From the NCBI GenBank assembly GCA_027449125.1, contig DAIDME010000033.1:1-59325 (forward strand): a stretch of 59,325 nucleotides of DNA, in the 5' to 3' direction. The notes under the pieces were generated by a model. The model saw only the letters and a list, made by a program, of their open reading frames with translations. It searched no databases and had not been told where the DNA came from. The translations under genes and the position numbers were made by a program. This DNA comes from Solirubrobacterales bacterium (GTDB taxonomy: Bacteria > Actinomycetota > Thermoleophilia > Solirubrobacterales > Solirubrobacteraceae). This document shows, one piece after another, positions 1-59,325 of the stretch; within the stretch, counting starts at the first letter, position 1, and each line of letters opens with the position of its first letter.

Positions 1-97
1 CTCCGCCGTGGGACGGTTCGCGGGTGACGATGCCGTGACTCGAGATCAGATGTCTACCAACAAGGGTTAGCACCGCCGCATACAGAGGGAGAGAGAG

Positions 98-1348
<1,251 letters not shown>

Positions 1349-1394
1349 GTCGAGGCCACGGCTGCCCGACCAGCGCCAGCTGGGCCCGCCCGAG

Positions 1395-2300
1395 GTGAGC
1401 TTCGTCGGCGGGGTGGAGACCGGCGGCAGCTGGTGCGTGTGCGCGGTCGGGTCGTGCGACGGAGCGATCGTCGCGCAGGAGCGGCTGCCGACCACGGATC
1501 CGCAGGAGACGCTGTCCGCGATCATCGCCTTCTTCCGTCGGGCACCACGGGTCGAGGTGGTCGGCGTCGGGTCCTTCGGACCCGTCGACCTGGACCCGCG
1601 CTCGCCCACCTGGGGTGAGGTGATGGCGACGCCAAAGGCCGGGTGGCGTAACGCGCCGGTGGCGCGTGCGCTCCAGCGCGCGCTGGACGTGCAGGTGGTC
1701 TTCGAGACCGACGTCGGGGCGGCGGCCCTGGGTGAACAGCGCTGGGGCGCGGGTCAGGGAGTCGGATCGCTGGCCTACATGACCGTCGGGACCGGCATAG
1801 GCGTCGGCCTGCTGCTCGGGCGCGAGCCCTGGCACGGGATCAGCCACCCCGAGGTTGGGCACGTGCGCGTGCCTCACGACACCGCGCGCGATCCCTTCCC
1901 CGGTAGCTGCCCTTACCACGGCGACTGCCTGGAGGGACTCGCCTGCGGACCGGCGCTGGCCGCCCGCTGGGGACGCCCGGCCGAGCAGCTCGATCCCGAC
2001 CACGAAGCATGGCCGCTCGAGGCTGCCTACATCGCCGCCGGCCTCGCGAACCTGGTCTTCACGCTGGCGCCGGAGCGCATCATCCTCGGTGGCGGGGTGA
2101 TGGCCGCGCCGGGACTGCTGCCTCGCGTGCGCCGCGAGTTGGAGAACCTGGTCGCCGGCTACATCCAGAGCCCCGCGCTGGCTCCGGGGCTGGAGCAATA
2201 CCTCGTCGCACCCGCCCTTGGGGACGACGCCGGCGTGCTCGGCGCGATCGCGCTCGCCTGCGCCGGCTCCGCGTACGCGGAGCCCCGCGCGCGGCCCTGA
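1395..2300 (+). CDS. ROK-family fructokinase
   Basis: This 301-residue sugar kinase would phosphorylate fructose or a related hexose with ATP in the cytosol. It belongs to the ROK fold: an N-terminal phosphate-binding stretch GGVETGGSW, the ATP-site segment TVGTGIGVGLLL, and the zinc-binding segment around CPYHGDCLEGLACGPA, which closely matches the fructokinase (GmuE/YdhR) subgroup. A C-terminal glycine-rich segment IILGGGVMAAPGLL completes the fold. The GTG at 1395 is the only reasonable start. It lies 46 bp behind the sugar-ABC ATPase, so the two probably form one unit that takes up and activates a sugar. Fructokinase is the best specific call; mannokinase or glucokinase activity cannot be excluded. 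Confidence 0.88.
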   Translation: MSFVGGVETGGSWCVCAVGSCDGAIVAQERLPTTDPQETLSAIIAFFRRAPRVEVVGVGSFGPVDLDPRSPTWGEVMATPKAGWRNAPVARALQRALDVQVVFETDVGAAALGEQRWGAGQGVGSLAYMTVGTGIGVGLLLGREPWHGISHPEVGHVRVPHDTARDPFPGSCPYHGDCLEGLACGPALAARWGRPAEQLDPDHEAWPLEAAYIAAGLANLVFTLAPERIILGGGVMAAPGLLPRVRRELENLVAGYIQSPALAPGLEQYLVAPALGDDAGVLGAIALACAGSAYAEPRARP

Positions 2301-2344
2301 GCGGTTAGGGAGACCAAAGCAGGCACCCAAACGCCGCCGGGCGT

Positions 2345-2350
2345 TACGCT
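2345..2350 (+). promoter_or_regulatory. Candidate -10 box for the ferritin-VIT1 gene
   Basis: The hexamer TACGCT lies 28 bp upstream of the ATG at 2379. The same hexamer, or TAGGCT, recurs before several other genes in this window. A small 6-bp hairpin (2330-2345) overlaps its upstream edge. No convincing -35 is seen. Confidence 0.3.
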
Positions 2351-2378
2351 GCCAACCGTCCCACGACGAGAGGCCCAA

Positions 2379-3572
2379 ATGAGCGACCGCCAGACCGCCG
2401 AGAACGATGTGAGCGCCGCCGTCCGCGAGCGGCTGCTGAAGGCGTGGCGTGGTGAGATCCGCGCCCGTGCAACCTACGAGCTGATCGCCCGGCGTCTGCC
2501 CGAACGCGAGGCGCAGATCATGATGCGTATGGCGGAGGCGGAGGCCAGCCACCGTCAGCGACTCGAATCGCGGATGCACGAACTGGGGATCGAGGTCCCG
2601 CCCGCGGAGAGCGTCCGGCTCTCCTGGCTGGCGCGCGCACAGGCGCGCGTGGCACCAGTGGACCGGCTCCTGGCGGCGCGTGAGGCGGCCGAGGACGACG
2701 AGGTGGGCGGCCTCTACCACCACCCGACCGGCGACCCCAAGACGGACGCCCTGCTGCACTCGATCCGCGCGGAGGAGCAGGCGCACTCCACCACGGTCAG
2801 CGACATCCGCTCGGGCACGGAGGAGGCCAAGGAGCCCGACCTGACACCGGGGCAGCAGCACGCCAAGGCCAGGCTGGACAAGATTCTCGGCCGCGAGAAC
2901 TGGCACCGCACCGGGGGCGGCTGGATCAGCGGCGCGATCTACGGCGCCAACGATGGTCTCGCCTCGGTGTTCGGGATCGTCGCCGGCGTCTCCGGCGCCA
3001 CCGGCGGCTCGAGCTTCGTGCTGACCGCCGGCGCGGCCGGCGCGATCGCGTCGGCGCTTTCGATGGCGACCGGCGCCTTCCTGGCCGAGCGCTCCGAGGC
3101 GGAGGTCGCGCACGCCAACCTGGAACGCGAGCGCAAGGAGATCGAGCTGCACCCCGAGGAGGAGTGCGAGGAACTCTCGCTCTTCTACCAGCTGAAGGGG
3201 ATCGACCAGCAGACCGCCGACGCCATGGCCGCACAGCTTGCGCGCAACCCCGAGGCGCTGCTCAAGGCGCTGGCCGTGGAGGAGTTCGGGATCTCCGACA
3301 CAAGCGGCGCCAACGCGGGCCAGGCGGCGATCGCCGCCGGCATCTCCACCGGCCTGGGGGCGATGATCCCGGTGATCCCCTTCATCTTCACGCACGGCGT
3401 GCTGGGAATCGCGATCTCCGCCGGCGTCTCGATCTTCGCCCACTTCCTGGTCGGTGCGGCCAAATCGTTCGTGACGCTGCGCACCTGGTGGGCAGCCGGC
3501 CTGGAGATGACGCTGGCGGGCATCATCGTCGGCGGCGCAACCTTCCTCGTCGGGCTGGCGCTGCCGACCTAG
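2379..3572 (+). CDS. Ferritin-like/VIT1 fusion iron transporter (MbfA-like)
   Basis: This 397-residue membrane protein fuses a ferritin-like di-iron domain to a VIT1/CCC1 divalent-metal transporter, as in the MbfA iron exporters of rhizobia. Residues 1-150 form a four-helix rubrerythrin-like bundle with ExxH-type ligand pairs (EAEASHRQR near 52-60 and EEQAH near 130). The C-terminal half, from about residue 180, carries the NDGL motif typical of VIT1/DUF125 and about five hydrophobic segments. Expected role: sensing or oxidising cytosolic Fe(II) and exporting it, protecting against iron and peroxide stress. A short hairpin (2330-2345) and a TACGCT box precede the gene, so it may have its own promoter inside the surrounding sugar block. 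Confidence 0.88.
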   Translation: MSDRQTAENDVSAAVRERLLKAWRGEIRARATYELIARRLPEREAQIMMRMAEAEASHRQRLESRMHELGIEVPPAESVRLSWLARAQARVAPVDRLLAAREAAEDDEVGGLYHHPTGDPKTDALLHSIRAEEQAHSTTVSDIRSGTEEAKEPDLTPGQQHAKARLDKILGRENWHRTGGGWISGAIYGANDGLASVFGIVAGVSGATGGSSFVLTAGAAGAIASALSMATGAFLAERSEAEVAHANLERERKEIELHPEEECEELSLFYQLKGIDQQTADAMAAQLARNPEALLKALAVEEFGISDTSGANAGQAAIAAGISTGLGAMIPVIPFIFTHGVLGIAISAGVSIFAHFLVGAAKSFVTLRTWWAAGLEMTLAGIIVGGATFLVGLALPT

Positions 3573-3593
3573 ACCTAGCTGCGCGAGCCCGCG

Positions 3594-6155
3594 GTGGCAA
3601 GCAACCCGGAACACGCCCATCGTCCGGCCGCGTACTGGTTCTGGAGCCACGTCGCCGACGCGGATGAGTCCGCGCGGCAGCTCGAGCAGCTCGCCGCCGC
3701 CGGTTTCGGGACCGTGCTGATCCAGCCCCGGCGCTCCTTCCCGCTCGAGCTCTATCTGACTGAGGAGTACCTGCGCGCCTACCGCGGCGCAGTGCGGGCG
3801 GCGGCGCGGGCCGGTCTCTCCGTAGGGGTCTACGACGAGTACTGCTGGATCAGCGGTCACGGGGGCGGCCGCACCGTGCGCGGCGCCGACCACCTGCGCG
3901 AACGGCACCTGTTCTGGAGCACGAGCAACCCAACCGCCCCGCGCACCACGACCATCAGCCGAATCCATTCGGAATGGATCGACGGACTCGGCGGCGCCGA
4001 GCGCGAATGGCTCTACGATGGCGGCGAGCGCCGCTTCGATCAGTGGCGGGTCGTCGCGCTGCTGGCCCACCCGCGGCACAGCGGCGTGGCTTCAGCTCGC
4101 GCCACCGCTGCGGCGCCACTCGATCTCACCGCCTGGGCGGTGTGCAGGGCCGACGCGGCCGGCGCGACGGTGACGCTCGCGGCGGACGCGCCCCTACCCG
4201 ACGGCTGGCTGGTGAGCGCCTACATCAGCGCGCGCTGCGCCAGCTCGCGCCTGATCAACTACCTCGACGCCCGCGCCGCCGAACGCTTCGTGGAGGTCGT
4301 CTACGAGCCCTATGCACGGGCGCTCTCGGGCCTCCTCGGTGACCCGGTCGAGTACTTCGCCTTCGACCACCCGTACGCCGGCTTCTACGACTGGCGTGAG
4401 CGCGACGGGCTGATCGGCAACAGCCTGATGTGGCTCGAGGACAGCAGCTGGCTGCATGGGCTCGCGCCGGGCGGGCTCGGGCGTCTGCTGTGGGACGTGG
4501 TCCACAACGCCGGCGAGGACGGCCGGCGCGCTCGCTGCGAGTTCTTCGCCGCCTACTCGGAGCTTGGCATCACGAGCTTCTTCGGCACGCTTGCGCGCTG
4601 GACACAGGCGCACGGCGTCGGCCTGACCGGCCACGAGTACCTGCCGTTCGTCGGTGGCTGGGGCCTCGACGACGGCTTCCCGGCGGTGGATGCGCGCGTG
4701 AACTTCGGGCTCGACCACTTCGCGATCGACACGCACCGCACACGCACGCTGGTCGACGCGGCCAACTTCACCGCCCAGCTCTCGCCCTGCTTCGGCGCCT
4801 CGGTGGCGCGCGCCCACGGGCGTGAGGGCGCCGTCGTCGAGCAGTACGCCGCGCGTGCGAGCGGCCATTACGCAGCCGGCTACTGGGAGCTCAGCGCCGA
4901 GCAGCTGCGCATGCAGGCGCTGCGGCTCGAGCTGCTCGGCGCCCACCAGTTCCTGCTGCACGCCTTCAGCCAGAGCGACGGCGAGCCCTGGAACGGGGCG
5001 CTGCTCTCAAATCCGCGCTTTGACTTCCCGCCGGCGATCAACTTCGAGCCGTGGTTTCACCAGCTGCGCGAGGTCTCAGACGAGCTCGAGACGATCGCCG
5101 GCTTCCTCGCCGGCGGCGCTCAGGTCCGGGACATTGCGATCGTCTACCCGCTGCACACGATCTGGGCCGACGGCGCCAGCGCGCCGCACGCGCGCCTGGT
5201 CGGCGAGTGGGCGGAGCTCCTGGCGCGGGCCGGTGTGGGCTTTGACCTCGTCGACGACCGCGCGCTCGCACAGGCAGAACCGGTCGCCGGGCCGGCCCTG
5301 CGGATCGGCCGCCACCGCTACAGCACGATCATCCTGGCGGGCGTGGCGATGCTGCCCTCCGACGGATCCGTGGAGCCGCTCGCGCGCTTCGCCGCCACGG
5401 GCGGGCTCGTGCTCGGCTGCCCGCCGCTCGCGGGCCCGTTGCGCGCAGTGCTCAGCCAGCCGGCGCTGGGCTCGGTACCGGCGAGCGTCCCGGAGCAGAT
5501 CATGAGACGAAGCGGCGGCATGGCGCTCAGCAGCCCGGGCGTGGGCACGCTGTGGAGCTGGCAGGGCCGCGACGCGCACGGCCTGCGCGTCGTGTTGCTG
5601 AACGACGCCGCTCACGCCCGCAGCGTTGAGCTCGGCTGGCCCGGGAGCTCCGTCGCATTTGCGCTGCTGCTCGAGCCGGGCGATGCCCGTGCGCTCAACA
5701 TCCGGCCCGCGCTGGCGCTCGAGCGCGGCTGGACGCTCAGCGCTTGCGGCGGCGAAGGTGTGCCGGTCGACCCGTCGGTCGGCTGGGAGCGCCAGGGCTT
5801 TGCGACCTTCGCGGGCGCCGGGCTGTACCGCGCGAGCTTTGACCTGGACTGGCCCGGGCTGGACGACCCCGCCTACAGCCACCGGCTGACGCTGCCTGAG
5901 GTCCACAGCACCGCCGGCGCGCGCCTGAACGGGCAGGAGCTCGGCACCACCACGAGCCGGCCGCACCGCTTCGCGATCCCCGACGGCCTGCTGCGCCCGA
6001 GCGGCAACGTGCTCGAGCTGGAGGTGCGAAACAGCGCCGCCAACCGTTACTACGCGGGCAGTCCGTTCCAAACCGAGCTGCAACCCTCCGGGCTCACCGC
6101 CCCGCCGGTGATCACGAGCGTCCGCCGCCACCCCGACGCTCGCAAGCGAGGATGA
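3594..6155 (+). CDS. Large glycosidase-like protein (distant GH106, alpha-L-rhamnosidase type)
   Basis: This 853-residue protein begins at a GTG 21 bp behind the iron transporter gene. The N-terminus (YWFWSHVADADESARQLEQ, then GFGTVLIQPRR) resembles the start of the TIM-barrel domain of family GH106 rhamnosidases. The last 150 residues look like a galactose-binding beta-sandwich (GLYRASFDLDW, then HSTAGARLNGQELG). No signal peptide is seen, so it probably acts on imported oligosaccharides or glycosides. The acidic DEP-like motif expected in the barrel appears as FDHP near residue 259, so catalytic residues may differ or activity may be lost. It is followed 10 bp later by another glycosidase-like gene. 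The family assignment rests on remembered motifs and is moderate; the substrate is not determinable. Confidence 0.55.
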   Translation: MASNPEHAHRPAAYWFWSHVADADESARQLEQLAAAGFGTVLIQPRRSFPLELYLTEEYLRAYRGAVRAAARAGLSVGVYDEYCWISGHGGGRTVRGADHLRERHLFWSTSNPTAPRTTTISRIHSEWIDGLGGAEREWLYDGGERRFDQWRVVALLAHPRHSGVASARATAAAPLDLTAWAVCRADAAGATVTLAADAPLPDGWLVSAYISARCASSRLINYLDARAAERFVEVVYEPYARALSGLLGDPVEYFAFDHPYAGFYDWRERDGLIGNSLMWLEDSSWLHGLAPGGLGRLLWDVVHNAGEDGRRARCEFFAAYSELGITSFFGTLARWTQAHGVGLTGHEYLPFVGGWGLDDGFPAVDARVNFGLDHFAIDTHRTRTLVDAANFTAQLSPCFGASVARAHGREGAVVEQYAARASGHYAAGYWELSAEQLRMQALRLELLGAHQFLLHAFSQSDGEPWNGALLSNPRFDFPPAINFEPWFHQLREVSDELETIAGFLAGGAQVRDIAIVYPLHTIWADGASAPHARLVGEWAELLARAGVGFDLVDDRALAQAEPVAGPALRIGRHRYSTIILAGVAMLPSDGSVEPLARFAATGGLVLGCPPLAGPLRAVLSQPALGSVPASVPEQIMRRSGGMALSSPGVGTLWSWQGRDAHGLRVVLLNDAAHARSVELGWPGSSVAFALLLEPGDARALNIRPALALERGWTLSACGGEGVPVDPSVGWERQGFATFAGAGLYRASFDLDWPGLDDPAYSHRLTLPEVHSTAGARLNGQELGTTTSRPHRFAIPDGLLRPSGNVLELEVRNSAANRYYAGSPFQTELQPSGLTAPPVITSVRRHPDARKRG

Positions 6156-6165
6156 TCTCCAGACG

Positions 6166-8175
6166 ATGAGCGCACCGCTGCCAGACCGCGCCTGGGGCAC
6201 CTGGGACGAGCGCTACCCGGCCTGCATGATCCACATCCCGAGCCGCTTCGCGGTGCGCGTGACCGCCTTCAGCGCCACCGCAGGCCGCTACGAGGAGCTC
6301 GCCTACGACGCCTCCGAGACCTTCAGGCTCGGCGAGCACACGTCCGACTCCGGCTACGCCGCACTCGAGGTCAGCGTCCACGGCACCCGCCTGCTGATCG
6401 AGTTCGCCAAGGGGGCCTGGTCAGGGGTCAGTGGCCGCGTGAGCATCATCGAAGCCGGTGAGATGCTCTTCCGCCTGAACCTGATCGTCGAGGCCGGCTT
6501 CCTGGCGCCCGCCGCCGCCGGCCCGCACGAGCCGCCCCGGCGGCTGGTGGACGGACGCACGCGCGAGCTCGCGCTCGGCCGGCGCGCGCCTGGTGACCAC
6601 CGCGCGCCGGCCACCGGCATCGGGCGCTGGCGCAGCCAGTTCTTCGCCGTCGCCGTCTCAGAGACGCCGGCGGTGGCCGCCGCCTACCCCGACCCGGCGG
6701 CGCTCTCCGACGACCTGCAGAACCGCGGCTGGCTGTACCGGCCAGCGGACCACAGCGGCGAGGGAGCCGTTTGGGTCGCTGGGCGACCCAAACGGCTCCC
6801 TCGCGTGGAGCACGACCTGCTCGCCTTCCGCTTCTACGCCGACCCGCGCCAGCCGGTCCGCTTCGCCGCAGCCCAGGACGCCGACCCCGAGCCGGCCGCC
6901 GCCACGGCCGCCGCGCGCCTGCGAGACGTCGACGAGCTGCTCGACAAGGCGCGCAGCGACGCCTGCCGGCCGCCCGCGCCCGCGCGCGCCGTGCGCGACG
7001 TGATGGCCTGGAACACGATCTGGGACGAGACCAACGCCCGCCCCTACACGACCTGCTCGCGCGCCTGGGTGGCGGGCTTCGGCGGGTGGGGCGTGTGGAT
7101 GAGCGACACCTACTACAACGCGATGATGTGCGCGCACGTCGGCGACACGCTCATGGCGCGCGCGAACCTGCAGACGTTGCTCGCGGCACAGCAGGCCGCG
7201 GGCAACGTGCCCAGCCTCACGGCGGCGGACGACGAGTGGGTCGACCGCAGCCAGCTGCCGGTGGCCTGCTACGCGGTCTGGCGCACGTACCTCGAGAGCG
7301 GCGACCGGACGCTCCTTTCAGAGCTCTACCCGGCGCTCTGCCGGCAGCTCGACTGGGTGCGCGCAAATCGCGACGGCAACGGCAACGGCCTGTACGAGTA
7401 CGGCTCCTCGCCGGTCGGCCGCGCGCAGGGGGTCTCGACCCGGCAGGGGGCGCTCAACGAGCCGGGGATGGACAACCTGGCGGTCTTCGACGAGGCGCGC
7501 TTCAACCTCGGGACCGGCACGCTCGAGCTCGAGGAGCCCGGCCACAACAGCCTGCTGGCGCTCGAGTGGGAGCTGCTGGCTCGTGTCGCGGCCGCGCTCG
7601 GCCGCGACACGGAGGCGGAGGCCCACCTGCGACGCTCGCGCGAGCTCGCGCAGCGGATCTCCGAGCAGCTCTGGGACCCGGCGCGCCAGGTGTTCGCCGC
7701 CCGCCACTGGGACGGGCGCTTTGCGGCCCACATCGCGCCGACCAGCTTCTTCCCGCTGGTCGCGGGCGCCGCCACGCCCGCGCAGGCACAGGCGCTGGTG
7801 CAGCGCCACCTGCTCGACGAGGCGGCTTTCTGGGGGCCGTTGCCGCTGCCCTCGGCACCATTCAGCGACCCCGTCAACGCCGAGGACACCTATTGGCGCG
7901 GGCGGATCTGGGGGCCGCTGCTGCTCTTCGTCTGGGAGGGTCTGCGGCGCAGCGGCTTCCGTGAGCTGGCGGGCGAGCTGGCGGCGCGCGCCTGGGCCAT
8001 GTTCGAGCGCGACTGGGCCGCCCGGCGTCACTGCCACGAGAACTACAGCTCGCGCGACCCTGACGGCCACGAGGCGCACGACTCCGATCCGTTCTACTCG
8101 TGGGGGGCGCTGATCGCCTTCATGCAGGACTGCGAGGAGCGCGGCGGGGACCTCTGGGCGCGCGACGACGACTGA
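6166..8175 (+). CDS. GH63-like glycoside hydrolase carrying an in-frame palindromic insert
   Basis: This 669-residue protein has an N-terminal beta-rich part (1-230) and an (alpha/alpha)6 barrel like GH63/mannosylglycerate hydrolase enzymes. Candidate catalytic residues are D436 (NEPGMDNL) and E625 (HENYS), which sit at the positions normally occupied by the general acid and base. No signal peptide is visible, so it is probably cytosolic and acts on a glycoside or small oligosaccharide. It is 10 bp behind the GH106-like gene and probably cotranscribed. Residues 199-213 (EGAVWVAGRPKRLPR) are encoded by a 45-bp perfect palindrome that also occurs twice elsewhere in the window; it lies between the beta domain and the barrel, where a loop insertion would be tolerated. 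The exact substrate is unknown. Confidence 0.75.
   Translation: MSAPLPDRAWGTWDERYPACMIHIPSRFAVRVTAFSATAGRYEELAYDASETFRLGEHTSDSGYAALEVSVHGTRLLIEFAKGAWSGVSGRVSIIEAGEMLFRLNLIVEAGFLAPAAAGPHEPPRRLVDGRTRELALGRRAPGDHRAPATGIGRWRSQFFAVAVSETPAVAAAYPDPAALSDDLQNRGWLYRPADHSGEGAVWVAGRPKRLPRVEHDLLAFRFYADPRQPVRFAAAQDADPEPAAATAAARLRDVDELLDKARSDACRPPAPARAVRDVMAWNTIWDETNARPYTTCSRAWVAGFGGWGVWMSDTYYNAMMCAHVGDTLMARANLQTLLAAQQAAGNVPSLTAADDEWVDRSQLPVACYAVWRTYLESGDRTLLSELYPALCRQLDWVRANRDGNGNGLYEYGSSPVGRAQGVSTRQGALNEPGMDNLAVFDEARFNLGTGTLELEEPGHNSLLALEWELLARVAAALGRDTEAEAHLRRSRELAQRISEQLWDPARQVFAARHWDGRFAAHIAPTSFFPLVAGAATPAQAQALVQRHLLDEAAFWGPLPLPSAPFSDPVNAEDTYWRGRIWGPLLLFVWEGLRRSGFRELAGELAARAWAMFERDWAARRHCHENYSSRDPDGHEAHDSDPFYSWGALIAFMQDCEERGGDLWARDDD
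6759..6803. repeat. 45-bp dispersed palindromic element, copy 1 (in CDS)
   Basis: Two perfect 21-nt arms flank the loop TGG; one extra base pair extends the stem to 6758-6804. Its length is exactly 15 codons. It is read as EGAVWVAGRPKRLPR inside the GH63-like gene and contains no stop codon in any of the three plus frames. It is identical over 45 bp to the copy at 40034-40078 and differs from that at 13389-13433 by one compensated base pair and one loop base. Confidence 0.95.
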
Positions 8176-8178
8176 ACC

Positions 8179-8186
8179 TATACGCT
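8179..8186 (+). promoter_or_regulatory. Candidate -10 box for the NCS1 transporter gene
   Basis: TATACGCT lies just after the glycosidase stop codon and about 64 bp upstream of the transporter ATG. It contains the TACGCT hexamer seen before other genes here. It suggests that the transporter-ribokinase pair can be transcribed independently of the glycosidase genes. No clear -35 was found. Confidence 0.3.
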
Positions 8187-8249
8187 TCGCGGCAGGGCTT
8201 TGGGAGAGGTCGCGCTGTAACCGTAAGGTCACCCGAGGAAGGAGCGCAG

Positions 8250-9779
8250 ATGGCGGTGCAGACCCCGCACCACGTGATTGAGGACGCGCCGGTACCCGAC
8301 AAGGTCCCCAAGGGCGTAGAGGCCAACGGCATCAACAGCATCCCGGAGCACGAGCACAAGGGCCGCCCCGCGAGCCTGTTCCTGCCGTGGTTTGCCTCCA
8401 ACGTCGGCGTCTTCGGGATCAGCTACGGCGCCTTTGCACTGACGGCGCTGTTCGGCCTGTCGCTGTGGCAGGCGATCGTCTCCGGCGTCGTCGGGATCGT
8501 GCTCTCCTTCATCCTGGTGGGCGTCGTCGCGATCGCCGGCCCGCGCGCCTCGGCGCCGACGATGATCATCTCGCGGGCGGCGTTCGGCGTGCGCGGCAAC
8601 CGCGTCGCGGCGATCCTCTCCTGGATGCTGAACGTCGGCTGGGAGACCTCGCTGGTGGTCGTCGGCACGCTGGCCTTTGCCGCAGTGTGCAGCAAGCTCG
8701 GGCTCGGCGGCGGCACCGGCGTCAAGATCATCGGCATCGCCATCATCCTCGTGCTGACGATCCTGGGCGGCGTCGCCGGCTTCGACGTGATCATGCGCCT
8801 GCAGGGATTGATCACGGTCGTCGCCGGTGTGCTCACGGTGCTCGTCATCGCGCTCAGCGCCTCGCACGTGCACCTGGCGGTCGTCAACCGCATCCCGAAC
8901 GGCTCCAGCGCGAACTTCGTCGGCATGATCGTCTTCGCGATGGTCGGCTTCGGACTCGGGTGGGTGTACTCTGGCGCCGACTACTCGCGCTACCTGCCGC
9001 GCAGGAGTTCGCGCTCCTCGGTCGTCTGGTGGACGACCTTCGGCGGCGCCATCGGGCCGGTGATCCTGTTCGTCTACGGGGTGCTGCTGGCGGGCTCCTC
9101 CAAGGCGGTGCTCAGCCAGATCGGCGGCGACCCGATCGGCGCGCTCACGGCGGTGCTGCCGCACTGGTTCCTGGTGCCGTTCATCGTGCTCACCGTGCTC
9201 GGTCTGGTGGGGGCGACGGTGCTTGACATCTACTCGTCGGGCCTCAACCTGCAGAGCGCCGGGCTGAAGCTGCCCCGCTATCAGGCGGCGGCGGTTGACG
9301 GGACGCTGATGACCGTGCTGGGCGTCTACGTGGTCTTCTTCACGACCAACTTCCTGGGTGTCTTCCAGGGCTTTCTGATCACCCTGGGGGTGCCGATCGC
9401 CGCCTGGGCGGGGATCGTGATCGCCGACACGATCCTGCGCCGGCGTGACTACGCGATCGGCGAGCTCTACGACACCGCCGGGCGTTACGGAGACGTGCGC
9501 GCCTGGCCGATGTTCCTGCTGGTGGCCGGCAGCGTGATCGGTTTCGGCCTGGTCGTCAACACCTACGCCGGCTGGCTGAAGTGGCAGGGCTACCTGCTCG
9601 GACCGCTCGGCCTGGGCGGCAAGACCGGGACCTGGGCCAACGCCAGCGTCGGAGTGATCGTGGCGCTCGCGATCGGCTTCGTAGGCACGCTGTTCACACG
9701 CGGCCAGATCCGCAGCCAGGAAGCCGGCACAGAGGCCGCGGCCGACGCGGCCTCTGTGCCGGTGACGAGCGGCATCTGA
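8250..9779 (+). CDS. NCS1-family permease (nucleobase/nucleoside-type cation symporter)
   Basis: This 509-residue membrane protein has about twelve hydrophobic segments and the NCS1 hallmarks of purine-cytosine permeases: an N-terminal NGINSIPEHEHKGRP stretch, then WFASNVGVFGISYG in the first membrane segment, and GLGWVYSGADYSRYLP near residue 240. The ATG at 8250 is preferred over upstream in-frame starts because GAGGAAGGAG precedes it and the family N-terminus fits. NCS1 proteins import cytosine, uracil, allantoin, hydantoins or nucleosides with a cation. A ribokinase starts 9 bp after the stop, which favours a ribosylated or nucleoside-like substrate, but this is inference. A 16-bp-stem hairpin lies inside the last 20 codons (9724-9762). 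Confidence 0.88.
   Translation: MAVQTPHHVIEDAPVPDKVPKGVEANGINSIPEHEHKGRPASLFLPWFASNVGVFGISYGAFALTALFGLSLWQAIVSGVVGIVLSFILVGVVAIAGPRASAPTMIISRAAFGVRGNRVAAILSWMLNVGWETSLVVVGTLAFAAVCSKLGLGGGTGVKIIGIAIILVLTILGGVAGFDVIMRLQGLITVVAGVLTVLVIALSASHVHLAVVNRIPNGSSANFVGMIVFAMVGFGLGWVYSGADYSRYLPRRSSRSSVVWWTTFGGAIGPVILFVYGVLLAGSSKAVLSQIGGDPIGALTAVLPHWFLVPFIVLTVLGLVGATVLDIYSSGLNLQSAGLKLPRYQAAAVDGTLMTVLGVYVVFFTTNFLGVFQGFLITLGVPIAAWAGIVIADTILRRRDYAIGELYDTAGRYGDVRAWPMFLLVAGSVIGFGLVVNTYAGWLKWQGYLLGPLGLGGKTGTWANASVGVIVALAIGFVGTLFTRGQIRSQEAGTEAAADAASVPVTSGI
9724..9762 (+). terminator. Strong hairpin in the 3' end of the permease coding sequence
   Basis: Arms CCGGCACAGAGGCCGC and GCGGCCTCTGTGCCGG pair perfectly over 16 bp around a 7-nt loop. 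The hairpin is translated as part of the C-terminus and ends 14 bp before the stop codon. There is no following U tract. It could act as a partial terminator or an mRNA-stability element between permease and ribokinase genes. Confidence 0.6.
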
Positions 9780-9788
9780 CCCGGGCCG

Positions 9789-10766
9789 GTGGGATGGCAG
9801 ACGGTGGCGGTTGACTCGCGCTGCGGCGCGACCGTGGCCGTGGTCGGTTCACTGAACCGCGACCTCACGCTGACACTCGACCGGCTGCCGTCCCCCGGTG
9901 AGACGCTGCTCGCCAGACAGGCGCTGCGCGGCAGCGGCGGCAAGGGCGCAAATCAGGCGGCCGCTGCCGCGGTCGCCGGGGCGCAGGTGAGCATGATCGG
10001 GGCGGTTGGCGTAGACGACGCCGGTACGGCGATGCTCGCCGACCTGCGCTCCGCGGGTGTCGATGTGAGCGGCGTGAGGAAGGTGGCCGGCACGCCCAGC
10101 GGTGGCGCGACGATCCTGCTCGACGCTGAGCGTGCGGAGAACGTGATCGTCGTCGAGCGCGGCGCCAACGCCGCCCTCGACCCCGCGGACGTACGTGTGC
10201 CGTCCGTGCGCGACGCGGCAGTGCTGCTCGCCCAGCTCGAGACACCGGTCGAGACCGTGCTGGCCGCCGCGCTCTGGGCCTCGGGTCTTGTGATCATCAA
10301 CGCCGCGCCTCATCGCGAGCTGCCGCCTGAGCTGCTCGCGCGGGCCGATGTGGTGGTGGTCAACCAATCGGAGCTCGCGGGCCTGGCCGGGGCGCCGGAG
10401 CCGGTAACGCTCGCGGAGGCCGAGCTGGTCCTGGGCGCCTGGACGCCGGACTTTGCGGTGATCGTCACGGCGGGAGCCGCGGGTGCCCTGATCTACCGGC
10501 CACAAGCCGCACCCGGCGCTCAGGCCGGCGCGCGCCCCGTCTACGTGAGCGTGCCCGCGCTGCCGGTCACGCCGCTTGACACCACCGGCGCCGGTGACTG
10601 CTTCTGCGGCGTGCTCGCCGCCTGGCTCGCGAGCGGCACAGAGCTGGTCCACGCCGCCGGGGCCGCCTGCGTCGCCGGGTCGCTCTCGACGCTCGCGCTC
10701 GGTGCCCGCGCCGGGCTGCCGGACAGGGCGCGCATCGTGCGCGCGCTCAGCGCGCAGGCCGGATAG
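9789..10766 (+). CDS. rbsK: Ribokinase-like PfkB-family sugar kinase
   Basis: This 325-residue kinase would phosphorylate D-ribose or a related pentose at O5 using ATP. It has the PfkB signature near the N-terminus (GSGGKGANQA, about residues 49-58) and the anion-hole motif DTTGAGDCF, with catalytic base D270. The N-terminal GSLNRDLTLTLDRLP and the internal VVVNQSELAGLAG segments match ribokinases more than fructokinases or adenosine kinases. The GTG start at 9789 has a weak ribosome site (GGGCCGGTG); an internal start is possible. It sits 9 bp after the NCS1 permease, so the pair may import and trap a ribose-containing compound. Pseudouridine or other nucleoside kinase activity is an alternative. 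Confidence 0.85.
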   Translation: MGWQTVAVDSRCGATVAVVGSLNRDLTLTLDRLPSPGETLLARQALRGSGGKGANQAAAAAVAGAQVSMIGAVGVDDAGTAMLADLRSAGVDVSGVRKVAGTPSGGATILLDAERAENVIVVERGANAALDPADVRVPSVRDAAVLLAQLETPVETVLAAALWASGLVIINAAPHRELPPELLARADVVVVNQSELAGLAGAPEPVTLAEAELVLGAWTPDFAVIVTAGAAGALIYRPQAAPGAQAGARPVYVSVPALPVTPLDTTGAGDCFCGVLAAWLASGTELVHAAGAACVAGSLSTLALGARAGLPDRARIVRALSAQAG

Positions 10767-10777
10767 AGGCTTGATCC

Positions 10778-10950
10778 GGCGGCGGCACCGGCGGCGGCAC
10801 CGGCAGCGGCACCCGCGCCTGACCCGCGGGCGTGGCCTGTGAAGCGGCCCGGTCTTCCCCCCGCGGCCGCCGGGTCACGGGGCAGCCGGCACGGGCCGGG
10901 GTCGGGCGGTCCGGGGCCGGGGCCGGCCGGGGCCGGGGCCGGGCGGGCCG
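10778..10950. repeat. GC-only low-complexity spacer with short tandem repeats
   Basis: Between the convergent ribokinase and ferritin-like genes lie GGCGGCACC-type repeats (about 10778-10813) and a CCGGGG tandem tract (about 10911-10941). No supported gene is seen. The tract can form GC-rich structure and may stop transcription from either side, but no discrete terminator stem was identified. Confidence 0.6.
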
Positions 10951-10992
10951 TTGAGGGCGGGCCACGCATCCCCCAGCCCGCCCTCTGGCTCC

Positions 10993-11754
10993 TCAGGCGA
11001 GACTTGGTGTGCTGACCCTGGCGATGATCGACTGTGTCGCAGCTGCTTCAATCGCGGCCGCGCTCGGGAAGCTGACCGCGGTGTAGCCCGAGCCACCCTC
11101 CACGAACGGCAGCAACACGGGGACGGCGTCCGACACGCTCGTGAAGAGCGCGTCCTCGAGCACGAGATTGTTGGGCGGGTTGCTCCCCGACGCGACCCGG
11201 CCGAGCGCGCGGTGCTCGGCCTCGACGCCCATGATCTGGGCGGCAGCCTCGGCATACACCGGTGCGGAGTTTGTCGCCCAGTAGTTGACTGCCGCGAGGT
11301 ATGCGCCGATGAAGGCGTTCTCGAGCGTGTCAAGCAGCGCCAGGAAGCTCCCCGCCTTCTCGAAGGTCCCGTTGGGGAAATACAGCGTCGGCGCGCTGCT
11401 GCCCGTGAGGCTCTCCGCCCCAAGGTTGCTGAGCAGCTGAATGTGCTGATACTCCTGGTAGAGGGCGGCCTGGAAGTAGTTGAGGTTGTTGTCGTCGTGA
11501 ACCGGGCCCAGGCGTGCGGCGGTCGGCCCGGCGACGCCGGTGTAGTAGAACGCCGTCGCGACCTGCTCCGCGGTGAGCGCGGCGTTGATGATGCTCTGCG
11601 TGGAATCGCCTCCCGAAGCAAGCGCGGGGCCGGCGATGCCGCCAAAGAGCGCAGTGAACGCGACTGTCCCGCCCGTCGCCTTCAGGAACCGTCCTCGCGT
11701 GAGCACCTTGGGCTCGGCGTCGTGAGCCGCTGCTGGTGATGGTCTGGTCTGCAC
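10993..11754 (-). CDS. Exported ferritin-like domain protein
   Basis: This protein of about 253 residues belongs to the ferritin-like (Ferritin_2/DUF4439-type) exported proteins common in soil actinobacteria. After an N-terminal signal region (LTRGRFLKATGGTVAF, then ALFGGIAGPALA) come helices with ligand-like residues (TAEQVATAFYY, YQEYQHIQLL, then VEAEHRALG), consistent with a four-helix bundle. The signal resembles a Tat peptide, but the twin arginine is interrupted (RGR), so the export route is uncertain. The GTG at 11754 is chosen because GAGGGAG lies 6 nt upstream; a longer open frame extends to 11847. Metal binding and function are unproven. It is transcribed away from the divergent nicotinamidase gene. 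Confidence 0.75.
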   Translation of the reverse strand: MQTRPSPAAAHDAEPKVLTRGRFLKATGGTVAFTALFGGIAGPALASGGDSTQSIINAALTAEQVATAFYYTGVAGPTAARLGPVHDDNNLNYFQAALYQEYQHIQLLSNLGAESLTGSSAPTLYFPNGTFEKAGSFLALLDTLENAFIGAYLAAVNYWATNSAPVYAEAAAQIMGVEAEHRALGRVASGSNPPNNLVLEDALFTSVSDAVPVLLPFVEGGSGYTAVSFPSAAAIEAAATQSIIARVSTPSLA

Positions 11755-11998
11755 TGGGGTCTCCCTCTGCTTGTTTGAACCGGGCGGCACGACGGTCTGA
11801 GCACCGTCGGCTGCCAGTCGTACGCGCAGCCGGCTTGCCTGGATCACTCGCCGGCGGGGCTTTCACGTCCACGGTTACGTTTGTCGCACTGGCGTCGAGA
11901 CATGAGGCGGGCGTCCCGGCCCGCCCATCGCAGCCCGTACGCGTGCGATCGACTGAGATGCACACCGACCCCGGCCACCACTTCTCGGGCGCGCGCCA

Positions 11999-12004
11999 TA
12001 GGCT
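11999..12004 (+). promoter_or_regulatory. -10 box for a leaderless nicotinamidase transcript
   Basis: TAGGCT ends 7 nt before the ATG at 12012 and no Shine-Dalgarno sequence precedes that ATG. The expected transcription start therefore falls on the start codon. The rest of 11755-11998, between divergent genes, shows nothing else that I can name. Confidence 0.45.
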
Positions 12005-12011
12005 TAGACGC

Positions 12012-12614
12012 ATGCGAGTCCTGAAGCTGAACCCCGAGACCGACGCGGTGCTGGCCGTGGACGTGCAGCGCGGCTTCATGCCGGGCGACGCTCCCGGGTA
12101 CGGTGAGCTGCCCGCGCCCGGCGGCGACCGTGTCGCCGCGCCGCTAGCGGCACTTGCTGGCCACGTGAGCATCTTTGCCGCCAGCGGTGACAGCCACCCC
12201 GCCGACCACAGCTCCTTCAAGACGCGGGGCGGCATATGGCCTGCGCACTGCGTCGCCGGCACGCCCGGCGCGCGCCTGCACCCACTGATCGAGCAGGCTC
12301 TCACCCCCGGCTGGTTCTTCGCCAAGGGAACCACGCGCGACGCGGACGCCTACTCCGCCTTCGCGGTCAGCGACCTGGCCGATCGCCTGCGCCAGGCGGG
12401 GATCACGCGACTGCTGGTGGGCGGGCTGGTGACCAACGTCTGCGTGCTGGCGACGGCGATGGACGCGCTCGCGGCCGGGTTTGAAGTGGTGGTCCTGACC
12501 GACGCCTGTGCCGCCGTGCAGGCGGCCGGCGTGCCGACGGGGCAGGAGGCGCTGGCGCAGCTGCGCGAGTCCGGTGCGACGCTCACGACGAGCAGCGCGC
12601 TCACACGCGGCTGA
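12012..12614 (+). CDS. pncA: Nicotinamidase (isochorismatase-like hydrolase)
   Basis: This 200-residue enzyme deaminates nicotinamide to nicotinate for NAD salvage. It has the Asp-Lys-Cys triad of the family: D17 in VDVQRGF, K in FFAKGTT, and C in TNVCVLATA. The metal-site sequence is D-x-H (DSHPADHSSF), followed by the family motif WPAHCV. Its length is normal for bacterial PncA. The ATG at 12012 is preferred to upstream in-frame codons because the family starts close to the first beta strand (VLAVDVQ) and because a TAGGCT box lies 7 nt upstream. It stands alone, convergent with yceH, and looks constitutive. Confidence in the function is high from the triad and flanking motifs. Confidence 0.92.
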   Translation: MRVLKLNPETDAVLAVDVQRGFMPGDAPGYGELPAPGGDRVAAPLAALAGHVSIFAASGDSHPADHSSFKTRGGIWPAHCVAGTPGARLHPLIEQALTPGWFFAKGTTRDADAYSAFAVSDLADRLRQAGITRLLVGGLVTNVCVLATAMDALAAGFEVVVLTDACAAVQAAGVPTGQEALAQLRESGATLTTSSALTRG

Positions 12615-12670
12615 CCCCGGCCGTGCGGCGGCGGGCAAGCGCGTCTGCGCGGCGGCCCAGGAATGCGACC

Positions 12671-13348
12671 TCAAGCGCTCGTGAGCCGCTCACCGGTCAG
12701 CTGCTCGATCAGAGCGGCCAGCCGCTCGACGCGCGCCTCCAGCTCGTCCAGCCTGGCCGCGAGCGCGCCCTCATCTCCAGCCGGTGCCGCGGCCCGCGGC
12801 CCGGCGCCCGCCGCTGGCCCGGCGCCAGCTGAGCCTGTGGGACCCGGGTGCGTAGCGGTCAAACCGAGCGTGTGCGCATAGCGCTGCTCCTTCTGGCCCG
12901 GCCGGCGCGCGAGCGCCGCGCCGTAACCGCGGGCCACCAGCCGCCCCAGCGCCTCCTCCACCGCATCCAGCGAGGCAAAGCCGGCGAGCCGATCGCCGCG
13001 CGCCTTCAGCTCGCCGGGCGTCTGTGGCCCACGCAGCAGCAGCACCTCCAGCACCGCCAACTCCTCGTGCCCCAGCCCGAGCGCCTCCTCCGCCAGGTGT
13101 CTGTACTTCGTCGCCCGGCTGGAGTGCCCGCTCGCGAGCCGCACCAGCCCGTAGCGCGTGAGCCGCTGGGCAGCGGCGTTCACGGTCTCCTCGTCATAGG
13201 ACACGACCGGTTCGCGGTTGGTCGACTGGTTGCACGCCAGACGCAGCGCGTTGAGCGTGAGCGGGTACTGCTCGGGGGTGGTGAAGCGCTTCTCTATCAG
13301 GCAGCCGAGCACCCGCTGCTCGGGCTCGGTGAGCGCGTCCAAGTGCAT
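12671..13348 (-). CDS. YceH/DUF480 family protein
   Basis: This 225-residue protein matches the YceH (DUF480) family: LTEPEQRVLGCLIEKRFTTP, then YPLTLNALRLACNQSTNREP, and the repeated winged-helix segments (LARRPGQKEQRYAH). The family has tandem winged-helix domains and unknown function. The C-terminal tail is coiled-coil-like (LAARLDELEARVERLAALIE). The open frame runs upstream to 13447 through a palindromic repeat, but I place the start at the ATG at 13348: homologues begin just before LTxxExRVxGCLxEK, and a TACGCT box (13361-13356) lies 7 nt upstream, giving a leaderless transcript. It is convergent with pncA. Confidence 0.88.
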   Translation of the reverse strand: MHLDALTEPEQRVLGCLIEKRFTTPEQYPLTLNALRLACNQSTNREPVVSYDEETVNAAAQRLTRYGLVRLASGHSSRATKYRHLAEEALGLGHEELAVLEVLLLRGPQTPGELKARGDRLAGFASLDAVEEALGRLVARGYGAALARRPGQKEQRYAHTLGLTATHPGPTGSAGAGPAAGAGPRAAAPAGDEGALAARLDELEARVERLAALIEQLTGERLTSA

Positions 13349-13355
13349 CCCCGCG

Positions 13356-13361
13356 AGCGTA
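13356..13361 (-). promoter_or_regulatory. -10 box for leaderless yceH
   Basis: On the minus strand TACGCT is followed by seven nucleotides and then the ATG at 13348. The absence of a Shine-Dalgarno sequence supports a leaderless start. The palindromic element copy 2 lies 28-72 bp further upstream, where the -35 region and activator sites would be. Confidence 0.45.
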
Positions 13362-13385
13362 AACGATCTGCGTGCCGCCGCCGTC

Positions 13386-13436
13386 CCGCGAGGGAGCCGT
13401 TTCGGTCGCTGAGCGACCGAAACGGCTCCCTCGCGG
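13386..13436. repeat. Dispersed palindromic element, copy 2 (intergenic)
   Basis: The 45-bp core (13389-13433) matches the copies at 6759 and 40034 except that one stem pair is changed on both sides (GGG/CCC becomes CGG/CCG) and the loop is TGA instead of TGG. Three more flanking pairs extend the arms to 24 bp. The compensated change shows that the hairpin is conserved rather than the sequence alone. This copy lies just upstream of yceH and is probably not translated. The loop TGA makes a stop in one plus frame, unlike the two in-ORF copies. Confidence 0.93.
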
Positions 13437-13475
13437 CAGTACACCACGGCGGCTGGGCCGGGTCCGTCTCCGCCA

Positions 13476-13570
13476 GCCGCTCACCGCTCACCGCCCACCG
13501 CCCGCCGCCAGCCCCAGCCGCTCACCGCCCACCGCGCACCCCGCGCCGCCAGCCGCCCGCCACCAGCCAC
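13476..13570. repeat. CCGCTCACCGC-type degenerate tandem repeats
   Basis: This stretch upstream of the ArsR-methyltransferase gene is nearly all C, G and A. The unit AGCCGCTCACCGC-CCACCGC recurs twice with degenerate copies between. It contains no supported gene. Confidence 0.6.
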
Positions 13571-13583
13571 CCAGGCCACGTAT

Positions 13584-13603
13584 GCACATATCTTTATATG
13601 CGC
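13584..13603. promoter_or_regulatory. Inverted-repeat operator candidate for the ArsR-methyltransferase/met operon
   Basis: GCACATAT-cttt-ATATGCGC is an AT-rich inverted repeat (7 of 8 arm positions pair) standing out in a very GC-rich region. It lies 27 bp upstream of the ATG at 13631 and just upstream of a TAGGCT -10 box at 13615-13620. The position and 8-4-8 geometry suit a dimeric ArsR-type repressor, which the first gene of the operon encodes. Confidence 0.6.
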
Positions 13604-13630
13604 TACTCCATCTGCTAGGCTACCGCTGCC

Positions 13631-14635
13631 ATGCTGCTGAGCGCTGAGGACCAGACCCAGCTCACCTCCGGGCTCGACTTCGATCTGCTCGTCAGCACGC
13701 TGCGCGCCGTCGCCGAGCCGACCCGCATGCGCCTGGTCGCGCTGCTCAGCCAGGAGGAGCTGACCGTCACCGAGATCAGCCGCGTGATCGCCCAGAGCCA
13801 GCCGCGCACGAGCCGCCACCTGCGGCTGCTGGTGGACGCCGGCATCCTGGAGCGCGCGCCGGAAGGCGCCTACGTCTACTACCGCCTCGCCGAGGACCGG
13901 CCCGAGGCCGAGCTCGCCCAGGCGATCGCCGCGCTCGCTCCACCCACGGATGCGACCATGGCCGCCGACCTGGACGCGCTCGCACGCGCCCGCCAGGCGC
14001 GCGCAAGAGCGGCCAGCGCCCTGCGCAGCGCCCACGCCGAGGAGCTGGAGGCGCTGCACGGGCTCTACATCGGCGAGGAGGCGGTGGAGCACGCCGTCCT
14101 CGAGATGCTCACGAGCAGCGGCCCCATCGGCCGCCTGCTCGACATCGGCACCGGCAGCGGCAGGATGCTGGAGCTGCTGGCGCCGCACACCGACCAGAGC
14201 GTGGGGCTGGACTCAGACCATGACATGCTCGCGCTCGCCCGCGCGACCCTGGTGGAGGCGCAGCTTCCCGGCGCGACCGTGCGCCACGGAGACCTGCACC
14301 GCCCGCCGTTCGAGCCGGGCAGCTTTGACGTCGCGGTCATGCACCACGTGCTGCGGCTGCTCGACGCTCCCGCCAGCGCGCTGGCCGATGCCGCGCGCCT
14401 GCTGCGCCCCGGCGGGAGGCTGCTGGTGGCCGACTTCGACGCTCATGAGATGGAGGAGCTGCGCTCGCTGCGCGGTCACCGCCAGTTGGGAATCTCGACC
14501 GCGGCACTGGCGGGCTGGGCGGCCGACGCGGGCCTCACCGTTCAGGCCGAGCGTACCCTGCCGCCGGACGGCGACGGCCAGTGCCTGACCGTCAAGCTCT
14601 GGTTGCTGCGCGCGCCGGAGGCGCCACCGGTCTGA
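13631..14635 (+). CDS. ArsR-type regulator fused to a SAM-dependent methyltransferase
   Basis: This 334-residue fusion has an N-terminal winged-helix ArsR domain (about 15-105; TVTEISRVIAQSQPRTSRHL is the recognition region) and a C-terminal class I methyltransferase domain (about 155-330; motif I LLDIGTGSGRMLELL, later LLRPGGRLLVADF). No metal-binding CxC motif is seen in the ArsR part. It begins an operon with metF and two methionine synthase genes, so it may sense S-adenosylmethionine or S-adenosylhomocysteine through the methyltransferase fold and control the methyl cycle; that is inference from context. The stop codon overlaps the metF start by one base (TGATG). An 8-4-8 inverted repeat upstream is its likely operator. 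Confidence 0.85.
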   Translation: MLLSAEDQTQLTSGLDFDLLVSTLRAVAEPTRMRLVALLSQEELTVTEISRVIAQSQPRTSRHLRLLVDAGILERAPEGAYVYYRLAEDRPEAELAQAIAALAPPTDATMAADLDALARARQARARAASALRSAHAEELEALHGLYIGEEAVEHAVLEMLTSSGPIGRLLDIGTGSGRMLELLAPHTDQSVGLDSDHDMLALARATLVEAQLPGATVRHGDLHRPPFEPGSFDVAVMHHVLRLLDAPASALADAARLLRPGGRLLVADFDAHEMEELRSLRGHRQLGISTAALAGWAADAGLTVQAERTLPPDGDGQCLTVKLWLLRAPEAPPV

Positions 14636-15495
14636 TGGCCCGCTTCTCCTTCGAGGTCTTCCCGGCGCGCACCGATGCGGGGCGGCGCAACCTGCACGAC
14701 ACGCTCGAGCGGCTCGCGCCGCTCGAGCCCGCGTTCGTCTCGGTCACCTGTGGCGCCGGGGGTGGCAGCATCGACGCCACCGTGGGCGTGCTCGAGCGGC
14801 TGCACCAGACGGGGCGCGCGCCGGCCGCCGGCCACATCACCTGTGTGGGCCGCACCCGCGAGCAGACCGACGCCCAGCTCGAGCGCTACTGGAACACCGG
14901 CGTGCGCCGCATCGTCGCGCTGCGCGGCGACCCGCCCGCCGGCCATGAGCGCTTCACCCCGCAACCTGGCGGCTACCGCACCGCCACCGACCTGGTCGCC
15001 GGCGCGAGGGCAACCCGGCCGTTTGAGATCAGCGTCGCCGCCTACCCCGAGCCGCACCCCGAATCGCAGTCGGTCCTGCAGGATCTGCGCGTGCTGTCGG
15101 CCAAGGCGCAGGCCGGCGCCACCCGTGCGATCACCCAGTTCTGCTTCGACACCGGCGCGATCGTCAGGCTGCGCGACCGGATCGCCGCCGCGGACATCCC
15201 GCTCAGGCTCACCCCCGGGGTCCTGCTTGCGACCGACTTCCAGGCCGTCACCCGGATGGCGCAGCGCTGCGGCGCCTCCGTGCCCGATTGGCTTCAGGCG
15301 CGCTTCACGGGGCTTGACGAGGACCCCGATGCCCGCAAGCTGGCCGGCGCGATCGTCGCCGCCACGCAGGTGGACAGACTGCGTGAGGAGGGGTTCGACG
15401 AGTTCCACTTCTACACGCTCAACCAGAGCGACCTCGCGCTGGCGGTCTGCCGGCTGCTCGGGGCGGGCGCCGCGCCGGCGCGGAGCGCGGCATGA
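14635..15495 (+). CDS. metF: 5,10-Methylenetetrahydrofolate reductase
   Basis: This 286-residue flavoenzyme reduces methylene-THF to methyl-THF, supplying the methyl group for methionine synthase. The catalytic glutamate sits in FSFEVFPARTDAG near the N-terminus, and the segments FVSVTCGAGGG, IVALRGDPP and ITQFCFDTG are characteristic of the TIM-barrel MetF family. The ATG at 14635 overlaps the previous stop by one base, and the stop overlaps the next ATG by four bases (ATGA), indicating tight translational coupling. Its position between the ArsR-methyltransferase regulator and the homocysteine methyltransferase module makes the pathway clear. Confidence 0.95.
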   Translation: MARFSFEVFPARTDAGRRNLHDTLERLAPLEPAFVSVTCGAGGGSIDATVGVLERLHQTGRAPAAGHITCVGRTREQTDAQLERYWNTGVRRIVALRGDPPAGHERFTPQPGGYRTATDLVAGARATRPFEISVAAYPEPHPESQSVLQDLRVLSAKAQAGATRAITQFCFDTGAIVRLRDRIAAADIPLRLTPGVLLATDFQAVTRMAQRCGASVPDWLQARFTGLDEDPDARKLAGAIVAATQVDRLREEGFDEFHFYTLNQSDLALAVCRLLGAGAAPARSAA

Positions 15496-16568
15496 GCGAC
15501 GCGCCCCGCACGCGCGAGGCGCGAATCGCGGAGCTGGAGCGCGCCGCGACGCAGCGCATCCTGGTGCTGGACGGGGCCTGGGGCGCCCAGATCCAGAAGC
15601 ACCGGCTGACCGAAGAGGAGTTCCGCGGCGAGCGGCTCGCCGCGCATCCGCAACCACTCAAGGGCAACAACGACATCCTCTGCATCACCCGCCCGGAGCT
15701 GATCGCCGAGCTGATCGGCGACTACCTCGCCGCCGGCGCAGACATCATCTCGACCAACACCTTCAGCTCGACCACGATCGCCCAGGCCGACTACGGCACC
15801 GGACACCTCGCCCGGGAGCTGAACGTCAGAGCCGCCGTGCTGGCACGCGCGGCCGCCGACAGGGCGACCAACGCCGACCCCTCCCGGCCACGCTGGGTGG
15901 CGGGCTCGATCGGCCCCACCAACCGCACCCTGTCGCTGTCGGCCGACGTCAACGACCCCGGCGCGCGAGCCGTCGACTTCGACCAGGTCTACGACGCCTA
16001 CCGCGAGCAGGTGATCGGCCTCTACGAGGGCGGCGTGGACCTGTTCCTGGTGGAGACGATCTTCGACACGCTCAACGCCAAGGCGGCACTCAAGGCGATC
16101 CTCGACCTGCGCGACGAGGGCCACGTCGAGCTGCCGATCTGGATCTCCGGCACCATCACCGACCGCTCCGGCCGCACCCTCTCGGGCCAGACGATCGACG
16201 CCTTCTGGATCTCGGTCCGCCACGCCGAGCCGTTCGCCGTCGGGCTCAACTGCGGCTTCGGCGCCGAGCAGCTGCGCCCCTTCCTGGCCCAGCTCGCGGC
16301 GGCGGCCGACACGCTGATCTCGGCCTACCCGAACGCGGGCCTGCCCAACGAGCTGGGCGAGTACGAGGAGGGTCCCGAGGCGATGAGCGCCCAGCTGCGC
16401 GAGTGGGCGCAGGCGGGGCTCGTGAACATCGTCGGCGGCTGCTGTGGCACGACCCCCGAGCACATCGCCGCGATCGCCCGAGCGGTGGCCGGCATCCCAC
16501 CGCGGCAGGTCCCCCAGCTCGAGCCGACGCTCCGGCTCTCAGGCCTCGAGCCCTTTGCCGCGACCTGA
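15492..16568 (+). CDS. metH: Homocysteine-binding module of a split methionine synthase
   Basis: This 358-residue protein corresponds to the first (homocysteine S-methyltransferase) module of cobalamin-dependent MetH. It shows the start [11 protein letters not shown], the segments [12 protein letters not shown] and [14 protein letters not shown], and the zinc-ligand cysteines: one in GLNCGFG and the pair in [12 protein letters not shown]. It ends with [11 protein letters not shown], exactly the linker that in E. coli MetH leads into the folate module. Here the polypeptide stops there and the remaining modules are a separate gene 34 bp downstream in another frame. The ATG overlaps metF by four bases. 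Used alone it could resemble betaine- or SMM-dependent enzymes, but the context supports a two-subunit MetH. Confidence 0.92.
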
Positions 16569-16602
16569 TCACGCCAGCCACAATTACGCACAAGTGACGT
16601 AG

Positions 16603-19245
16603 ATGGCCACCGGCACGGACACCCTAGCGACCTTCATCCACATCGGCGAGCGGACCAATGTCGCCGGCTCCGCCCGCTTCAAGCGCCTCATCCAAGCGGG
16701 CGACTACGACGCGGCGCTCGCGGTAGCCCGCGAGCAGATCGAGAACGGCGCCCAGATCATCGACGTCAACATGGACGAGGGCCTGCTCGACGGGGAGCTG
16801 GCGATGACGACGTTCCTGCGGCTGGTGGCCTCCGAACCGGAGATCGCACGCGTGCCGATCATGATCGACTCCTCCAAGTGGAGCGTGATCGAGGCGGGCC
16901 TCAAATGCGTCCAGGGCAAGGCGATCGTCAACTCGATCAGCCTCAAGGAGGGCGAGGCGCCGTTCCTCGAGGCGGCCCGCAAGATCCGCCGCTACGGCGC
17001 CGCGGTGGTGGTGATGGCCTTTGACGAGCAGGGCCAGGCGGAGACGGTAGAGCGCAAGGTCTCGATCTGCGAGCGCGCCTATGACCTCTTGACCCAGCGC
17101 GCCGGGTTCGACCCCGAGGACATCATCTTCGACCCCAACATCTTCGCGGTGGCGACCGGCATCCCCGAGCACAACGACTACGCGCTGGCCTTCATCGAGG
17201 CGACCTGGCAGATCAAGGAGCGCCTACCGGGCACGCGCGTCTCCGGCGGCGTCTCGAACGTCTCCTTCTCGTTCCGCGGCAACGAGCCGCTGCGCGAGGC
17301 GATCCACGCCGTCTTCCTGTACCACGCGATCGCCGCCGGCATGGACATGGCGATCGTCAACGCCGGGCAGCTGGCGCAGTACGAGGAGATCGACCCCGAG
17401 CTGCGCGAGCGCATCGAGGACGTGATCCTCAACCGCCGCGACGACGCCACCGAGCGCCTGCTGGAGGTCGCCGAGCGCTACCGCGACGCGGGTGCCGCCA
17501 AGCGAGAGACGGACCGCGAGTGGCGCACCCTCCCGGTGCGCGAACGGCTCGTGCACGCGCTCGTGAACGGCATCAACGAGTTCATCATCGAGGACACCGA
17601 GCAGGCGCGGGTCGAGCTCGGCGAGCCGCTGCACGTGATCGAGGGCCCGCTGATGGACGGCATGAACGTGGTCGGCGACCTCTTCGGGCAGGGCAAGATG
17701 TTCCTGCCGCAGGTCGTCAAGTCGGCGCGGGTGATGAAACAGGCTGTCGCCCACCTGGAGCCGTTCATGGAAGCCTCACGCACCGACGCCCGTGGCGCCG
17801 GCAGGGTCGTGATGGCCACCGTGAAGGGCGATGTGCACGACATCGGCAAGAACATTGTCGGGGTCGTGCTCGGTTGCAATGGCTTTGACGTGATCGACCT
17901 GGGCGTGATGGTGCCCGCCCACCAGATCCTCGACACGGCGGTCGAGCAGGGGGCCGACGTGATCGGCCTCTCGGGCCTGATCACACCGTCACTGGACGAG
18001 ATGTGCTCGGTCGCCTCCGAGATGGAGCGTCGCGGCATGAGCATGCCGCTGATGATCGGCGGCGCCACCACCAGCAAGCTGCACACGGCGATCAAGATCG
18101 ACCCCTGCTACACGCGCGGCCAGGCCGTCTACGTGCCCGACGCCTCGCGCGCGGTCGGCGTGGCGAGCGCGCTGGTCGACCCGGAGCAGCGCGCCGCGCT
18201 CGCGTCACAGGTCAAGGCCGAGTACCGCGAGATAGCCGAGCGGCGCGCCAGCGGGCGCGCCGCCGCCAACCGTTTCACGCTCACCCAGGCCCGCGAGAAC
18301 CGCCTGCGAATCGACCTGGAGGCGCACCCGCCGGTCGCGCCCGCAGGGCTCGGGGTGCACAGCTTCGACGATTACGACCTGGCCGAGCTCGTGCCCTACA
18401 TCGACTGGACGCCGTTCTTCCGCGCCTGGGAGCTAAAAGGCACCTTCCCGAAGATCCTCGCTGACCCGACCGTCGGCGAGACCGCCCGCTCACTGCACGC
18501 CGACGCGCAGGCGATGCTCGAGCGGCTCATCGCCGAGCGCTGGGTGCGCGCCCGGGCCGTCGTCGGGCTGTGGCCGGCAGCCGCCGACGGCGACGACATC
18601 CACCTCTACGCCGACCCCGCCCACAGCGCCCATCTGGCGACGCTGCACACGCTGCGCCAGCAGCTCGCCCGCGACAGCGAGCACCCGAACCTGGCGCTGG
18701 CCGATTTCGTCGCGCCGCTCGGAGCCGGCGTCGGCGACCACATCGGCGCCTTTGTCGTGACCACCGGACACGGCGAGCGCGAGCGGGCGGCCGCCTTTGA
18801 CGCCGCCCACGACGATTACTCGAAGATCCTCTTCACCGCCCTCTGCGACCGCCTGGCGGAGGCGTTCGCCGAGCGCATGCATGCGCACGTGCGCCGCGAG
18901 CTGTGGGCCTACGCGCCGGACGAGCGCCTCACCGCCGAGGACCTGATCGCCGAGCGCTACGCCGGCATCCGCCCCGCCCCCGGCTACGGCTGCCAGCCCG
19001 ACCACACCGAGAAGGCGACGATCTTCTCCCTGCTGGCCGCGCCTGAGAGCGTTGGCGTCGAGCTGACGGAGAGCTTCGCGATGAGCCCCGGCTCGTCGGT
19101 CGCGGGCCTCTACTTCGCCCACCCGCAGGCCCGCTACTTCGGCGTCGGCCGGATCGGCCAAGACCAGCTGGAGGACTACGCGGCTCGCAAGGGCTGGAGC
19201 CTCGAGCAGGCCCGCCGCTGGCTCGCCACCCTGCTCGACGATTGA
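16603..19245 (+). CDS. metH: Methionine synthase: folate, cobalamin and reactivation modules
   Basis: This 880-residue protein contains the rest of MetH. In order: pterin-binding TIM barrel (about 10-265, [18 protein letters not shown]), the helical cap ([19 protein letters not shown]), the B12-binding Rossmann domain with DVHDIG (H412 is the lower axial cobalt ligand), and a C-terminal AdoMet-binding activation domain ([15 protein letters not shown]). All catalytic modules except the homocysteine module are present. It transfers a methyl group from methyl-THF through cobalamin to homocysteine held on the upstream protein. No Shine-Dalgarno sequence is evident in the 34-bp gap; reinitiation or a local promoter may be used. 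A perfect hairpin follows the stop codon. Confidence 0.95.
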
Positions 19246-19257
19246 GCGCTTGGCCGT

Positions 19258-19287
19258 CTCGCGCGCGGCCCGCTGGCCGCGCGCGAG
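19258..19287 (+). terminator. Intrinsic-terminator-like hairpin after metH
   Basis: Thirteen perfectly paired bases (CTCGCGCGCGGCC) flank the tetraloop CGCT, 12 bp after the metH stop. It lies between convergent genes, so it may stop both transcripts. It lacks a U tract, as is common in high-GC actinobacteria. The core GGCC-CGCT-GGCC recurs at 47582-47593 and, on the other strand, at 56754-56765. Confidence 0.7.
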
Positions 19288-19315
19288 ATGTGAGGCCCGC
19301 GTCGCTCTGCCTCGA

Positions 19316-20404
19316 TCAGAAGCCGAGGCTGCTCAGAAAGGCGGCCAGCCCGCCACCGCCGCCGTAGCCACCGCCGCCGTAGTAATCACTGTAACCGCCG
19401 CCGTAGTAGCCACCGTAACCGCCGCCGTAGTAACCACCACCGCCGTAGTAACCACCGCCACCGTAGTAACCACCGTAACCGCCACCGTAGCCGTAGGGGT
19501 CACCCTGTCCGTTGCCGGAGCCCGCGCCGGACGAGGGCAGGCTCAGCGTGGCGCCGTACTTGACGGTGAAGCTGGTGCCGTTCTTGGTCAGCGACGTGGG
19601 TGCTGCGCCCGCGCTGGTGCTGAAGCCGCTGAACTGGCCGCCGCCGAAGCCGCCCTGGACGAAGCCGCCCTGACCGCCGCCGAAGAACGCCCCGGAGGAC
19701 GGCTGCAGCTCAACCGCCTCAGCGGTCCAGCGTGAGTCGCTGATCGTGCCGACGTGGCCGGCCGCCGTGGCGTGAGCGTCGCTGAACGTCGCCCTGGCGA
19801 AGTCGGCGAGCGGCAGCGGCGTGCAGTTCGCGAGATTGCCGCCGGCGCACTGTGACGGCGCCTCCGTGATCCACTCGGCGGTGCTCGTGTCCGGTGCGGT
19901 GGTGGTCATGGTCAGGGTCTTCTGCCACCGGCGATGGGTGGTCTGGTCGATGATCGTCAGGCTGACCCTGTCACCGTGAACCGCGGTCCGCGCCCAGAGG
20001 CTGTCGCCGGGGCGGATCGCCAGCGACAGCTTCACGGGCGCCGAGGGCACCAGCTCGTACCAGGCGTAGTACCTGGTCTGGCCGGTCGCGCTGCAGTCGG
20101 CCTGCGTGCCGATCTGCTCGAGCGCCGTCGACTGCTGGCCGCCGCCGCCGAGACCGACCCAGTAGGCCGAGTAGGTCGGTTGCGCGTTGGCCGAGCAGGA
20201 CACGCTCGGCTGGCGCCATTGTCCAGAGACGGCGGTGAATCCGCTGGCATCATTCGGGGTGACAACATAGCCTGCCCAGTTCTCGCTGGCACCCGCCTGG
20301 GTTGTCGTGGCGAGTGCGGGCGCGGCGAACGCGAGACACGCGAGCGCCGGGATAATTGAGACCAACACTCGTTTCTTCATACGTCCATCGTTGCCCGGTT
20401 TCAT
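19316..20404 (-). CDS. Secreted G1-family (eqolisin) glutamic peptidase with Gly/Tyr-rich tail
   Basis: This 362-residue exported protein has a signal peptide (KKRVLVSIIPALACLAFAAPALA) and a G1/A4 peptidase domain (about residues 35-230). The domain contains ENWAGYVV, YWVGLGG, the candidate catalytic Q in ALEQIG and the candidate catalytic E in AEWITEAP, corresponding to the Gln/Glu dyad of scytalidoglutamic peptidase. Such enzymes are usually active at acid pH. The last 60-70 residues are a repetitive GGYYGGGG-type tail ending in LAAFLSSLGF, absent from most family members as I recall them. ATG 20404 has AAAGG upstream at good spacing; ATG 20380 is an alternative start. The gene is convergent with metH, and mmsA starts 64 bp upstream on the other strand. 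Confidence 0.82.
   Translation of the reverse strand: MKPGNDGRMKKRVLVSIIPALACLAFAAPALATTTQAGASENWAGYVVTPNDASGFTAVSGQWRQPSVSCSANAQPTYSAYWVGLGGGGQQSTALEQIGTQADCSATGQTRYYAWYELVPSAPVKLSLAIRPGDSLWARTAVHGDRVSLTIIDQTTHRRWQKTLTMTTTAPDTSTAEWITEAPSQCAGGNLANCTPLPLADFARATFSDAHATAAGHVGTISDSRWTAEAVELQPSSGAFFGGGQGGFVQGGFGGGQFSGFSTSAGAAPTSLTKNGTSFTVKYGATLSLPSSGAGSGNGQGDPYGYGGGYGGYYGGGGYYGGGGYYGGGYGGYYGGGYSDYYGGGGYGGGGGLAAFLSSLGF
19325..19500. repeat. In-frame Gly/Tyr codon repeats in the G1 peptidase tail
   Basis: Repeats of a roughly 15-18 bp unit (CCGCCGTAGTAACCACC on the plus strand) encode GGYYGGGG-like motifs on the minus strand. The repetition suggests expansion by slippage or recombination. Copy number is likely to vary between strains. 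Confidence 0.85.
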
Positions 20405-20468
20405 AAGAGACCTTTAGGAGATCGAGAAACGCAAGCGAAAAGGCGGGGCTCCGCCAGAGGATCACAGC

Positions 20469-21977
20469 ATGACCGCTACCAGCACACGGCTTCTTGACAA
20501 CTACATCGGCGGTGCCTGGACGGCGGCGGCGGCCGCCTCGGGCGAGCTCGAGGTGACGAACCCGGCCACCGGCGGGGCGCTGGCGCGCGTGCCGCTCTCC
20601 GGTCGCGCCGACCTTGACGCAGCGGTGGACGCTGCCCGCGCAGCGCTGCCGCAGTGGCGCGCGGTGTCGGTGATCGCGCGGGCCCGCAAGCTGTTTGAGC
20701 TGCGTGAGCGCCTGGTCGCCCGGCAGGAGGACCTGGCCCGGTCGGTGACCACCGAGATGGGTAAGACGATCGCTGACGCGCGCGCCGAGGTGGCGCGCAT
20801 GATTGAGATGGTGGAGGCGGCGACCGCGGTGCCGACCACGATGCAGGGCCGCATCCTGGAGGACGTCTCGCGCAACATCGACGCCGAGACGATCCGCCAG
20901 CCGGTCGGGGTCTGTGCCGTGATCGCGCCGTTCAACTTCCCGGCGATGGTGCCGTTCTGGTTCCTGCCGTTCGCGATCGCGTGCGGCAACACGGTGGTGC
21001 TGAAGCCCTCCGAGCAGGTTCCGCTCACGCAAGCGATCGCCTTCGAGGAGCTCGACGCGCTCGGCCTGCCGGCGGGCGTCGTGAACCTCGTCAACGGTGG
21101 GCGTGAGGTCGTCGAGGGGATCCTCGAGCACCCGGGGATCGACGCGGTCTCGTTCGTCGGCTCGGCGCCGGTCGCCAAGCTCGTCTATGAGCGCGCCGCC
21201 CAAGCCGGCAAGCGGGTGCAGGCGCTCGGCGGCGCCAAGAACCACATGGTCGTGATGCCCGACGCGGTGATCGACAAGACGGTCGAGGGGATCATCGGCT
21301 CGGCGTTCGGTGCCGCCGGGCAGCGCTGCATGGCCGGCTCGGTGGTCGTCACCGTCGGCGACGCGCACGACAGGCTCGTCCCAGCGCTGGTCGCGGCGGC
21401 GCGCGCGCTGCAGGTCGGCGACGGGCTCGACGAGCGGGTGGAGCTCGGCCCGGTGATCTCCTGCCAGGCCCGCGATCGGATCGCCGGCTACGTCGAGCGG
21501 GCGGTCGCCGACGGCGCGAAGCTGCTGCTCGACGGCCGGCAGGTGGACGGCGACGGCCTTGATCCCGCGGGCGCCTATCTGGGAGCGACGATCGTGGACG
21601 GCGCCACACCAGACATGGAGATCGCCCGCGAGGAGGTGTTCGGCCCGGTGCTGACACTGATCCACGTGCAGACGCTCGACGAGGCGATCGCACTCGTGAA
21701 CGGAAGCCGCTTCGGCAACGGCACCTCGATCTTCACCGAGTCGGGCGCGTCGGTCAGGCGCTACCGCCACGAGATCCAGGCAGGAATGGTCGGCGTCAAC
21801 ATCGGCGTCGCAGCACCGGTCGCGTTCTTCCCCTTCTCAGGCTGGAAGGACAGCTTCCTCGGCGACCTGCACGCCCACGGCACCGACGGAGTCGAGTTCT
21901 TCACCCGCAAGAAGACGGTCACCACACGCTACTTCTCATCCGGACAGGGGTCGGGCAGCTACTTCGTCGAGCGCTGA
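20469..21977 (+). CDS. mmsA: Methylmalonate-semialdehyde dehydrogenase (CoA-acylating)
   Basis: This 502-residue aldehyde dehydrogenase converts methylmalonate or malonate semialdehyde to propionyl- or acetyl-CoA, in valine, beta-alanine or inositol catabolism. Diagnostic segments are APFNFPAMVPFWF, the NAD-site VSFVGS, GAKNHMVVMPDA, and GQRCMA with the catalytic cysteine; the GAKNH and FNFPAMVP motifs separate MmsA/IolA from general ALDHs. AGAGGA precedes the ATG. It stands alone, convergent with aguB across a strong bidirectional hairpin, so which pathway it serves cannot be decided from this window. Length is normal for the family. Confidence 0.93.
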   Translation: MTATSTRLLDNYIGGAWTAAAAASGELEVTNPATGGALARVPLSGRADLDAAVDAARAALPQWRAVSVIARARKLFELRERLVARQEDLARSVTTEMGKTIADARAEVARMIEMVEAATAVPTTMQGRILEDVSRNIDAETIRQPVGVCAVIAPFNFPAMVPFWFLPFAIACGNTVVLKPSEQVPLTQAIAFEELDALGLPAGVVNLVNGGREVVEGILEHPGIDAVSFVGSAPVAKLVYERAAQAGKRVQALGGAKNHMVVMPDAVIDKTVEGIIGSAFGAAGQRCMAGSVVVTVGDAHDRLVPALVAAARALQVGDGLDERVELGPVISCQARDRIAGYVERAVADGAKLLLDGRQVDGDGLDPAGAYLGATIVDGATPDMEIAREEVFGPVLTLIHVQTLDEAIALVNGSRFGNGTSIFTESGASVRRYRHEIQAGMVGVNIGVAAPVAFFPFSGWKDSFLGDLHAHGTDGVEFFTRKKTVTTRYFSSGQGSGSYFVER

Positions 21978-22051
21978 CCGCAGCGGGCCTCCCGCCGTCA
22001 CCGCGCGCAACGGGCGCCCTGCTCGTTCGGCGCGGCGCGCGCCTGAAGCTA

Positions 22052-22087
22052 TGGCCAGAACCCGGCAAAACCGCCGGGTTCTGGCCA
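22052..22087. terminator. Bidirectional terminator between mmsA and aguB
   Basis: Fifteen perfectly paired bases (TGGCCAGAACCCGGC) flank the loop AAAACC. It lies 75 bp after mmsA and 72 bp after the end of the convergent aguB gene, so it can terminate transcription from both sides. Confidence 0.75.
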
Positions 22088-22158
22088 CACCTCCGCGCTG
22101 GCCGGCCGCCCGCCTGGCAGCCGCTGAAGCTCAGCGACAACCGTCCGGCCCGGTGGTG

Positions 22159-23118
22159 TCAAGCTCCGGGCCGCGAGAGCAGCGTGCCGTATGCGTCCGG
22201 GCGCCGGGTGGTCAGGAACGGGAACAGCTCGAGCCAGTCACGGCGCTGATCCAGGTCGACGTCGGCGACCAGCACCGCCGGACGGTCACGCGGCGCCTGC
22301 ACCAGTATCCGGCCGTACGGGTCGGAGACGAAGCTCGACCCGTAGAACTCGAGCGGCCCCTCCACGCCGAAGCGGTTCACCGCGACCATGAAGGTGCCGT
22401 TGGCGATGCCGTTGGCGACGATCACCCGCTCCCACAGGGGCTCGGTGTCAAAGCCCGGGTGGTCGGGCTCGGAGCCGATCGCCGTGGGGTAGACGAGCAC
22501 CTCCGCGCCGGCCAGCGAGTACGCCCGCGCAAGCTCCGGGAACCACTGATCCCAGCAGGTGGGAAGGCCGAGCGAAGCCTCCAGGTCGGGCAGCTTCACC
22601 ACCGGGAAGGGATCGCCCTCCCCGCCCGCGGGACCGGGGCGGAAGTACTTATCCTCGTAGTAGCCGGCGGTCACGGGGATGTGCAGCTTGCGCGTGCGCT
22701 GCACCAGCTCACCCGACGGCGCAACCAGGATCGCGGTGTTGTAGCCCAGCCCGTCACCCTGATCGGCGCGCTCGTACAGCGAAGCGTGCACATACACACC
22801 CGTCTGGGCGGCGGCACGGCGCGCGAAGCCGACCGTCTGCCCGTCCTCGAGCGACTCGGGCACCACGTCAAGCGCGGCCGCGCCCTCCGGGGTGACCGCA
22901 AAGTACGGTGAGAGCGTCAGCTCCTGCAGACACACGAGGCGGGCGCCGTGATCGGCGGCCAGCGCGATCCCCTCGGTAAGGATCCGCTCGAGCACAGCGG
23001 CATCCGGGTGCCAGCGCTGCTGCACGAGCCCCAGCCGCAGCGGCCGGCGCTCGGGCGGGCGGGTGCGGGCCGGTGACTCCAGCACCTGGTCTTGAAGCCT
23101 CAGGACATAGTCACTCAT
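22159..23118 (-). CDS. aguB: N-carbamoylputrescine amidase
   Basis: This 319-residue nitrilase-superfamily enzyme hydrolyses N-carbamoylputrescine to putrescine, CO2 and ammonia. The Glu-Lys-Cys triad is visible: E in CLQELTLSPYF, K in RTRKLHIP, and C in GLPTCWDQWFPE. The sequences LQELTLSPYF and CWDQWFPE are typical of AguB rather than of beta-ureidopropionase. It follows aguA by 9 bp and has GAGGAGAG before its ATG. The 25-residue N-terminal extension before LRLGLVQQ is slightly longer than usual. It is the last gene of a seven-gene operon starting with an ABC substrate-binding protein, and ends at a bidirectional hairpin. Confidence 0.92.
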   Translation of the reverse strand: MSDYVLRLQDQVLESPARTRPPERRPLRLGLVQQRWHPDAAVLERILTEGIALAADHGARLVCLQELTLSPYFAVTPEGAAALDVVPESLEDGQTVGFARRAAAQTGVYVHASLYERADQGDGLGYNTAILVAPSGELVQRTRKLHIPVTAGYYEDKYFRPGPAGGEGDPFPVVKLPDLEASLGLPTCWDQWFPELARAYSLAGAEVLVYPTAIGSEPDHPGFDTEPLWERVIVANGIANGTFMVAVNRFGVEGPLEFYGSSFVSDPYGRILVQAPRDRPAVLVADVDLDQRRDWLELFPFLTTRRPDAYGTLLSRPGA

Positions 23119-23127
23119 CGTCTCTCC

Positions 23128-24102
23128 TCAGACCGCGGGTACCTGCTGGGTGATGCAGTGCGGGCCACCGCCACCGTAGGCGATCGTCGCCCCCGGCACC
23201 GGCACGACCGAGCGGCCGGGGAACGCCCCCGCGATGATTGCCAGAGCCTCCTCGTCGAACTCGTCACCCGTCACGGGCACGATCACCGCCCCGTTACACA
23301 CATACAGGTTCAGATAGCCGACCGCGACGCGCTCCCCCGCCACCTCACGGTAGGGGAGCACCGGAAGCTCCGCCGTCTCATACCCCGCCGCGTGCAGGCG
23401 CTCCACGTTCTCGAGACAACGCTCGTGGTTGACGTTGCCGGCCGGCACGGTCTGAACCAGCACGCGCCGGTCGGGCGCGACGGCGGCGATCAGGTCGACG
23501 TGGCCGTCGGTGTCGCGATCCTCTGCCAGCCCCTGGCCGAGCCACACGATCCGCTCGGCTCCCAGATGCTCCGCGAGCAGCTCCTCGATCGTGGCCTGTG
23601 AGAGCGTCGGGTTGCGGTTGCGGGCGAGCAGGCACTGCTCGGTGGTGATGATCGCGCCGGCGCCGTCACTGATCACCGAGCCGCCCTCCAGCACGAGCGG
23701 CGCCTCCAGCACCTCGTCGCCCAGCTCGCGGGCGACGAGCGCCCCAACCGCCGCATCGCGCTCCCACGGCGAGAACTTCTCGCCCCAGGCGTTGAAGCGG
23801 AAGTGCACCGCCAGCCGCCCGCCATGGTCGTCGACCACGTAGATCGGGCCCGAGTCGCGCAGCCAGGAGTCATCGAGCGGCAGCTCGAGCACGGACACCC
23901 GGCCGGTGCAGGCGCCGCGCGCCGCGCGGGCATCGGCGGCCGAGCCGGCGATCATCGTCACGTCCTCGAAGTCGGCGATCGCGTTGGCGACGTGGGCGTA
24001 GTCGGCACGCGCCTGCTCGAGCGTGGGCCCCCACAGCGACTCGCGGCACGGCCAGCCCATGATCGTCCGCTCGTGCGGCTCCCACTCTCCCGGGTAGCGC
24101 AT
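23128..24102 (-). CDS. aguA: Agmatine deiminase
   Basis: This 324-residue enzyme converts agmatine to N-carbamoylputrescine and ammonia. It has the family start PGEWEPHERTIMGWP, the substrate-binding DSWLRDSGPIYVV, the GGS and DTDGHVD segments, and the C-terminal active-site cysteine in GGGGPHCITQQVP. It is a little shorter than plant and Pseudomonas enzymes (about 350-370 residues). Together with aguB, 9 bp downstream, it makes putrescine from agmatine. No arginine decarboxylase is present, so agmatine is likely imported, plausibly by the ABC transporter encoded upstream. A 66-bp GC-rich gap separates it from the transporter ATPase gene. Confidence 0.94.
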   Translation of the reverse strand: MRYPGEWEPHERTIMGWPCRESLWGPTLEQARADYAHVANAIADFEDVTMIAGSAADARAARGACTGRVSVLELPLDDSWLRDSGPIYVVDDHGGRLAVHFRFNAWGEKFSPWERDAAVGALVARELGDEVLEAPLVLEGGSVISDGAGAIITTEQCLLARNRNPTLSQATIEELLAEHLGAERIVWLGQGLAEDRDTDGHVDLIAAVAPDRRVLVQTVPAGNVNHERCLENVERLHAAGYETAELPVLPYREVAGERVAVGYLNLYVCNGAVIVPVTGDEFDEEALAIIAGAFPGRSVVPVPGATIAYGGGGPHCITQQVPAV

Positions 24103-24168
24103 GGCGCTCAGCGTAGATCAATCTGGGCGCGCAAGCCTGCGCCGGCGCGGCACAAAGCGCGCGCGGGC

Positions 24169-25253
24169 TTACGCCGCGAGCGTGGGGAGCTGCTCGCCCG
24201 CGCTCGTCGGGCTGAGCGGCGAGCGCACGGCGGCGGCGAGCTCGGCGGCGCTCACGTTCTGGGGGTGGTGGCAGGCCGCGAGGTGGCCGTTTGCGTACCG
24301 GGTGAGCGGCGGCTCGACCGTCCGGCAGATGTCGCTCGCGTGCCGGCAGCGGCTCGCAAAACGGCAGCCGTCGGGCGGATCGATCGGGCTCGGGACCTCA
24401 CCGGTCACGACGGTGCGCACCCGCTTGCGGTTCTCCGCCGGATCCGGGATCGGGATCGCGTCGAGCAGCGCCTGCGTGTAGGGGTGCATCGGCTTGGTGT
24501 AGAGCTCGGCGGCGGGCGAGAGCTCCATGACCTTGCCCAGGTACATGACCGCGATCCGGTCGGAGACGTGACGCACGACGCTCAGGTCGTGGGCCACGAA
24601 CAGGTAGCTCAGGCCCAGGTCCTCCTTCAGATCGTCCAGCAGGTTGATCACCTGCGCCTGGATCGAGACGTCCAGGGCCGAGACCGGCTCGTCCAGCAGG
24701 ATCAGCTTGGGCTGCATCGCGAGCGCGCGCGCGATCCCGATCCGTTGGCGCTGCCCACCGGAGAACTCGTGCGGGAAGCGGCCGAGGTGCTCCGGACGCA
24801 GGCCCACGCGGTCGAGCAGCCTGCGGCTCTCGGCCTCGATCTCGGCGCGCGGCAGGCCACGCAGCGCGAGCGGCGTGGCGAGGATCTGGCGGATGCGCTT
24901 GCGTGGGTTCAGCGACGCCTGCGGGTCCTGGAAGACCATCTGCATCTCGCGCCGGACCGGCAGCAGCTGGCGCCGGGAGGCCGCGGTGATGTCCAGGTCG
25001 CGGAAGTGGATCTGCCCACTGGTCGCCTTGATCAGCCTCACCAGCGCGCGGATCAGCGTCGTCTTGCCGCAGCCGGACTCGCCCACCACGCCGAGCGTCT
25101 CACCGGTGCCGATTGAGAGCGATACGTCGTCCACCGCATGCACGCGCGAGACGGTGCGGTCGATGATGAGCCCCGCCTTGACGGGGAACAGCACGCGCAG
25201 GTGATCGACGGCGAGCAGCGCGCCGGGCCCCTGCTCTGGAAGCCCTGACTCAC

Positions 25254-25257
<4 letters not shown>
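24169..25257 (-). CDS. Oligopeptide-type ABC importer ATPase (DppF/OppF)
   Basis: This 362-residue ATPase is one of two nucleotide-binding subunits of a peptide/opine/nickel-type importer. It shows Walker A GESGCGKTT, a Q-loop (MVFQDPQASLNPR), signature SGGQRQRIGIARAL, Walker B LILLDEPVSALDVS, H-loop FVAHDLSVV, and the C-terminal oligopeptide/dipeptide extension with its cysteines (PPDGCRFASRCRHASDIC) that can bind an iron-sulfur cluster. The start overlaps the stop of the preceding DppD-like gene by four bases. It closes the transporter part of the operon; agmatine-degrading enzymes follow. Confidence 0.92.
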
Positions 25258-26287
<1,030 letters not shown>

Positions 26288-26291
<4 letters not shown>

Positions 26292-27238
26292 CCCAGCCTG
26301 ATCCGCGGGTCGAGCACCGCGTAGAGGATGTCCACGAGCGCACTCATCACAACCACGCAGATGGCGGTCAGCAGCACGATCGCAAGCAGCGTCACCGTGT
26401 CAAAGGCACCGATCGCGTTGAAGGCGAGCTGGCCGATCCCGTGCAGGCCCCAGACGCTCTCGGTCAGGATCGCGCCCCCTCCGATCACCTGCGCGATGTC
26501 GAGCCCCCACAGCGAGATGATCGGCAAGAGGCTCATGCGCAGGATGTGCCTGACGAGCACCCGGCGCTCGGAGAGTCCCTTGGCGCGCGCGGTGCGCACG
26601 TAATCCTCGCCCTGGGCGTCGAGGATCGAGCCGCGCAGCACGCGCGAATAGAAGCCGATGAACAGCACCGACAGCGTGATCCACGGCCCGATCAGATGCC
26701 GGAACCACTGCCAGGGACTGACCGTGAAGCTGATGTAGCCGTTGATCGGCAGGACACCGGCCTTGTAGGAGACGTAGTAGATCAGCACCGCGCCCAGCAG
26801 GAAGGGCGGCATCGAGACCCCGACCATGGAGAGCACGGTCAGCACCCGATCGGTGTACCTGCCCGAGCGCACCGCCGCCAGCGTCCCCAGGCCGATGGAC
26901 GAGAGCAACCAGAAGACGCCGGCGCCGATCGAGAGCGACAGCGTCGCCGGCGCGCCCCGGGTGATCGCACCCATCACGTTGAAGCCCTCCTGATAGGAGT
27001 AGGCGCTCCCGTCGAAGAGGTTGGCCATGGTCCTCACGTACTGCACCCAGATCGGCTTGTCGAAGCCGTAGCGGACGCTGATCAGGTGCACCTCGGCCGG
27101 CGTCGCCAGCCGCCCCGCGATCAGCGCCGCGGGGTTGCCGCCCGGCAGTGCGACGATGAACAGCAGGAAGGTGACGAACGAGATCACGATCAGCATCAGC
27201 ACCATCGTGATCAGGCGGCGGATCACGAAGCGCGCCAT
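26288..27238 (-). CDS. Oligopeptide-type ABC importer permease (DppB-like)
   Basis: This 316-residue inner-membrane permease has about six hydrophobic segments and the binding-protein-dependent transport motif (EDYVRTARAKGLSERRVLVRH) that docks on the ATPase. The N-terminus (FVIRRLITMVLMLIVISFVTF) is the usual DppB signal-anchor. It overlaps the DppC-like gene by one base and the DppD-like gene by four bases. Together with DppC it forms the translocation channel. Confidence 0.92.
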
Positions 27239-28257
27239 CAGCGAGCCACCTTTGAGCGGGGGTCGAGCGCGTCCCGCAGCCCGTCGCCGAAGATGTTGAC
27301 CGACATCACCGTGAGCACCAGCATGACCCCCGGCACGAGCACGGTCGAGAAGCCGCCAGGGAACAGCTGCAGCCCCTGTTCGAGCATCGTCCCCCAGCTC
27401 GCGTTGGGCGGCTGCACGCCGGCGCCGAGGTAGCTCAGGCCCGCCTCGAGCAGGATCGCGTTGGCGAGGATCAGCGGCACGAAGACGACGAGCGTCGAGG
27501 AGAGGTTGGGCAGCAGTTCGGAGAACATGATGCGCGGGCCGCTCAGGCCCTGCTGGCGGGCGGCGTCCACGAACTCGCGCTCCCGCAGCCCGAGCACCTG
27601 CGCGCGGACCGGGCGCACCACGTATGGGATGTAGACGAAGCCGATCACCACCGCCGTCGTCATCAGCGTCGTCGAGTGCAGCGGCCCGAGCCCCTGGACG
27701 TTGATCACGGTCGCGAGCGCGATCCCCAGGATGACCACGGGGAAGGACCAGATGACATCGCTCACGCGGCTGATCAGGCCGTCTGTGACGCCGCGGTAGA
27801 AGCCCGCGAGCAATCCGAGGACGGTGCCGAGCACCATCGTGATCAGCATCGCCACGACGCCGATCTCCAGCGAGCTGCGCCCGCCGTAGAGCAGCCGCAC
27901 CGCCTCGTTGCGGCCGAGGCTGTCGGCCCCCAGGAAGTATTTGGAGAAGTTCCAGGTCGGGCCGATGGGCACGCCGACGCTGTTGGTGACGAACTCGGTC
28001 TTGCCGCCGATCGTGATCTGCGTGGTCGGGCTGCCCGCGTTCGGCCCCATGTGGGCGATGTCCTGCGCGTAGACCGGCGCGAGCAGGCAGAGGATGACGA
28101 TCAGCAGGAAGACCAAGCCGAAGAACATCGACACGCGGTTGCGGCGCAGCCGCCGCCAGGCCAGCCGGTATGGACCGGTGCCCGCCGGCAGGTCCGGCTC
28201 GGCCGGCCCGCCCTCGGGCGGCAGCTCAGCGCTCAGTTCGCTGCTGATCGCGGACAT
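27238..28257 (-). CDS. Oligopeptide-type ABC importer permease (DppC-like)
   Basis: This 339-residue permease has about six membrane segments, a DppC-type N-terminal helix (NRVSMFFGLVFLLIVILCLL) and the EAA-type loop (REREFVDAARQQGLSGPRIM). A periplasmic region between the first two helices is typical of the family. The frame stays open to a GTG at 28314, but that start lies inside a strong RNA hairpin (28287-28316), so I prefer ATG 28257; there is no clear Shine-Dalgarno sequence at either. It follows the substrate-binding protein gene, with the hairpin between them. Confidence 0.9.
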   Translation of the reverse strand: MSAISSELSAELPPEGGPAEPDLPAGTGPYRLAWRRLRRNRVSMFFGLVFLLIVILCLLAPVYAQDIAHMGPNAGSPTTQITIGGKTEFVTNSVGVPIGPTWNFSKYFLGADSLGRNEAVRLLYGGRSSLEIGVVAMLITMVLGTVLGLLAGFYRGVTDGLISRVSDVIWSFPVVILGIALATVINVQGLGPLHSTTLMTTAVVIGFVYIPYVVRPVRAQVLGLREREFVDAARQQGLSGPRIMFSELLPNLSSTLVVFVPLILANAILLEAGLSYLGAGVQPPNASWGTMLEQGLQLFPGGFSTVLVPGVMLVLTVMSVNIFGDGLRDALDPRSKVAR

Positions 28258-28286
28258 GGCATCAAACTGCTCGCTGGGAGGGCCAC

Positions 28287-28316
28287 GGGTGGGACAGGCT
28301 AGCGCCTGCCCCACCC
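28287..28316 (-). terminator. Attenuator-like hairpin between binding-protein and permease genes
   Basis: Read as minus-strand RNA, 13 base pairs (one G-U) enclose the loop GCUA, about 31 nt after the stop of the substrate-binding protein gene. A hairpin here typically lowers downstream expression or protects the upstream mRNA, giving more binding protein than membrane subunits. Confidence 0.7.
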
Positions 28317-28346
28317 CGAAGCCTCACGACAGCTGTACGGGTCCCG

Positions 28347-30020
28347 TTACTTGAGCGAGATCCCCAGCAGGTCCCAGCCGTAGATGTCGTTGGTGTAGTT
28401 CACCTTGATCCGCGAGGAGGTGAAGAACGGGAACGTCTGGTAGCCGAACGGCAGGATGTTCACGTGTGCCGCGACGTACTCATCCAGCGCCTGCCACTGC
28501 TTGACGACCTTGCCCAGATCCGTCGTCGGCGTCGTGCCGAGCTTGGCGATCTGCTGGTTGACGTGGGCGTTGTTGACCTGACCGAAGTTCAGGTTGTTGG
28601 TCGGCGTGATCGAGCTTCCCTCGAGCTGCGTGCCGTAGAAGTCGACCGGGTTCGGGAAGTCCTCGTTCCAGTCCGCGAAACCGGTCTGGGGGTGGAGCTT
28701 CTTGGACTCACCGATCGTGGTGAAGTACGTCTGGTCGGCGTTGGTCTTGAGCGTCACGTGCTTGAAGCCGATCGCCTTCAGCTCCTGCGCGTAGGTCGTG
28801 CACCACTGCAGGCGCGGCGAGCGCAGCTCCGAGTAGACCGTGATGGGCACGTTCGCCTGCCCGGACTCCTTGAGCAGCTTCTGGGCCAGCTTCAGGTTGC
28901 CGGTGCCCCAGCTGTAGGGGCACTTTGCGCTCGGGTGCCCGGGAATGCCGGGCGGCAGGAAGAAGCAGGCCGGGGCGAGCGTGCCGGAGCCCTCGCGTGA
29001 GAGCGCCGCCTCGTTGATGCCGGCCGCCACCGCCTCGCGGGCGAGCTGGTTGTTGAACGGCGCCTCGGACTGGTTCAGGAAGAAGTAGTACACCGAGCCG
29101 CCGAGGTTGATCAGCTTGTAGCGGCTCGCTGCCTTCGCCTTGATCTGCGGCAGCAGGCTGCCGGGGATCGTGTCGGCCCAGTCGAAGATGTCGGCCGAGT
29201 TGTTGAGCACGGACAGCGCGTTGGCCTCGACGTTCGAGTTGATCTTCTCCTCGAAGGTGTACTTGGCCGCCGGGATGCCCGGGAGCGCCTTCCAGTACTT
29301 GTTCGGGACCACGTCGAAGGACACGCCGGGAGTGATGTTGGTGACCTTGAACGGCCCCACGCCGGCCGGCGGGTTGGTCGCCTGCACCTTGAACGGAACC
29401 GTGACCGTCTTCGGATCCTGGAGGCCCAGCATCGGGAAGGCGAGCACGTTGTCAAACGGGCCGTAGGCCTGCGTGAGGTGGATCACGATCTTGCCGGTGG
29501 CGTTGTCGGTCTTGACGCCGGAGATGGTCTTGGCCTTGTGGTCGGCGTAGGCCGCCGCGCCGACGACGTACGGCGTCAGGAAGGTCGAGGCGCCGCCCCA
29601 GGGGATGCTCAGCGAGCGCTCCATCGTGAAGGTGAAGTCGCTTGCTACCACGGGGTCGCCGTTTGAGAACTTCAGGCCCTTGCGCAGCGTGACCGTGTAG
29701 GTCTTGCCACCGTTGGAGATGACCGGCAGGCCGGTCGCGAGCGCCGGGATCAGCTTGGTGCCGGCCAGCCCGCTCTTGTGGGCGTAGGTATCGAGGCCGG
29801 TGTAGACCTCCCAGTTGATCTCGGCGCCCTGGGTCGTGTAGTCGAGGCTCGGGTCGAGCGACTGCGGGCCCACGCCGGAGAGCAGCGTGATGGTTGTGCT
29901 GGCGGCCGCATGGGCGGTCGTCTTCGCGGTGGCAGAAGCGGCGATCGCCGACGCGACGGCCGCGGCGCCGACCACGGTTGCGAGCACGGGCCGCACCGAT
30001 CGCTTCAGATGGTTACGCAC
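28347..30020 (-). CDS. ABC importer substrate-binding protein (SBP_bac_5 family)
   Basis: This 557-residue extracellular protein belongs to the peptide/nickel-type binding proteins. An N-terminal signal peptide (LKRSVRPVLATVVGAAAVA) is followed by the family core (YTVTLRKGLKFSNGDPVVASDF, then GPFKVTNI and YYFFLNQSEAPFNN). No lipobox cysteine is seen after the signal, which is odd for a Gram-positive binding protein; it may stay membrane-tethered by an uncleaved signal. The GTG at 30020 has AGGAGG 8 nt upstream. It is first in an operon with four transporter genes and the agmatine pathway, suggesting a guanidino compound or arginine-rich peptide as substrate (inference). A perfect 7-8-7 inverted repeat lies 30 bp upstream. 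Confidence 0.9.
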   Translation of the reverse strand: MRNHLKRSVRPVLATVVGAAAVASAIAASATAKTTAHAAASTTITLLSGVGPQSLDPSLDYTTQGAEINWEVYTGLDTYAHKSGLAGTKLIPALATGLPVISNGGKTYTVTLRKGLKFSNGDPVVASDFTFTMERSLSIPWGGASTFLTPYVVGAAAYADHKAKTISGVKTDNATGKIVIHLTQAYGPFDNVLAFPMLGLQDPKTVTVPFKVQATNPPAGVGPFKVTNITPGVSFDVVPNKYWKALPGIPAAKYTFEEKINSNVEANALSVLNNSADIFDWADTIPGSLLPQIKAKAASRYKLINLGGSVYYFFLNQSEAPFNNQLAREAVAAGINEAALSREGSGTLAPACFFLPPGIPGHPSAKCPYSWGTGNLKLAQKLLKESGQANVPITVYSELRSPRLQWCTTYAQELKAIGFKHVTLKTNADQTYFTTIGESKKLHPQTGFADWNEDFPNPVDFYGTQLEGSSITPTNNLNFGQVNNAHVNQQIAKLGTTPTTDLGKVVKQWQALDEYVAAHVNILPFGYQTFPFFTSSRIKVNYTNDIYGWDLLGISLK

Positions 30021-30049
30021 AGTGGCGTCCTCCTACATAGGTTTGAAGA

Positions 30050-30071
30050 GTTGGCACACTGTATTGCCAAC
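30050..30071. promoter_or_regulatory. Operator candidate upstream of the importer-agu operon
   Basis: GTTGGCA-cactgtat-TGCCAAC is a perfect 7-bp inverted repeat with an 8-bp spacer, 30 bp upstream of the binding-protein start codon and within the expected core promoter/5' leader. It probably binds a dimeric regulator encoded elsewhere. Confidence 0.55.
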
Positions 30072-30099
30072 GCGCTTTAGGTGCGACAAAGCTAACGGA

Positions 30100-30115
30100 G
30101 CCGCAACATTGCGGC
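30100..30115 (-). terminator. Short hairpin after the MFS gene
   Basis: GCCGCAA and TTGCGGC are perfectly inverted with a 2-bp centre, 8 bp after the MFS stop codon on the minus strand. It could end the MFS transcript before the operon promoter. The loop must open at least one pair, so the hairpin is modest. Confidence 0.4.
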
Positions 30116-30123
30116 CAGGAGGC

Positions 30124-31914
30124 TCACGCGCGGCCGGCCGCGGTGTCCAACTCGAGCTCGTCCGGCTCGCCCAGGCCCCCGTCCCCGCCGCCCACGAGCT
30201 CGGCGGGCCGCGGCTCGTCGCCGTGGTGGTAGATGCCGCCGCGCATGGCGGAGGTCACCGCCGCGACGATGCAGGCGACGATCGCGAACAGGAAGGCCGT
30301 GTGCAGTCCGTCACGGAAGGGACCGGCGATCAGCGCCGGGAAGAACGAGCGACCGGTGAGCACGGCGAGGTTGTGCCCGTGCAGGTGGCTCAGGACCTGC
30401 GCGCCGAGCAGGCTGCGCGCCGGGTTGTAGCCGAGGAAGGCGGCGAACAGCACCGACACGGGCGGCACGTGGCCGATCGCCGCCGCCTTGGCCAGCGGCA
30501 CCCCGTGGGCACGCAGGCCCGCGGTCAGCGTGTGCGGCAGGTTGGCGGCAAGCCCCGCGATCATCAGCGAGAAGAAGATGCCCACCGACAGCACCTGGGC
30601 GCTGTTCTGAAAGGTCTGGTTCATCGCGCCGCCGGCGCCGCGGTCCTCGGGCGGCAGGCTGTTCATCACCGCGGCACGGTTGGGAGAGGCGAACATGCCA
30701 AAGGAGATGCCCATCAGCAGCAGCACCCCGGCGAACTCCAGGTAGTTGAAGTCGATCGGCAGAAGCCACATCCACACGAACGTGGCCGCCGTCGCGAGCA
30801 TCCCGCCGGTGGCAAAGCCGCGCGCGCCGTAGCGGTCGGAGAGCACCCCGGAGAGCGGCCCGGCAAACAGCATGCCCACCGTCAGCGGCAGCATCGCGAG
30901 ACCCGCCTGCAGCGGTGTGCTGGTGAAGCTGACGCCGTGCTCCGGCAGCCAGATCCCCTGCAGCCAGATGATCAGCATGAACATCAGGCCGCCGCGCGAG
31001 ACCGCCGCCAGAAACGTGGACACGCTGCCGGCGCTGAAGGCGCGGATCCGCAGCAGGGGCAGACGGAACATGGGGTCCTGGGCACGCAGCTCCACAACGA
31101 CGAACGCCAGCAGGCAGAGCAGGCCCGAGCCGGCCAGCGCCAGCACCCGCGGGCTCGTCCAGCCCATCGCGCTGTGCCCGTAGGGCCGGATGCCGTAGGT
31201 GATCGAGACCATGATCAGGATCAGCCCGAGCGCGAAGGTCACGTTGCCGGCCCAGTCGATCCGCGCCCCGCGCTGGGTGCGCCCCAGCTCACGCAGGTTC
31301 AGATAGGCCCAGACCGTCCCGAACAGCCCGACCGGGACCGAGATCAGGAAGACCAGGCGCCAATCGATCGGCGCCAGGAGGCCGCCCAGCACGAGCCCGA
31401 CGAACATGCCGCTGACGCCGACGATGTTGTTGATCCCGAGCGCCATCCCGCGCTGGTTCGAGGGGAAGGCATCGGTCACGATCGCCGCCGCGTTGGCGAG
31501 CAGGAACGCGCCGCCGACCCCCTGCACCAGTCGCAGCACCACCAGGTAGGTGGCGCCCGCCGCGCCGGTCATCCAGTCGACCGTCAACAGAAGCGACGCG
31601 ACCGTGTAGATCACGAACCCGAGGTTGTAGATCTTGACCCGCCCGAACATGTCGCCCAGCCGCCCGAGGCTGACGACCAACACGCTCGAGACGATCAGGT
31701 AGCCGAGCACCATCCACAGCAGGTAGAAGCTGTTGCCGGGCTGCAGCGGATTGAGGTGTATGCCGCGGAAGATGTCGGGCATCGCGATGATCGTGATCGA
31801 CCCGTCGAGCGTCGCCAGCAGCACCGCCAGCGTCGTGTTGGAGAGCGCGATCCACTTGTAGTTGCCCGGCAGCGGCCCATCGGTACGTCTGTTGGATGAC
31901 AGCCACTTGAGCAT
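30124..31914 (-). CDS. MFS efflux transporter, DHA2 (14-TM) family
   Basis: This 596-residue inner-membrane protein has about 14 hydrophobic segments and DHA2 signatures: NTTLAVLLATLDGSITIIAMP in helix 1, the loop motif GRLGDMFGRVKIYNLG between helices 2 and 3, and RLVQGVGGAFLLANAAAIVTD in helix 4 (motif B), followed by a motif-C-like GVSGMFVGLVLGGLLA in helix 5. It is expected to export drugs or other toxic organics in exchange for protons. A perfect TATAAT on the minus strand (31930-31925) lies 10 nt before the ATG, so its mRNA has almost no leader. A MarR regulator gene is divergent across 73 bp and is the likely controller. Substrate unknown. Confidence 0.93.
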   Translation of the reverse strand: MLKWLSSNRRTDGPLPGNYKWIALSNTTLAVLLATLDGSITIIAMPDIFRGIHLNPLQPGNSFYLLWMVLGYLIVSSVLVVSLGRLGDMFGRVKIYNLGFVIYTVASLLLTVDWMTGAAGATYLVVLRLVQGVGGAFLLANAAAIVTDAFPSNQRGMALGINNIVGVSGMFVGLVLGGLLAPIDWRLVFLISVPVGLFGTVWAYLNLRELGRTQRGARIDWAGNVTFALGLILIMVSITYGIRPYGHSAMGWTSPRVLALAGSGLLCLLAFVVVELRAQDPMFRLPLLRIRAFSAGSVSTFLAAVSRGGLMFMLIIWLQGIWLPEHGVSFTSTPLQAGLAMLPLTVGMLFAGPLSGVLSDRYGARGFATGGMLATAATFVWMWLLPIDFNYLEFAGVLLLMGISFGMFASPNRAAVMNSLPPEDRGAGGAMNQTFQNSAQVLSVGIFFSLMIAGLAANLPHTLTAGLRAHGVPLAKAAAIGHVPPVSVLFAAFLGYNPARSLLGAQVLSHLHGHNLAVLTGRSFFPALIAGPFRDGLHTAFLFAIVACIVAAVTSAMRGGIYHHGDEPRPAELVGGGDGGLGEPDELELDTAAGRA

Positions 31915-31924
31915 CGGACCAAGA

Positions 31925-31930
31925 ATTATA
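31925..31930 (-). promoter_or_regulatory. Consensus -10 box for the MFS gene in a MarR-controlled divergent region
   Basis: TATAAT on the minus strand lies 10 nt before the MFS ATG. On the plus strand TACGCT (31953-31958) and TATCCT (31974-31979, 8 nt before the MarR ATG) are candidate -10 boxes for the regulator. The 73-bp AT-richer spacer must hold the MarR operator; near-repeats CCTTcAGAT and CCTTaGATC are possible half-sites. Confidence 0.45.
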
Positions 31931-31987
31931 CAGGCTACCTTCAGATATGATTTACGCTGTCCTTAGATCTCCGTATCCTCAGGCACC

Positions 31988-32446
31988 ATGACCAGCCAGA
32001 CACGCACAGGCGACGCACCGCCCCACGAGCAGGCCGATCCCGAGCTCCTGCCAGCCGAGCTGCGGATCGTGCTCGGGCGGCTGATGCGCCGCCTGCGCGG
32101 CGTGCACAGCTTCCCGCTGACCCAAGCCGCGGTGCTCGGCCGGCTGGACCGCGAGGGCGAGCAGAGCATCGGGGCGCTCGCGAGCCACGAGTCGGTGCGG
32201 CCCCAGTCGATGAGCCAGACGATCTGCGAGCTGGAGGCCGACGGCCTGGTCGAGCGCCGGCCGGACGCAAACGACGCCAGGCGCACCCAGGTGGCGATCA
32301 CCGCCCGCGGCCGCGCCGTGCTGGACGCCGACCGCGCCGCCCGCGAGGGCTGGCTTGGCGGGGCGATCGCCCGGCTCGAGCCCGGCGAGCAGGAGACGCT
32401 GCGCCGGGCGGTGGCGCTGCTGGGGCGGATCGCCGACGAGGGTTAG
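31988..32446 (+). CDS. MarR-family transcriptional regulator
   Basis: This 152-residue protein is a winged-helix MarR regulator: LRIVLGRLMRRLRG at the dimer-forming N-terminus, SIGALASHESVRPQSMSQTI as helix-turn-helix, and the wing VERRPDANDARRTQVAIT, with the conserved DxRR-like DARR. MarR proteins bind a palindrome as dimers and release it on binding an aromatic or similar ligand. It is divergent from the 14-TM MFS pump, which it most likely represses. A TATCCT box 8 nt before its ATG suggests a leaderless transcript. Confidence 0.9.
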   Translation: MTSQTRTGDAPPHEQADPELLPAELRIVLGRLMRRLRGVHSFPLTQAAVLGRLDREGEQSIGALASHESVRPQSMSQTICELEADGLVERRPDANDARRTQVAITARGRAVLDADRAAREGWLGGAIARLEPGEQETLRRAVALLGRIADEG

Positions 32447-32481
32447 CCGCGCGCCCAGACAGCTTCGCCCGCCAAAAATCA

Positions 32482-32510
32482 TTCGCTACCCTAACTGTGT
32501 GGTAAGCGAA
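32482..32510. promoter_or_regulatory. MarR-type operator overlapping the promoter and start of the second MarR gene
   Basis: TTCGCTACC (32482-32490) and GGTAAGCGAA (32501-32510) form a near-perfect inverted repeat (one extra base in one arm). It spans a TACCCT -10 box (32487-32492) and the GTG start at 32499, which lies 6 nt behind it. A repressor bound here would block the operon; autoregulation is likely. Confidence 0.6.
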
Positions 32511-32903
32511 CCATCAGCGGCCGTAAGGGCTGCCGAGCGCACGACCGACGGCTTCACGCACCCTGGCCACACGCTCGCGCACATCGCCCGCATCGTCGAG
32601 CGCGCGGTTGCCACCACCGACCTCTCGCTCTCCCAGTACCGCGTGCTCGCAACCCTCGGCGAGGGCCAGGAGGCCGCCTCCCGCCTGGCCGAGAAGCTCG
32701 CCGTCAGCCGTCCGAGCATCACCGGCGTCGTCGACGGGCTGGTCGCCCGCGGCCTGGTCCGCCGCGACCACGCCAGCTGCGACCGCCGCCGGATCGACGT
32801 CGGCCTGACCGAGGCAGGCAGGCAGCTGCTCGCGCGCGCCGACGCGGCCGTTGAGGAGCGCCTCCCGCGGATCACCGAGCTGCTCGGAGAGCTGCCGCTT
32901 TGA
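32499..32903 (+). CDS. MarR-family regulator of the ABC exporter operon
   Basis: This 134-residue MarR protein carries SLSQYRVLATLGEGQEAAS, the helix-turn-helix LAEKLAVSRPSITGVVDGL and the wing VRRDHASCDRRRIDVGLT with the conserved DRR. The GTG at 32499 is chosen because a -10 box ends 6 nt upstream and an inverted repeat covers the start. The next gene begins at a TTG overlapping its stop (TTGA), so regulator and both exporter subunits are one operon. It probably senses a compound exported by that pump. A cysteine in the wing (ASCDRR) could allow redox sensing; this is speculative. Confidence 0.88.
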   Translation: MVSEPSAAVRAAERTTDGFTHPGHTLAHIARIVERAVATTDLSLSQYRVLATLGEGQEAASRLAEKLAVSRPSITGVVDGLVARGLVRRDHASCDRRRIDVGLTEAGRQLLARADAAVEERLPRITELLGELPL

Positions 32904-34777
32904 GCGTGATCGCCACGCCCCGGCTCGCCCCGGCACCCGAGGCGACGCGCTTCAAGCCGCCGCGCGCCTGGATCGACCCCGACCGCGACAAGAGCTGGCT
33001 GCGCCGGGCGCTGCCGATCGTGCTCGCACACCGCCGCGCACTCTTCACGGCGCTCGCGCTCTCCTTCCTCTCGCTGCTCCTGCAGGTGCAGATCCCGAGC
33101 CTGCTGAACAGCGCGATCAGCCGCTCGATCGAGACGCACACGGCGCCGCTCGCGCACTACGTGCGGATCGTCTTCGCGATCGCGATCGCGGCCGGCCTCA
33201 CCGCCTACCTCTCGCGCCTGCTCCTGATGCGCACCGCCTACGCGATCGAGGCCGACCTGCGCAACATCATCTACACGCACCTGACGCGCCTGGACTTCCA
33301 GTTCTACGACCGTGTCCAGTCCGGCCAGCTGATCTCGCGCGCGAACTCCGACATCCGCTCGGTGCAGCGCTACCTGATCTTCGGCCCGAGCATCCTCGTG
33401 CAGTGCTCGATCGCGGTGGTCGCCTTTGCCTACATGCTGACGATCAACGTGCCGCTGGCGTTCGTGGCGCTCTGCACGCTGCCGCTGGTCTTCCTCATGG
33501 GCCTGCGGATGCGCCGCAGCATCTTCCCGGTCTCCTGGCTGATCCAGGCCCGGCTGGCCGAGATCGCCACGACTGTCGATGAGAACGTCAGCGGCGTGCG
33601 CGTGGTCAAGTCCTTCGTCGGCGAGCAGCGCGAGCTGCACAGCCTGCAGGGCACCGCGCAGCGCGTCCGCTGGGCCTACATCAAGGACGCCGACATCCGC
33701 GCCCGCTTCACCCCCGTGGTCCAGAACCTGCCCCAGCTCGGCCTCGCCGCGATCCTCCTGTGGGGCGGCTACCTGGTGATCCACCACCACCTCGAGTACG
33801 GCGCGATCCTCGCCTTCAGCCTCTACATCGTGATGCTGCAGGCGCCCTTCCAGATGCTCGGCATGCTGGTGATGCTGAGCCAGCGCGCCGCCGCCTCGGC
33901 GGTCCGCATCTACGAGGTGCTGGACGAGCAGCCGAACGTCGTCGACGGCCCGCTGGCCGTCGACCTCCTAGACGCCCGCGGCGAGATCGCCTTCGAGCAC
34001 GTGCGCTTCGCCTACACCGACGGCGGCCCGGCGGTGCTGGACGACCTCGACCTGCGCCTCGAGCCGGGCGAGACGGTCGCGATGGTCGGGCGCACCGCCA
34101 GCGGCAAGAGCACGGTCGCGCGGCTGCTCGCGCGCTTCTACGACGTGGGCGCCGGCGCCGTCAAGGTGGACGGCCGGGACGTGCGCGAGCTGACGCTCAC
34201 GAGCCTGCGCCACCAGGTCGGCGTGGTGCTGGACGAGCCCTTCCTGTTCTCCGCCTCGATCCGCGAGAACATCGCCTACGGCCGCCCCGACGCTGGGCCC
34301 GAGGAGATCCGCTCGGCTGCCCGCGCCGCCGGCGCCGAGCGCTTCATCATGGCGCTGCCCGAAGGCTACGACACGGTCGTCGGCGAGCGCGGCTACACGC
34401 TCTCCGGCGGGCAGCGCCAGCGCGTCGCGATCGCCCGCACGCTGCTCGTCAACCCACCGATCCTGGTGCTCGACGACGCCACCAGCGCCGTGGACGTGCA
34501 GGTCGAGCAGGAGATCCATGAGGCGCTGCGCACGCTGATGCAGGGCCGCACGACGCTGATCGTCGCCCACCGGCTGTCCACGATCGCGCTCGCCGACCGG
34601 GTGGTGCTGCTGGACGAGGGACGGATCGTCGCCGACGGCACGCACGCCGAGCTGATGGCCACCTGCCCGCTGTACGTCGAGGTGCTGGCGCAGGCCGAGG
34701 CGGATGAGCGAGAGCGGCGGGGGCGCTCCGGCGATGCCGGTGGTCCAGCGGGACCACCGGCGGAGGCGAGACGATGA
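32900..34777 (+). CDS. Heterodimeric ABC exporter, subunit with degenerate Walker B
   Basis: This 625-residue half-transporter has a six-helix type IV exporter membrane domain (about 40-340) and a nucleotide-binding domain. Walker A is GRTASGKST and the signature is the canonical LSGGQRQR, but the catalytic glutamate after Walker B is aspartate (D526 in VLDDATS). The partner encoded next has a normal glutamate but a divergent signature. This is the pattern of heterodimers with one consensus and one degenerate ATP site. It would export drugs, lipids or peptides. The TTG start overlaps the marR stop. Its stop overlaps the partner start by four bases. Confidence 0.92.
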   Translation: MSVIATPRLAPAPEATRFKPPRAWIDPDRDKSWLRRALPIVLAHRRALFTALALSFLSLLLQVQIPSLLNSAISRSIETHTAPLAHYVRIVFAIAIAAGLTAYLSRLLLMRTAYAIEADLRNIIYTHLTRLDFQFYDRVQSGQLISRANSDIRSVQRYLIFGPSILVQCSIAVVAFAYMLTINVPLAFVALCTLPLVFLMGLRMRRSIFPVSWLIQARLAEIATTVDENVSGVRVVKSFVGEQRELHSLQGTAQRVRWAYIKDADIRARFTPVVQNLPQLGLAAILLWGGYLVIHHHLEYGAILAFSLYIVMLQAPFQMLGMLVMLSQRAAASAVRIYEVLDEQPNVVDGPLAVDLLDARGEIAFEHVRFAYTDGGPAVLDDLDLRLEPGETVAMVGRTASGKSTVARLLARFYDVGAGAVKVDGRDVRELTLTSLRHQVGVVLDEPFLFSASIRENIAYGRPDAGPEEIRSAARAAGAERFIMALPEGYDTVVGERGYTLSGGQRQRVAIARTLLVNPPILVLDDATSAVDVQVEQEIHEALRTLMQGRTTLIVAHRLSTIALADRVVLLDEGRIVADGTHAELMATCPLYVEVLAQAEADERERRGRSGDAGGPAGPPAEARR

Positions 34778-36714
34778 GCTTCGGAGGCTTCGGTGGCGGC
34801 TCGCCGATGTTCGGCGGTGGCGGCGGGCACGCGGCCTCGCCGGGCGGCGGGCTGCCGTTTGCCGGCATCCCCTCGGAGCTGCAGGAGGGGGTCGACAGGC
34901 TGCTCGCGGGGGAGGGCGAGCAGCCGGCGCCGGACGCGGTCTTCACCTACACCGGAGCCGGCGAGGCCGAGCGCAACCTGACGCTGCGCCAGCTGATCTT
35001 CCGCTACTGGCGGCTCGGCATCTGGGCGGTGGCGATGGTTTCGGTGGTCAGCGTGCTGGGCCAGGTGGGGCCGCTGTTGATCGAGTACGCGGTCGACCAC
35101 GGCATGCCGCCGCAGGCGCGCGGCAGCTTCGCCGTGGTCGCGGCCTGCGCCGGCGTGTTCATGCTGGCGACGGCCGTGAGCGCGCTGGCCCAGCGCTCGC
35201 AGGTGCGTGCCAGCGGCCGGCTGGCGGCGGGCGTGATGTACGACCTGCGCGTCAAGGTCTTCGCGCACCTCCAGCGCCTCGGCCTGGACTACTACACACG
35301 GGAGAAGGCCGGCGTGGTGATGACGCGCATGACCGCCGACATCGAGAACCTGCAGCAGCTCCTGCAGGACGGCCTGGCGCAGCTGGTCGCGCAGGCGCTG
35401 ACGATGATCGTGATCACGGCGATCCTGTTCGCCCAGAACGTCGAGCTGACGCTGATCACGCTGGCGCTGGTGGTGCCGATCCTGACGCTCTCCACGGTCT
35501 GGTTCACGCGCGCCTCACAGCGCGCCTACCTGCGGGTGCGCGACGCGATCGCCGGGGTGCTCGGCGACCTGTCGGAGAGCCTGCAGGGGATGCGCACGGT
35601 CGCGGCCTTCAACCGCCAGGCGCGCAACGTCGTCGCCCACCGGCGAGTCGTGGGCGAGTACCAGGAGGCGAGCAACCGGACCGCGCAGATTAACGCGATC
35701 TACGGCCCCGGCACCCAGCTGCTCGGCTACCTGGGCCAGGGGGCGCTGCTGGCAATCGGCGGTGAGATGGTGCTCCACCACCAGCTGCCGATCGGCGCCC
35801 TGATCGCCTACTTCCTCTACCTGAACCGCTTCTTCGCCCCGATCCAGCTGCTGGTGGCGCAGTACTCGACCTTCCAGCAGGGGCAGGCATCGGTCGTGAA
35901 GCTGCGCACGCTGTTTCGCACCGAGCTGGGCACGCCGCAGCTGGCCGACGCGGTGGAGCTGCCGCCGGTGACCGGTGAGATCCGGTTCGAGGGTGTGAGC
36001 TTCGGCTACCTGCCGGGGCAGAGGGTCCTGCGGGACGTGTCCCTGGTGGTGGCACCGGGCGAGAGCGTCGCCTTCGTCGGTGAGACGGGCGCGGGCAAGT
36101 CGACGATCGCCAAGCTGATCACGCGCTTCTACGACCCCGTTTCGGGGCGGGTGCTGATCGACGGGCATGACCTGCGCGAGGTACGGATCGACTCGCTGCG
36201 CCGCCAGCTCGGGGTGGTGCCGCAGGAGCCGTTCCTGTTCGCCGGCTCGCTGCGCGAGAACATCGCCTTCGCGCGGCCGGACGCGTCCGATGCCGAGGTC
36301 TGGGAGGCCGTGGATGCGGTGGGCCTGCGCGAGGTGGTGGAGCGGATGCCCGACGGGCTCGCGACGGTCGTGCACGAGCGCGGCCAGTCGCTGTCCTCCG
36401 GCGAGCGGCAGCTGATCGCGCTGGCGCGGGCCTTCCACGCGCGCCCGCGGGTGCTGGTGCTGGACGAGGCGACCTCAAACCTCGACCTGCTGTCGGAGAC
36501 GAAGGTCGAGGCGGCGCTGGATGTACTTCTGCAGGGACGCACCGCCGTGCTGATCGCACACCGCCTGAGCACCGCGATGAAGGCCGACCGGATCGTCGTG
36601 GTCGACGGCGGGCGGATCGTCGAGACCGGCTCGCACGAGGAGCTGGTCGCCCGTGGCGGGCGCTACGGCGAGATGTATGCGACCTGGAGCGCGCAGCTGG
36701 AGCTGGCCGCCTGA
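34774..36714 (+). CDS. Heterodimeric ABC exporter, second subunit
   Basis: This 646-residue half-transporter pairs with the preceding gene product. It has an unusual Gly-rich N-terminus (GGFGGGSPMFGGGGG), a six-helix membrane domain (about 85-360), Walker A GETGAGKST, a divergent signature LSSGERQL, and a canonical Walker B with E565 (VLDEATSNLD). Thus its ATP site pairs with LSGGQ of the partner to make the hydrolytic site. The ATGA overlap ensures equal synthesis. The gene is convergent with the GGDEF/EAL gene with a 7-bp gap and no visible terminator. Confidence 0.92.
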   Translation: MSFGGFGGGSPMFGGGGGHAASPGGGLPFAGIPSELQEGVDRLLAGEGEQPAPDAVFTYTGAGEAERNLTLRQLIFRYWRLGIWAVAMVSVVSVLGQVGPLLIEYAVDHGMPPQARGSFAVVAACAGVFMLATAVSALAQRSQVRASGRLAAGVMYDLRVKVFAHLQRLGLDYYTREKAGVVMTRMTADIENLQQLLQDGLAQLVAQALTMIVITAILFAQNVELTLITLALVVPILTLSTVWFTRASQRAYLRVRDAIAGVLGDLSESLQGMRTVAAFNRQARNVVAHRRVVGEYQEASNRTAQINAIYGPGTQLLGYLGQGALLAIGGEMVLHHQLPIGALIAYFLYLNRFFAPIQLLVAQYSTFQQGQASVVKLRTLFRTELGTPQLADAVELPPVTGEIRFEGVSFGYLPGQRVLRDVSLVVAPGESVAFVGETGAGKSTIAKLITRFYDPVSGRVLIDGHDLREVRIDSLRRQLGVVPQEPFLFAGSLRENIAFARPDASDAEVWEAVDAVGLREVVERMPDGLATVVHERGQSLSSGERQLIALARAFHARPRVLVLDEATSNLDLLSETKVEAALDVLLQGRTAVLIAHRLSTAMKADRIVVVDGGRIVETGSHEELVARGGRYGEMYATWSAQLELAA

Positions 36715-36721
36715 GCCGGCC

Positions 36722-38986
36722 CTAGCCGAGCGTCCGCTGCAGGTCGCCGCCGGACTGAAGCAGGACGCTGAACTCCTCGGCGCTCACCGGCTCTGAGAAC
36801 AGGAACCCCTGGGCGGAGTCGCAGCCCAGCTCGCGCAGCTGCGTCACCTGCTCGGCGGTCTCGGCGCCCACGCCGATCACGCGGAGTCCAAGCGCCCTGC
36901 CGGTGGCGATCGCCGCGTGGGCGATCGGGGCGTCCGCGTCGGGGGTGCCGAGCGCCGTCACGAAGCGCCGCTGCACCTTGATCGTGTCGATCGGCAGCGC
37001 CGCCAGCTGGCGCAGCGACGAGTCCCCGGTGCCGAAATCGTGGATCGCGATGCGGACGCCACTGCGCTTGAGCAGCCGCAGCACGCTGCGCATCTGCTCG
37101 GCCTCGTCGCGCAGCACGCTCTCGTCGAGCTCGACCGCGAGCGTCTGGGGCTCGATGCCGGCTGACCTGATCGCCTCCGCGAGCGCTTCGGGAAAGCGCG
37201 GGTTCTGCAGCTGCGTCACGGAGATGTTGACGCCCACTCGGACCGGCGGCAGGTCCGGCCGCAGCTGCTCCCAGCGAGCGGCGTTAGCGAGCGTCTCGTC
37301 GATCACCCACTGGCCGATGCGGTCGATGAGGCCACTCTCCTCGGCCACGGCGATGAACTCGACCGGCGCGAGCTCGCCACGCAGCGGATGATCCCAGCGC
37401 AGCAGCGCCTCGACGCCGTTGACCTGCTCGGTCCTGATGTCCACGACCGGCTGGTAGACGAGCCGTAGCTCGCCGTTGTCGAGCGCGCGATGCAGCTCGC
37501 CTTCGGTGCGGTCACGGGCGAGCGCGCGCATCCGCAGCTCATCGTCAAAGACGTCGTAGCGAGCACGGCCCCGCTGCTTGGCCCTGTACATGGCGGCGTC
37601 CGCATCGCGCAACAGGGCGGCGGCCTGGTGGTGGCCGTCCGCCAGCGCTATCCCGATGCTCGCAGTGACGAACTGCGAGCCGGCGCCGAGCACGAACGGG
37701 CGCGCGAAGCTCGCCGCGATCCGCTCGGCGGTGGCGATCGCTGTGCGCTCGTTGGCGATCTCCTCGAGCAGCAGCCCGAACTCGTCGCCGCCGAGGCGCG
37801 CGACCGTGTCGGACGGGCGCACGGCCTCGCGCAGGCGGGCGGCGACCGCGATCAGGAGCTCGTCGCCGGCCTGGTGGCCGAGCGTGTCGTTGACCTGCTT
37901 GAAGTGATCCAGGTCGATGAACAGAAGTGCCGCCAGCAGTCCGGGGTGGCGGCGCATGCGTTCCAGCGCCTGTTCCAGCCGGTCGGCGAACAGACCTCGG
38001 TTGGGAAGACCGGTGAGCAGGTCGTGCAGAGCCCGGTGCTCCATCGCGTCCTGACTCTGCTGGCGCTCGATCGCCTCGGCGAGGATGTTGGCCACCGCGA
38101 CGACGAAGTTCACGTCGTGCTCGCTGAACGCGTGCGGGCTCTGGCTGTAGGCGCCGAGCAGGCCCCATACCTGTGGCTGCCCCGCGATCGGCGCGGTGAC
38201 GCTGCTCTTGATGCCCATCTGCTCGGATGGCAGCGCCCTGGTCAGCTCGGCGTCGTCGTCGAGGCTCTGCACCATCACGGGAGCGCCCGTCGACACCGCC
38301 TTTGCCGCCGGCGAGCCAGGTGTCAGCAGCCCAGCCTGCAGCGGCAGCGCGGCAGCCGCGGCGCCGTGGGATGCGCGCAACTCCCTGGTCCGCAGGTCGG
38401 CGCCCAGCCGCCAGGCGAGCGCGGCGTCCGCCCCGAGCACCCCGGTCAGCGCGCGACAGCTCTCGTCCAGGAGCGCGACGATGTCCACGCCTCGGAGCGC
38501 CAGCTCGCCGAGCCGCGCCACGGCCGCCTGCGCGCTCGACTGGCGCTCGAGCTGCTGTTCGGTGAGCTTCTGGTCGGTGATGTCGAACATCACCCCGTGC
38601 CAGCGCACGTCGCCGTCGGGAGCGCGCGTCAAGACCGAGTCCTCGCGCACCCAGATGGCGCGACCGTCGCGGCGCAGCAGGCGGTAGACACGCGTGAAGT
38701 GCTCGCCCCGCGGGCCGGTGCCCGCAGCCAGGTCGGCCCGCGCCAGGGCGACCGCGCCCGCCTCGGCCGCGAGCTCGGTCTCGCGGTCCTCAGGGTGCAG
38801 CTGGCCCGCCCACATGCCGGGCTGACCGGTCCACTCCCGTACCGTGAAGCCGAGGATCGGCTCGATCGACTCGCTGACGTATATCCAGCGTGCCTGCGGC
38901 CCCGTCTCGGAAACGAACACGATCGCCGGCACCGTCTCGGCGATCAGCCGGTAATCGATCGGCTCTCTCGGCTCGCTCTCGCTCAT
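36722..38986 (-). CDS. PAS-GAF-GGDEF-EAL protein, diguanylate cyclase with degenerate EAL
   Basis: This 754-residue signalling protein contains a PAS domain (about 10-140), a GAF domain (about 155-310), GGDEF (about 320-480) and EAL (about 495-745). The GGDEF signature is intact (GGDEF at 399-403), so it should make cyclic di-GMP. The EAL motif itself is present (GVEALLRW), but key phosphodiesterase residues are changed: the first Asp of DDFGTG is H649, the Asp of the KxD motif is Q672, and the Glu of AEGVET is V706. The domain is therefore probably a c-di-GMP binder or inactive. No membrane segment is seen. The upstream region has a weak TGACAA/TTGTCA inverted repeat. Confidence 0.9.
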   Translation of the reverse strand: MSESEPREPIDYRLIAETVPAIVFVSETGPQARWIYVSESIEPILGFTVREWTGQPGMWAGQLHPEDRETELAAEAGAVALARADLAAGTGPRGEHFTRVYRLLRRDGRAIWVREDSVLTRAPDGDVRWHGVMFDITDQKLTEQQLERQSSAQAAVARLGELALRGVDIVALLDESCRALTGVLGADAALAWRLGADLRTRELRASHGAAAAALPLQAGLLTPGSPAAKAVSTGAPVMVQSLDDDAELTRALPSEQMGIKSSVTAPIAGQPQVWGLLGAYSQSPHAFSEHDVNFVVAVANILAEAIERQQSQDAMEHRALHDLLTGLPNRGLFADRLEQALERMRRHPGLLAALLFIDLDHFKQVNDTLGHQAGDELLIAVAARLREAVRPSDTVARLGGDEFGLLLEEIANERTAIATAERIAASFARPFVLGAGSQFVTASIGIALADGHHQAAALLRDADAAMYRAKQRGRARYDVFDDELRMRALARDRTEGELHRALDNGELRLVYQPVVDIRTEQVNGVEALLRWDHPLRGELAPVEFIAVAEESGLIDRIGQWVIDETLANAARWEQLRPDLPPVRVGVNISVTQLQNPRFPEALAEAIRSAGIEPQTLAVELDESVLRDEAEQMRSVLRLLKRSGVRIAIHDFGTGDSSLRQLAALPIDTIKVQRRFVTALGTPDADAPIAHAAIATGRALGLRVIGVGAETAEQVTQLRELGCDSAQGFLFSEPVSAEEFSVLLQSGGDLQRTLG

Positions 38987-39018
38987 CTACGCCCTCTTCT
39001 CGACAATTCGGGAGCGCT

Positions 39019-39045
39019 TGACAAGTATGGTAGGCGTTTTTGTCA
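39019..39045. promoter_or_regulatory. Weak inverted repeat upstream of the GGDEF/EAL gene
   Basis: TGACAA and TTGTCA are inverted around a 15-bp spacer, 33 bp upstream of the ATG at 38986. The arms also resemble -35 elements. Function as operator or promoter is uncertain. Confidence 0.25.
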
Positions 39046-39081
39046 TCGCTGCGTCTTCGTGCTGACGTGCCATCTGGGCGC

Positions 39082-39867
39082 TCAGATGCCCGCGGTCATC
39101 TCGCTCAATCGGCTGCGCTGGGCCCCCGTCGGGTCAAAGTTCGCCGGCGCGAGCCATGCCTCGAACGCGGTCCGCAGTGCCGGCCAGCGCTCCACCGTGA
39201 TCGCAAACCAGGCGGTGTCGCGGTTGCGACCCTTGACCACACGGTGGTTTGCGAACGTGCCCTCGTAGACGAAGCCGAACCGGGCGGCAGCGCGGCGCGA
39301 CGGCTCGTTCAGCGCGTTGCACTTCCACTCCAGGCGGCGGTAGCCCAGCTCGTCAAAGGCGTGGCGGGCGAGCAGGAAGATCGTCTCCGTCGCGGCGGCG
39401 GTGCGCTTCAGTTGCGGGCCGAACCAGACGTTTCCGATCTCGATCACGCCATGCTCGGGGACTATCGACATGTAGGAGGTCACGCCCACGGGACGCGCGG
39501 TGGCGGCCTCCGCCACCGTGTCCGTGTCCGCGACCGGGTCCGCGACCGGGTCCGCGCCCGCGGCCGCGGCCGGGTCCGCGACCGTCAGGAAGAGCGGGTC
39601 CTCGGTGGCGGCCTGGCGCTCCAGCGCCTGCTGGAAGCTCGCCACGTCCGGGTACGGCCCGTCGTAGAGGTAGGTCCAGATCGACCGGTCGCCGTCCGGC
39701 GGGTGCGAGGCCGCGTACAGCGCCGGAGCGTCGCCTTGCGGGCGCAGCGGACGGATCAGCACGCGTGCGCCGGCGAGGGGCTGTCGCTCCAGCAGCGCGC
39801 GCTGGGGGCGCGGCGCGCCGGTAAAGGACACCCGCTCCCCCAGCGGTTGCCCAGAGTTCTGGTTCAT
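39082..39867 (-). CDS. GNAT-family N-acetyltransferase (RimJ/RimL-like)
   Basis: This 261-residue protein resembles acetyltransferases of the RimJ/RimL group that modify proteins or small amines with acetyl-CoA: RVLIRPLRPQGDAPALY, VIEIGNVWFGPQLKRTAAAT, YRRLEWKCNALNEPSRRAA and FGFVYEGTFANHRVVKGRNR, the last two being characteristic of the C-terminal part. A low-complexity insertion (ADPAAAAGADPVADPVADTD, about residues 98-117) encoded by 12-bp tandem repeats interrupts the domain before GVTSYMSI. A TAAGCT box (39879-39874) lies 6 nt before the ATG, indicating a leaderless mRNA. Substrate unknown. Confidence 0.85.
   Translation of the reverse strand: MNQNSGQPLGERVSFTGAPRPQRALLERQPLAGARVLIRPLRPQGDAPALYAASHPPDGDRSIWTYLYDGPYPDVASFQQALERQAATEDPLFLTVADPAAAAGADPVADPVADTDTVAEAATARPVGVTSYMSIVPEHGVIEIGNVWFGPQLKRTAAATETIFLLARHAFDELGYRRLEWKCNALNEPSRRAAARFGFVYEGTFANHRVVKGRNRDTAWFAITVERWPALRTAFEAWLAPANFDPTGAQRSRLSEMTAGI
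39517..39585. repeat. 12-bp tandem repeats inside the GNAT gene
   Basis: GACCGGGTCCGC occurs twice in tandem (39532-39555) with degenerate copies on either side. It encodes a DPVADPVA-type insertion in the acetyltransferase and keeps frame. Confidence 0.8.
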
Positions 39868-39873
39868 CGCGTG

Positions 39874-39879
39874 AGCTTA
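39874..39879 (-). promoter_or_regulatory. -10 box for leaderless GNAT gene
   Basis: On the minus strand TAAGCT is followed by six nucleotides and the ATG at 39867, with no Shine-Dalgarno sequence. Confidence 0.4.
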
Positions 39880-39899
39880 CCGTCAGGCGCTCGCGGCGT

Positions 39900-39937
39900 G
39901 CGCGCGAAATTTGCCCGAATTGGCACATTTCGCGCGC
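39900..39937. promoter_or_regulatory. Long imperfect palindrome between divergent GNAT and DUF559 genes
   Basis: Eleven-base arms (GCGCGCGAAAT / ATTTCGCGCGC) pair perfectly; after one mismatch a further four pairs (TGCC/GGCA) leave the loop CGAATT. It lies 33 bp upstream of the GNAT start and 35 bp upstream of ATG 39972, so it could be a shared operator. Confidence 0.5.
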
Positions 39938-39971
39938 CTCTCGTCACAGGTTGGGTGCCAGCATCGACGGT

Positions 39972-40985
39972 ATGGCGCCCAAACCGACCCCCAACTTCAC
40001 CCAACCCGCCAACCAACCCGCCAACCAACCCGCCGAGGGAGCCGTTTGGGTCGCTGGGCGACCCAAACGGCTCCCTCGCACCGACCGTGACCGTGCGATG
40101 ACCAGGTTGCTACGCGAGAACCACGGCGTCACCACGCTCCGCCAGCTGCGGGTCCTCGGATTCACACCGGGAGAGGTCAAGGGGCTGGTCGCCCACGGCG
40201 CCCTCAGAAGCGTGCACCGCGGCGTCTACGCGGACGGCCGTGCGCAGCTCGGTGATCGGGCCATCCTGCGGGCCGCACTGCTCGCCGCCGGGGAGGGCGC
40301 CTGGCTCTCCGGACAAGCCGCAGCCATGGGCTGGAGTCTCACGGCGCTCAGCCTGGCGCGACTCGAGGTCACCGTCGTCTCCGCGGCGACGCCTCGCCGG
40401 CGGCCTGGCCTGCGGGTCCGTAGCGTGCGCACCGCCCCGTACCCGTCGGAGATCCGCACCCGCAACGGGCTGCGCCTCAGCTCCGTCCCGCGCCTGCTGA
40501 TCGAGGCCGCCGGCGCCGGCGCCACCCGCGAGCAGCTCGACGCCTACATCGAGGCGGCCGTGCGCGCAAAGCGGCTCGACACCCTCGACCTGGAGGCGAC
40601 TCTCGCCCGCCACGGCGGCCGCAGAGGTGTCCAACAGATACGCGCCACCTGCAGCGAGTACCTGCCCGCCCCAGGCCGCCAATCATGGCTCGAGCACGCC
40701 TTTGACCGCTGGCTGCTCGACCATCCCGAAATCCCCCAGCCGCAGCGCAACATCCGCTTCGGACCGTGGGAGATCGACTGTTACTGGCCCGCGCACCGCC
40801 TCGCCCTGGAACTTGACGGTCGCGCCTACCACACGCTCACACACGAGTTCGAGCGCGACCGCCGCAAGGACGCCTGGCTCCAGACTCACGGCATCGTGGT
40901 GCTCCGCGTGACCGCAAAGCGCTTCAGGGACGAGCGCGCGTGCGTCCACCGCGACCTCACGACGATGCTCGCGGCCGCTGCCTGA
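39972..40985 (+). CDS. DUF559 endonuclease-like protein with AbiEi-type winged helix
   Basis: This 337-residue protein has an N-terminal winged helix like AbiEi antitoxins (RLLRENHGVTTLRQLRVLGF, then GALRSVHRGVYADG, about 40-85) and a C-terminal DUF559/Vsr-like nuclease domain (about 240-335): WLEHAFDRWLL, EIDCYWPAHRLALELDGRAYH and IVVLRVTAKRF, with acidic residues fitting a PD-(D/E)xK site. The first 36 residues are unusual: NQPANQPA repeats from a 12-bp tandem repeat, then EGAVWVAGRPKRLPR from a palindromic element. Homology starts only after them, at DRAMTRLL. ATG 39972 is preferred to TTG 39951; ATG 40098 is possible and would exclude the element. Function unknown; such genes are often solitary. 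Confidence 0.8.
   Translation: MAPKPTPNFTQPANQPANQPAEGAVWVAGRPKRLPRTDRDRAMTRLLRENHGVTTLRQLRVLGFTPGEVKGLVAHGALRSVHRGVYADGRAQLGDRAILRAALLAAGEGAWLSGQAAAMGWSLTALSLARLEVTVVSAATPRRRPGLRVRSVRTAPYPSEIRTRNGLRLSSVPRLLIEAAGAGATREQLDAYIEAAVRAKRLDTLDLEATLARHGGRRGVQQIRATCSEYLPAPGRQSWLEHAFDRWLLDHPEIPQPQRNIRFGPWEIDCYWPAHRLALELDGRAYHTLTHEFERDRRKDAWLQTHGIVVLRVTAKRFRDERACVHRDLTTMLAAAA
40002..40034. repeat. 12-bp tandem repeat (2.75 copies)
   Basis: CAACCCGCCAAC is repeated 2.75 times and directly abuts the palindromic element copy 3. It encodes QPANQPANQPA in the DUF559 reading frame. Confidence 0.9.
40034..40078. repeat. Dispersed palindromic element, copy 3 (in ORF)
   Basis: Identical over 45 bp to the copy at 6759-6803 (21-nt perfect arms, loop TGG). 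It is read in the same frame, as EGAVWVAGRPKRLPR, at residues 22-36 of the DUF559 protein when translation starts at 39972. Confidence 0.95.
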
Positions 40986-41001
40986 AACAACAGCCTCAGG
41001 C
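40980..41001. terminator. Weak stem joining two convergent stop codons
   Basis: GCCTGA and TCAGGC pair over 6 bp with a 10-nt loop; each arm contains the stop codon of one of the convergent genes (DUF559 and Usp). It is weak and may be incidental. Confidence 0.2.
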
Positions 41002-41496
41002 CCGGCTCCCCGCTTCGCCGTCGCGCCCGCTCGGCTCGACCGCGGGCCGCAGGATCACGACCTCGGCCGGTACCTCGGCGAGCAGCCAGCCGAGGTCGTG
41101 CTCGGCCAGGCCGTGCCGCGCATCCGCGCCGGCGGCGATCACCACCCGGTCGAAGCGCTCCTGCGCCAGCAGGCGCCCCAGCGCGTCGCGGTAGGTGCGC
41201 CCACGGCTGACGCGCGCGTCCACGGCCACACCGGCCGCACCGGCGCGTTGCTCGATCACCTCCTGCAGCGGCATCCCGACCGAGCAGGCGGCGGGCAGCG
41301 GCGAGTCGAGCGGCAGCGTACGCGGCACGCGCACCAGGAACGCCGGCACGATCGTCGCCTCCTCGGCACGGGCCAGACGCAGCGCCGCGTCAAGCGCCCG
41401 CTGCGACAGCCCCTGCGCGGTGAACGGCACGAGGATACGTCCCTCGCGCTCGCCCTCGCCCGTCGCCCTTCCGATCCGATTCCGACCCAGCTTCAT
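40996..41496 (-). CDS. Universal stress protein A-like, in the kdp operon
   Basis: This 166-residue protein has a UspA fold: RILVPFTAQGLSQRALDAAL at the first strand-helix, then FDRVVIAAGADARHG and VPAEVVILRPAVEPSG at the C-terminus. The ATP-binding G-x2-G-x9-G(S/T) motif is not clear, so nucleotide binding is uncertain. Its start overlaps the truncated kdpD stop by four bases, so it is produced with the KdpD N-terminal protein, which itself ends in a Usp domain. It may modulate potassium sensing. It is the last gene of the kdp operon. Confidence 0.85.
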   Translation of the reverse strand: MKLGRNRIGRATGEGEREGRILVPFTAQGLSQRALDAALRLARAEEATIVPAFLVRVPRTLPLDSPLPAACSVGMPLQEVIEQRAGAAGVAVDARVSRGRTYRDALGRLLAQERFDRVVIAAGADARHGLAEHDLGWLLAEVPAEVVILRPAVEPSGRDGEAGSRA

Positions 41497-42653
41497 CTCT
41501 CACCTCGTTCCTCACGCCGACCTCTGTCGGCGACGATCCGCACATCCACACCCGGCAGGAGTTCCATGAGGCGCAGCGGCAGCGGCGTGTGCAGGCGCGC
41601 GAGTCCGCGCGCCGGACGCGGCCTGCCCATCAGGATGTAGGTGCTGTGCCGCCTGCGGGCGACGGCGACGACCGTCTCCACCAGCGTGTCGGACTCCTCG
41701 ACGACGAAGTGCGCGCCGAGCATCGAGGCCAGCTGCATGAGCGCCGTCAGCGAACGCTCGTGCTCGGCGTCGAGCGCCCCCGGCGGGCGTACCCACAGCA
41801 GGTCGAGCTCGGCCCCGAGCCGCTGCGCAGAGCGCCAGGCGCGCCGGACGAGCCGCTGGGTGCTGGGCTGTGGCTGGACGAGCACGAGCAGTCGCTCACC
41901 CACCGCCTGCCCCGCCGCGGCGTCCAGCAACTCTGCCCGCATCCCGCCACCGGCGGCGGCGATCCGCCGCTGGCCAACCTCCTCGGCCACCTGTCTGAGC
42001 GCCACCTCCCTCAGGGCGGTGAGGTTCTCGACCCGGAAGAAGTTGCCGAGCGCCGATTCGATCCGCGCCGCCGGGTAGACCTTGCCGGCGCGCAGGCGCT
42101 CGAGCAGCTCCTCCGGAGTCAGGTCCACCACAACGACCTCATCCGCCGCTGCCAGCACCGCATCAGGGACCGTCTCCCGCACTCGCACGCCACTGAGCTC
42201 GGCGACCTGGTCGTTGAGCGACTCGAGGTGCTGGACGTTGAGCGTCGAGAGCACGTCGATGCCGGCCGCCAGCACCTCCTCGACATCCTCGTAGCGCTTG
42301 GCGTGCTCCAGGCCCGGGGCGTTGGTGTGCGCGAGCTCGTCGATCAGGCACAGCTCGGGCGCACGCGCGAGCACCGCCGGCAGGTCCATCTCCTCGAGCT
42401 CGGTGCCCCGATAGCTGACCATCCGGCGTGCCACCAGCTCGAGTCCGGCCGCCGCCGCGGCCGTGTCCGCACGCCCGTGCGTCTCGAGCAGGCCGATCAC
42501 TACGTCGCGCCCGGCATCGCGCTCAGCACGGCCCTCGGCGAGCATGCGCACCGTCTTGCCCACTCCGGGCGCCATGCCGAGCACGACCCGCAGGCGCCCA
42601 CGCGGACGCTCCGCTGCCGCTCCTGCGGTCGCCTGGCCGGTCAGATCGCCCAC
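41493..42653 (-). CDS. kdpD: KdpD N-terminal sensor module without kinase
   Basis: This 386-residue protein equals the cytoplasmic N-terminal half of KdpD: the KdpD domain (about 18-230; Walker A GMAPGVGKT, then LIDELAHTNAPG and STLNVQHLESLND) and a Usp domain (about 250-370; LLVLVQPQPSTQRLVRRA and STYILMGRPRPA). It stops there; the four-helix DUF4118 membrane region and histidine kinase are absent. A protein with precisely those parts is encoded 5.7 kb upstream next to kdpE (48316-49683). The gene follows kdpB by 12 bp. Truncated KdpD proteins are known from cyanobacteria. It probably senses ions or c-di-AMP and acts on the separate kinase. Confidence 0.92.
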   Translation of the reverse strand: MGDLTGQATAGAAAERPRGRLRVVLGMAPGVGKTVRMLAEGRAERDAGRDVVIGLLETHGRADTAAAAAGLELVARRMVSYRGTELEEMDLPAVLARAPELCLIDELAHTNAPGLEHAKRYEDVEEVLAAGIDVLSTLNVQHLESLNDQVAELSGVRVRETVPDAVLAAADEVVVVDLTPEELLERLRAGKVYPAARIESALGNFFRVENLTALREVALRQVAEEVGQRRIAAAGGGMRAELLDAAAGQAVGERLLVLVQPQPSTQRLVRRAWRSAQRLGAELDLLWVRPPGALDAEHERSLTALMQLASMLGAHFVVEESDTLVETVVAVARRRHSTYILMGRPRPARGLARLHTPLPLRLMELLPGVDVRIVADRGRREERGER

Positions 42654-42665
42654 ATGGCGGGCGCC

Positions 42666-44768
42666 TCACGCCCCCAACAGGTTGTGGACGACGAGATCGA
42701 TCAGCTTTATGCCGATGAACGGCGCCACCAGCCCGCCGAGTCCGTAGATCAGCAGGTTGCGGCGCAAAAGCGCGCTCGCGCCGACCGGACGGTAGGAGAC
42801 CCCGCGCAGCGAGATCGGGATCAGAAGCGGGATCACGATCGCGTTGAAGACGATCGCGGAGATCACCGCTGAGCGTGGGTTGCCCAGGTTCATCACGTTG
42901 AGCACGCTCAGCGGCCCCTTGCCGCCGCGCACCGTGGCATAGGTGGAGAGGAAGATCGCCGGCAGGATCGCGAAGTACTTGGCCACGTCGTTGGCGATGC
43001 TGAAGGTGGTGAGCGCACCGCGGGTGATGAGCAGCTGCTTGCCGACCTCGACGATCTCGATCAGCTTCGTCGGGTTGGAGTCGAGGTCGACCATGTTGCC
43101 CGCCTCGCGCGCCGCCTGGGTGCCGGTGTTCATCGCCACGCCGACATCGGCCTGCGCCAGCGCGGGCGCGTCATTGGTGCCGTCGCCGGTCATCGCGACC
43201 ATCCGCCCGGCGGCCTGCTGCTCGCGGATCAGCTCGAGCTTCTTCTCCGGGGTGGCCTCGGCGAGGAAGTCATCGACCCCGGCCTCCTCGGCGATCTTGC
43301 GCGCCGTCAGGCGGTTGTCGCCGGTGATCATGATCGTGCGGATGCCCATCGCGCGCAGCTGCTCGAAGCGCTGGGCCATCCCCTCCTTGACGGTGTCCTT
43401 GAGGTAGACGACGCCGAGCACCTGGTTGTCGCGCGCGACAGCGAGCGGCGTGCCGCCCTCGCCGGCGATGCGGTCGAGCGTCTGGCGCAGCTCCACTGGT
43501 GGCTGGCCACCGTCGCCCTGGACCATCGCGATCACAGCGTCACCGGCCCCTTTGCGCAGGCGCCTGCCGTCGACGTCCACACCGCTCATCCGGGTCTGCG
43601 CGGTGAACGGCACGAACTCGGCGTGCATCTGCGTGAGGTCGTGCTCACGGATGCCGTAGCGCTTGGCGAGCACGACGATCGACCGGCCCTCCGGCGTCTC
43701 GTCGGCCAGCGACGCCAGCTGCGCAACCTCCGCCAGCTCGGCCTCGTCGACACCGGGCATCGGCACGAACTCGGACGCCAGCCTGTTGCCGATCGTGATT
43801 GTGCCGGTCTTGTCCAGCAGCAGCACATCGACGTCGCCCGAGGCCTCCACCGCGCGCCCCGACAGCGCCAGCACGTTGCGGCGCACCAGCCGGTCCATGC
43901 CGGCGATGCCGATCGCGGACAGGAGCGCCCCGATGGTGGTCGGGATCAGCGCCACCAGCAGGCTGATCAGCGTCGTGTCGGAGATGTTGGTGCCGGCGAA
44001 CAGGCCGAACGGTCGCAGCGTCGCGACGACGATCATGAAGATCAGCGTCAGCCCGGACAGCAGGATCCCGAGCGCGATCTCGTTGGGGGTCTTGCGCCGC
44101 TGCGCGCCCTCGACAAGGGCGATCATGCGGTCCAGGAACGACTGGCCCGGCTCCTGCGTGATCTCGACGACGATGCGGTCGCTCAGCACGCGCGTGCCGC
44201 CGGTCACGGCGCTGCGGTCGCCGCCGGACTCGCGGATCACCGGCGCCGACTCGCCGGTGATCGCCGACTCGTCGACCGAGGCAATGCCCTCGACCACCGT
44301 GCCGTCTCCGGGGATCAACTCACCGGCCACGACCACCACGCGGTCGCCGCGGCGCAGCTCCTCGGCGCGGCGGGTTGTGCCGTCCTCCATCGTCGCGACC
44401 GTCTGCTGGCGCATCGAGCGCAGCGTGTCGGCCTGGGCGCGGCCGCGCCCCTCGGCGAAGGCCTCCGCGAGGTTGGCGAAGATCACCGTCAGCCACAGCC
44501 ACACGGAGATCGTGAACGTGTACCAGGCCGGGTCGTGGCCGCCGAGCGCCGGCGCGCCGAAGACCTGCGCGATCCAGGTGCCGGTGGTGATCGCGGCGCC
44601 GACCTCGACCACGAACATGACCGGGTTTCGCACCTGCACGCGCGGGTCGAGCTTGACGACGCTGTCAAGCAGAGCCCGCCGGGCTATGTCGCCGCGCAGA
44701 ACCGACGCTGCCTGGCGGCGCGCGGGTGCCGGATCGCCGGCCGCCGCGCTGGGAGTGGTGGTGCTCAT
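42666..44768 (-). CDS. kdpB: Potassium-transporting P-type ATPase, catalytic subunit KdpB
   Basis: This 700-residue P-type ATPase subunit hydrolyses ATP to power high-affinity potassium uptake through KdpA. It has the phosphorylation motif DKTGT with D319, the actuator motif TGES, the hinge [16 protein letters not shown], and the KdpB-typical [10 protein letters not shown] at the first membrane helix. KdpB is complete and of usual length (about 680-700). In this locus it comes after kdpC rather than between kdpA and kdpC. A 54-bp gap separates it from kdpC, and kdpD follows 12 bp downstream. Confidence 0.97.
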
Positions 44769-44822
44769 CGATCTGTCCTCATAGTGTCGTTTGGACTCAA
44801 GCGGTGGTGTGGGGAGCGGTGC

Positions 44823-45476
44823 TCACAGACGGTCAAGGGCAAGGTTGAGCTCGAGCACGTCGACCGACGGCTCACCGAGGAAGCCGAGTGCGCGCCCGAT
44901 CGTGTATCGCCTGACAAGCGCGTCCACCGTCGCGAGCGGCAGGTGGCGCACCGCCGCCACGCGGTATGCCTGAATGCGGGCGTTGGCCACCGAGATGTCG
45001 GGGTCGACGCCCGAGGCCGAGGTGTCGGCGGCATCCACCGGCACCTTCGCGGCGGTCAGCCCGCCCGGGTAGTAGCGGCCGTTGAGCGCGATGTAGGCGG
45101 CGATGTTGGCCGCGATCGCCTTCTCGGTGACGATGCTGTTGGGCCCGTAGTTGGCAAAGGACGTGGCCGCATCGTTATCGGCCGGCGTCGTGCCAGACGG
45201 GCGCGTCTGGAAGTAGCGCGGGTCGGGGCGGGTGACCGGCACGCCGTGCGAGTACTCCGGCTTGCCGTCCTTGTAGACCTGCAGCGCGAAGTTCTGCCCG
45301 ATCAGCTTGGAGCCGACCAGCTTTCCGTGGACGTGCACCAGCTCGCCACCGGCCTGTGAGCGGAAGGCGAGCTGGCCGATCCCGGTCACCACCAGCGGAT
45401 AGGCAACGCCCAGCAGCAGCGTGAAGACGAGCATCGCCAGCAGCGCACGCAGAAGCTCTTTGCGTAGCAGTGTCAT
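44823..45476 (-). CDS. kdpC: Potassium-transporting ATPase subunit KdpC
   Basis: This 217-residue subunit has one N-terminal membrane helix (LLRALLAMLVFTLLLGVAYPLVVTGIGQL) and the KdpC periplasmic domain (GSKLIGQNF, YFQTRPSGTTPADNDAATS, and the C-terminal VDALVRRYTIGRALGFLGEP with LELNLALDRL). It stabilises the KdpFABC complex and raises its affinity for potassium. The ATG at 45476 has GGGAGG upstream at suitable spacing, and it follows kdpA by 20 bp. Its position between kdpA and kdpB differs from the common FABC order. Confidence 0.95.
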   Translation of the reverse strand: MTLLRKELLRALLAMLVFTLLLGVAYPLVVTGIGQLAFRSQAGGELVHVHGKLVGSKLIGQNFALQVYKDGKPEYSHGVPVTRPDPRYFQTRPSGTTPADNDAATSFANYGPNSIVTEKAIAANIAAYIALNGRYYPGGLTAAKVPVDAADTSASGVDPDISVANARIQAYRVAAVRHLPLATVDALVRRYTIGRALGFLGEPSVDVLELNLALDRL

Positions 45477-45496
45477 CGCAGGAGCCTCCCGTCCTT

Positions 45497-47296
45497 TCAG
45501 TAGAGGTGTCCGGTCAGGCCCTGCACGATCGGTCCGAGCAGCAGGGCGGGGAAGAAGGTGAGCGCGCCGACGAGCACGATCACACCGATCAAGAGCACCA
45601 CGAAGGTGGCGTTGTCGGTGCGCATGGTGCCGAGCCCGGCGGGGCTCACGCGCTTGTTGACGAGCATGCCGGCGACCGCCAGCGTGAACAGGATCGGCGC
45701 GTAACGAGCGAACAGCATCGTGAAGCCGCCGAGCAGGTCGGCGAAGGTGATCCCGTGCGAGCCGACGCTGCCCGCGGCGGGCTGCACGAAGCCCGTGTAG
45801 CCCGCGAACGCCGAGCCGTTGTTGTTGGCCTGGCTCAGATACGCGTAAAAGGTCTCGCTGAAGGCCTGCGGCCCGGCCGCAACGGCCGTGTCGATCGACG
45901 CGCGCCCCGCGCTCGACGCGGTCGCAAGCGCCGTTGAGAAGAGCGCGGAGAGCGGTGTTATCAGGATCCCGAGCGCCACCAGCTTGATCTCGCGCGCCTC
46001 GACCTTCTTGCCGATGTACTCGGGCGTGCGCCCGACCATCAGCCCGCCGAGGAAGACCGCGAGCAGCACGTAGAAGAGCATCGAATAGAGCCCCGAGCCG
46101 ACGCCGCCGAAGATCACCTCCGACGAGCTCAGGTTGGCGAACGGGACCGCGCCGCCGATCCCGGTGAAGGACTCGAGCGCGCTGTTGACAGCGCCGCACG
46201 AAGTCACGGTCGTGACCACGTTGAAGAGCGCCGAGCCGGCGATCCCGAAGCGCTGCTCCTTGCCCTCCAGGTTGCCGCCGGTGGTGCCGGCCCGCACGGC
46301 GGTGTGCAGCCCGGCGGCGTGCTGGGCGGGCGAGCCGTGGGCCTCGGCGATGTAGCAGACGGCCGCCGCGCCCAGGAACATCACCATCATCGTCGCGTAG
46401 ATCGCATAGCCCTGGCGGCGGTTGCCGGCCATGCGCCCGTAGGTGAAGACGAGCGCCGCCGGGATCAGCAGCACCGCCAGCATCTCCACGAAGTTGGTGA
46501 AGCCCGTCGGGTTCTCGAACGGGTGCGCGGAGTTGGTGTTGAAGAAGCCGCCGCCGTTTGTGCCGACCAGCTTGATCGCCTCCTGCGAGGCGACCGGCCC
46601 CATCGCCAGGGTCTGCGCGATGTGGGTGATGCCGGTGAAGGTCAGGTAGCGCGAGAAGTTCTGGATCACCCCTTGCGAGAGCAGAACCAGCGCGACCAGC
46701 AGCGACAGCGGCAGGAGCACGTAGAGGACCGTGCGCACCAGGTCCTGCCAGAAGTTGCCGATGCTGTGCGCCTGCGCGGAGTCGCGCTCACCGGCGGCGA
46801 CGTGCGTGACGATCCCGCGGATCAGGGCCACGGCCACGACGATGCCGACGGCGGCGGAGACGAAGTTCTGGACCGCGAGCCCCGCCATCTGGCTGAAGTA
46901 GCTCATCGTCGTCTCGCCGCCGTAGTACTGCCAGTTGGTGTTGGTCAGAAACGACGAGACCGTGTTGAACGCGACGTTCCAGGGCATCGAGTGGTAGCCC
47001 ATCGGGTTGAGGCCCGTGAAGCTCCACAGCGTCTGCGTGCGCAGGATGAGATACAGAAGCAGCCAGCCGACCAGCGAGAAGGCGATCAGGCTGGTGGCGT
47101 AGCGCTTCCAGTCCTGGCCGCGGTCGACGCGCACGCCGATCGCCCGGTAGAGCAGCCGCTCGGGGCCGCCCAGCAGCGGGTCCATGAAGGTCCGCTGGCC
47201 CGTGTAGACGGCAGCCATGTAACGCCCCAGCGGCAGCGCCAGCGCCGTCAGCACCAGCGCGAAGACGAAGATCAGCCCCCAGCCGTAGACGGTCAT
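45497..47296 (-). CDS. kdpA: Potassium-transporting ATPase, channel-like subunit KdpA
   Basis: This 599-residue membrane protein selects and conducts potassium. It has about ten hydrophobic segments and four pore-loop repeats; TNTNWQYYGGE, VGTNGGGFFNTNSAHPFENP, TVTSCGAVNSALESFTG and NNGSAFAGY are recognisable selectivity-filter regions. Length and N-terminus (LPLGRYMAAVYTG) are normal. Its ATG abuts the kdpF stop (TAGATG), and kdpC follows by 20 bp. Confidence 0.97.
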   Translation of the reverse strand: MTVYGWGLIFVFALVLTALALPLGRYMAAVYTGQRTFMDPLLGGPERLLYRAIGVRVDRGQDWKRYATSLIAFSLVGWLLLYLILRTQTLWSFTGLNPMGYHSMPWNVAFNTVSSFLTNTNWQYYGGETTMSYFSQMAGLAVQNFVSAAVGIVVAVALIRGIVTHVAAGERDSAQAHSIGNFWQDLVRTVLYVLLPLSLLVALVLLSQGVIQNFSRYLTFTGITHIAQTLAMGPVASQEAIKLVGTNGGGFFNTNSAHPFENPTGFTNFVEMLAVLLIPAALVFTYGRMAGNRRQGYAIYATMMVMFLGAAAVCYIAEAHGSPAQHAAGLHTAVRAGTTGGNLEGKEQRFGIAGSALFNVVTTVTSCGAVNSALESFTGIGGAVPFANLSSSEVIFGGVGSGLYSMLFYVLLAVFLGGLMVGRTPEYIGKKVEAREIKLVALGILITPLSALFSTALATASSAGRASIDTAVAAGPQAFSETFYAYLSQANNNGSAFAGYTGFVQPAAGSVGSHGITFADLLGGFTMLFARYAPILFTLAVAGMLVNKRVSPAGLGTMRTDNATFVVLLIGVIVLVGALTFFPALLLGPIVQGLTGHLY

Positions 47297-47401
47297 CTAG
47301 AACTTCTCCCCGCGCAAGAGCGCGTAGAGCAGGTAGGCGCAGACGAGCACGGAGACGACGAGGCCGAAGAGGTCTCCGCCGGAGATGGCAGCGATGACCA
47401 T
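47297..47401 (-). CDS. kdpF: KdpF, small single-helix subunit
   Basis: This 34-residue peptide has one membrane helix (LFGLVVSVLVCAYLLYALLRG) and the typical KdpF ending GEKF. KdpF stabilises the KdpFABC complex at the KdpA surface. It ends immediately before the kdpA ATG and starts 2 bp after the stop of another small membrane ORF. It is easily missed because of its size. Confidence 0.85.
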   Translation of the reverse strand: MVIAAISGGDLFGLVVSVLVCAYLLYALLRGEKF

Positions 47402-47403
47402 GG

Positions 47404-47493
47404 CTAGATCCGGTCGATCGCGTAGATCAGCGCGTAGAGCAGCGCGAACATCGCGACCCCGAGCGCAATTGCAAGAGCATCCATGCAAGCCAT
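47404..47493 (-). CDS. Tiny membrane peptide upstream of kdpF
   Basis: A 29-codon frame encodes MACMDALAIALGV followed by AMFALLYALIYAIDRI, a single hydrophobic helix ending in a charged DRI. It stops 2 bp before kdpF; start at ATG 47484 would give 26 residues. Small helical ORFs of this kind upstream of kdpF exist in other bacteria as far as I recall, so it may be an additional Kdp-complex or regulatory peptide. No Shine-Dalgarno sequence is obvious, which lowers confidence. Confidence 0.55.
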   Translation of the reverse strand: MACMDALAIALGVAMFALLYALIYAIDRI

Positions 47494-47536
47494 GATCGGG
47501 GTCGCGCCATGCCGGATCCGTGCAGGAGCCGAGCGC

Positions 47537-47557
47537 CTGCATACAGGTTTCATGCAG
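47537..47557. promoter_or_regulatory. Inverted repeat in the kdpF upstream region
   Basis: CTGCAT and ATGCAG are separated by nine bases, about 44 bp upstream of the first small kdp ORF. As KdpE is the expected activator of this promoter, the site is a candidate KdpE or repressor target. No clear core promoter was recognised. Confidence 0.35.
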
Positions 47558-47572
47558 ACGGCGCGCACCCCT

Positions 47573-47602
47573 GGGGCCACCGGCCCGCTGGCCGGTGGCC
47601 CC
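47573..47602 (-). terminator. Terminator-like hairpin after kdpE
   Basis: Thirteen perfectly paired bases (GGGGCCACCGGCC) enclose a CGCT loop (AGCG on the kdpE strand), 15 bp after the kdpE stop. It separates the sensor-regulator unit from the kdp structural operon. It shares the GGCC-CGCT-GGCC core with the hairpins at 19258 and 56748. Confidence 0.7.
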
Positions 47603-47617
47603 GCCCGGGGCTTCCCC

Positions 47618-48319
47618 TCAGGCGGCGAAGCGGTAGCCGACGCGCGGGTCCGTCTTGACGTAGCGCGGCGGGCCGTCAGGCGGCTCGATCTTGCGCCGCA
47701 GGTTGGCGATCTGCCCGCGCAGCACCTGCGTGTCCTCGCTGTAGGCGGCGCCCCAGACGGCGCGCAGGAGCTCCCGGTGGGTCACCAGCCGCCCGCGGTT
47801 TGTCGCCAGCACGCGCAGCAGGTCGAACTCGGTCGGGGTCAGGTGCACCTCCTCACCGTCGCGGCGCACCACCCGCGCGGCGAGGTCGAGCTCGAGCCCC
47901 TCCGCGCGGATCACGGGCTCCTCCGGCTCTGTGCCGGCGCGCCGCAGCGCCGCCTGCAGCCGTGCGATCAGCTCGCGCGGGCCGAACGGCTTGGTCACGT
48001 AGTCGTCGGCGCCGGCCTCGAGCGCCGCCACCTTCGCGTCCTCCTCGCCGACCGCGGAGAGCACGATGATCGGCATGCCACTCCACTCGCGCAGGCGGCG
48101 GCAGAGCTCCACGCCGTCAACGTCGGGCAGCACCAGGTCGAGAATCGCCGCGTCGGGGTTGTGCACGGCCGCGAGGTCCAGCGCCTGCTCGGCGCTGTCG
48201 GCCGGCAGCGCCTCGAAGCCCGCGTCGCGCAGGATCACGCGCAGCGCCCGCAGGATCTGGGACTCGTCGTCACAGACGAGCACCCGCGGGCGCTCGGCGG
48301 CGTGCGGGCGCTCGCTCAT
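47618..48319 (-). CDS. kdpE: KdpE-like response regulator (OmpR family)
   Basis: This 233-residue regulator has a receiver domain (about 10-125; acidic pocket CDDE, phospho-acceptor D in AILDLVLPDVDG, conserved K in VTKPFGPREL) and an OmpR-type winged helix (about 135-230; HLTPTEFDLLRVLATNRGRLVTHRELL, VLRGQIANLRRKIE, TDPRVGYRF). The GVGYRL-like ending and context identify KdpE, the activator of kdp transcription under potassium limitation. Its start overlaps the kinase stop by four bases. Confidence 0.92.
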   Translation of the reverse strand: MSERPHAAERPRVLVCDDESQILRALRVILRDAGFEALPADSAEQALDLAAVHNPDAAILDLVLPDVDGVELCRRLREWSGMPIIVLSAVGEEDAKVAALEAGADDYVTKPFGPRELIARLQAALRRAGTEPEEPVIRAEGLELDLAARVVRRDGEEVHLTPTEFDLLRVLATNRGRLVTHRELLRAVWGAAYSEDTQVLRGQIANLRRKIEPPDGPPRYVKTDPRVGYRFAA

Positions 48320-49683
48320 GACGGGAAGCTGACCACCAGGCTGGTCCCCTGCCCGGGCAGCGACTCGACCGCGATCGTCCCGCCGTTTGCCTCGACGAAG
48401 CCCTTGGCGATTGCCAGGCCCAGGCCGGAGCCTGGTGCGTGGCCGGCGGCGGCGCCCGAGCCGCGGTAGAACGGCTCGAAGATGCGCTCGTGCTCGCCCT
48501 CCGGGATACCGGGGCCGCGGTCTGAGACGCGCACCACCACGCGCCCGCCAACGCGCCTGGCGCTGACCCGCACCGGCTCCGGCGCCGAGTAGCGCAGCGC
48601 GTTCTCGAACAGGTTGGCGAAGACGCGCTCGAGCTGCGCGGCGTCGGCGGTCAGCGGCGGCGTATCCGGGTCGACCGCGAGCTGCACGTCGGCGCCCGCG
48701 TCGCCGAGGCCGTCCTGCGCGCCGAGCAGCACCTCCTCGATTGAGACGCTCTCGCGGCGGGGCTCGAGCCGGCCCGACTGCAGCCGCGAGAGATCGAAGA
48801 GCTTGTCGATCAGGAGGCCGAGCCGGGCGCCCTCGTCCACGACCGTGCCGCTCAGCTGCACACGCTCCTCGGCGCTGAGCGACTGCGATCCCAGCGCGTG
48901 ACCAGCCGCCACGATCGCCGTCAGTGGTGTGCGCAGATCGTGCGAGACGGCCCGCAGCAGCGCCGTGCCGAGCTCGTTGCTGCGCCGCAACGCAGCCGTC
49001 TCAACCGCCTCGGCCACCGCCTGATCGCGGTGCAGGGCGACCGCCACCAGCGCCGCGAGCGCGGGAACGACCTGGCCGTACAGGCGCTGGAGGGTCTCTC
49101 CGGGGGCGTCGCGGGGTACCAGCAGGGTCGCGAGCTGCCGGCCGGAGGCGTCGGTGAGCGGCAGCGCAAGCTGCCGCTCACCCCCGTCCCGGACCCCGAG
49201 CTCGACGGCCGCCGAGGGCAGCGCGAGCGCCTGTGCCAGGCGATTGGCGGTGGCGCGCAGCGCCGCCTCGGTGCGCTCGCCGGCGAGCAGCTCGCGCGCG
49301 AGCGTCGCCGCGAGATCGGCCTCGGCCCGGCGGCGCTCGGCCTCGACCGCGCGCCCGCGGGCGAGCTCGGCCATGGTCGCCACAACGACGGCGACCAGCA
49401 CGAAGGCCGCCAGCGCGACCCAGTTGCTGGAGTTGGCGATCGTGAAGCGCCCGACCGGCGGCAGGTGGAAGAAGTTGAAAGCGGCCGCACTGGCCAGCGA
49501 GGCCAGCAGGCCGAGCGCAAAACCCCAGTAGGCGGCGATCAAGAGCACCGCCGGCAGGTAGACCACGCCGAGCGAGACCGTGGGGGCGACCTGCTCCAGC
49601 GGGTAGATCGCGAGCGTCGCCAGCGCGACCGCGATGGCGGTCGTGAGCAGTCCGCTCCAGGCTGTCAGCCTCCGGTTGGGCAA
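48316..49683 (-). CDS. KdpD-like membrane histidine kinase lacking the N-terminal sensor
   Basis: This protein of about 455 residues begins directly with the DUF4118 four-helix membrane region of KdpD (VVYLPAVLLIAAYWGFALGLL, then AAAFNFFHLPPVGRFTI), then a GAF-like linker, HisKA (RAVSHDLRTPLTAI, phospho-accepting His) and HATPase (NLFENALRYS, DRGPGIPEGEHERIF, GSGLGLAIAKGF). The normal KdpD cytoplasmic sensor is missing and is encoded separately at 41493-42653. I place the start at TTG 49683, just before PNRRLTAWSGLL; the frame continues upstream without stop, so the start is uncertain. It shares a promoter region only 24 bp wide with the divergent pabB gene. Confidence 0.88.
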   Translation of the reverse strand: MPNRRLTAWSGLLTTAIAVALATLAIYPLEQVAPTVSLGVVYLPAVLLIAAYWGFALGLLASLASAAAFNFFHLPPVGRFTIANSSNWVALAAFVLVAVVVATMAELARGRAVEAERRRAEADLAATLARELLAGERTEAALRATANRLAQALALPSAAVELGVRDGGERQLALPLTDASGRQLATLLVPRDAPGETLQRLYGQVVPALAALVAVALHRDQAVAEAVETAALRRSNELGTALLRAVSHDLRTPLTAIVAAGHALGSQSLSAEERVQLSGTVVDEGARLGLLIDKLFDLSRLQSGRLEPRRESVSIEEVLLGAQDGLGDAGADVQLAVDPDTPPLTADAAQLERVFANLFENALRYSAPEPVRVSARRVGGRVVVRVSDRGPGIPEGEHERIFEPFYRGSGAAAGHAPGSGLGLAIAKGFVEANGGTIAVESLPGQGTSLVVSFPS

Positions 49684-49693
49684 CGCCTGCAAC

Positions 49694-49700
49694 GATAATT
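49694..49700. promoter_or_regulatory. Shared symmetrical -10 element for divergent pabB and kinase genes
   Basis: GATAATT reads as GATAAT on the plus strand, 8 nt before the pabB GTG (49708), and as AATTATC on the minus strand, 10 nt before the kinase TTG (49683). Both transcripts would be nearly leaderless. The start codons are 24 bp apart, so the two promoters must overlap. Confidence 0.45.
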
Positions 49701-49707
49701 CCCGAGC

Positions 49708-51087
49708 GTGACGCGAGCGACCCCGACCCAGATGAGCGAGTCGATGGCAACCGAGGCCGAGCTGCTGCGCGAGCGCCTGCCCTGGACCTGCGGCCCGGAG
49801 TCGGTGGTCGCCGCGCTGGCAGACGAGCCGTACCTCTGCTGCCTGTCGGGCGTGTGGGCCGGGGGCGGCGCGATCGTCGCCTGCGGACCGCTGCGAGTCG
49901 CCGGCCCGGCGCAGGACCCCTTCGCGCTGATCGACGACCTTCCCCTGGTCAGCCGCGACGGCGCCGATGCCTGGGGCGCGGTCGGCGGCGGCTGGTTCGG
50001 CTGGCTCGGATACCGGCTCGCCGCCCAGGTCGAGCGGGTGCCGCTGGTGGAGCTCCGGCCGGTACCGCTGGCGGACTTCCACCTCGCCTACTACGACCAC
50101 CTGCTGCACCGCGACGCCGGCGGCTCGTGGTGGTTTGAGGCGCTGGTGACGCCGGCGCGCGCGACGGCGCTGCGGGAACGGCTCGACCTCCTGCGCGCCC
50201 GCGTGGAAGCGGAGCTCGCGGTGCCATCCCGGCCGACCGCGGGACCGGGTCCGTTGCGGCTTGCGCGCGCGGTGGCGGCCGCGCACCTGCGGGCGGTCGC
50301 CGCCTGCCGCGAGCGGACCTGGGCCGGGGAGATCTACCAGGCCAACATCTGCCTGCGGCTCGAGGGCGAGTACGAGGGGACGGCGAGCGCGCTGCTGCGC
50401 AGCGCGCTCGTGCACGGGCGCGTGCCCCAGTACACGGCGGCCTTCGACACCCCTGGCGGCGGCATCCTCTCGCTCTCGCCCGAGCTCTTCCTGCGCCGCC
50501 AGGGCCGCCACGTCAGAAGCGGGCCGATCAAGGGCACCGCGCACCGCCCTGATGACCCCTCGCGCGCGGTGCTCTCACTCGAGCAGCTGCAGACCTCCGG
50601 CAAGGACGCGGCCGAGCACGTGATGATCGTCGATCTGACGCGCAACGACATCGGCCGGGTCTGCGAGTACGGGTCGGTGACGGCGCCGCGCCGGCCGACG
50701 GCCGAGGCGCACCCGGGGCTCTGGCACCTGGTCACGAGTGTCGAGGGCAGGTTGCGCGCCGGCACCGGCAACTCCGAGCTGGTGCGCGCGTGCTTTCCGC
50801 CGGGCTCGGTCACCGGGGCACCGAAGGTGCAGTCGCTGAAGGTGATAGCGGAGCTGGAGCCGGCCGGCCGCGAGGTCTACACCGGCGCGATCGGCTACGC
50901 GAGCCCGCTTGCGGGCCTCGAGCTGAACGTCGCGATCCGTACGCTCGAGCTCGCCCAGGGCCGCATCTGGCTGGGGGCTGGCGGCGGGATCGTCGCCGAC
51001 TCGGACCCGGCGGCCGAGCTGGAGGAGGCGCTGATCAAGGCCCGCCCGGTCGCGGCGGCGGTGGGCACGAGTGTGTTCGCCGAGTGA
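49708..51087 (+). CDS. pabB: Aminodeoxychorismate synthase component I
   Basis: This 459-residue enzyme converts chorismate and ammonia to 4-amino-4-deoxychorismate for folate synthesis. The PIKGT motif with K275 is the PabB nucleophile signature and distinguishes it from anthranilate synthase. Other chorismate-binding motifs are intact (EIYQANICLRL, LSLSPELFLRRQ, MIVDLTRNDIGRVC, CFPPGSVTGAPK, YTGAIGY, GAGGGIVADSDP). GTG 49708 fits a -10 box 8 nt upstream; ATG 49732 is an alternative. A pabC-like gene follows with a GTGA overlap. No glutaminase (pabA) is present nearby. Confidence 0.94.
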   Translation: MTRATPTQMSESMATEAELLRERLPWTCGPESVVAALADEPYLCCLSGVWAGGGAIVACGPLRVAGPAQDPFALIDDLPLVSRDGADAWGAVGGGWFGWLGYRLAAQVERVPLVELRPVPLADFHLAYYDHLLHRDAGGSWWFEALVTPARATALRERLDLLRARVEAELAVPSRPTAGPGPLRLARAVAAAHLRAVAACRERTWAGEIYQANICLRLEGEYEGTASALLRSALVHGRVPQYTAAFDTPGGGILSLSPELFLRRQGRHVRSGPIKGTAHRPDDPSRAVLSLEQLQTSGKDAAEHVMIVDLTRNDIGRVCEYGSVTAPRRPTAEAHPGLWHLVTSVEGRLRAGTGNSELVRACFPPGSVTGAPKVQSLKVIAELEPAGREVYTGAIGYASPLAGLELNVAIRTLELAQGRIWLGAGGGIVADSDPAAELEEALIKARPVAAAVGTSVFAE

Positions 51088-51698
51088 GGGTCGCGCCGCT
51101 GCGCCGCGCGCTCGATTACGGCGAGCGCCCCGACCCGGCGGCCGGCGTCTTCGAGACGCTGCTCGTGCGCGAACGCGGCGTGGTGCGCTACGACGCCCAC
51201 CGCGAGCGGATGAACGCGAGCGCCCGCGCGCTCTACGGCGTGGCGCCGCCGGTTGCTCCCACGCCGCCGCAGGTGCACCGTGACGGCGGCGCCCTGCGTC
51301 TGACCTTCGTGCCCGGCGCCGGGCTGAGCGTGCATGAACGGGCGCTGTCCGCCGACCCCGTCATGCGCGGGCTGGCGCCGTTTGAGCTGCCGGGCGGGCT
51401 GGGGCCGCACAAGTGGGCGGACCGCAGGCTGATCGACGCGCTCACGCGGGCCGCGGACGGGGCGCTCGTGCTGCTTGCCGATAGCGACGGGGCCGTGCTC
51501 GAGGCGAGCTGGGCCAGCGTCCTGATCGAGGAGCGCGGGCGCCTGATCGCGCCGCCCACCGACGGGCGGGCGCTGGCGGGCATCGGCCGTGCGAGGCTCG
51601 AATACGACGAGGAGCCGGTCGACCTCGACCGGCTCCTCGCTGCTGACGCCGTGGTCCTGACCTCGGCGCTGCGGGTTGTGTGGCTGGCTAACCGATAG
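51084..51698 (+). CDS. pabC: Aminodeoxychorismate lyase-like PLP enzyme (short)
   Basis: This 204-residue protein is a fold-type IV PLP enzyme, probably converting aminodeoxychorismate to p-aminobenzoate and pyruvate. The PLP lysine is in GLGPHKWADRRLI. The segments GVFETLLVRERGVVRYDAHRERM and VLEASWASVLIEERGRLIAPP are typical, but the usual LPGxTR near the C-terminus reads LAGIGR. It is about 60 residues shorter than most PabC proteins, missing part of the N-terminal domain around residues 60-80. The GTG start overlaps the pabB stop. Operon context strongly supports PabC. Confidence 0.85.
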   Translation: MRVAPLRRALDYGERPDPAAGVFETLLVRERGVVRYDAHRERMNASARALYGVAPPVAPTPPQVHRDGGALRLTFVPGAGLSVHERALSADPVMRGLAPFELPGGLGPHKWADRRLIDALTRAADGALVLLADSDGAVLEASWASVLIEERGRLIAPPTDGRALAGIGRARLEYDEEPVDLDRLLAADAVVLTSALRVVWLANR

Positions 51699-51704
51699 GC
51701 GGCC

Positions 51705-53795
51705 TCACGCGCCGGACTTCGCGAAGTCCATCGCGAGCGCCGTCAGGTTCGGGTACCCGAGGCCGGCGCCGGGGACGAACGTCGCGCCCTTGGTGCCGGT
51801 GTAGTACAGGTTGTCGTTGCTCGTGCCGCTCTGATCAAGCGGCGTGAACGGCGAATTGCCCTGCTGCGCGAACTGGTAGATCATCGGGTTCCAGAACCCG
51901 GTCTGTGGCATCCCCTTGGACGCCAGGTAGGAGTCGATGACCGCCGCGGCACCGTTCATCTGCGGCGCCACGAAGCTCGTCCCACCCCAGCCGGGCTGGG
52001 TCGGCGAGGCGATCCCGTCCTGGCCGGCGCTGCTCGGCGCGTAGAGGATGTAGCCGGTGTACGGGTCGGCGTCGGCCGCCAGGTCGGGCGTCGCGCGGCC
52101 CGTTCCGGTGGCCGCGCTCGGCACGCCGGACTGGACTGTGGGACTGCCATTGAAACTCCAGGCCGACGGTAGGTCGATCCCGAAGATCGTGCTGGTGTCG
52201 CTCGGGTAGGTCGGCGTCAGATACTGCACGTCGCTGAAGCTCGTCGTGCCGCTGACACCCATCTGGTAGCTCGGCTGCGCCTCGATGGCGCTGAAGCCGC
52301 CGCCGCTGCCCACGACCTGCTCCTCCGCCGAGGTCTGCAGGCTGATGCCGTTGAGCACGGACACGGGCTGCCAGAGGTAGTCCCAGGCCCAGATCCGCTG
52401 GCTGGTGACGTTGACCGACGCGCCGGGCGCGAAGGTCTCGCTCCACGGCAGGGTCGTACCACCGGCGGCGGTCGTGTAGGGGCTGTCCGAGGGGTTGTCG
52501 ATGGACAGGTTCGTCGGCTGCGTCGTCCCGGAGAACTCACCGTACGCGTCGTAGGCCGCGCCGTCACCGGAGGCGATGAAGCTCGCCTGGCCCTGGGCGT
52601 CGAACTCGAGCATGGCCTCGTCAAAGGCCTGCACGTAGCCCGATGACTCCTGGCCGAGCGCCTGGATCGACTGGATCACGGTCTCGGCCTCGCCCCAGCT
52701 GCAGGAGACCGAGCCGGCGACGTCCTGGCTGGCGGCGGTGAAGAACGCGTCGACGAAGCCCGAGTCGGTGTTCGGCGCCTGGTAGACGACGATGTTCGCG
52801 CCCGGCGCGACCGAGCCGGACTGTTCCACATCCAGGTCGGTCTCGCCGCTGCCGGCGTTGTAGCTCGGGGCACCGGCGCCACCGTCGACGTTGTCGTACG
52901 TCAGCGAGCCGGTGCGCTTGACATTGGCGATCTGGCTCCAGAAGTACTGCGGCGCGCCCGGGTCGACGCTCGCCAGCGTGATGATCCCGAGCGTCTGGCC
53001 CTGACCGGTCGCCCCGGTGCTGTAGAGCTTGTTGAGGCCGTAGTTCTGCTCGAAGTTCTGCGGCAGGTTGCAGTCGGCGGGCACCCCGGAGAGCACCTGA
53101 CAGCTGTTGGGCGTGCTCGACGATGCCCCGGCCTTGGCGGTCAGAACGCTGCTCGTGTGCACCGCGTTGCTGACCGACGGGGCGTAGTTGCTGAGCCCCA
53201 GGATCGCGACCAGGGCGTTGGCGATCGTGCTCGGCAGCGACGGCAGGGCACTCGGCGCGTGGAAGCGCTGCGCCTTCACCGTCGTGGCGCCGCCACCACC
53301 CACGGCGGAGCTCTTCAGCGCCGGCGTGTGGTACTGCAGCTGCGTGACCTGCAGCGCCTTGTCGAACTGGCCGGCCCTCCCGGTGGCGACCACGTCGACG
53401 TTGTTCGCGTAGACGGTGGTGCTGATCCCGTACGAGGCCAGGTAGCTCTGCAACTGGCCGATCACCTGCGGCGATGCGCCGTAGTTCGTTGCGAACTGCT
53501 TGACCGACAGATAGGGAGCCGAAAATCCCTGCTGCGCCTGCTTTTCGAGGGCGCCCAGGTTGTTCTCCTTGAACACGAAGGAGACCGTCTCCGGCGTGCT
53601 CGCAGGGGTGTTCCCGTACACCTTTGCGCCCTGGATCGCCGCCGCGTCGATGCCCAGCGGCACCGTGCTGCGGCCGGCGCCACTGCTGCTGTGGGCCCGG
53701 CTGTGGGGGCTTGCCGCGAGCGCCGGTACCGCCGCGAGCGAGCCCAGACCGCATGCGAGCGCCACCGCGCCCGCACCCTTGAGTGCTTTGATCAC
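51705..53795 (-). CDS. Secreted S53-family serine-carboxyl peptidase (sedolisin)
   Basis: This 696-residue exported peptidase has a signal peptide (GAGAVALACGLGSLAAVPALA), an N-terminal activation propeptide (about 45-185; the kumamolisin-type pro-domain) and a catalytic domain (about 240-690). The Glu/Asp pair of the catalytic triad is in GETDLDVEQSG, the oxyanion Asp in ASGDGAAYD, and the nucleophilic Ser in GGTSFVAPQ. The C-terminal GAGLGYPN marks the calcium site. Members act on proteins at low pH outside the cell. GTG 53795 has GGGAGG 6 nt upstream. An exported Ig-like protein gene lies upstream on the same strand. The gene is convergent with pabC by 6 bp. Confidence 0.92.
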   Translation of the reverse strand: MIKALKGAGAVALACGLGSLAAVPALAASPHSRAHSSSGAGRSTVPLGIDAAAIQGAKVYGNTPASTPETVSFVFKENNLGALEKQAQQGFSAPYLSVKQFATNYGASPQVIGQLQSYLASYGISTTVYANNVDVVATGRAGQFDKALQVTQLQYHTPALKSSAVGGGGATTVKAQRFHAPSALPSLPSTIANALVAILGLSNYAPSVSNAVHTSSVLTAKAGASSSTPNSCQVLSGVPADCNLPQNFEQNYGLNKLYSTGATGQGQTLGIITLASVDPGAPQYFWSQIANVKRTGSLTYDNVDGGAGAPSYNAGSGETDLDVEQSGSVAPGANIVVYQAPNTDSGFVDAFFTAASQDVAGSVSCSWGEAETVIQSIQALGQESSGYVQAFDEAMLEFDAQGQASFIASGDGAAYDAYGEFSGTTQPTNLSIDNPSDSPYTTAAGGTTLPWSETFAPGASVNVTSQRIWAWDYLWQPVSVLNGISLQTSAEEQVVGSGGGFSAIEAQPSYQMGVSGTTSFSDVQYLTPTYPSDTSTIFGIDLPSAWSFNGSPTVQSGVPSAATGTGRATPDLAADADPYTGYILYAPSSAGQDGIASPTQPGWGGTSFVAPQMNGAAAVIDSYLASKGMPQTGFWNPMIYQFAQQGNSPFTPLDQSGTSNDNLYYTGTKGATFVPGAGLGYPNLTALAMDFAKSGA

Positions 53796-53891
53796 TGCAA
53801 TCCTCCCTGAGGTTGCGTTGAACGAATCTGGCGCGATCCTAACGCGAACCTACGGGCGCTGGCGCCGCTTGTGCGGCGCCAGCGCCCGTCG

Positions 53892-55220
53892 TCAGCTGGC
53901 AGGCGGCAGCGAGCTGACCGGCGCGACGCCGCTCACATCGAGCGGCAGGCTCGCGGAGACCGCACCCACGTTCCAGGGGCCGCCGCCGATCTGCACACGC
54001 AGAGCAAGCGACCCGGACTGACCCGGACGCAGCCTGAACGTGAACGTGGAGGACCGGCTCAGCCGGCTGACCTCGATGTCAGCCCACTGCCCGCCCGCGG
54101 TCTCCTGTTGCAGGTACAGCCAGTGGCCCGGGTGCCCCGGCGTGACGGTGCCCGTCACCTGCACGCTCGCGCCCACCGGCACGGTCGCGCTCGACAGGGA
54201 GGCGCTGACCACGTCCTGCACGCCGACGAACAGGTTGGCCGTCCGCGCGCCGGGGGCGGTGGCCACAACGTGGTAGACGGTGTTGTGAATGGGCATGACC
54301 GTGAATGAATAGGCGCCGGAGGCGCTGGTGGTCGCGCCTTCGAGTGCCTGCCATCCGCCGCCGTGCAGCTGGCGACCGTAGAGCGTCACCGAGGCGCCCG
54401 GCACGACGGTCGTCGTCGACCCGGCCTGGTACAGCGTGCCGCTGATCGTGGCCGGCTGTCCGTTGACGATCGTGGCGGCGGAGCCGGCGATGGTGAAGGA
54501 CGGGTTCTGCTGCTGCTGCACCGTCAGCGTGATGCTCGCCGACTGGCCCGCGAGGTTCCGGGGGTCGCTCGGGAAGAGCGCCCGCAGCGTGTAGCTGCCG
54601 GCCGAGCGGAAGCGGTAGCGGACCGCGTAATGCGAGTACGCGCCGGTGTAACCCGCGGCGAGCGTCTTCCAGCCGTTGCCCCCAGACGCGTTCTGCTCCT
54701 GCAGCAGCACGCGCTGGTGCGGATGTGACGGCGTGACGGTGCCGTCGAAGCTCACCACCTGCGCGGTGGTCACGCTGGCGGTGCTGGCGGCGCTGGCGAG
54801 CGTCACCACGGACGCGACCCGTTCGTGGAGCGTGCGACTGTGGGTGCCGGCGGGGCCGAGCACGAACCAGTTGCGGTTGGTGTTGACGACCCCGTCCGCG
54901 CGCACGAACTCGTAGAAGCCGGCGCCGTCCGTGCGGGTCACGCTCACAGGCGTGAAGCGCGGGGCGCCCGCGAGCCGGTGAAACAGCGTGATCCGCCTGT
55001 GGCCGCTGCCCGGTCCCTGCAGGCGGCCGTAGATCAGGACACCCTGGCCGGCGGTGATCGGGTCAGGGGTTGCGGCGATGGTCAACCCGCGGTTGCGCAG
55101 CGGCGCCGCACCAGCACGGCTTGGCAGCGCCATCAGCAGCAGCATCAGCGCGAGCAGCGCCAGGAATCCGATCCCGACCACTGTGATCCGGTGGTGTGGG
55201 TGTGGGTGTCTGTGATGCAT
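53892..55220 (-). CDS. Exported protein with tandem Ig-like domains
   Basis: This protein of about 442 residues has a histidine-rich start (MHHRHPHPHHR), one hydrophobic signal or anchor segment (TVVGIGFLALLALMLLLMALP) and about four beta-sandwich repeats of 80-100 residues. Each repeat starts like PITAGQGVLIYGRLQG, VSFDGTVTPSHPHQRVLLQEQ, PATISGTLYQAGS or VQVTGTVTPGHPGHWLYLQQ and ends in Tyr/Phe-rich strands. These resemble bacterial Ig-like or filamin-type modules found in surface proteins. ATG 55220 is chosen because GGAGGGA precedes it. No catalytic motif is seen; it may be an adhesin, matrix or substrate-binding protein. It lies 96 bp upstream of the S53 peptidase. Confidence 0.7.
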   Translation of the reverse strand: MHHRHPHPHHRITVVGIGFLALLALMLLLMALPSRAGAAPLRNRGLTIAATPDPITAGQGVLIYGRLQGPGSGHRRITLFHRLAGAPRFTPVSVTRTDGAGFYEFVRADGVVNTNRNWFVLGPAGTHSRTLHERVASVVTLASAASTASVTTAQVVSFDGTVTPSHPHQRVLLQEQNASGGNGWKTLAAGYTGAYSHYAVRYRFRSAGSYTLRALFPSDPRNLAGQSASITLTVQQQQNPSFTIAGSAATIVNGQPATISGTLYQAGSTTTVVPGASVTLYGRQLHGGGWQALEGATTSASGAYSFTVMPIHNTVYHVVATAPGARTANLFVGVQDVVSASLSSATVPVGASVQVTGTVTPGHPGHWLYLQQETAGGQWADIEVSRLSRSSTFTFRLRPGQSGSLALRVQIGGGPWNVGAVSASLPLDVSGVAPVSSLPPAS

Positions 55221-55390
55221 CCGTACCAACTCCCTCCAAGCGAGTGGTTCCCCGTCACATCCGACGGCTGTCTCTACAACACGGCTACCCGGATCGCGTT
55301 GCTGGCCACCTGTTAGGCTCGAGTTAGCGAGCATTTATCAAATGATTAGGTCGCCCGGCTCAGTTTCCCCACTGCCCGCGACCCGGCCGC

Positions 55391-55396
55391 TACAAT
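55391..55396 (+). promoter_or_regulatory. -10 box for a leaderless MoaD-like gene
   Basis: TACAAT is followed by six nucleotides and the ATG at 55403. No Shine-Dalgarno sequence is present, so the transcript should begin at the start codon. The rest of 55221-55390 shows no gene. Confidence 0.55.
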
Positions 55397-55402
55397 CGGC
55401 CG

Positions 55403-55663
55403 ATGGCGGTGGTCAGGGTCCGGGGGCCGCTGCGCGCGCTCTGTGGCGGGCGTGGTGAGCACGAGCTGGAGGGGCAGACGGTGCTCGAGCTGCTGCGCGG
55501 GTTCGAGTCACGCAACCCCGACGCGCGCGGCTGGATCCTGGACGAGCGCGGACACATCCGCCCGCACATCAACGTCTTTGTGGACGCGGAGCGGGGCGCG
55601 GAGCTGACGCCCGTCCCGGCCGGCGCCCGCGTCGAGGTCATACCCGCGATCACCGGAGGCTGA
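55403..55663 (+). CDS. MoaD/ThiS-like ubiquitin-fold protein
   Basis: This 86-residue protein has a beta-grasp (ubiquitin-like) fold of the MoaD/ThiS family: VRVRGPLRALCGG, LEGQTVLELLRGFE, RPHINVFVDAERG and the C-terminal ITGG, whose diglycine would be activated as a thiocarboxylate or conjugated. No molybdopterin, thiamine or E1-like gene is nearby. It is 4 bp from a BNR-repeat propeller protein, a pairing that I recall from other actinobacteria and proteobacteria. Its role is therefore likely linked to that partner rather than to molybdenum cofactor. Confidence 0.85.
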   Translation: MAVVRVRGPLRALCGGRGEHELEGQTVLELLRGFESRNPDARGWILDERGHIRPHINVFVDAERGAELTPVPAGARVEVIPAITGG

Positions 55664-55667
55664 AGCG

Positions 55668-56747
55668 ATGACGGAGCTCACAGTCGGGACCAAGAAGGGC
55701 CTGTTTCTGCTCGAGGGCGACCACTCGCCCGGCGGCGACGGCTTTGAGATCCGTGCGCGCGCCTTCCCCGGCGAGCCCGTGGACTACGCGCTGCGAGAGC
55801 CGCGCAGCGGCCGGCTGTTTGTCGCCACGACCTCCCCGTTCTACGGGCCGAAGCTCTTCTACACGGACTCGGACCCGACCTCCGAGTGGCAGCAGGCCGC
55901 GGGCGTGGAGCTGCCCGCGGGTGGCGAGCAGGCGCTCGCGCGCATCTGGGTGATCGCCCCGGGCGAAGCGCCCGGCACGCTCTACATGGGCGCCGACCCC
56001 GGCGTCCTGTTTGAGAGCCGCGACAACGGCTCGAGCTGGCAGATCAACGCCGGGCTCTGGAACGAGCCCTCGCGCCAGGAGTGGCAGCCCGGCGGTGGCG
56101 GCCTCTGCCTGCACTCGATCTGCACCTGGCCCGGCGACCCTCAGCGCCTGGCGGTGGCGATCTCGGCGGCCGGCATCTGGCTCTCCGATGACGGCGGCGC
56201 CAGCTGGCGACGCGGCAACCGCGGCCTGAACCCCCGTTACCTGCCCGAGGCCGACATCGACCCCGAGACCTCGGCGCTCTGCGTCCACCACGTCGAGCGC
56301 TCGCACGCACGTCCCGAGCGCATGTTCATGCAGTTTCACGGCGGTGTCTACCGCTCTGACGACGCCGGCGAGAGCTGGCAGGCGATCGGCGCCGGACTGC
56401 CCTCGGACTTCGGCTTCCCGCTGAAGCTCGACCCCGCCGACCCGGACAGCGCCTACGTGATCCCGCTGGTCGCCGACATGGACCGGGTGATGCCGGAGGG
56501 TCGCGTCCGCGTCTATGAGACCCGGGACGGCGGCGCCAGCTGGACTCCGCGCGGGGAGGGCCTGCCGGCGCACCACGCCTACCTCACGGTGCTGCGCCAG
56601 GCGTTCACCAGCAGGCACAGCGGGGCCGGGCTCGAGCTCTACTTCGGCGCGACCTCGGGCGAGCTCTTCGGCTCGCCCGACGCCGGCGCGAGCTGGCAAA
56701 CGATCACCCACCGGCTGCCGCCGGTCTTCTCGGTGGCCGCATCCTGA
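55668..56747 (+). CDS. BNR/Asp-box beta-propeller protein (sialidase-like fold)
   Basis: This 359-residue protein consists of Asp-box repeats typical of BNR propellers: SRDNGSSW, SDDGGASW, SDDAGESW, TRDGGASW and SPDAGASW, spaced 50-80 residues apart. No signal peptide is present, so it is cytosolic, unlike true sialidases. The catalytic arginine triad and Tyr/Glu pair of sialidases are not recognisable. It is translated with the preceding MoaD-like protein (4-bp gap). It may bind a modified or thiolated partner; no function is established. A strong hairpin follows the stop codon. Confidence 0.82.
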   Translation: MTELTVGTKKGLFLLEGDHSPGGDGFEIRARAFPGEPVDYALREPRSGRLFVATTSPFYGPKLFYTDSDPTSEWQQAAGVELPAGGEQALARIWVIAPGEAPGTLYMGADPGVLFESRDNGSSWQINAGLWNEPSRQEWQPGGGGLCLHSICTWPGDPQRLAVAISAAGIWLSDDGGASWRRGNRGLNPRYLPEADIDPETSALCVHHVERSHARPERMFMQFHGGVYRSDDAGESWQAIGAGLPSDFGFPLKLDPADPDSAYVIPLVADMDRVMPEGRVRVYETRDGGASWTPRGEGLPAHHAYLTVLRQAFTSRHSGAGLELYFGATSGELFGSPDAGASWQTITHRLPPVFSVAAS

Positions 56748-56771
56748 GCGGCCGGCCAGCGGGCCGGCCGC
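56748..56771. terminator. Bidirectional terminator-like hairpin
   Basis: GCGGCCGGCC and GGCCGGCCGC pair perfectly around AGCG, directly after the BNR gene stop and 12 bp from the end of convergent sqdB. On the minus strand the core reads GGCC-CGCT-GGCC, as in the hairpins after metH and kdpE. Confidence 0.7.
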
Positions 56772-56783
56772 CCGGGGCAGACG

Positions 56784-57971
56784 CTAACCGGCGCTGGCAA
56801 GCGCGCCGGGCTTGACCCAGCGCGAGGTGCAGGGGATCTTCGACAGATCGCAGCGGTGCGCGTAGGCGCGGGCGATCTCGGTCACCTCGCCGAGCAGGTC
56901 GTTGCGCAACGTCGTCGGCTCGAGACCCAGCTCGAGGAAGTTGTCGTTGGCGACGAACAGCTCGTTCTCGGCGGCCTCCTTGCGCGGGTTGTCGACGTAG
57001 TCGATGTCGGCCCCGGTCAGCTCGGAGACGAGCTTGGCGAGGTCGCGCACGCGGTGGGTCTCGGTCATCTGGTTGAAGACCTGAACGCGCTCGCCGCGGG
57101 CGGGTGGGTTCTCGATCGCCAGCTGGATGCAGCGGACCGTGTCCTGGATGTGGATGAAGGCGCGCGTCTGGCCGCCCGTCCCGTGCACGGTCAGCGGGTA
57201 GTTGACCGCCGCCTGCATCAGGAAGCGGTTCAGCACGGTGCCGAAGTCGCCGTCGTAGTCGAAGCGGTTGATCAGGCGCGGGTCGAGCCGTGTCTCCTTG
57301 GTCTGCGTGCCCCAGACGATGCCCTGGTGCAGGTCGGTGACGCGCACCAGGTCGTTCTTGGCGTAGTAGGCGAACATCAGCTGGTCGAGCGTCTTGGTCA
57401 GGTGGTAGACGCTGCCGGGGTTGGCCGGGTAGAGGATCTCCTGCTCGATCTCGGTGCCGTCGCCGGTCTCGACCTTGACCGACAGGTAGCCCTCGGGGAT
57501 CTGCATGCCGGCGGTGCCGTAGCCGTAGACGCCCATCGTGCCGAGGTGCACGATGTGGATGTCCAGCTCCGACTCGACGGTGGCCGCCAGCACGTTGTGG
57601 GTCGCGTTGACGTTGTTGTCGACCGTGTAGCGCTTGTGGTCCGAGTCCTTCATCGAATACGGCGCCGCGCGCTGCTCGGCGAAGTGGACCACGGCGTCGG
57701 GGCGGAACTCGCGGAAGAGCTGCAGCAGCCGGGCGTAGTTGTTGGCCACGTCGAGCCGGTGGAAGTGGATCCCGTTGCCCGACACCTCGTGCCAGGCGGC
57801 CAGGCGGGTCCCGATCGGCGTGATCGGCGTGAGCGAGTCGGCCTCCAGCTCGACATCCATGTTGCGTCGCGCGAGGTTGTCCACGATCGCCACCTCGTGG
57901 CCCTGGGCCGAGAGGTGCAGGGAGGTCGGCCAACCGCAGAAGCCGTCTCCACCCAGAATCAAGATGCGCAA
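56784..57971 (-). CDS. sqdB: UDP-sulfoquinovose synthase-like epimerase
   Basis: This 395-residue SDR-family enzyme would convert UDP-glucose and sulfite to UDP-sulfoquinovose, the head-group donor of sulfolipid. It has the NAD-binding motif GGDGFCGWPT, the long insertion with AEQRAAPYSM, HLGTMGVYGYG with catalytic Thr, the YHLTK active-site Tyr/Lys and the GIVWGTQT segment, all characteristic of SQD1/SqdB. The TTG at 57971 is chosen since AAAGGAG lies 5 nt upstream and the protein then starts at RILILGGDG; the frame extends to 58019. The glycosyltransferase sqdX is not in the window, so another sulfosugar use is possible. Confidence 0.9.
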   Translation of the reverse strand: MRILILGGDGFCGWPTSLHLSAQGHEVAIVDNLARRNMDVELEADSLTPITPIGTRLAAWHEVSGNGIHFHRLDVANNYARLLQLFREFRPDAVVHFAEQRAAPYSMKDSDHKRYTVDNNVNATHNVLAATVESELDIHIVHLGTMGVYGYGTAGMQIPEGYLSVKVETGDGTEIEQEILYPANPGSVYHLTKTLDQLMFAYYAKNDLVRVTDLHQGIVWGTQTKETRLDPRLINRFDYDGDFGTVLNRFLMQAAVNYPLTVHGTGGQTRAFIHIQDTVRCIQLAIENPPARGERVQVFNQMTETHRVRDLAKLVSELTGADIDYVDNPRKEAAENELFVANDNFLELGLEPTTLRNDLLGEVTEIARAYAHRCDLSKIPCTSRWVKPGALASAG

Positions 57972-58319
57972 GGGAACTCCTTTGGGAAATCGTCTAGAAG
58001 AGCCGCTGGCGGAACTCACCCGAGCGTGGCAACACGGGTCGCGTCAAACCGGCGTGCGCCACGATCGCTGCTCCGGCCATCGTGAGTAGCTGTCAAACAT
58101 AGCGCCACCCGCAACGCCACGCCCGAACGCAAACGTGCTCACTTTACGCGGGCCTTACGCCGGATTCAGGCGTCTCGGCGCTGGCGCAGCGTGCCAGTCC
58201 ACGTTGACCCGCGCCGCCGCTCCGCCTCGCGCCTCCTACGCTCTGTCCAAGGGCTTTGAGTGGATGCGGCCGGTCGCGGCGCGCATCCAGTGAACAACCG
58301 CGACTCAACGGAGGTCTCT
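57972..58319. other. Intergenic region between divergent sqdB and aldo/keto reductase genes
   Basis: This 348-bp region contains the sqdB ribosome site, a perfect minus-strand TTGACA at 58096-58091 without a convincing -10, and a TACGCT at 58237-58242 on the plus strand that could be a -10 for the reductase gene. I see no gene, RNA structure or repeat in it. Confidence 0.5.
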
Positions 58320-59183
58320 ATGACGCAGGCATTGGCGCAGGCGAGTGGCAGCTTTGCGATCGGCGGCGAGCTGACCGTCAACCGGCTCGGATTCGGCTCG
58401 ATGCAGCTAACCGGCCCAGGGGTCTGGGGCGAGCCGCAGGACCGCGAGGAGGCAGTGCGCGTGCTGCGGCGCGCGGCCGAGCTGGGCGTGAACCTGATCG
58501 ACACCGCCGACGCCTATGGCCCGGTGGTGGCCGAGCGGCTGATCCGCGAGGCGCTCCACCCCTATCCGGAGGACATGGTGATCGCGACCAAGGCGGGGCT
58601 CACGCGCCAGGGGCCGGGCAAGTGGACGCCGGTGGGACGTCCCGCCTACCTGCGCCAGCAGTGCGAGCTCAGCCTGCGCAACCTCGGCCTGGAGCAGATC
58701 GGGCTCTTCCAGCTGCACCGGATCGACGCGGAGGTGCCGCTGGAGGACCAGATCGGCGAGCTGAAGGCGCTGCAGGATGAGGGCAAGGTCGCGCACATCG
58801 GCCTCTCGGAGGTGACCGTCGAGCAGCTCCAGGCGGCCGAGCGCGTGGCGCCGATCGCGACCGTGCAGAACCTCTACAACCTGACCAACCGCAAGGCCGA
58901 GCCGCTGCTCGAATACTGCGAGGAGCACGGGATCGGCTTCATCCCCTGGTTCCCGCTGGCAACCGGCAAGCTCTCGCAGCCGGGCGGGCCCGCGGCCGCG
59001 ATCGCGCGGCGCACCGGGCACACGCCGTCACAGCTGGCGCTCGTCTGGCTGCTTCGGCGCTCGCCCGTGATGCTGCCGATCCCCGGGACCTCGTCGGTGG
59101 CGCACCTTGACGAGAACATGGCGGCGGCAGCGATCGAGCTCAGCGACGACGAGTTCAGGGTGCTGTCAGAGGCAGCCGCCTGA
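58320..59183 (+). CDS. Aldo/keto reductase
   Basis: This 287-residue NADPH-dependent oxidoreductase has the TIM-barrel AKR tetrad: D and Y in DTADAYG, K in VIATKAGL, and H in QLHRID. The start [18 protein letters not shown] and the NADP-binding end [14 protein letters not shown] resemble the YajO/pyridoxal-reductase-like AKR groups. GGAGG precedes the ATG at suitable distance. It is monocistronic in view. Substrate unknown; general aldehyde detoxification is the safest expectation. Confidence 0.92.
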
Positions 59184-59325
59184 CGCGGCCGGGCGGCCGG
59201 GCGCCGGTGACCTGAGGCTTGGCATTCATCAACTGACGCACCGACGATAGATATGAAGGCTGGTCCGGTGTAATGTTGAGCTCAGTCACGAGCTTCATGT
59301 GCAGCGCCTTCAAACTAGCGAGCAC
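59184..59325. other. Right-edge intergenic sequence
   Basis: The last 142 bp contain no supported gene, terminator stem or repeat. It is slightly AT-richer than its surroundings and may include a promoter for a gene beyond the window. Confidence 0.4.

What the first reader, a model, noticed from the sequence alone, without database searches (positions are those of the whole stretch)
6759..6803. Perfect 45-bp palindrome inserted in frame inside a GH63-like glycosidase
Seen: 21-nt arms pair perfectly around TGG; length is exactly 15 codons; no stop in any plus frame; translated as EGAVWVAGRPKRLPR at residues 199-213, between the beta domain and catalytic barrel. An identical element lies 33 kb away in an unrelated ORF in the same reading frame. 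Known analogue: Rickettsia palindromic elements, which insert into coding genes in a preferred frame. Inference: a mobile or formerly mobile protein-coding palindromic family in this actinobacterial lineage.
Basis: partly seen in the sequence, partly recalled or inferred. Interest (0 to 1): 0.85.

Follow-up and report, generated by a model that had tools for sequence, protein, structure and literature searches.

The report
Dispersed palindromes paired with nuclease gene
A perfect DNA palindrome found inside an actinobacterial enzyme gene belongs to a scattered family whose copies also sit next to, and in some relatives on both sides of, one kind of nuclease gene, which looks like an unrelated counterpart of the REP/RAYT selfish-repeat system.

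Summary
The palindrome is real, and so is its insertion in the glycosidase gene: orthologues (about 80-83% identical) in two relatives lack it. The identical copy 33 kb away is probably not coding; it ends 19 nt before the likely start of an AbiEi-winged-helix + DUF559 (Vsr-like) nuclease gene. A third copy (13389) has a compensatory arm change. Covariance models find relatives in the host (8 full copies, one half), in G018, G016 and other genera; 13 of 22 pairs covary.

The palindromes are tied to DUF559 genes. In 41 DUF559 loci not chosen for palindromes, all 9 hairpins of score 14 or more lie at the gene's start or stop. Five genes inspected have the same palindrome at both ends. A model built from one of them (G035) found 22 places in that genome against 0-1 in nine others, and exposed a second family bracketing a second DUF559 gene. 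But 32 of the 41 loci have no such hairpin.

Best reading: a REP/RAYT-like system whose enzyme is an AbiEi-DUF559 nuclease rather than a Y1 transposase. The Rickettsia-like reading (coding element, preferred frame) is only partly right: four copies lie in frame inside proteins, in three phases. Binding, cutting and mobilisation are inferred, not shown.

The parts
   Evidence: absent from both orthologues found
6166..8175 (+). host gene of c1: MGH1-like glycoside hydrolase, 669 aa
   Evidence: Pfam PF22422, E 5.6e-42
13388..13434 (+). palindrome copy c2, with a compensatory arm change; near the 5' end of the DUF480 gene (minus strand) and before an ArsR/methyltransferase gene
   Evidence: the G012 spacer is 172 nt shorter; neighbours by Pfam
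40033..40079 (+). palindrome copy c3 (45-mer identical to c1), 18-19 nt before the likely ATG of the nuclease gene
   Evidence: palindrome and gene absent from the syntenic G012 locus
40098..40985 (+). AbiEi-type winged helix + DUF559/MTES_1575 (Vsr-like PD-(D/E)XK) protein, 295 aa: proposed partner enzyme; start codon inferred
   Evidence: Pfam DUF559 22.6 bits (cut-off 20.6); MTES_1575 30.1 and AbiEi_4 18.8 bits, both below cut-off; motif residues invariant in 10 of 10 homologues aligned

Best explanation
The palindrome is one solo copy of a REP-like element. The presumed autonomous unit is a one-gene module: a protein of about 295 aa (N-terminal AbiEi-type winged helix, C-terminal DUF559/MTES_1575 Vsr-like nuclease) with a 45-55 nt palindrome tight against its start, its stop or both; the palindrome can contain the stop codon. 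Shown: the family, its covariation, empty sites in relatives, pairing with the gene, and a prediction that held in one genome. Inferred: the winged helix binds the palindrome as two half-sites, and the nuclease nicks or cuts there so that repair or replication copies the hairpin to new places, leaving solo palindromes with irregular filler and usually no target duplication; copies inside genes survive where the total insert keeps the frame. The 5' copy probably also serves as an autoregulatory operator.
For: Family and covariation. Empty sites. Pairing: 6 of 51 element places lie within 34 nt of a DUF559 gene; further places found by model R2 lie beside DUF559 genes of G073 and G018. In 41 DUF559 loci drawn by Pfam only, 10 of 11 hairpins of score >=13 (9 of 9 of score >=14) lie at start or stop, zones covering 8.7% of bases; in the 10-genome set 15 of 17. 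Same palindrome at both ends: L231, L254, L286, L241, L323. Prediction test: R3, made from L286, finds 22 places in G035, 0 in 6 and 1 in each of 3 other genomes; a second family in G035 brackets a second DUF559 gene. Geometry: AbiEi is reported to bind two 23-bp repeats 3 bp apart (PMC7319586, passages); G035 palindromes are 23+3+23, the host's 22+3+22. Nuclease motif residues invariant in 10 of 10.
Against: No binding, cleavage or movement was tested. 32 of 41 class-draw loci and 17 of 30 loci of the 10-genome set have no hairpin of score >=13 at either end. A G012 protein that by eye looks orthologous to the host's C34 DUF559 protein has no such hairpin. The zones were set after seeing both sets. 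The host's c3 module has no 3' palindrome at the threshold used (L255). No target-site duplication, so the insertion chemistry is open. Y1 transposases are present in 5 of the 10 genomes searched, the host and G035 among them, so a Y1 enzyme is not excluded there. The structure prediction failed.
Confidence: 0.65

Rival explanations
1. Operators: AbiEi-type proteins autoregulate through inverted repeats, so a DUF559 gene carries one at its start, and dispersed copies are a regulon; nothing moves.
For: AbiEi and Rv2827c bind inverted repeats in their own promoters (PMC7319586, passages); 5' hairpins sit right before the start.
Against: Copies at or over the stop codon, with the same sequence as the 5' copy; copies inside coding genes; presence/absence against syntenic relatives; some dispersed copies lie far from any gene start examined. 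It may be true as well as the best reading.
Confidence: 0.2
2. REP elements moved by a classical Y1 (RAYT) transposase; DUF559 genes are hitch-hikers.
For: Y1_Tnp matches in G000 (2), G018 (3), G012 (3), G077 (2), G035 (3); the layout is like REP/RAYT.
Against: No Y1_Tnp match at E <= 0.001 in G016, G008, G081, G073 and G093, which hold palindromes; G012 has three Y1 genes but no R2 match at E <= 0.01 (two weak R1 matches, E 0.02 and 0.07). Palindromes were found at both ends of DUF559 genes; Y1 loci were not inspected for palindromes.
Confidence: 0.08
3. A protein-coding palindromic element like the Rickettsia palindromic elements, selected to insert in frame in coding genes.
For: Four in-frame copies in recognisable proteins.
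Against: Three phases among four copies; 20 ORFs spanning G035 copies had no Pfam family; the element is 47 nt, not a multiple of 3; net inserts are longer than the element.
Confidence: 0.04

Closest known systems
REP / RAYT (TnpA-REP) systems, REPINs
   Same: Solo palindromes dispersed in the genome; a gene flanked by two copies (inverted in L231 and L254); species-specific sequences; complementary changes in the arms (PMC2817692, passages; PMC3116915 and PMC8266576 seen as listing only).
   Different: The enzyme is AbiEi winged helix + DUF559/Vsr-like, not a Y1 tyrosine transposase; no GT(A/G)G head seen; 47-49 nt near-perfect palindromes; at most 22 places found per genome.
Rickettsia palindromic elements (RPE)
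   Same: Palindromes that can lie in frame inside coding genes (PMC10969869, passages).
   Different: RPEs are about 150 bp; here 47 nt, mostly not shown in recognisable proteins, no single frame, and a partner gene is apparent.
AbiE type IV toxin-antitoxin (AbiEi antitoxin)
   Same: AbiEi_4 winged helix; two 23-bp inverted repeats 3 bp apart (PMC7319586, passages) match the 23+3+23 palindrome.
   Different: The C-terminal part is a nuclease domain; only one gene lies between the palindromes in the modules read.
Vsr-like endonucleases, including DUF559 VsrA of Caulobacter and EDxHD homing endonucleases
   Same: DUF559 proteins are classed as Vsr-like PD-(D/E)XK (PMC12907096, passages); Vsr-like homing enzymes are known (recalled; EDxHD papers seen as listing).
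   Different: VsrA is discussed as mismatch repair; the passages read mention no palindromes. No intron or intein was looked for here.

Membership tests
REP/RAYT | enzyme gene flanked by two palindromes | tested here: met
   L231, L254, L286, L241, L323; inverted orientation clear in L231 and L254, not decidable in L286; the window's own module has only the 5' copy at the threshold used; most DUF559 genes have none
REP/RAYT | enzyme is a Y1 (PF01797) tyrosine transposase | tested here: not met
   The flanked genes are AbiEi_4 + DUF559/MTES_1575; no PF01797 match in 5 genomes that hold palindromes
REP/RAYT | GT(A/G)G head before the palindrome | tested here: not met
   No common head in the flanks of the copies shown, by eye
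REP/RAYT | solo copies dispersed in the genome of the gene | tested here: met
   18 of 22 places in G035 have no DUF559 gene in the 3 kb held; host and G016 likewise; high copy number (>100, REP abstract) not met
Rickettsia palindromic elements | in-frame insertion in coding genes, one preferred frame | tested here: not met
   4 in-frame cases, phases 1, 0, 0, 2; a small sample
Rickettsia palindromic elements | about 150 bp | tested here: not met
   47-49 nt
Insertion sequence / MITE | target-site duplication | tested here: not met
   22 copies: 21 share 0-6 nt between flanks, as chance gives; one (G016 2650237) shares 9 nt
AbiE toxin-antitoxin | AbiEi-type DNA-binding domain | tested here: met
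   AbiEi_4 in 10 of 10 at E <= 1, 8 of 10 above the Pfam cut-off; the window protein is below it
AbiE toxin-antitoxin | adjacent nucleotidyltransferase toxin (DUF1814) | tested here: inconclusive
   One gene only between the palindromes in L231, L241, L286, L323 as read; genes further out were not scanned for a toxin
Vsr-like nuclease | conserved active-site-like residues | tested here: met
   E199, D227, E238, D240, H245, D254 invariant in 10 of 10 aligned; their catalytic role is recalled; activity not testable here

The most novel reading that the evidence does not exclude
A second, independently evolved class of REP-type selfish repeat, driven by AbiEi-DUF559 nucleases: the protein binds its palindrome through an antitoxin-like domain and spreads it by cutting, and occasional in-frame landings add new peptide segments to host enzymes.
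Probability: 0.55. Interest if true: 0.9.

Novelty: new variant of a known kind. Interest (0 to 1): 0.82.

Why it matters
As far as the passages read and my own knowledge go, REP-type repeats with a known partner depend on Y1 (HUH) enzymes. A repeat system paired with an unrelated nuclease would mean the arrangement arose twice. It would give a role to DUF559, still a domain of unknown function in Pfam, and would recast some AbiEi-like proteins as mobile-element enzymes. It also offers genomes with matched enzyme-palindrome pairs (for example two pairs in the single-contig genome G035), so how solo palindromes spread becomes directly testable.

Tried and rejected
Near-exact searches for the palindrome: only the host among 101 genomes at up to 3 mismatches, and no exact match to the 39-mer core in genome contigs (the tool says records of the window's own genome may be left out). 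The arm-only scan (read) gave 103 stretches from many phyla, judged by eye to be hairpins of other kinds; none was followed up. The viral scan gave 1. Plasmids (4 records) and phages (7) gave only weak matches, E 0.4 and 0.5. No Rfam family reaches its gathering score in the window. Intrinsic terminator judged unlikely: GC-rich ends and T/A-richer inner part are the reverse order, and there is a copy inside a gene. Adapter or assembly artefact judged unlikely: compensatory variants, several species, variable filler. Structure prediction of the window nuclease without an alignment failed (pLDDT 35.6), so no fold search was run. No viral relative of the nuclease. One search used a pattern with one base too many in the loop and is void; one search aligned wrong strands and is void. 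Literature: DUF559 occurs in 14 held papers, none about repeats by title; DUF559 + transposon 0; DUF559 + palindromic 2, unrelated by title; Solirubrobacter with repeat terms nothing relevant in the 10 listed of 22. 'Not described' rests on these searches of open-access papers only.

Full report
THE OBSERVATION. One search confirms the 45-bp palindrome at 6759-6803 (21-nt arms, TGG loop) and the identical copy at 40034-40078, and shows a third copy at 13389-13433 that differs by one G-C to C-G swap made on both arms and by one loop base; its arms pair over 25 nt. In 5 Markov simulations of the window the longest arm was 12 nt. The stretch folds 5.9 s.d. below its shuffles.

HOST GENOME. G000 has 113 contigs and 3.17 Mb. 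One search finds a fourth copy (C25:32651-32695), a half copy at the very end of contig C59 (read), as expected if a hairpin breaks an assembly. Within 3 mismatches only the host of 101 genomes has the element, and the scan of genome contigs found no exact match to its 39-mer core.

INSERTION. The glycosidase (MGH1-like domain) has orthologues in G012 and G021, 2 of the 60 relatives searched. Both lack the element and are 17 residues, 51 nt, shorter, i.e. 45 + 6. At the C25 copy both relatives are 66 nt shorter. At 13389 the G012 segment is 172 nt shorter. At 40034 a 1146-nt stretch with the palindrome and the next gene faces 80 nt in G012. So the differences are larger than the palindrome and irregular. 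Of 22 copies, 21 share at most 6 nt between their flanks, as chance gives; one (G016 2650237) shares 9 nt.

THE FAMILY. A covariance model of the four copies (R1) and a wider one of 17 (R2) reach relatives that patterns miss. The host has 8 full copies (C33 x3, C25, C34, C19, C102, C92), the half copy, and a second family (TTGGGGGTTT...). G018 has 10 places; two (C78, C135) have nearly the same flanks and may be one locus, and C63 is degenerate. G016 has 6. Others are in G008, G073, G077, G081, G093, G116 and G112; 18 of the 21 places printed align as 47 nt to the 47-position model. In all, 28 of 151 genomes (host included) have a match at E <= 0.01, some partial. On the 17-sequence alignment 96.8% of cells pair and 13 of 22 pairs change on both sides (0 of 500 shuffles); sliding the partner destroys the signal. 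The sequences were picked by a structure-aware model, which favours this.

INSIDE PROTEINS. Four copies lie in frame inside recognisable proteins. The glycosidase (phase 1). An SDR in the host, C102 (phase 0): residues 172-219 face one residue of 3rd5, the second half of that alignment being weak. An Lhr helicase in G018 (phase 0): residues 1184-1239 face 13 residues of 7lhl. A WS/DGAT acyltransferase in G081 (phase 2): the copy lies in the linker between the two domains, whose length varies, so no net insert can be shown. Other copies sit in long ORFs upstream of a recognisable domain (L163, L214, L220, L228) and are undecided. One G018 copy lies between what I recognise by eye as smpB and a C-terminal ClpP fragment. 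20 ORFs that span G035 copies have no Pfam family.

THE PARTNER GENE. The gene at 40098-40985 has DUF559 above and MTES_1575 and AbiEi_4 below the Pfam cut-off. Of 51 element places examined, 6 touch or lie within 34 nt of such a gene: host C33 and C34, G018, G077, G081, G093. I then started from DUF559 genes. In 10 genomes, most chosen for palindromes (30 of the 32 listed loci), 15 of 17 hairpins of score 13 or more lie at the gene's start or stop. In a class-wide draw chosen by Pfam only (41 of 49 listed loci; left out: the host locus already counted and 7 atypical proteins, six of them over 1,100 aa) it is 10 of 11, in zones covering 8.7% of the bases. I set the zones after seeing both sets, so the p-values (2e-13, 3e-10) are descriptive. 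Hairpin-bearing loci are the minority: 13 of 30 and 9 of 41. A G012 protein that looks orthologous to the host's C34 protein has none (by eye).

BRACKETED GENES. Five genes have the same palindrome at both ends: L231 (46 of 51 nt, inverted by its loop), L254 (inverted by its loop), L286 (45 of 49, orientation undecidable), L241 (stop TGA inside the 3' palindrome) and L323 (likely GTG start on the last base of the 5' palindrome, stop TGA inside the 3' one). L260 is similar but more diverged. In G016 the palindrome before the DUF559 gene shares its outer arms with six dispersed copies. In G073 the palindrome of L241 recurs as a solo copy.

PREDICTION TEST. If the gene owns the palindrome, a genome picked for its bracketed DUF559 gene should hold solo copies. 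Model R3, from the two ends of L286 (G035), finds 22 places in G035, none in 6 and one in each of 3 other genomes (up to 150 candidates scored per genome). The 22 fall in two families by eye. The second, not used for the model, includes two copies that bracket a second DUF559 gene; 18 of the 22 places have no DUF559 gene in the roughly 3 kb held.

MECHANISM. All 10 proteins scanned match AbiEi_4 and DUF559 at E <= 1 (8 and 9 of 10 above the cut-offs), with E199, D227, E238-x-D240, H245 and D254 invariant. AbiEi is reported to bind two 23-bp inverted repeats 3 bp apart (PMC7319586, passages); the G035 palindromes are 23 + 3 + 23 and the host's 22 + 3 + 22. I infer that the winged helix binds the palindrome and the nuclease acts there, so that the hairpin is copied elsewhere; autoregulation by the 5' copy is likely as well. 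None of these steps was shown.

COMPARISON. The layout resembles REP/RAYT (genes flanked by two inverted REPs, solo REPs elsewhere, complementary changes; PMC2817692, passages). As partner, Y1 transposases fail in G016, G008, G081, G073 and G093 (no match), and G012 has three without an R2 match at E <= 0.01; but G000, G018, G035 and G077 also have Y1 genes, whose flanks I did not inspect. It works like REP/RAYT but is not a member. It is not a Rickettsia palindromic element by size or frame (PMC10969869, passages; the original papers were not read).

VERDICT.

Noticed in passing
L166:4780-4870, L167:2340-2460, L168:2297-2335, L181:2320-2420 (host genome): A second host family (TTGGGGGTTTNGGGCGC palindrome, flanked in three of these by further CCCCCAA/TTGGGGG blocks), one copy just upstream of another DUF559 gene (C34).
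   Followed up: partly
window 13480-13570 and 39980-40032: C-rich, tandem-like low-complexity sequence next to copies c2 and c3; G018's Lhr copy is followed by RSGVAGE repeats. Filler of this kind may be a trace of how the element inserts.
   Followed up: no
G000 C59 end (L009:4638-4661), G018 C15:1-23, G018 C135:11-57: Contigs begin or end inside or within 10 nt of the palindrome, so draft genomes probably under-count these elements.
   Followed up: no
L182:1700-2700 (G018 C63) and perhaps L163 (host C34:2674): A palindrome lies between what looks like smpB and a C-terminal ClpP fragment in G018: a possible rearrangement junction; the host copy at C34 may be at the same place (similar out-of-frame peptide).
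   Followed up: no
L040, L041, L101, L105 (Falsiroseomonas selenitidurans); L015, L028, L067, L104 (Crenalkalicoccus roseus): The arm-only scan hit four similar hairpins (GGAGCCGTTTC...) in each of these alphaproteobacterial genomes, possibly repeat families of their own.
   Followed up: no
window 51608-51639: A perfect hairpin (15-nt arms) also present in the syntenic G012 stretch with the same arms and a changed loop.
   Followed up: no
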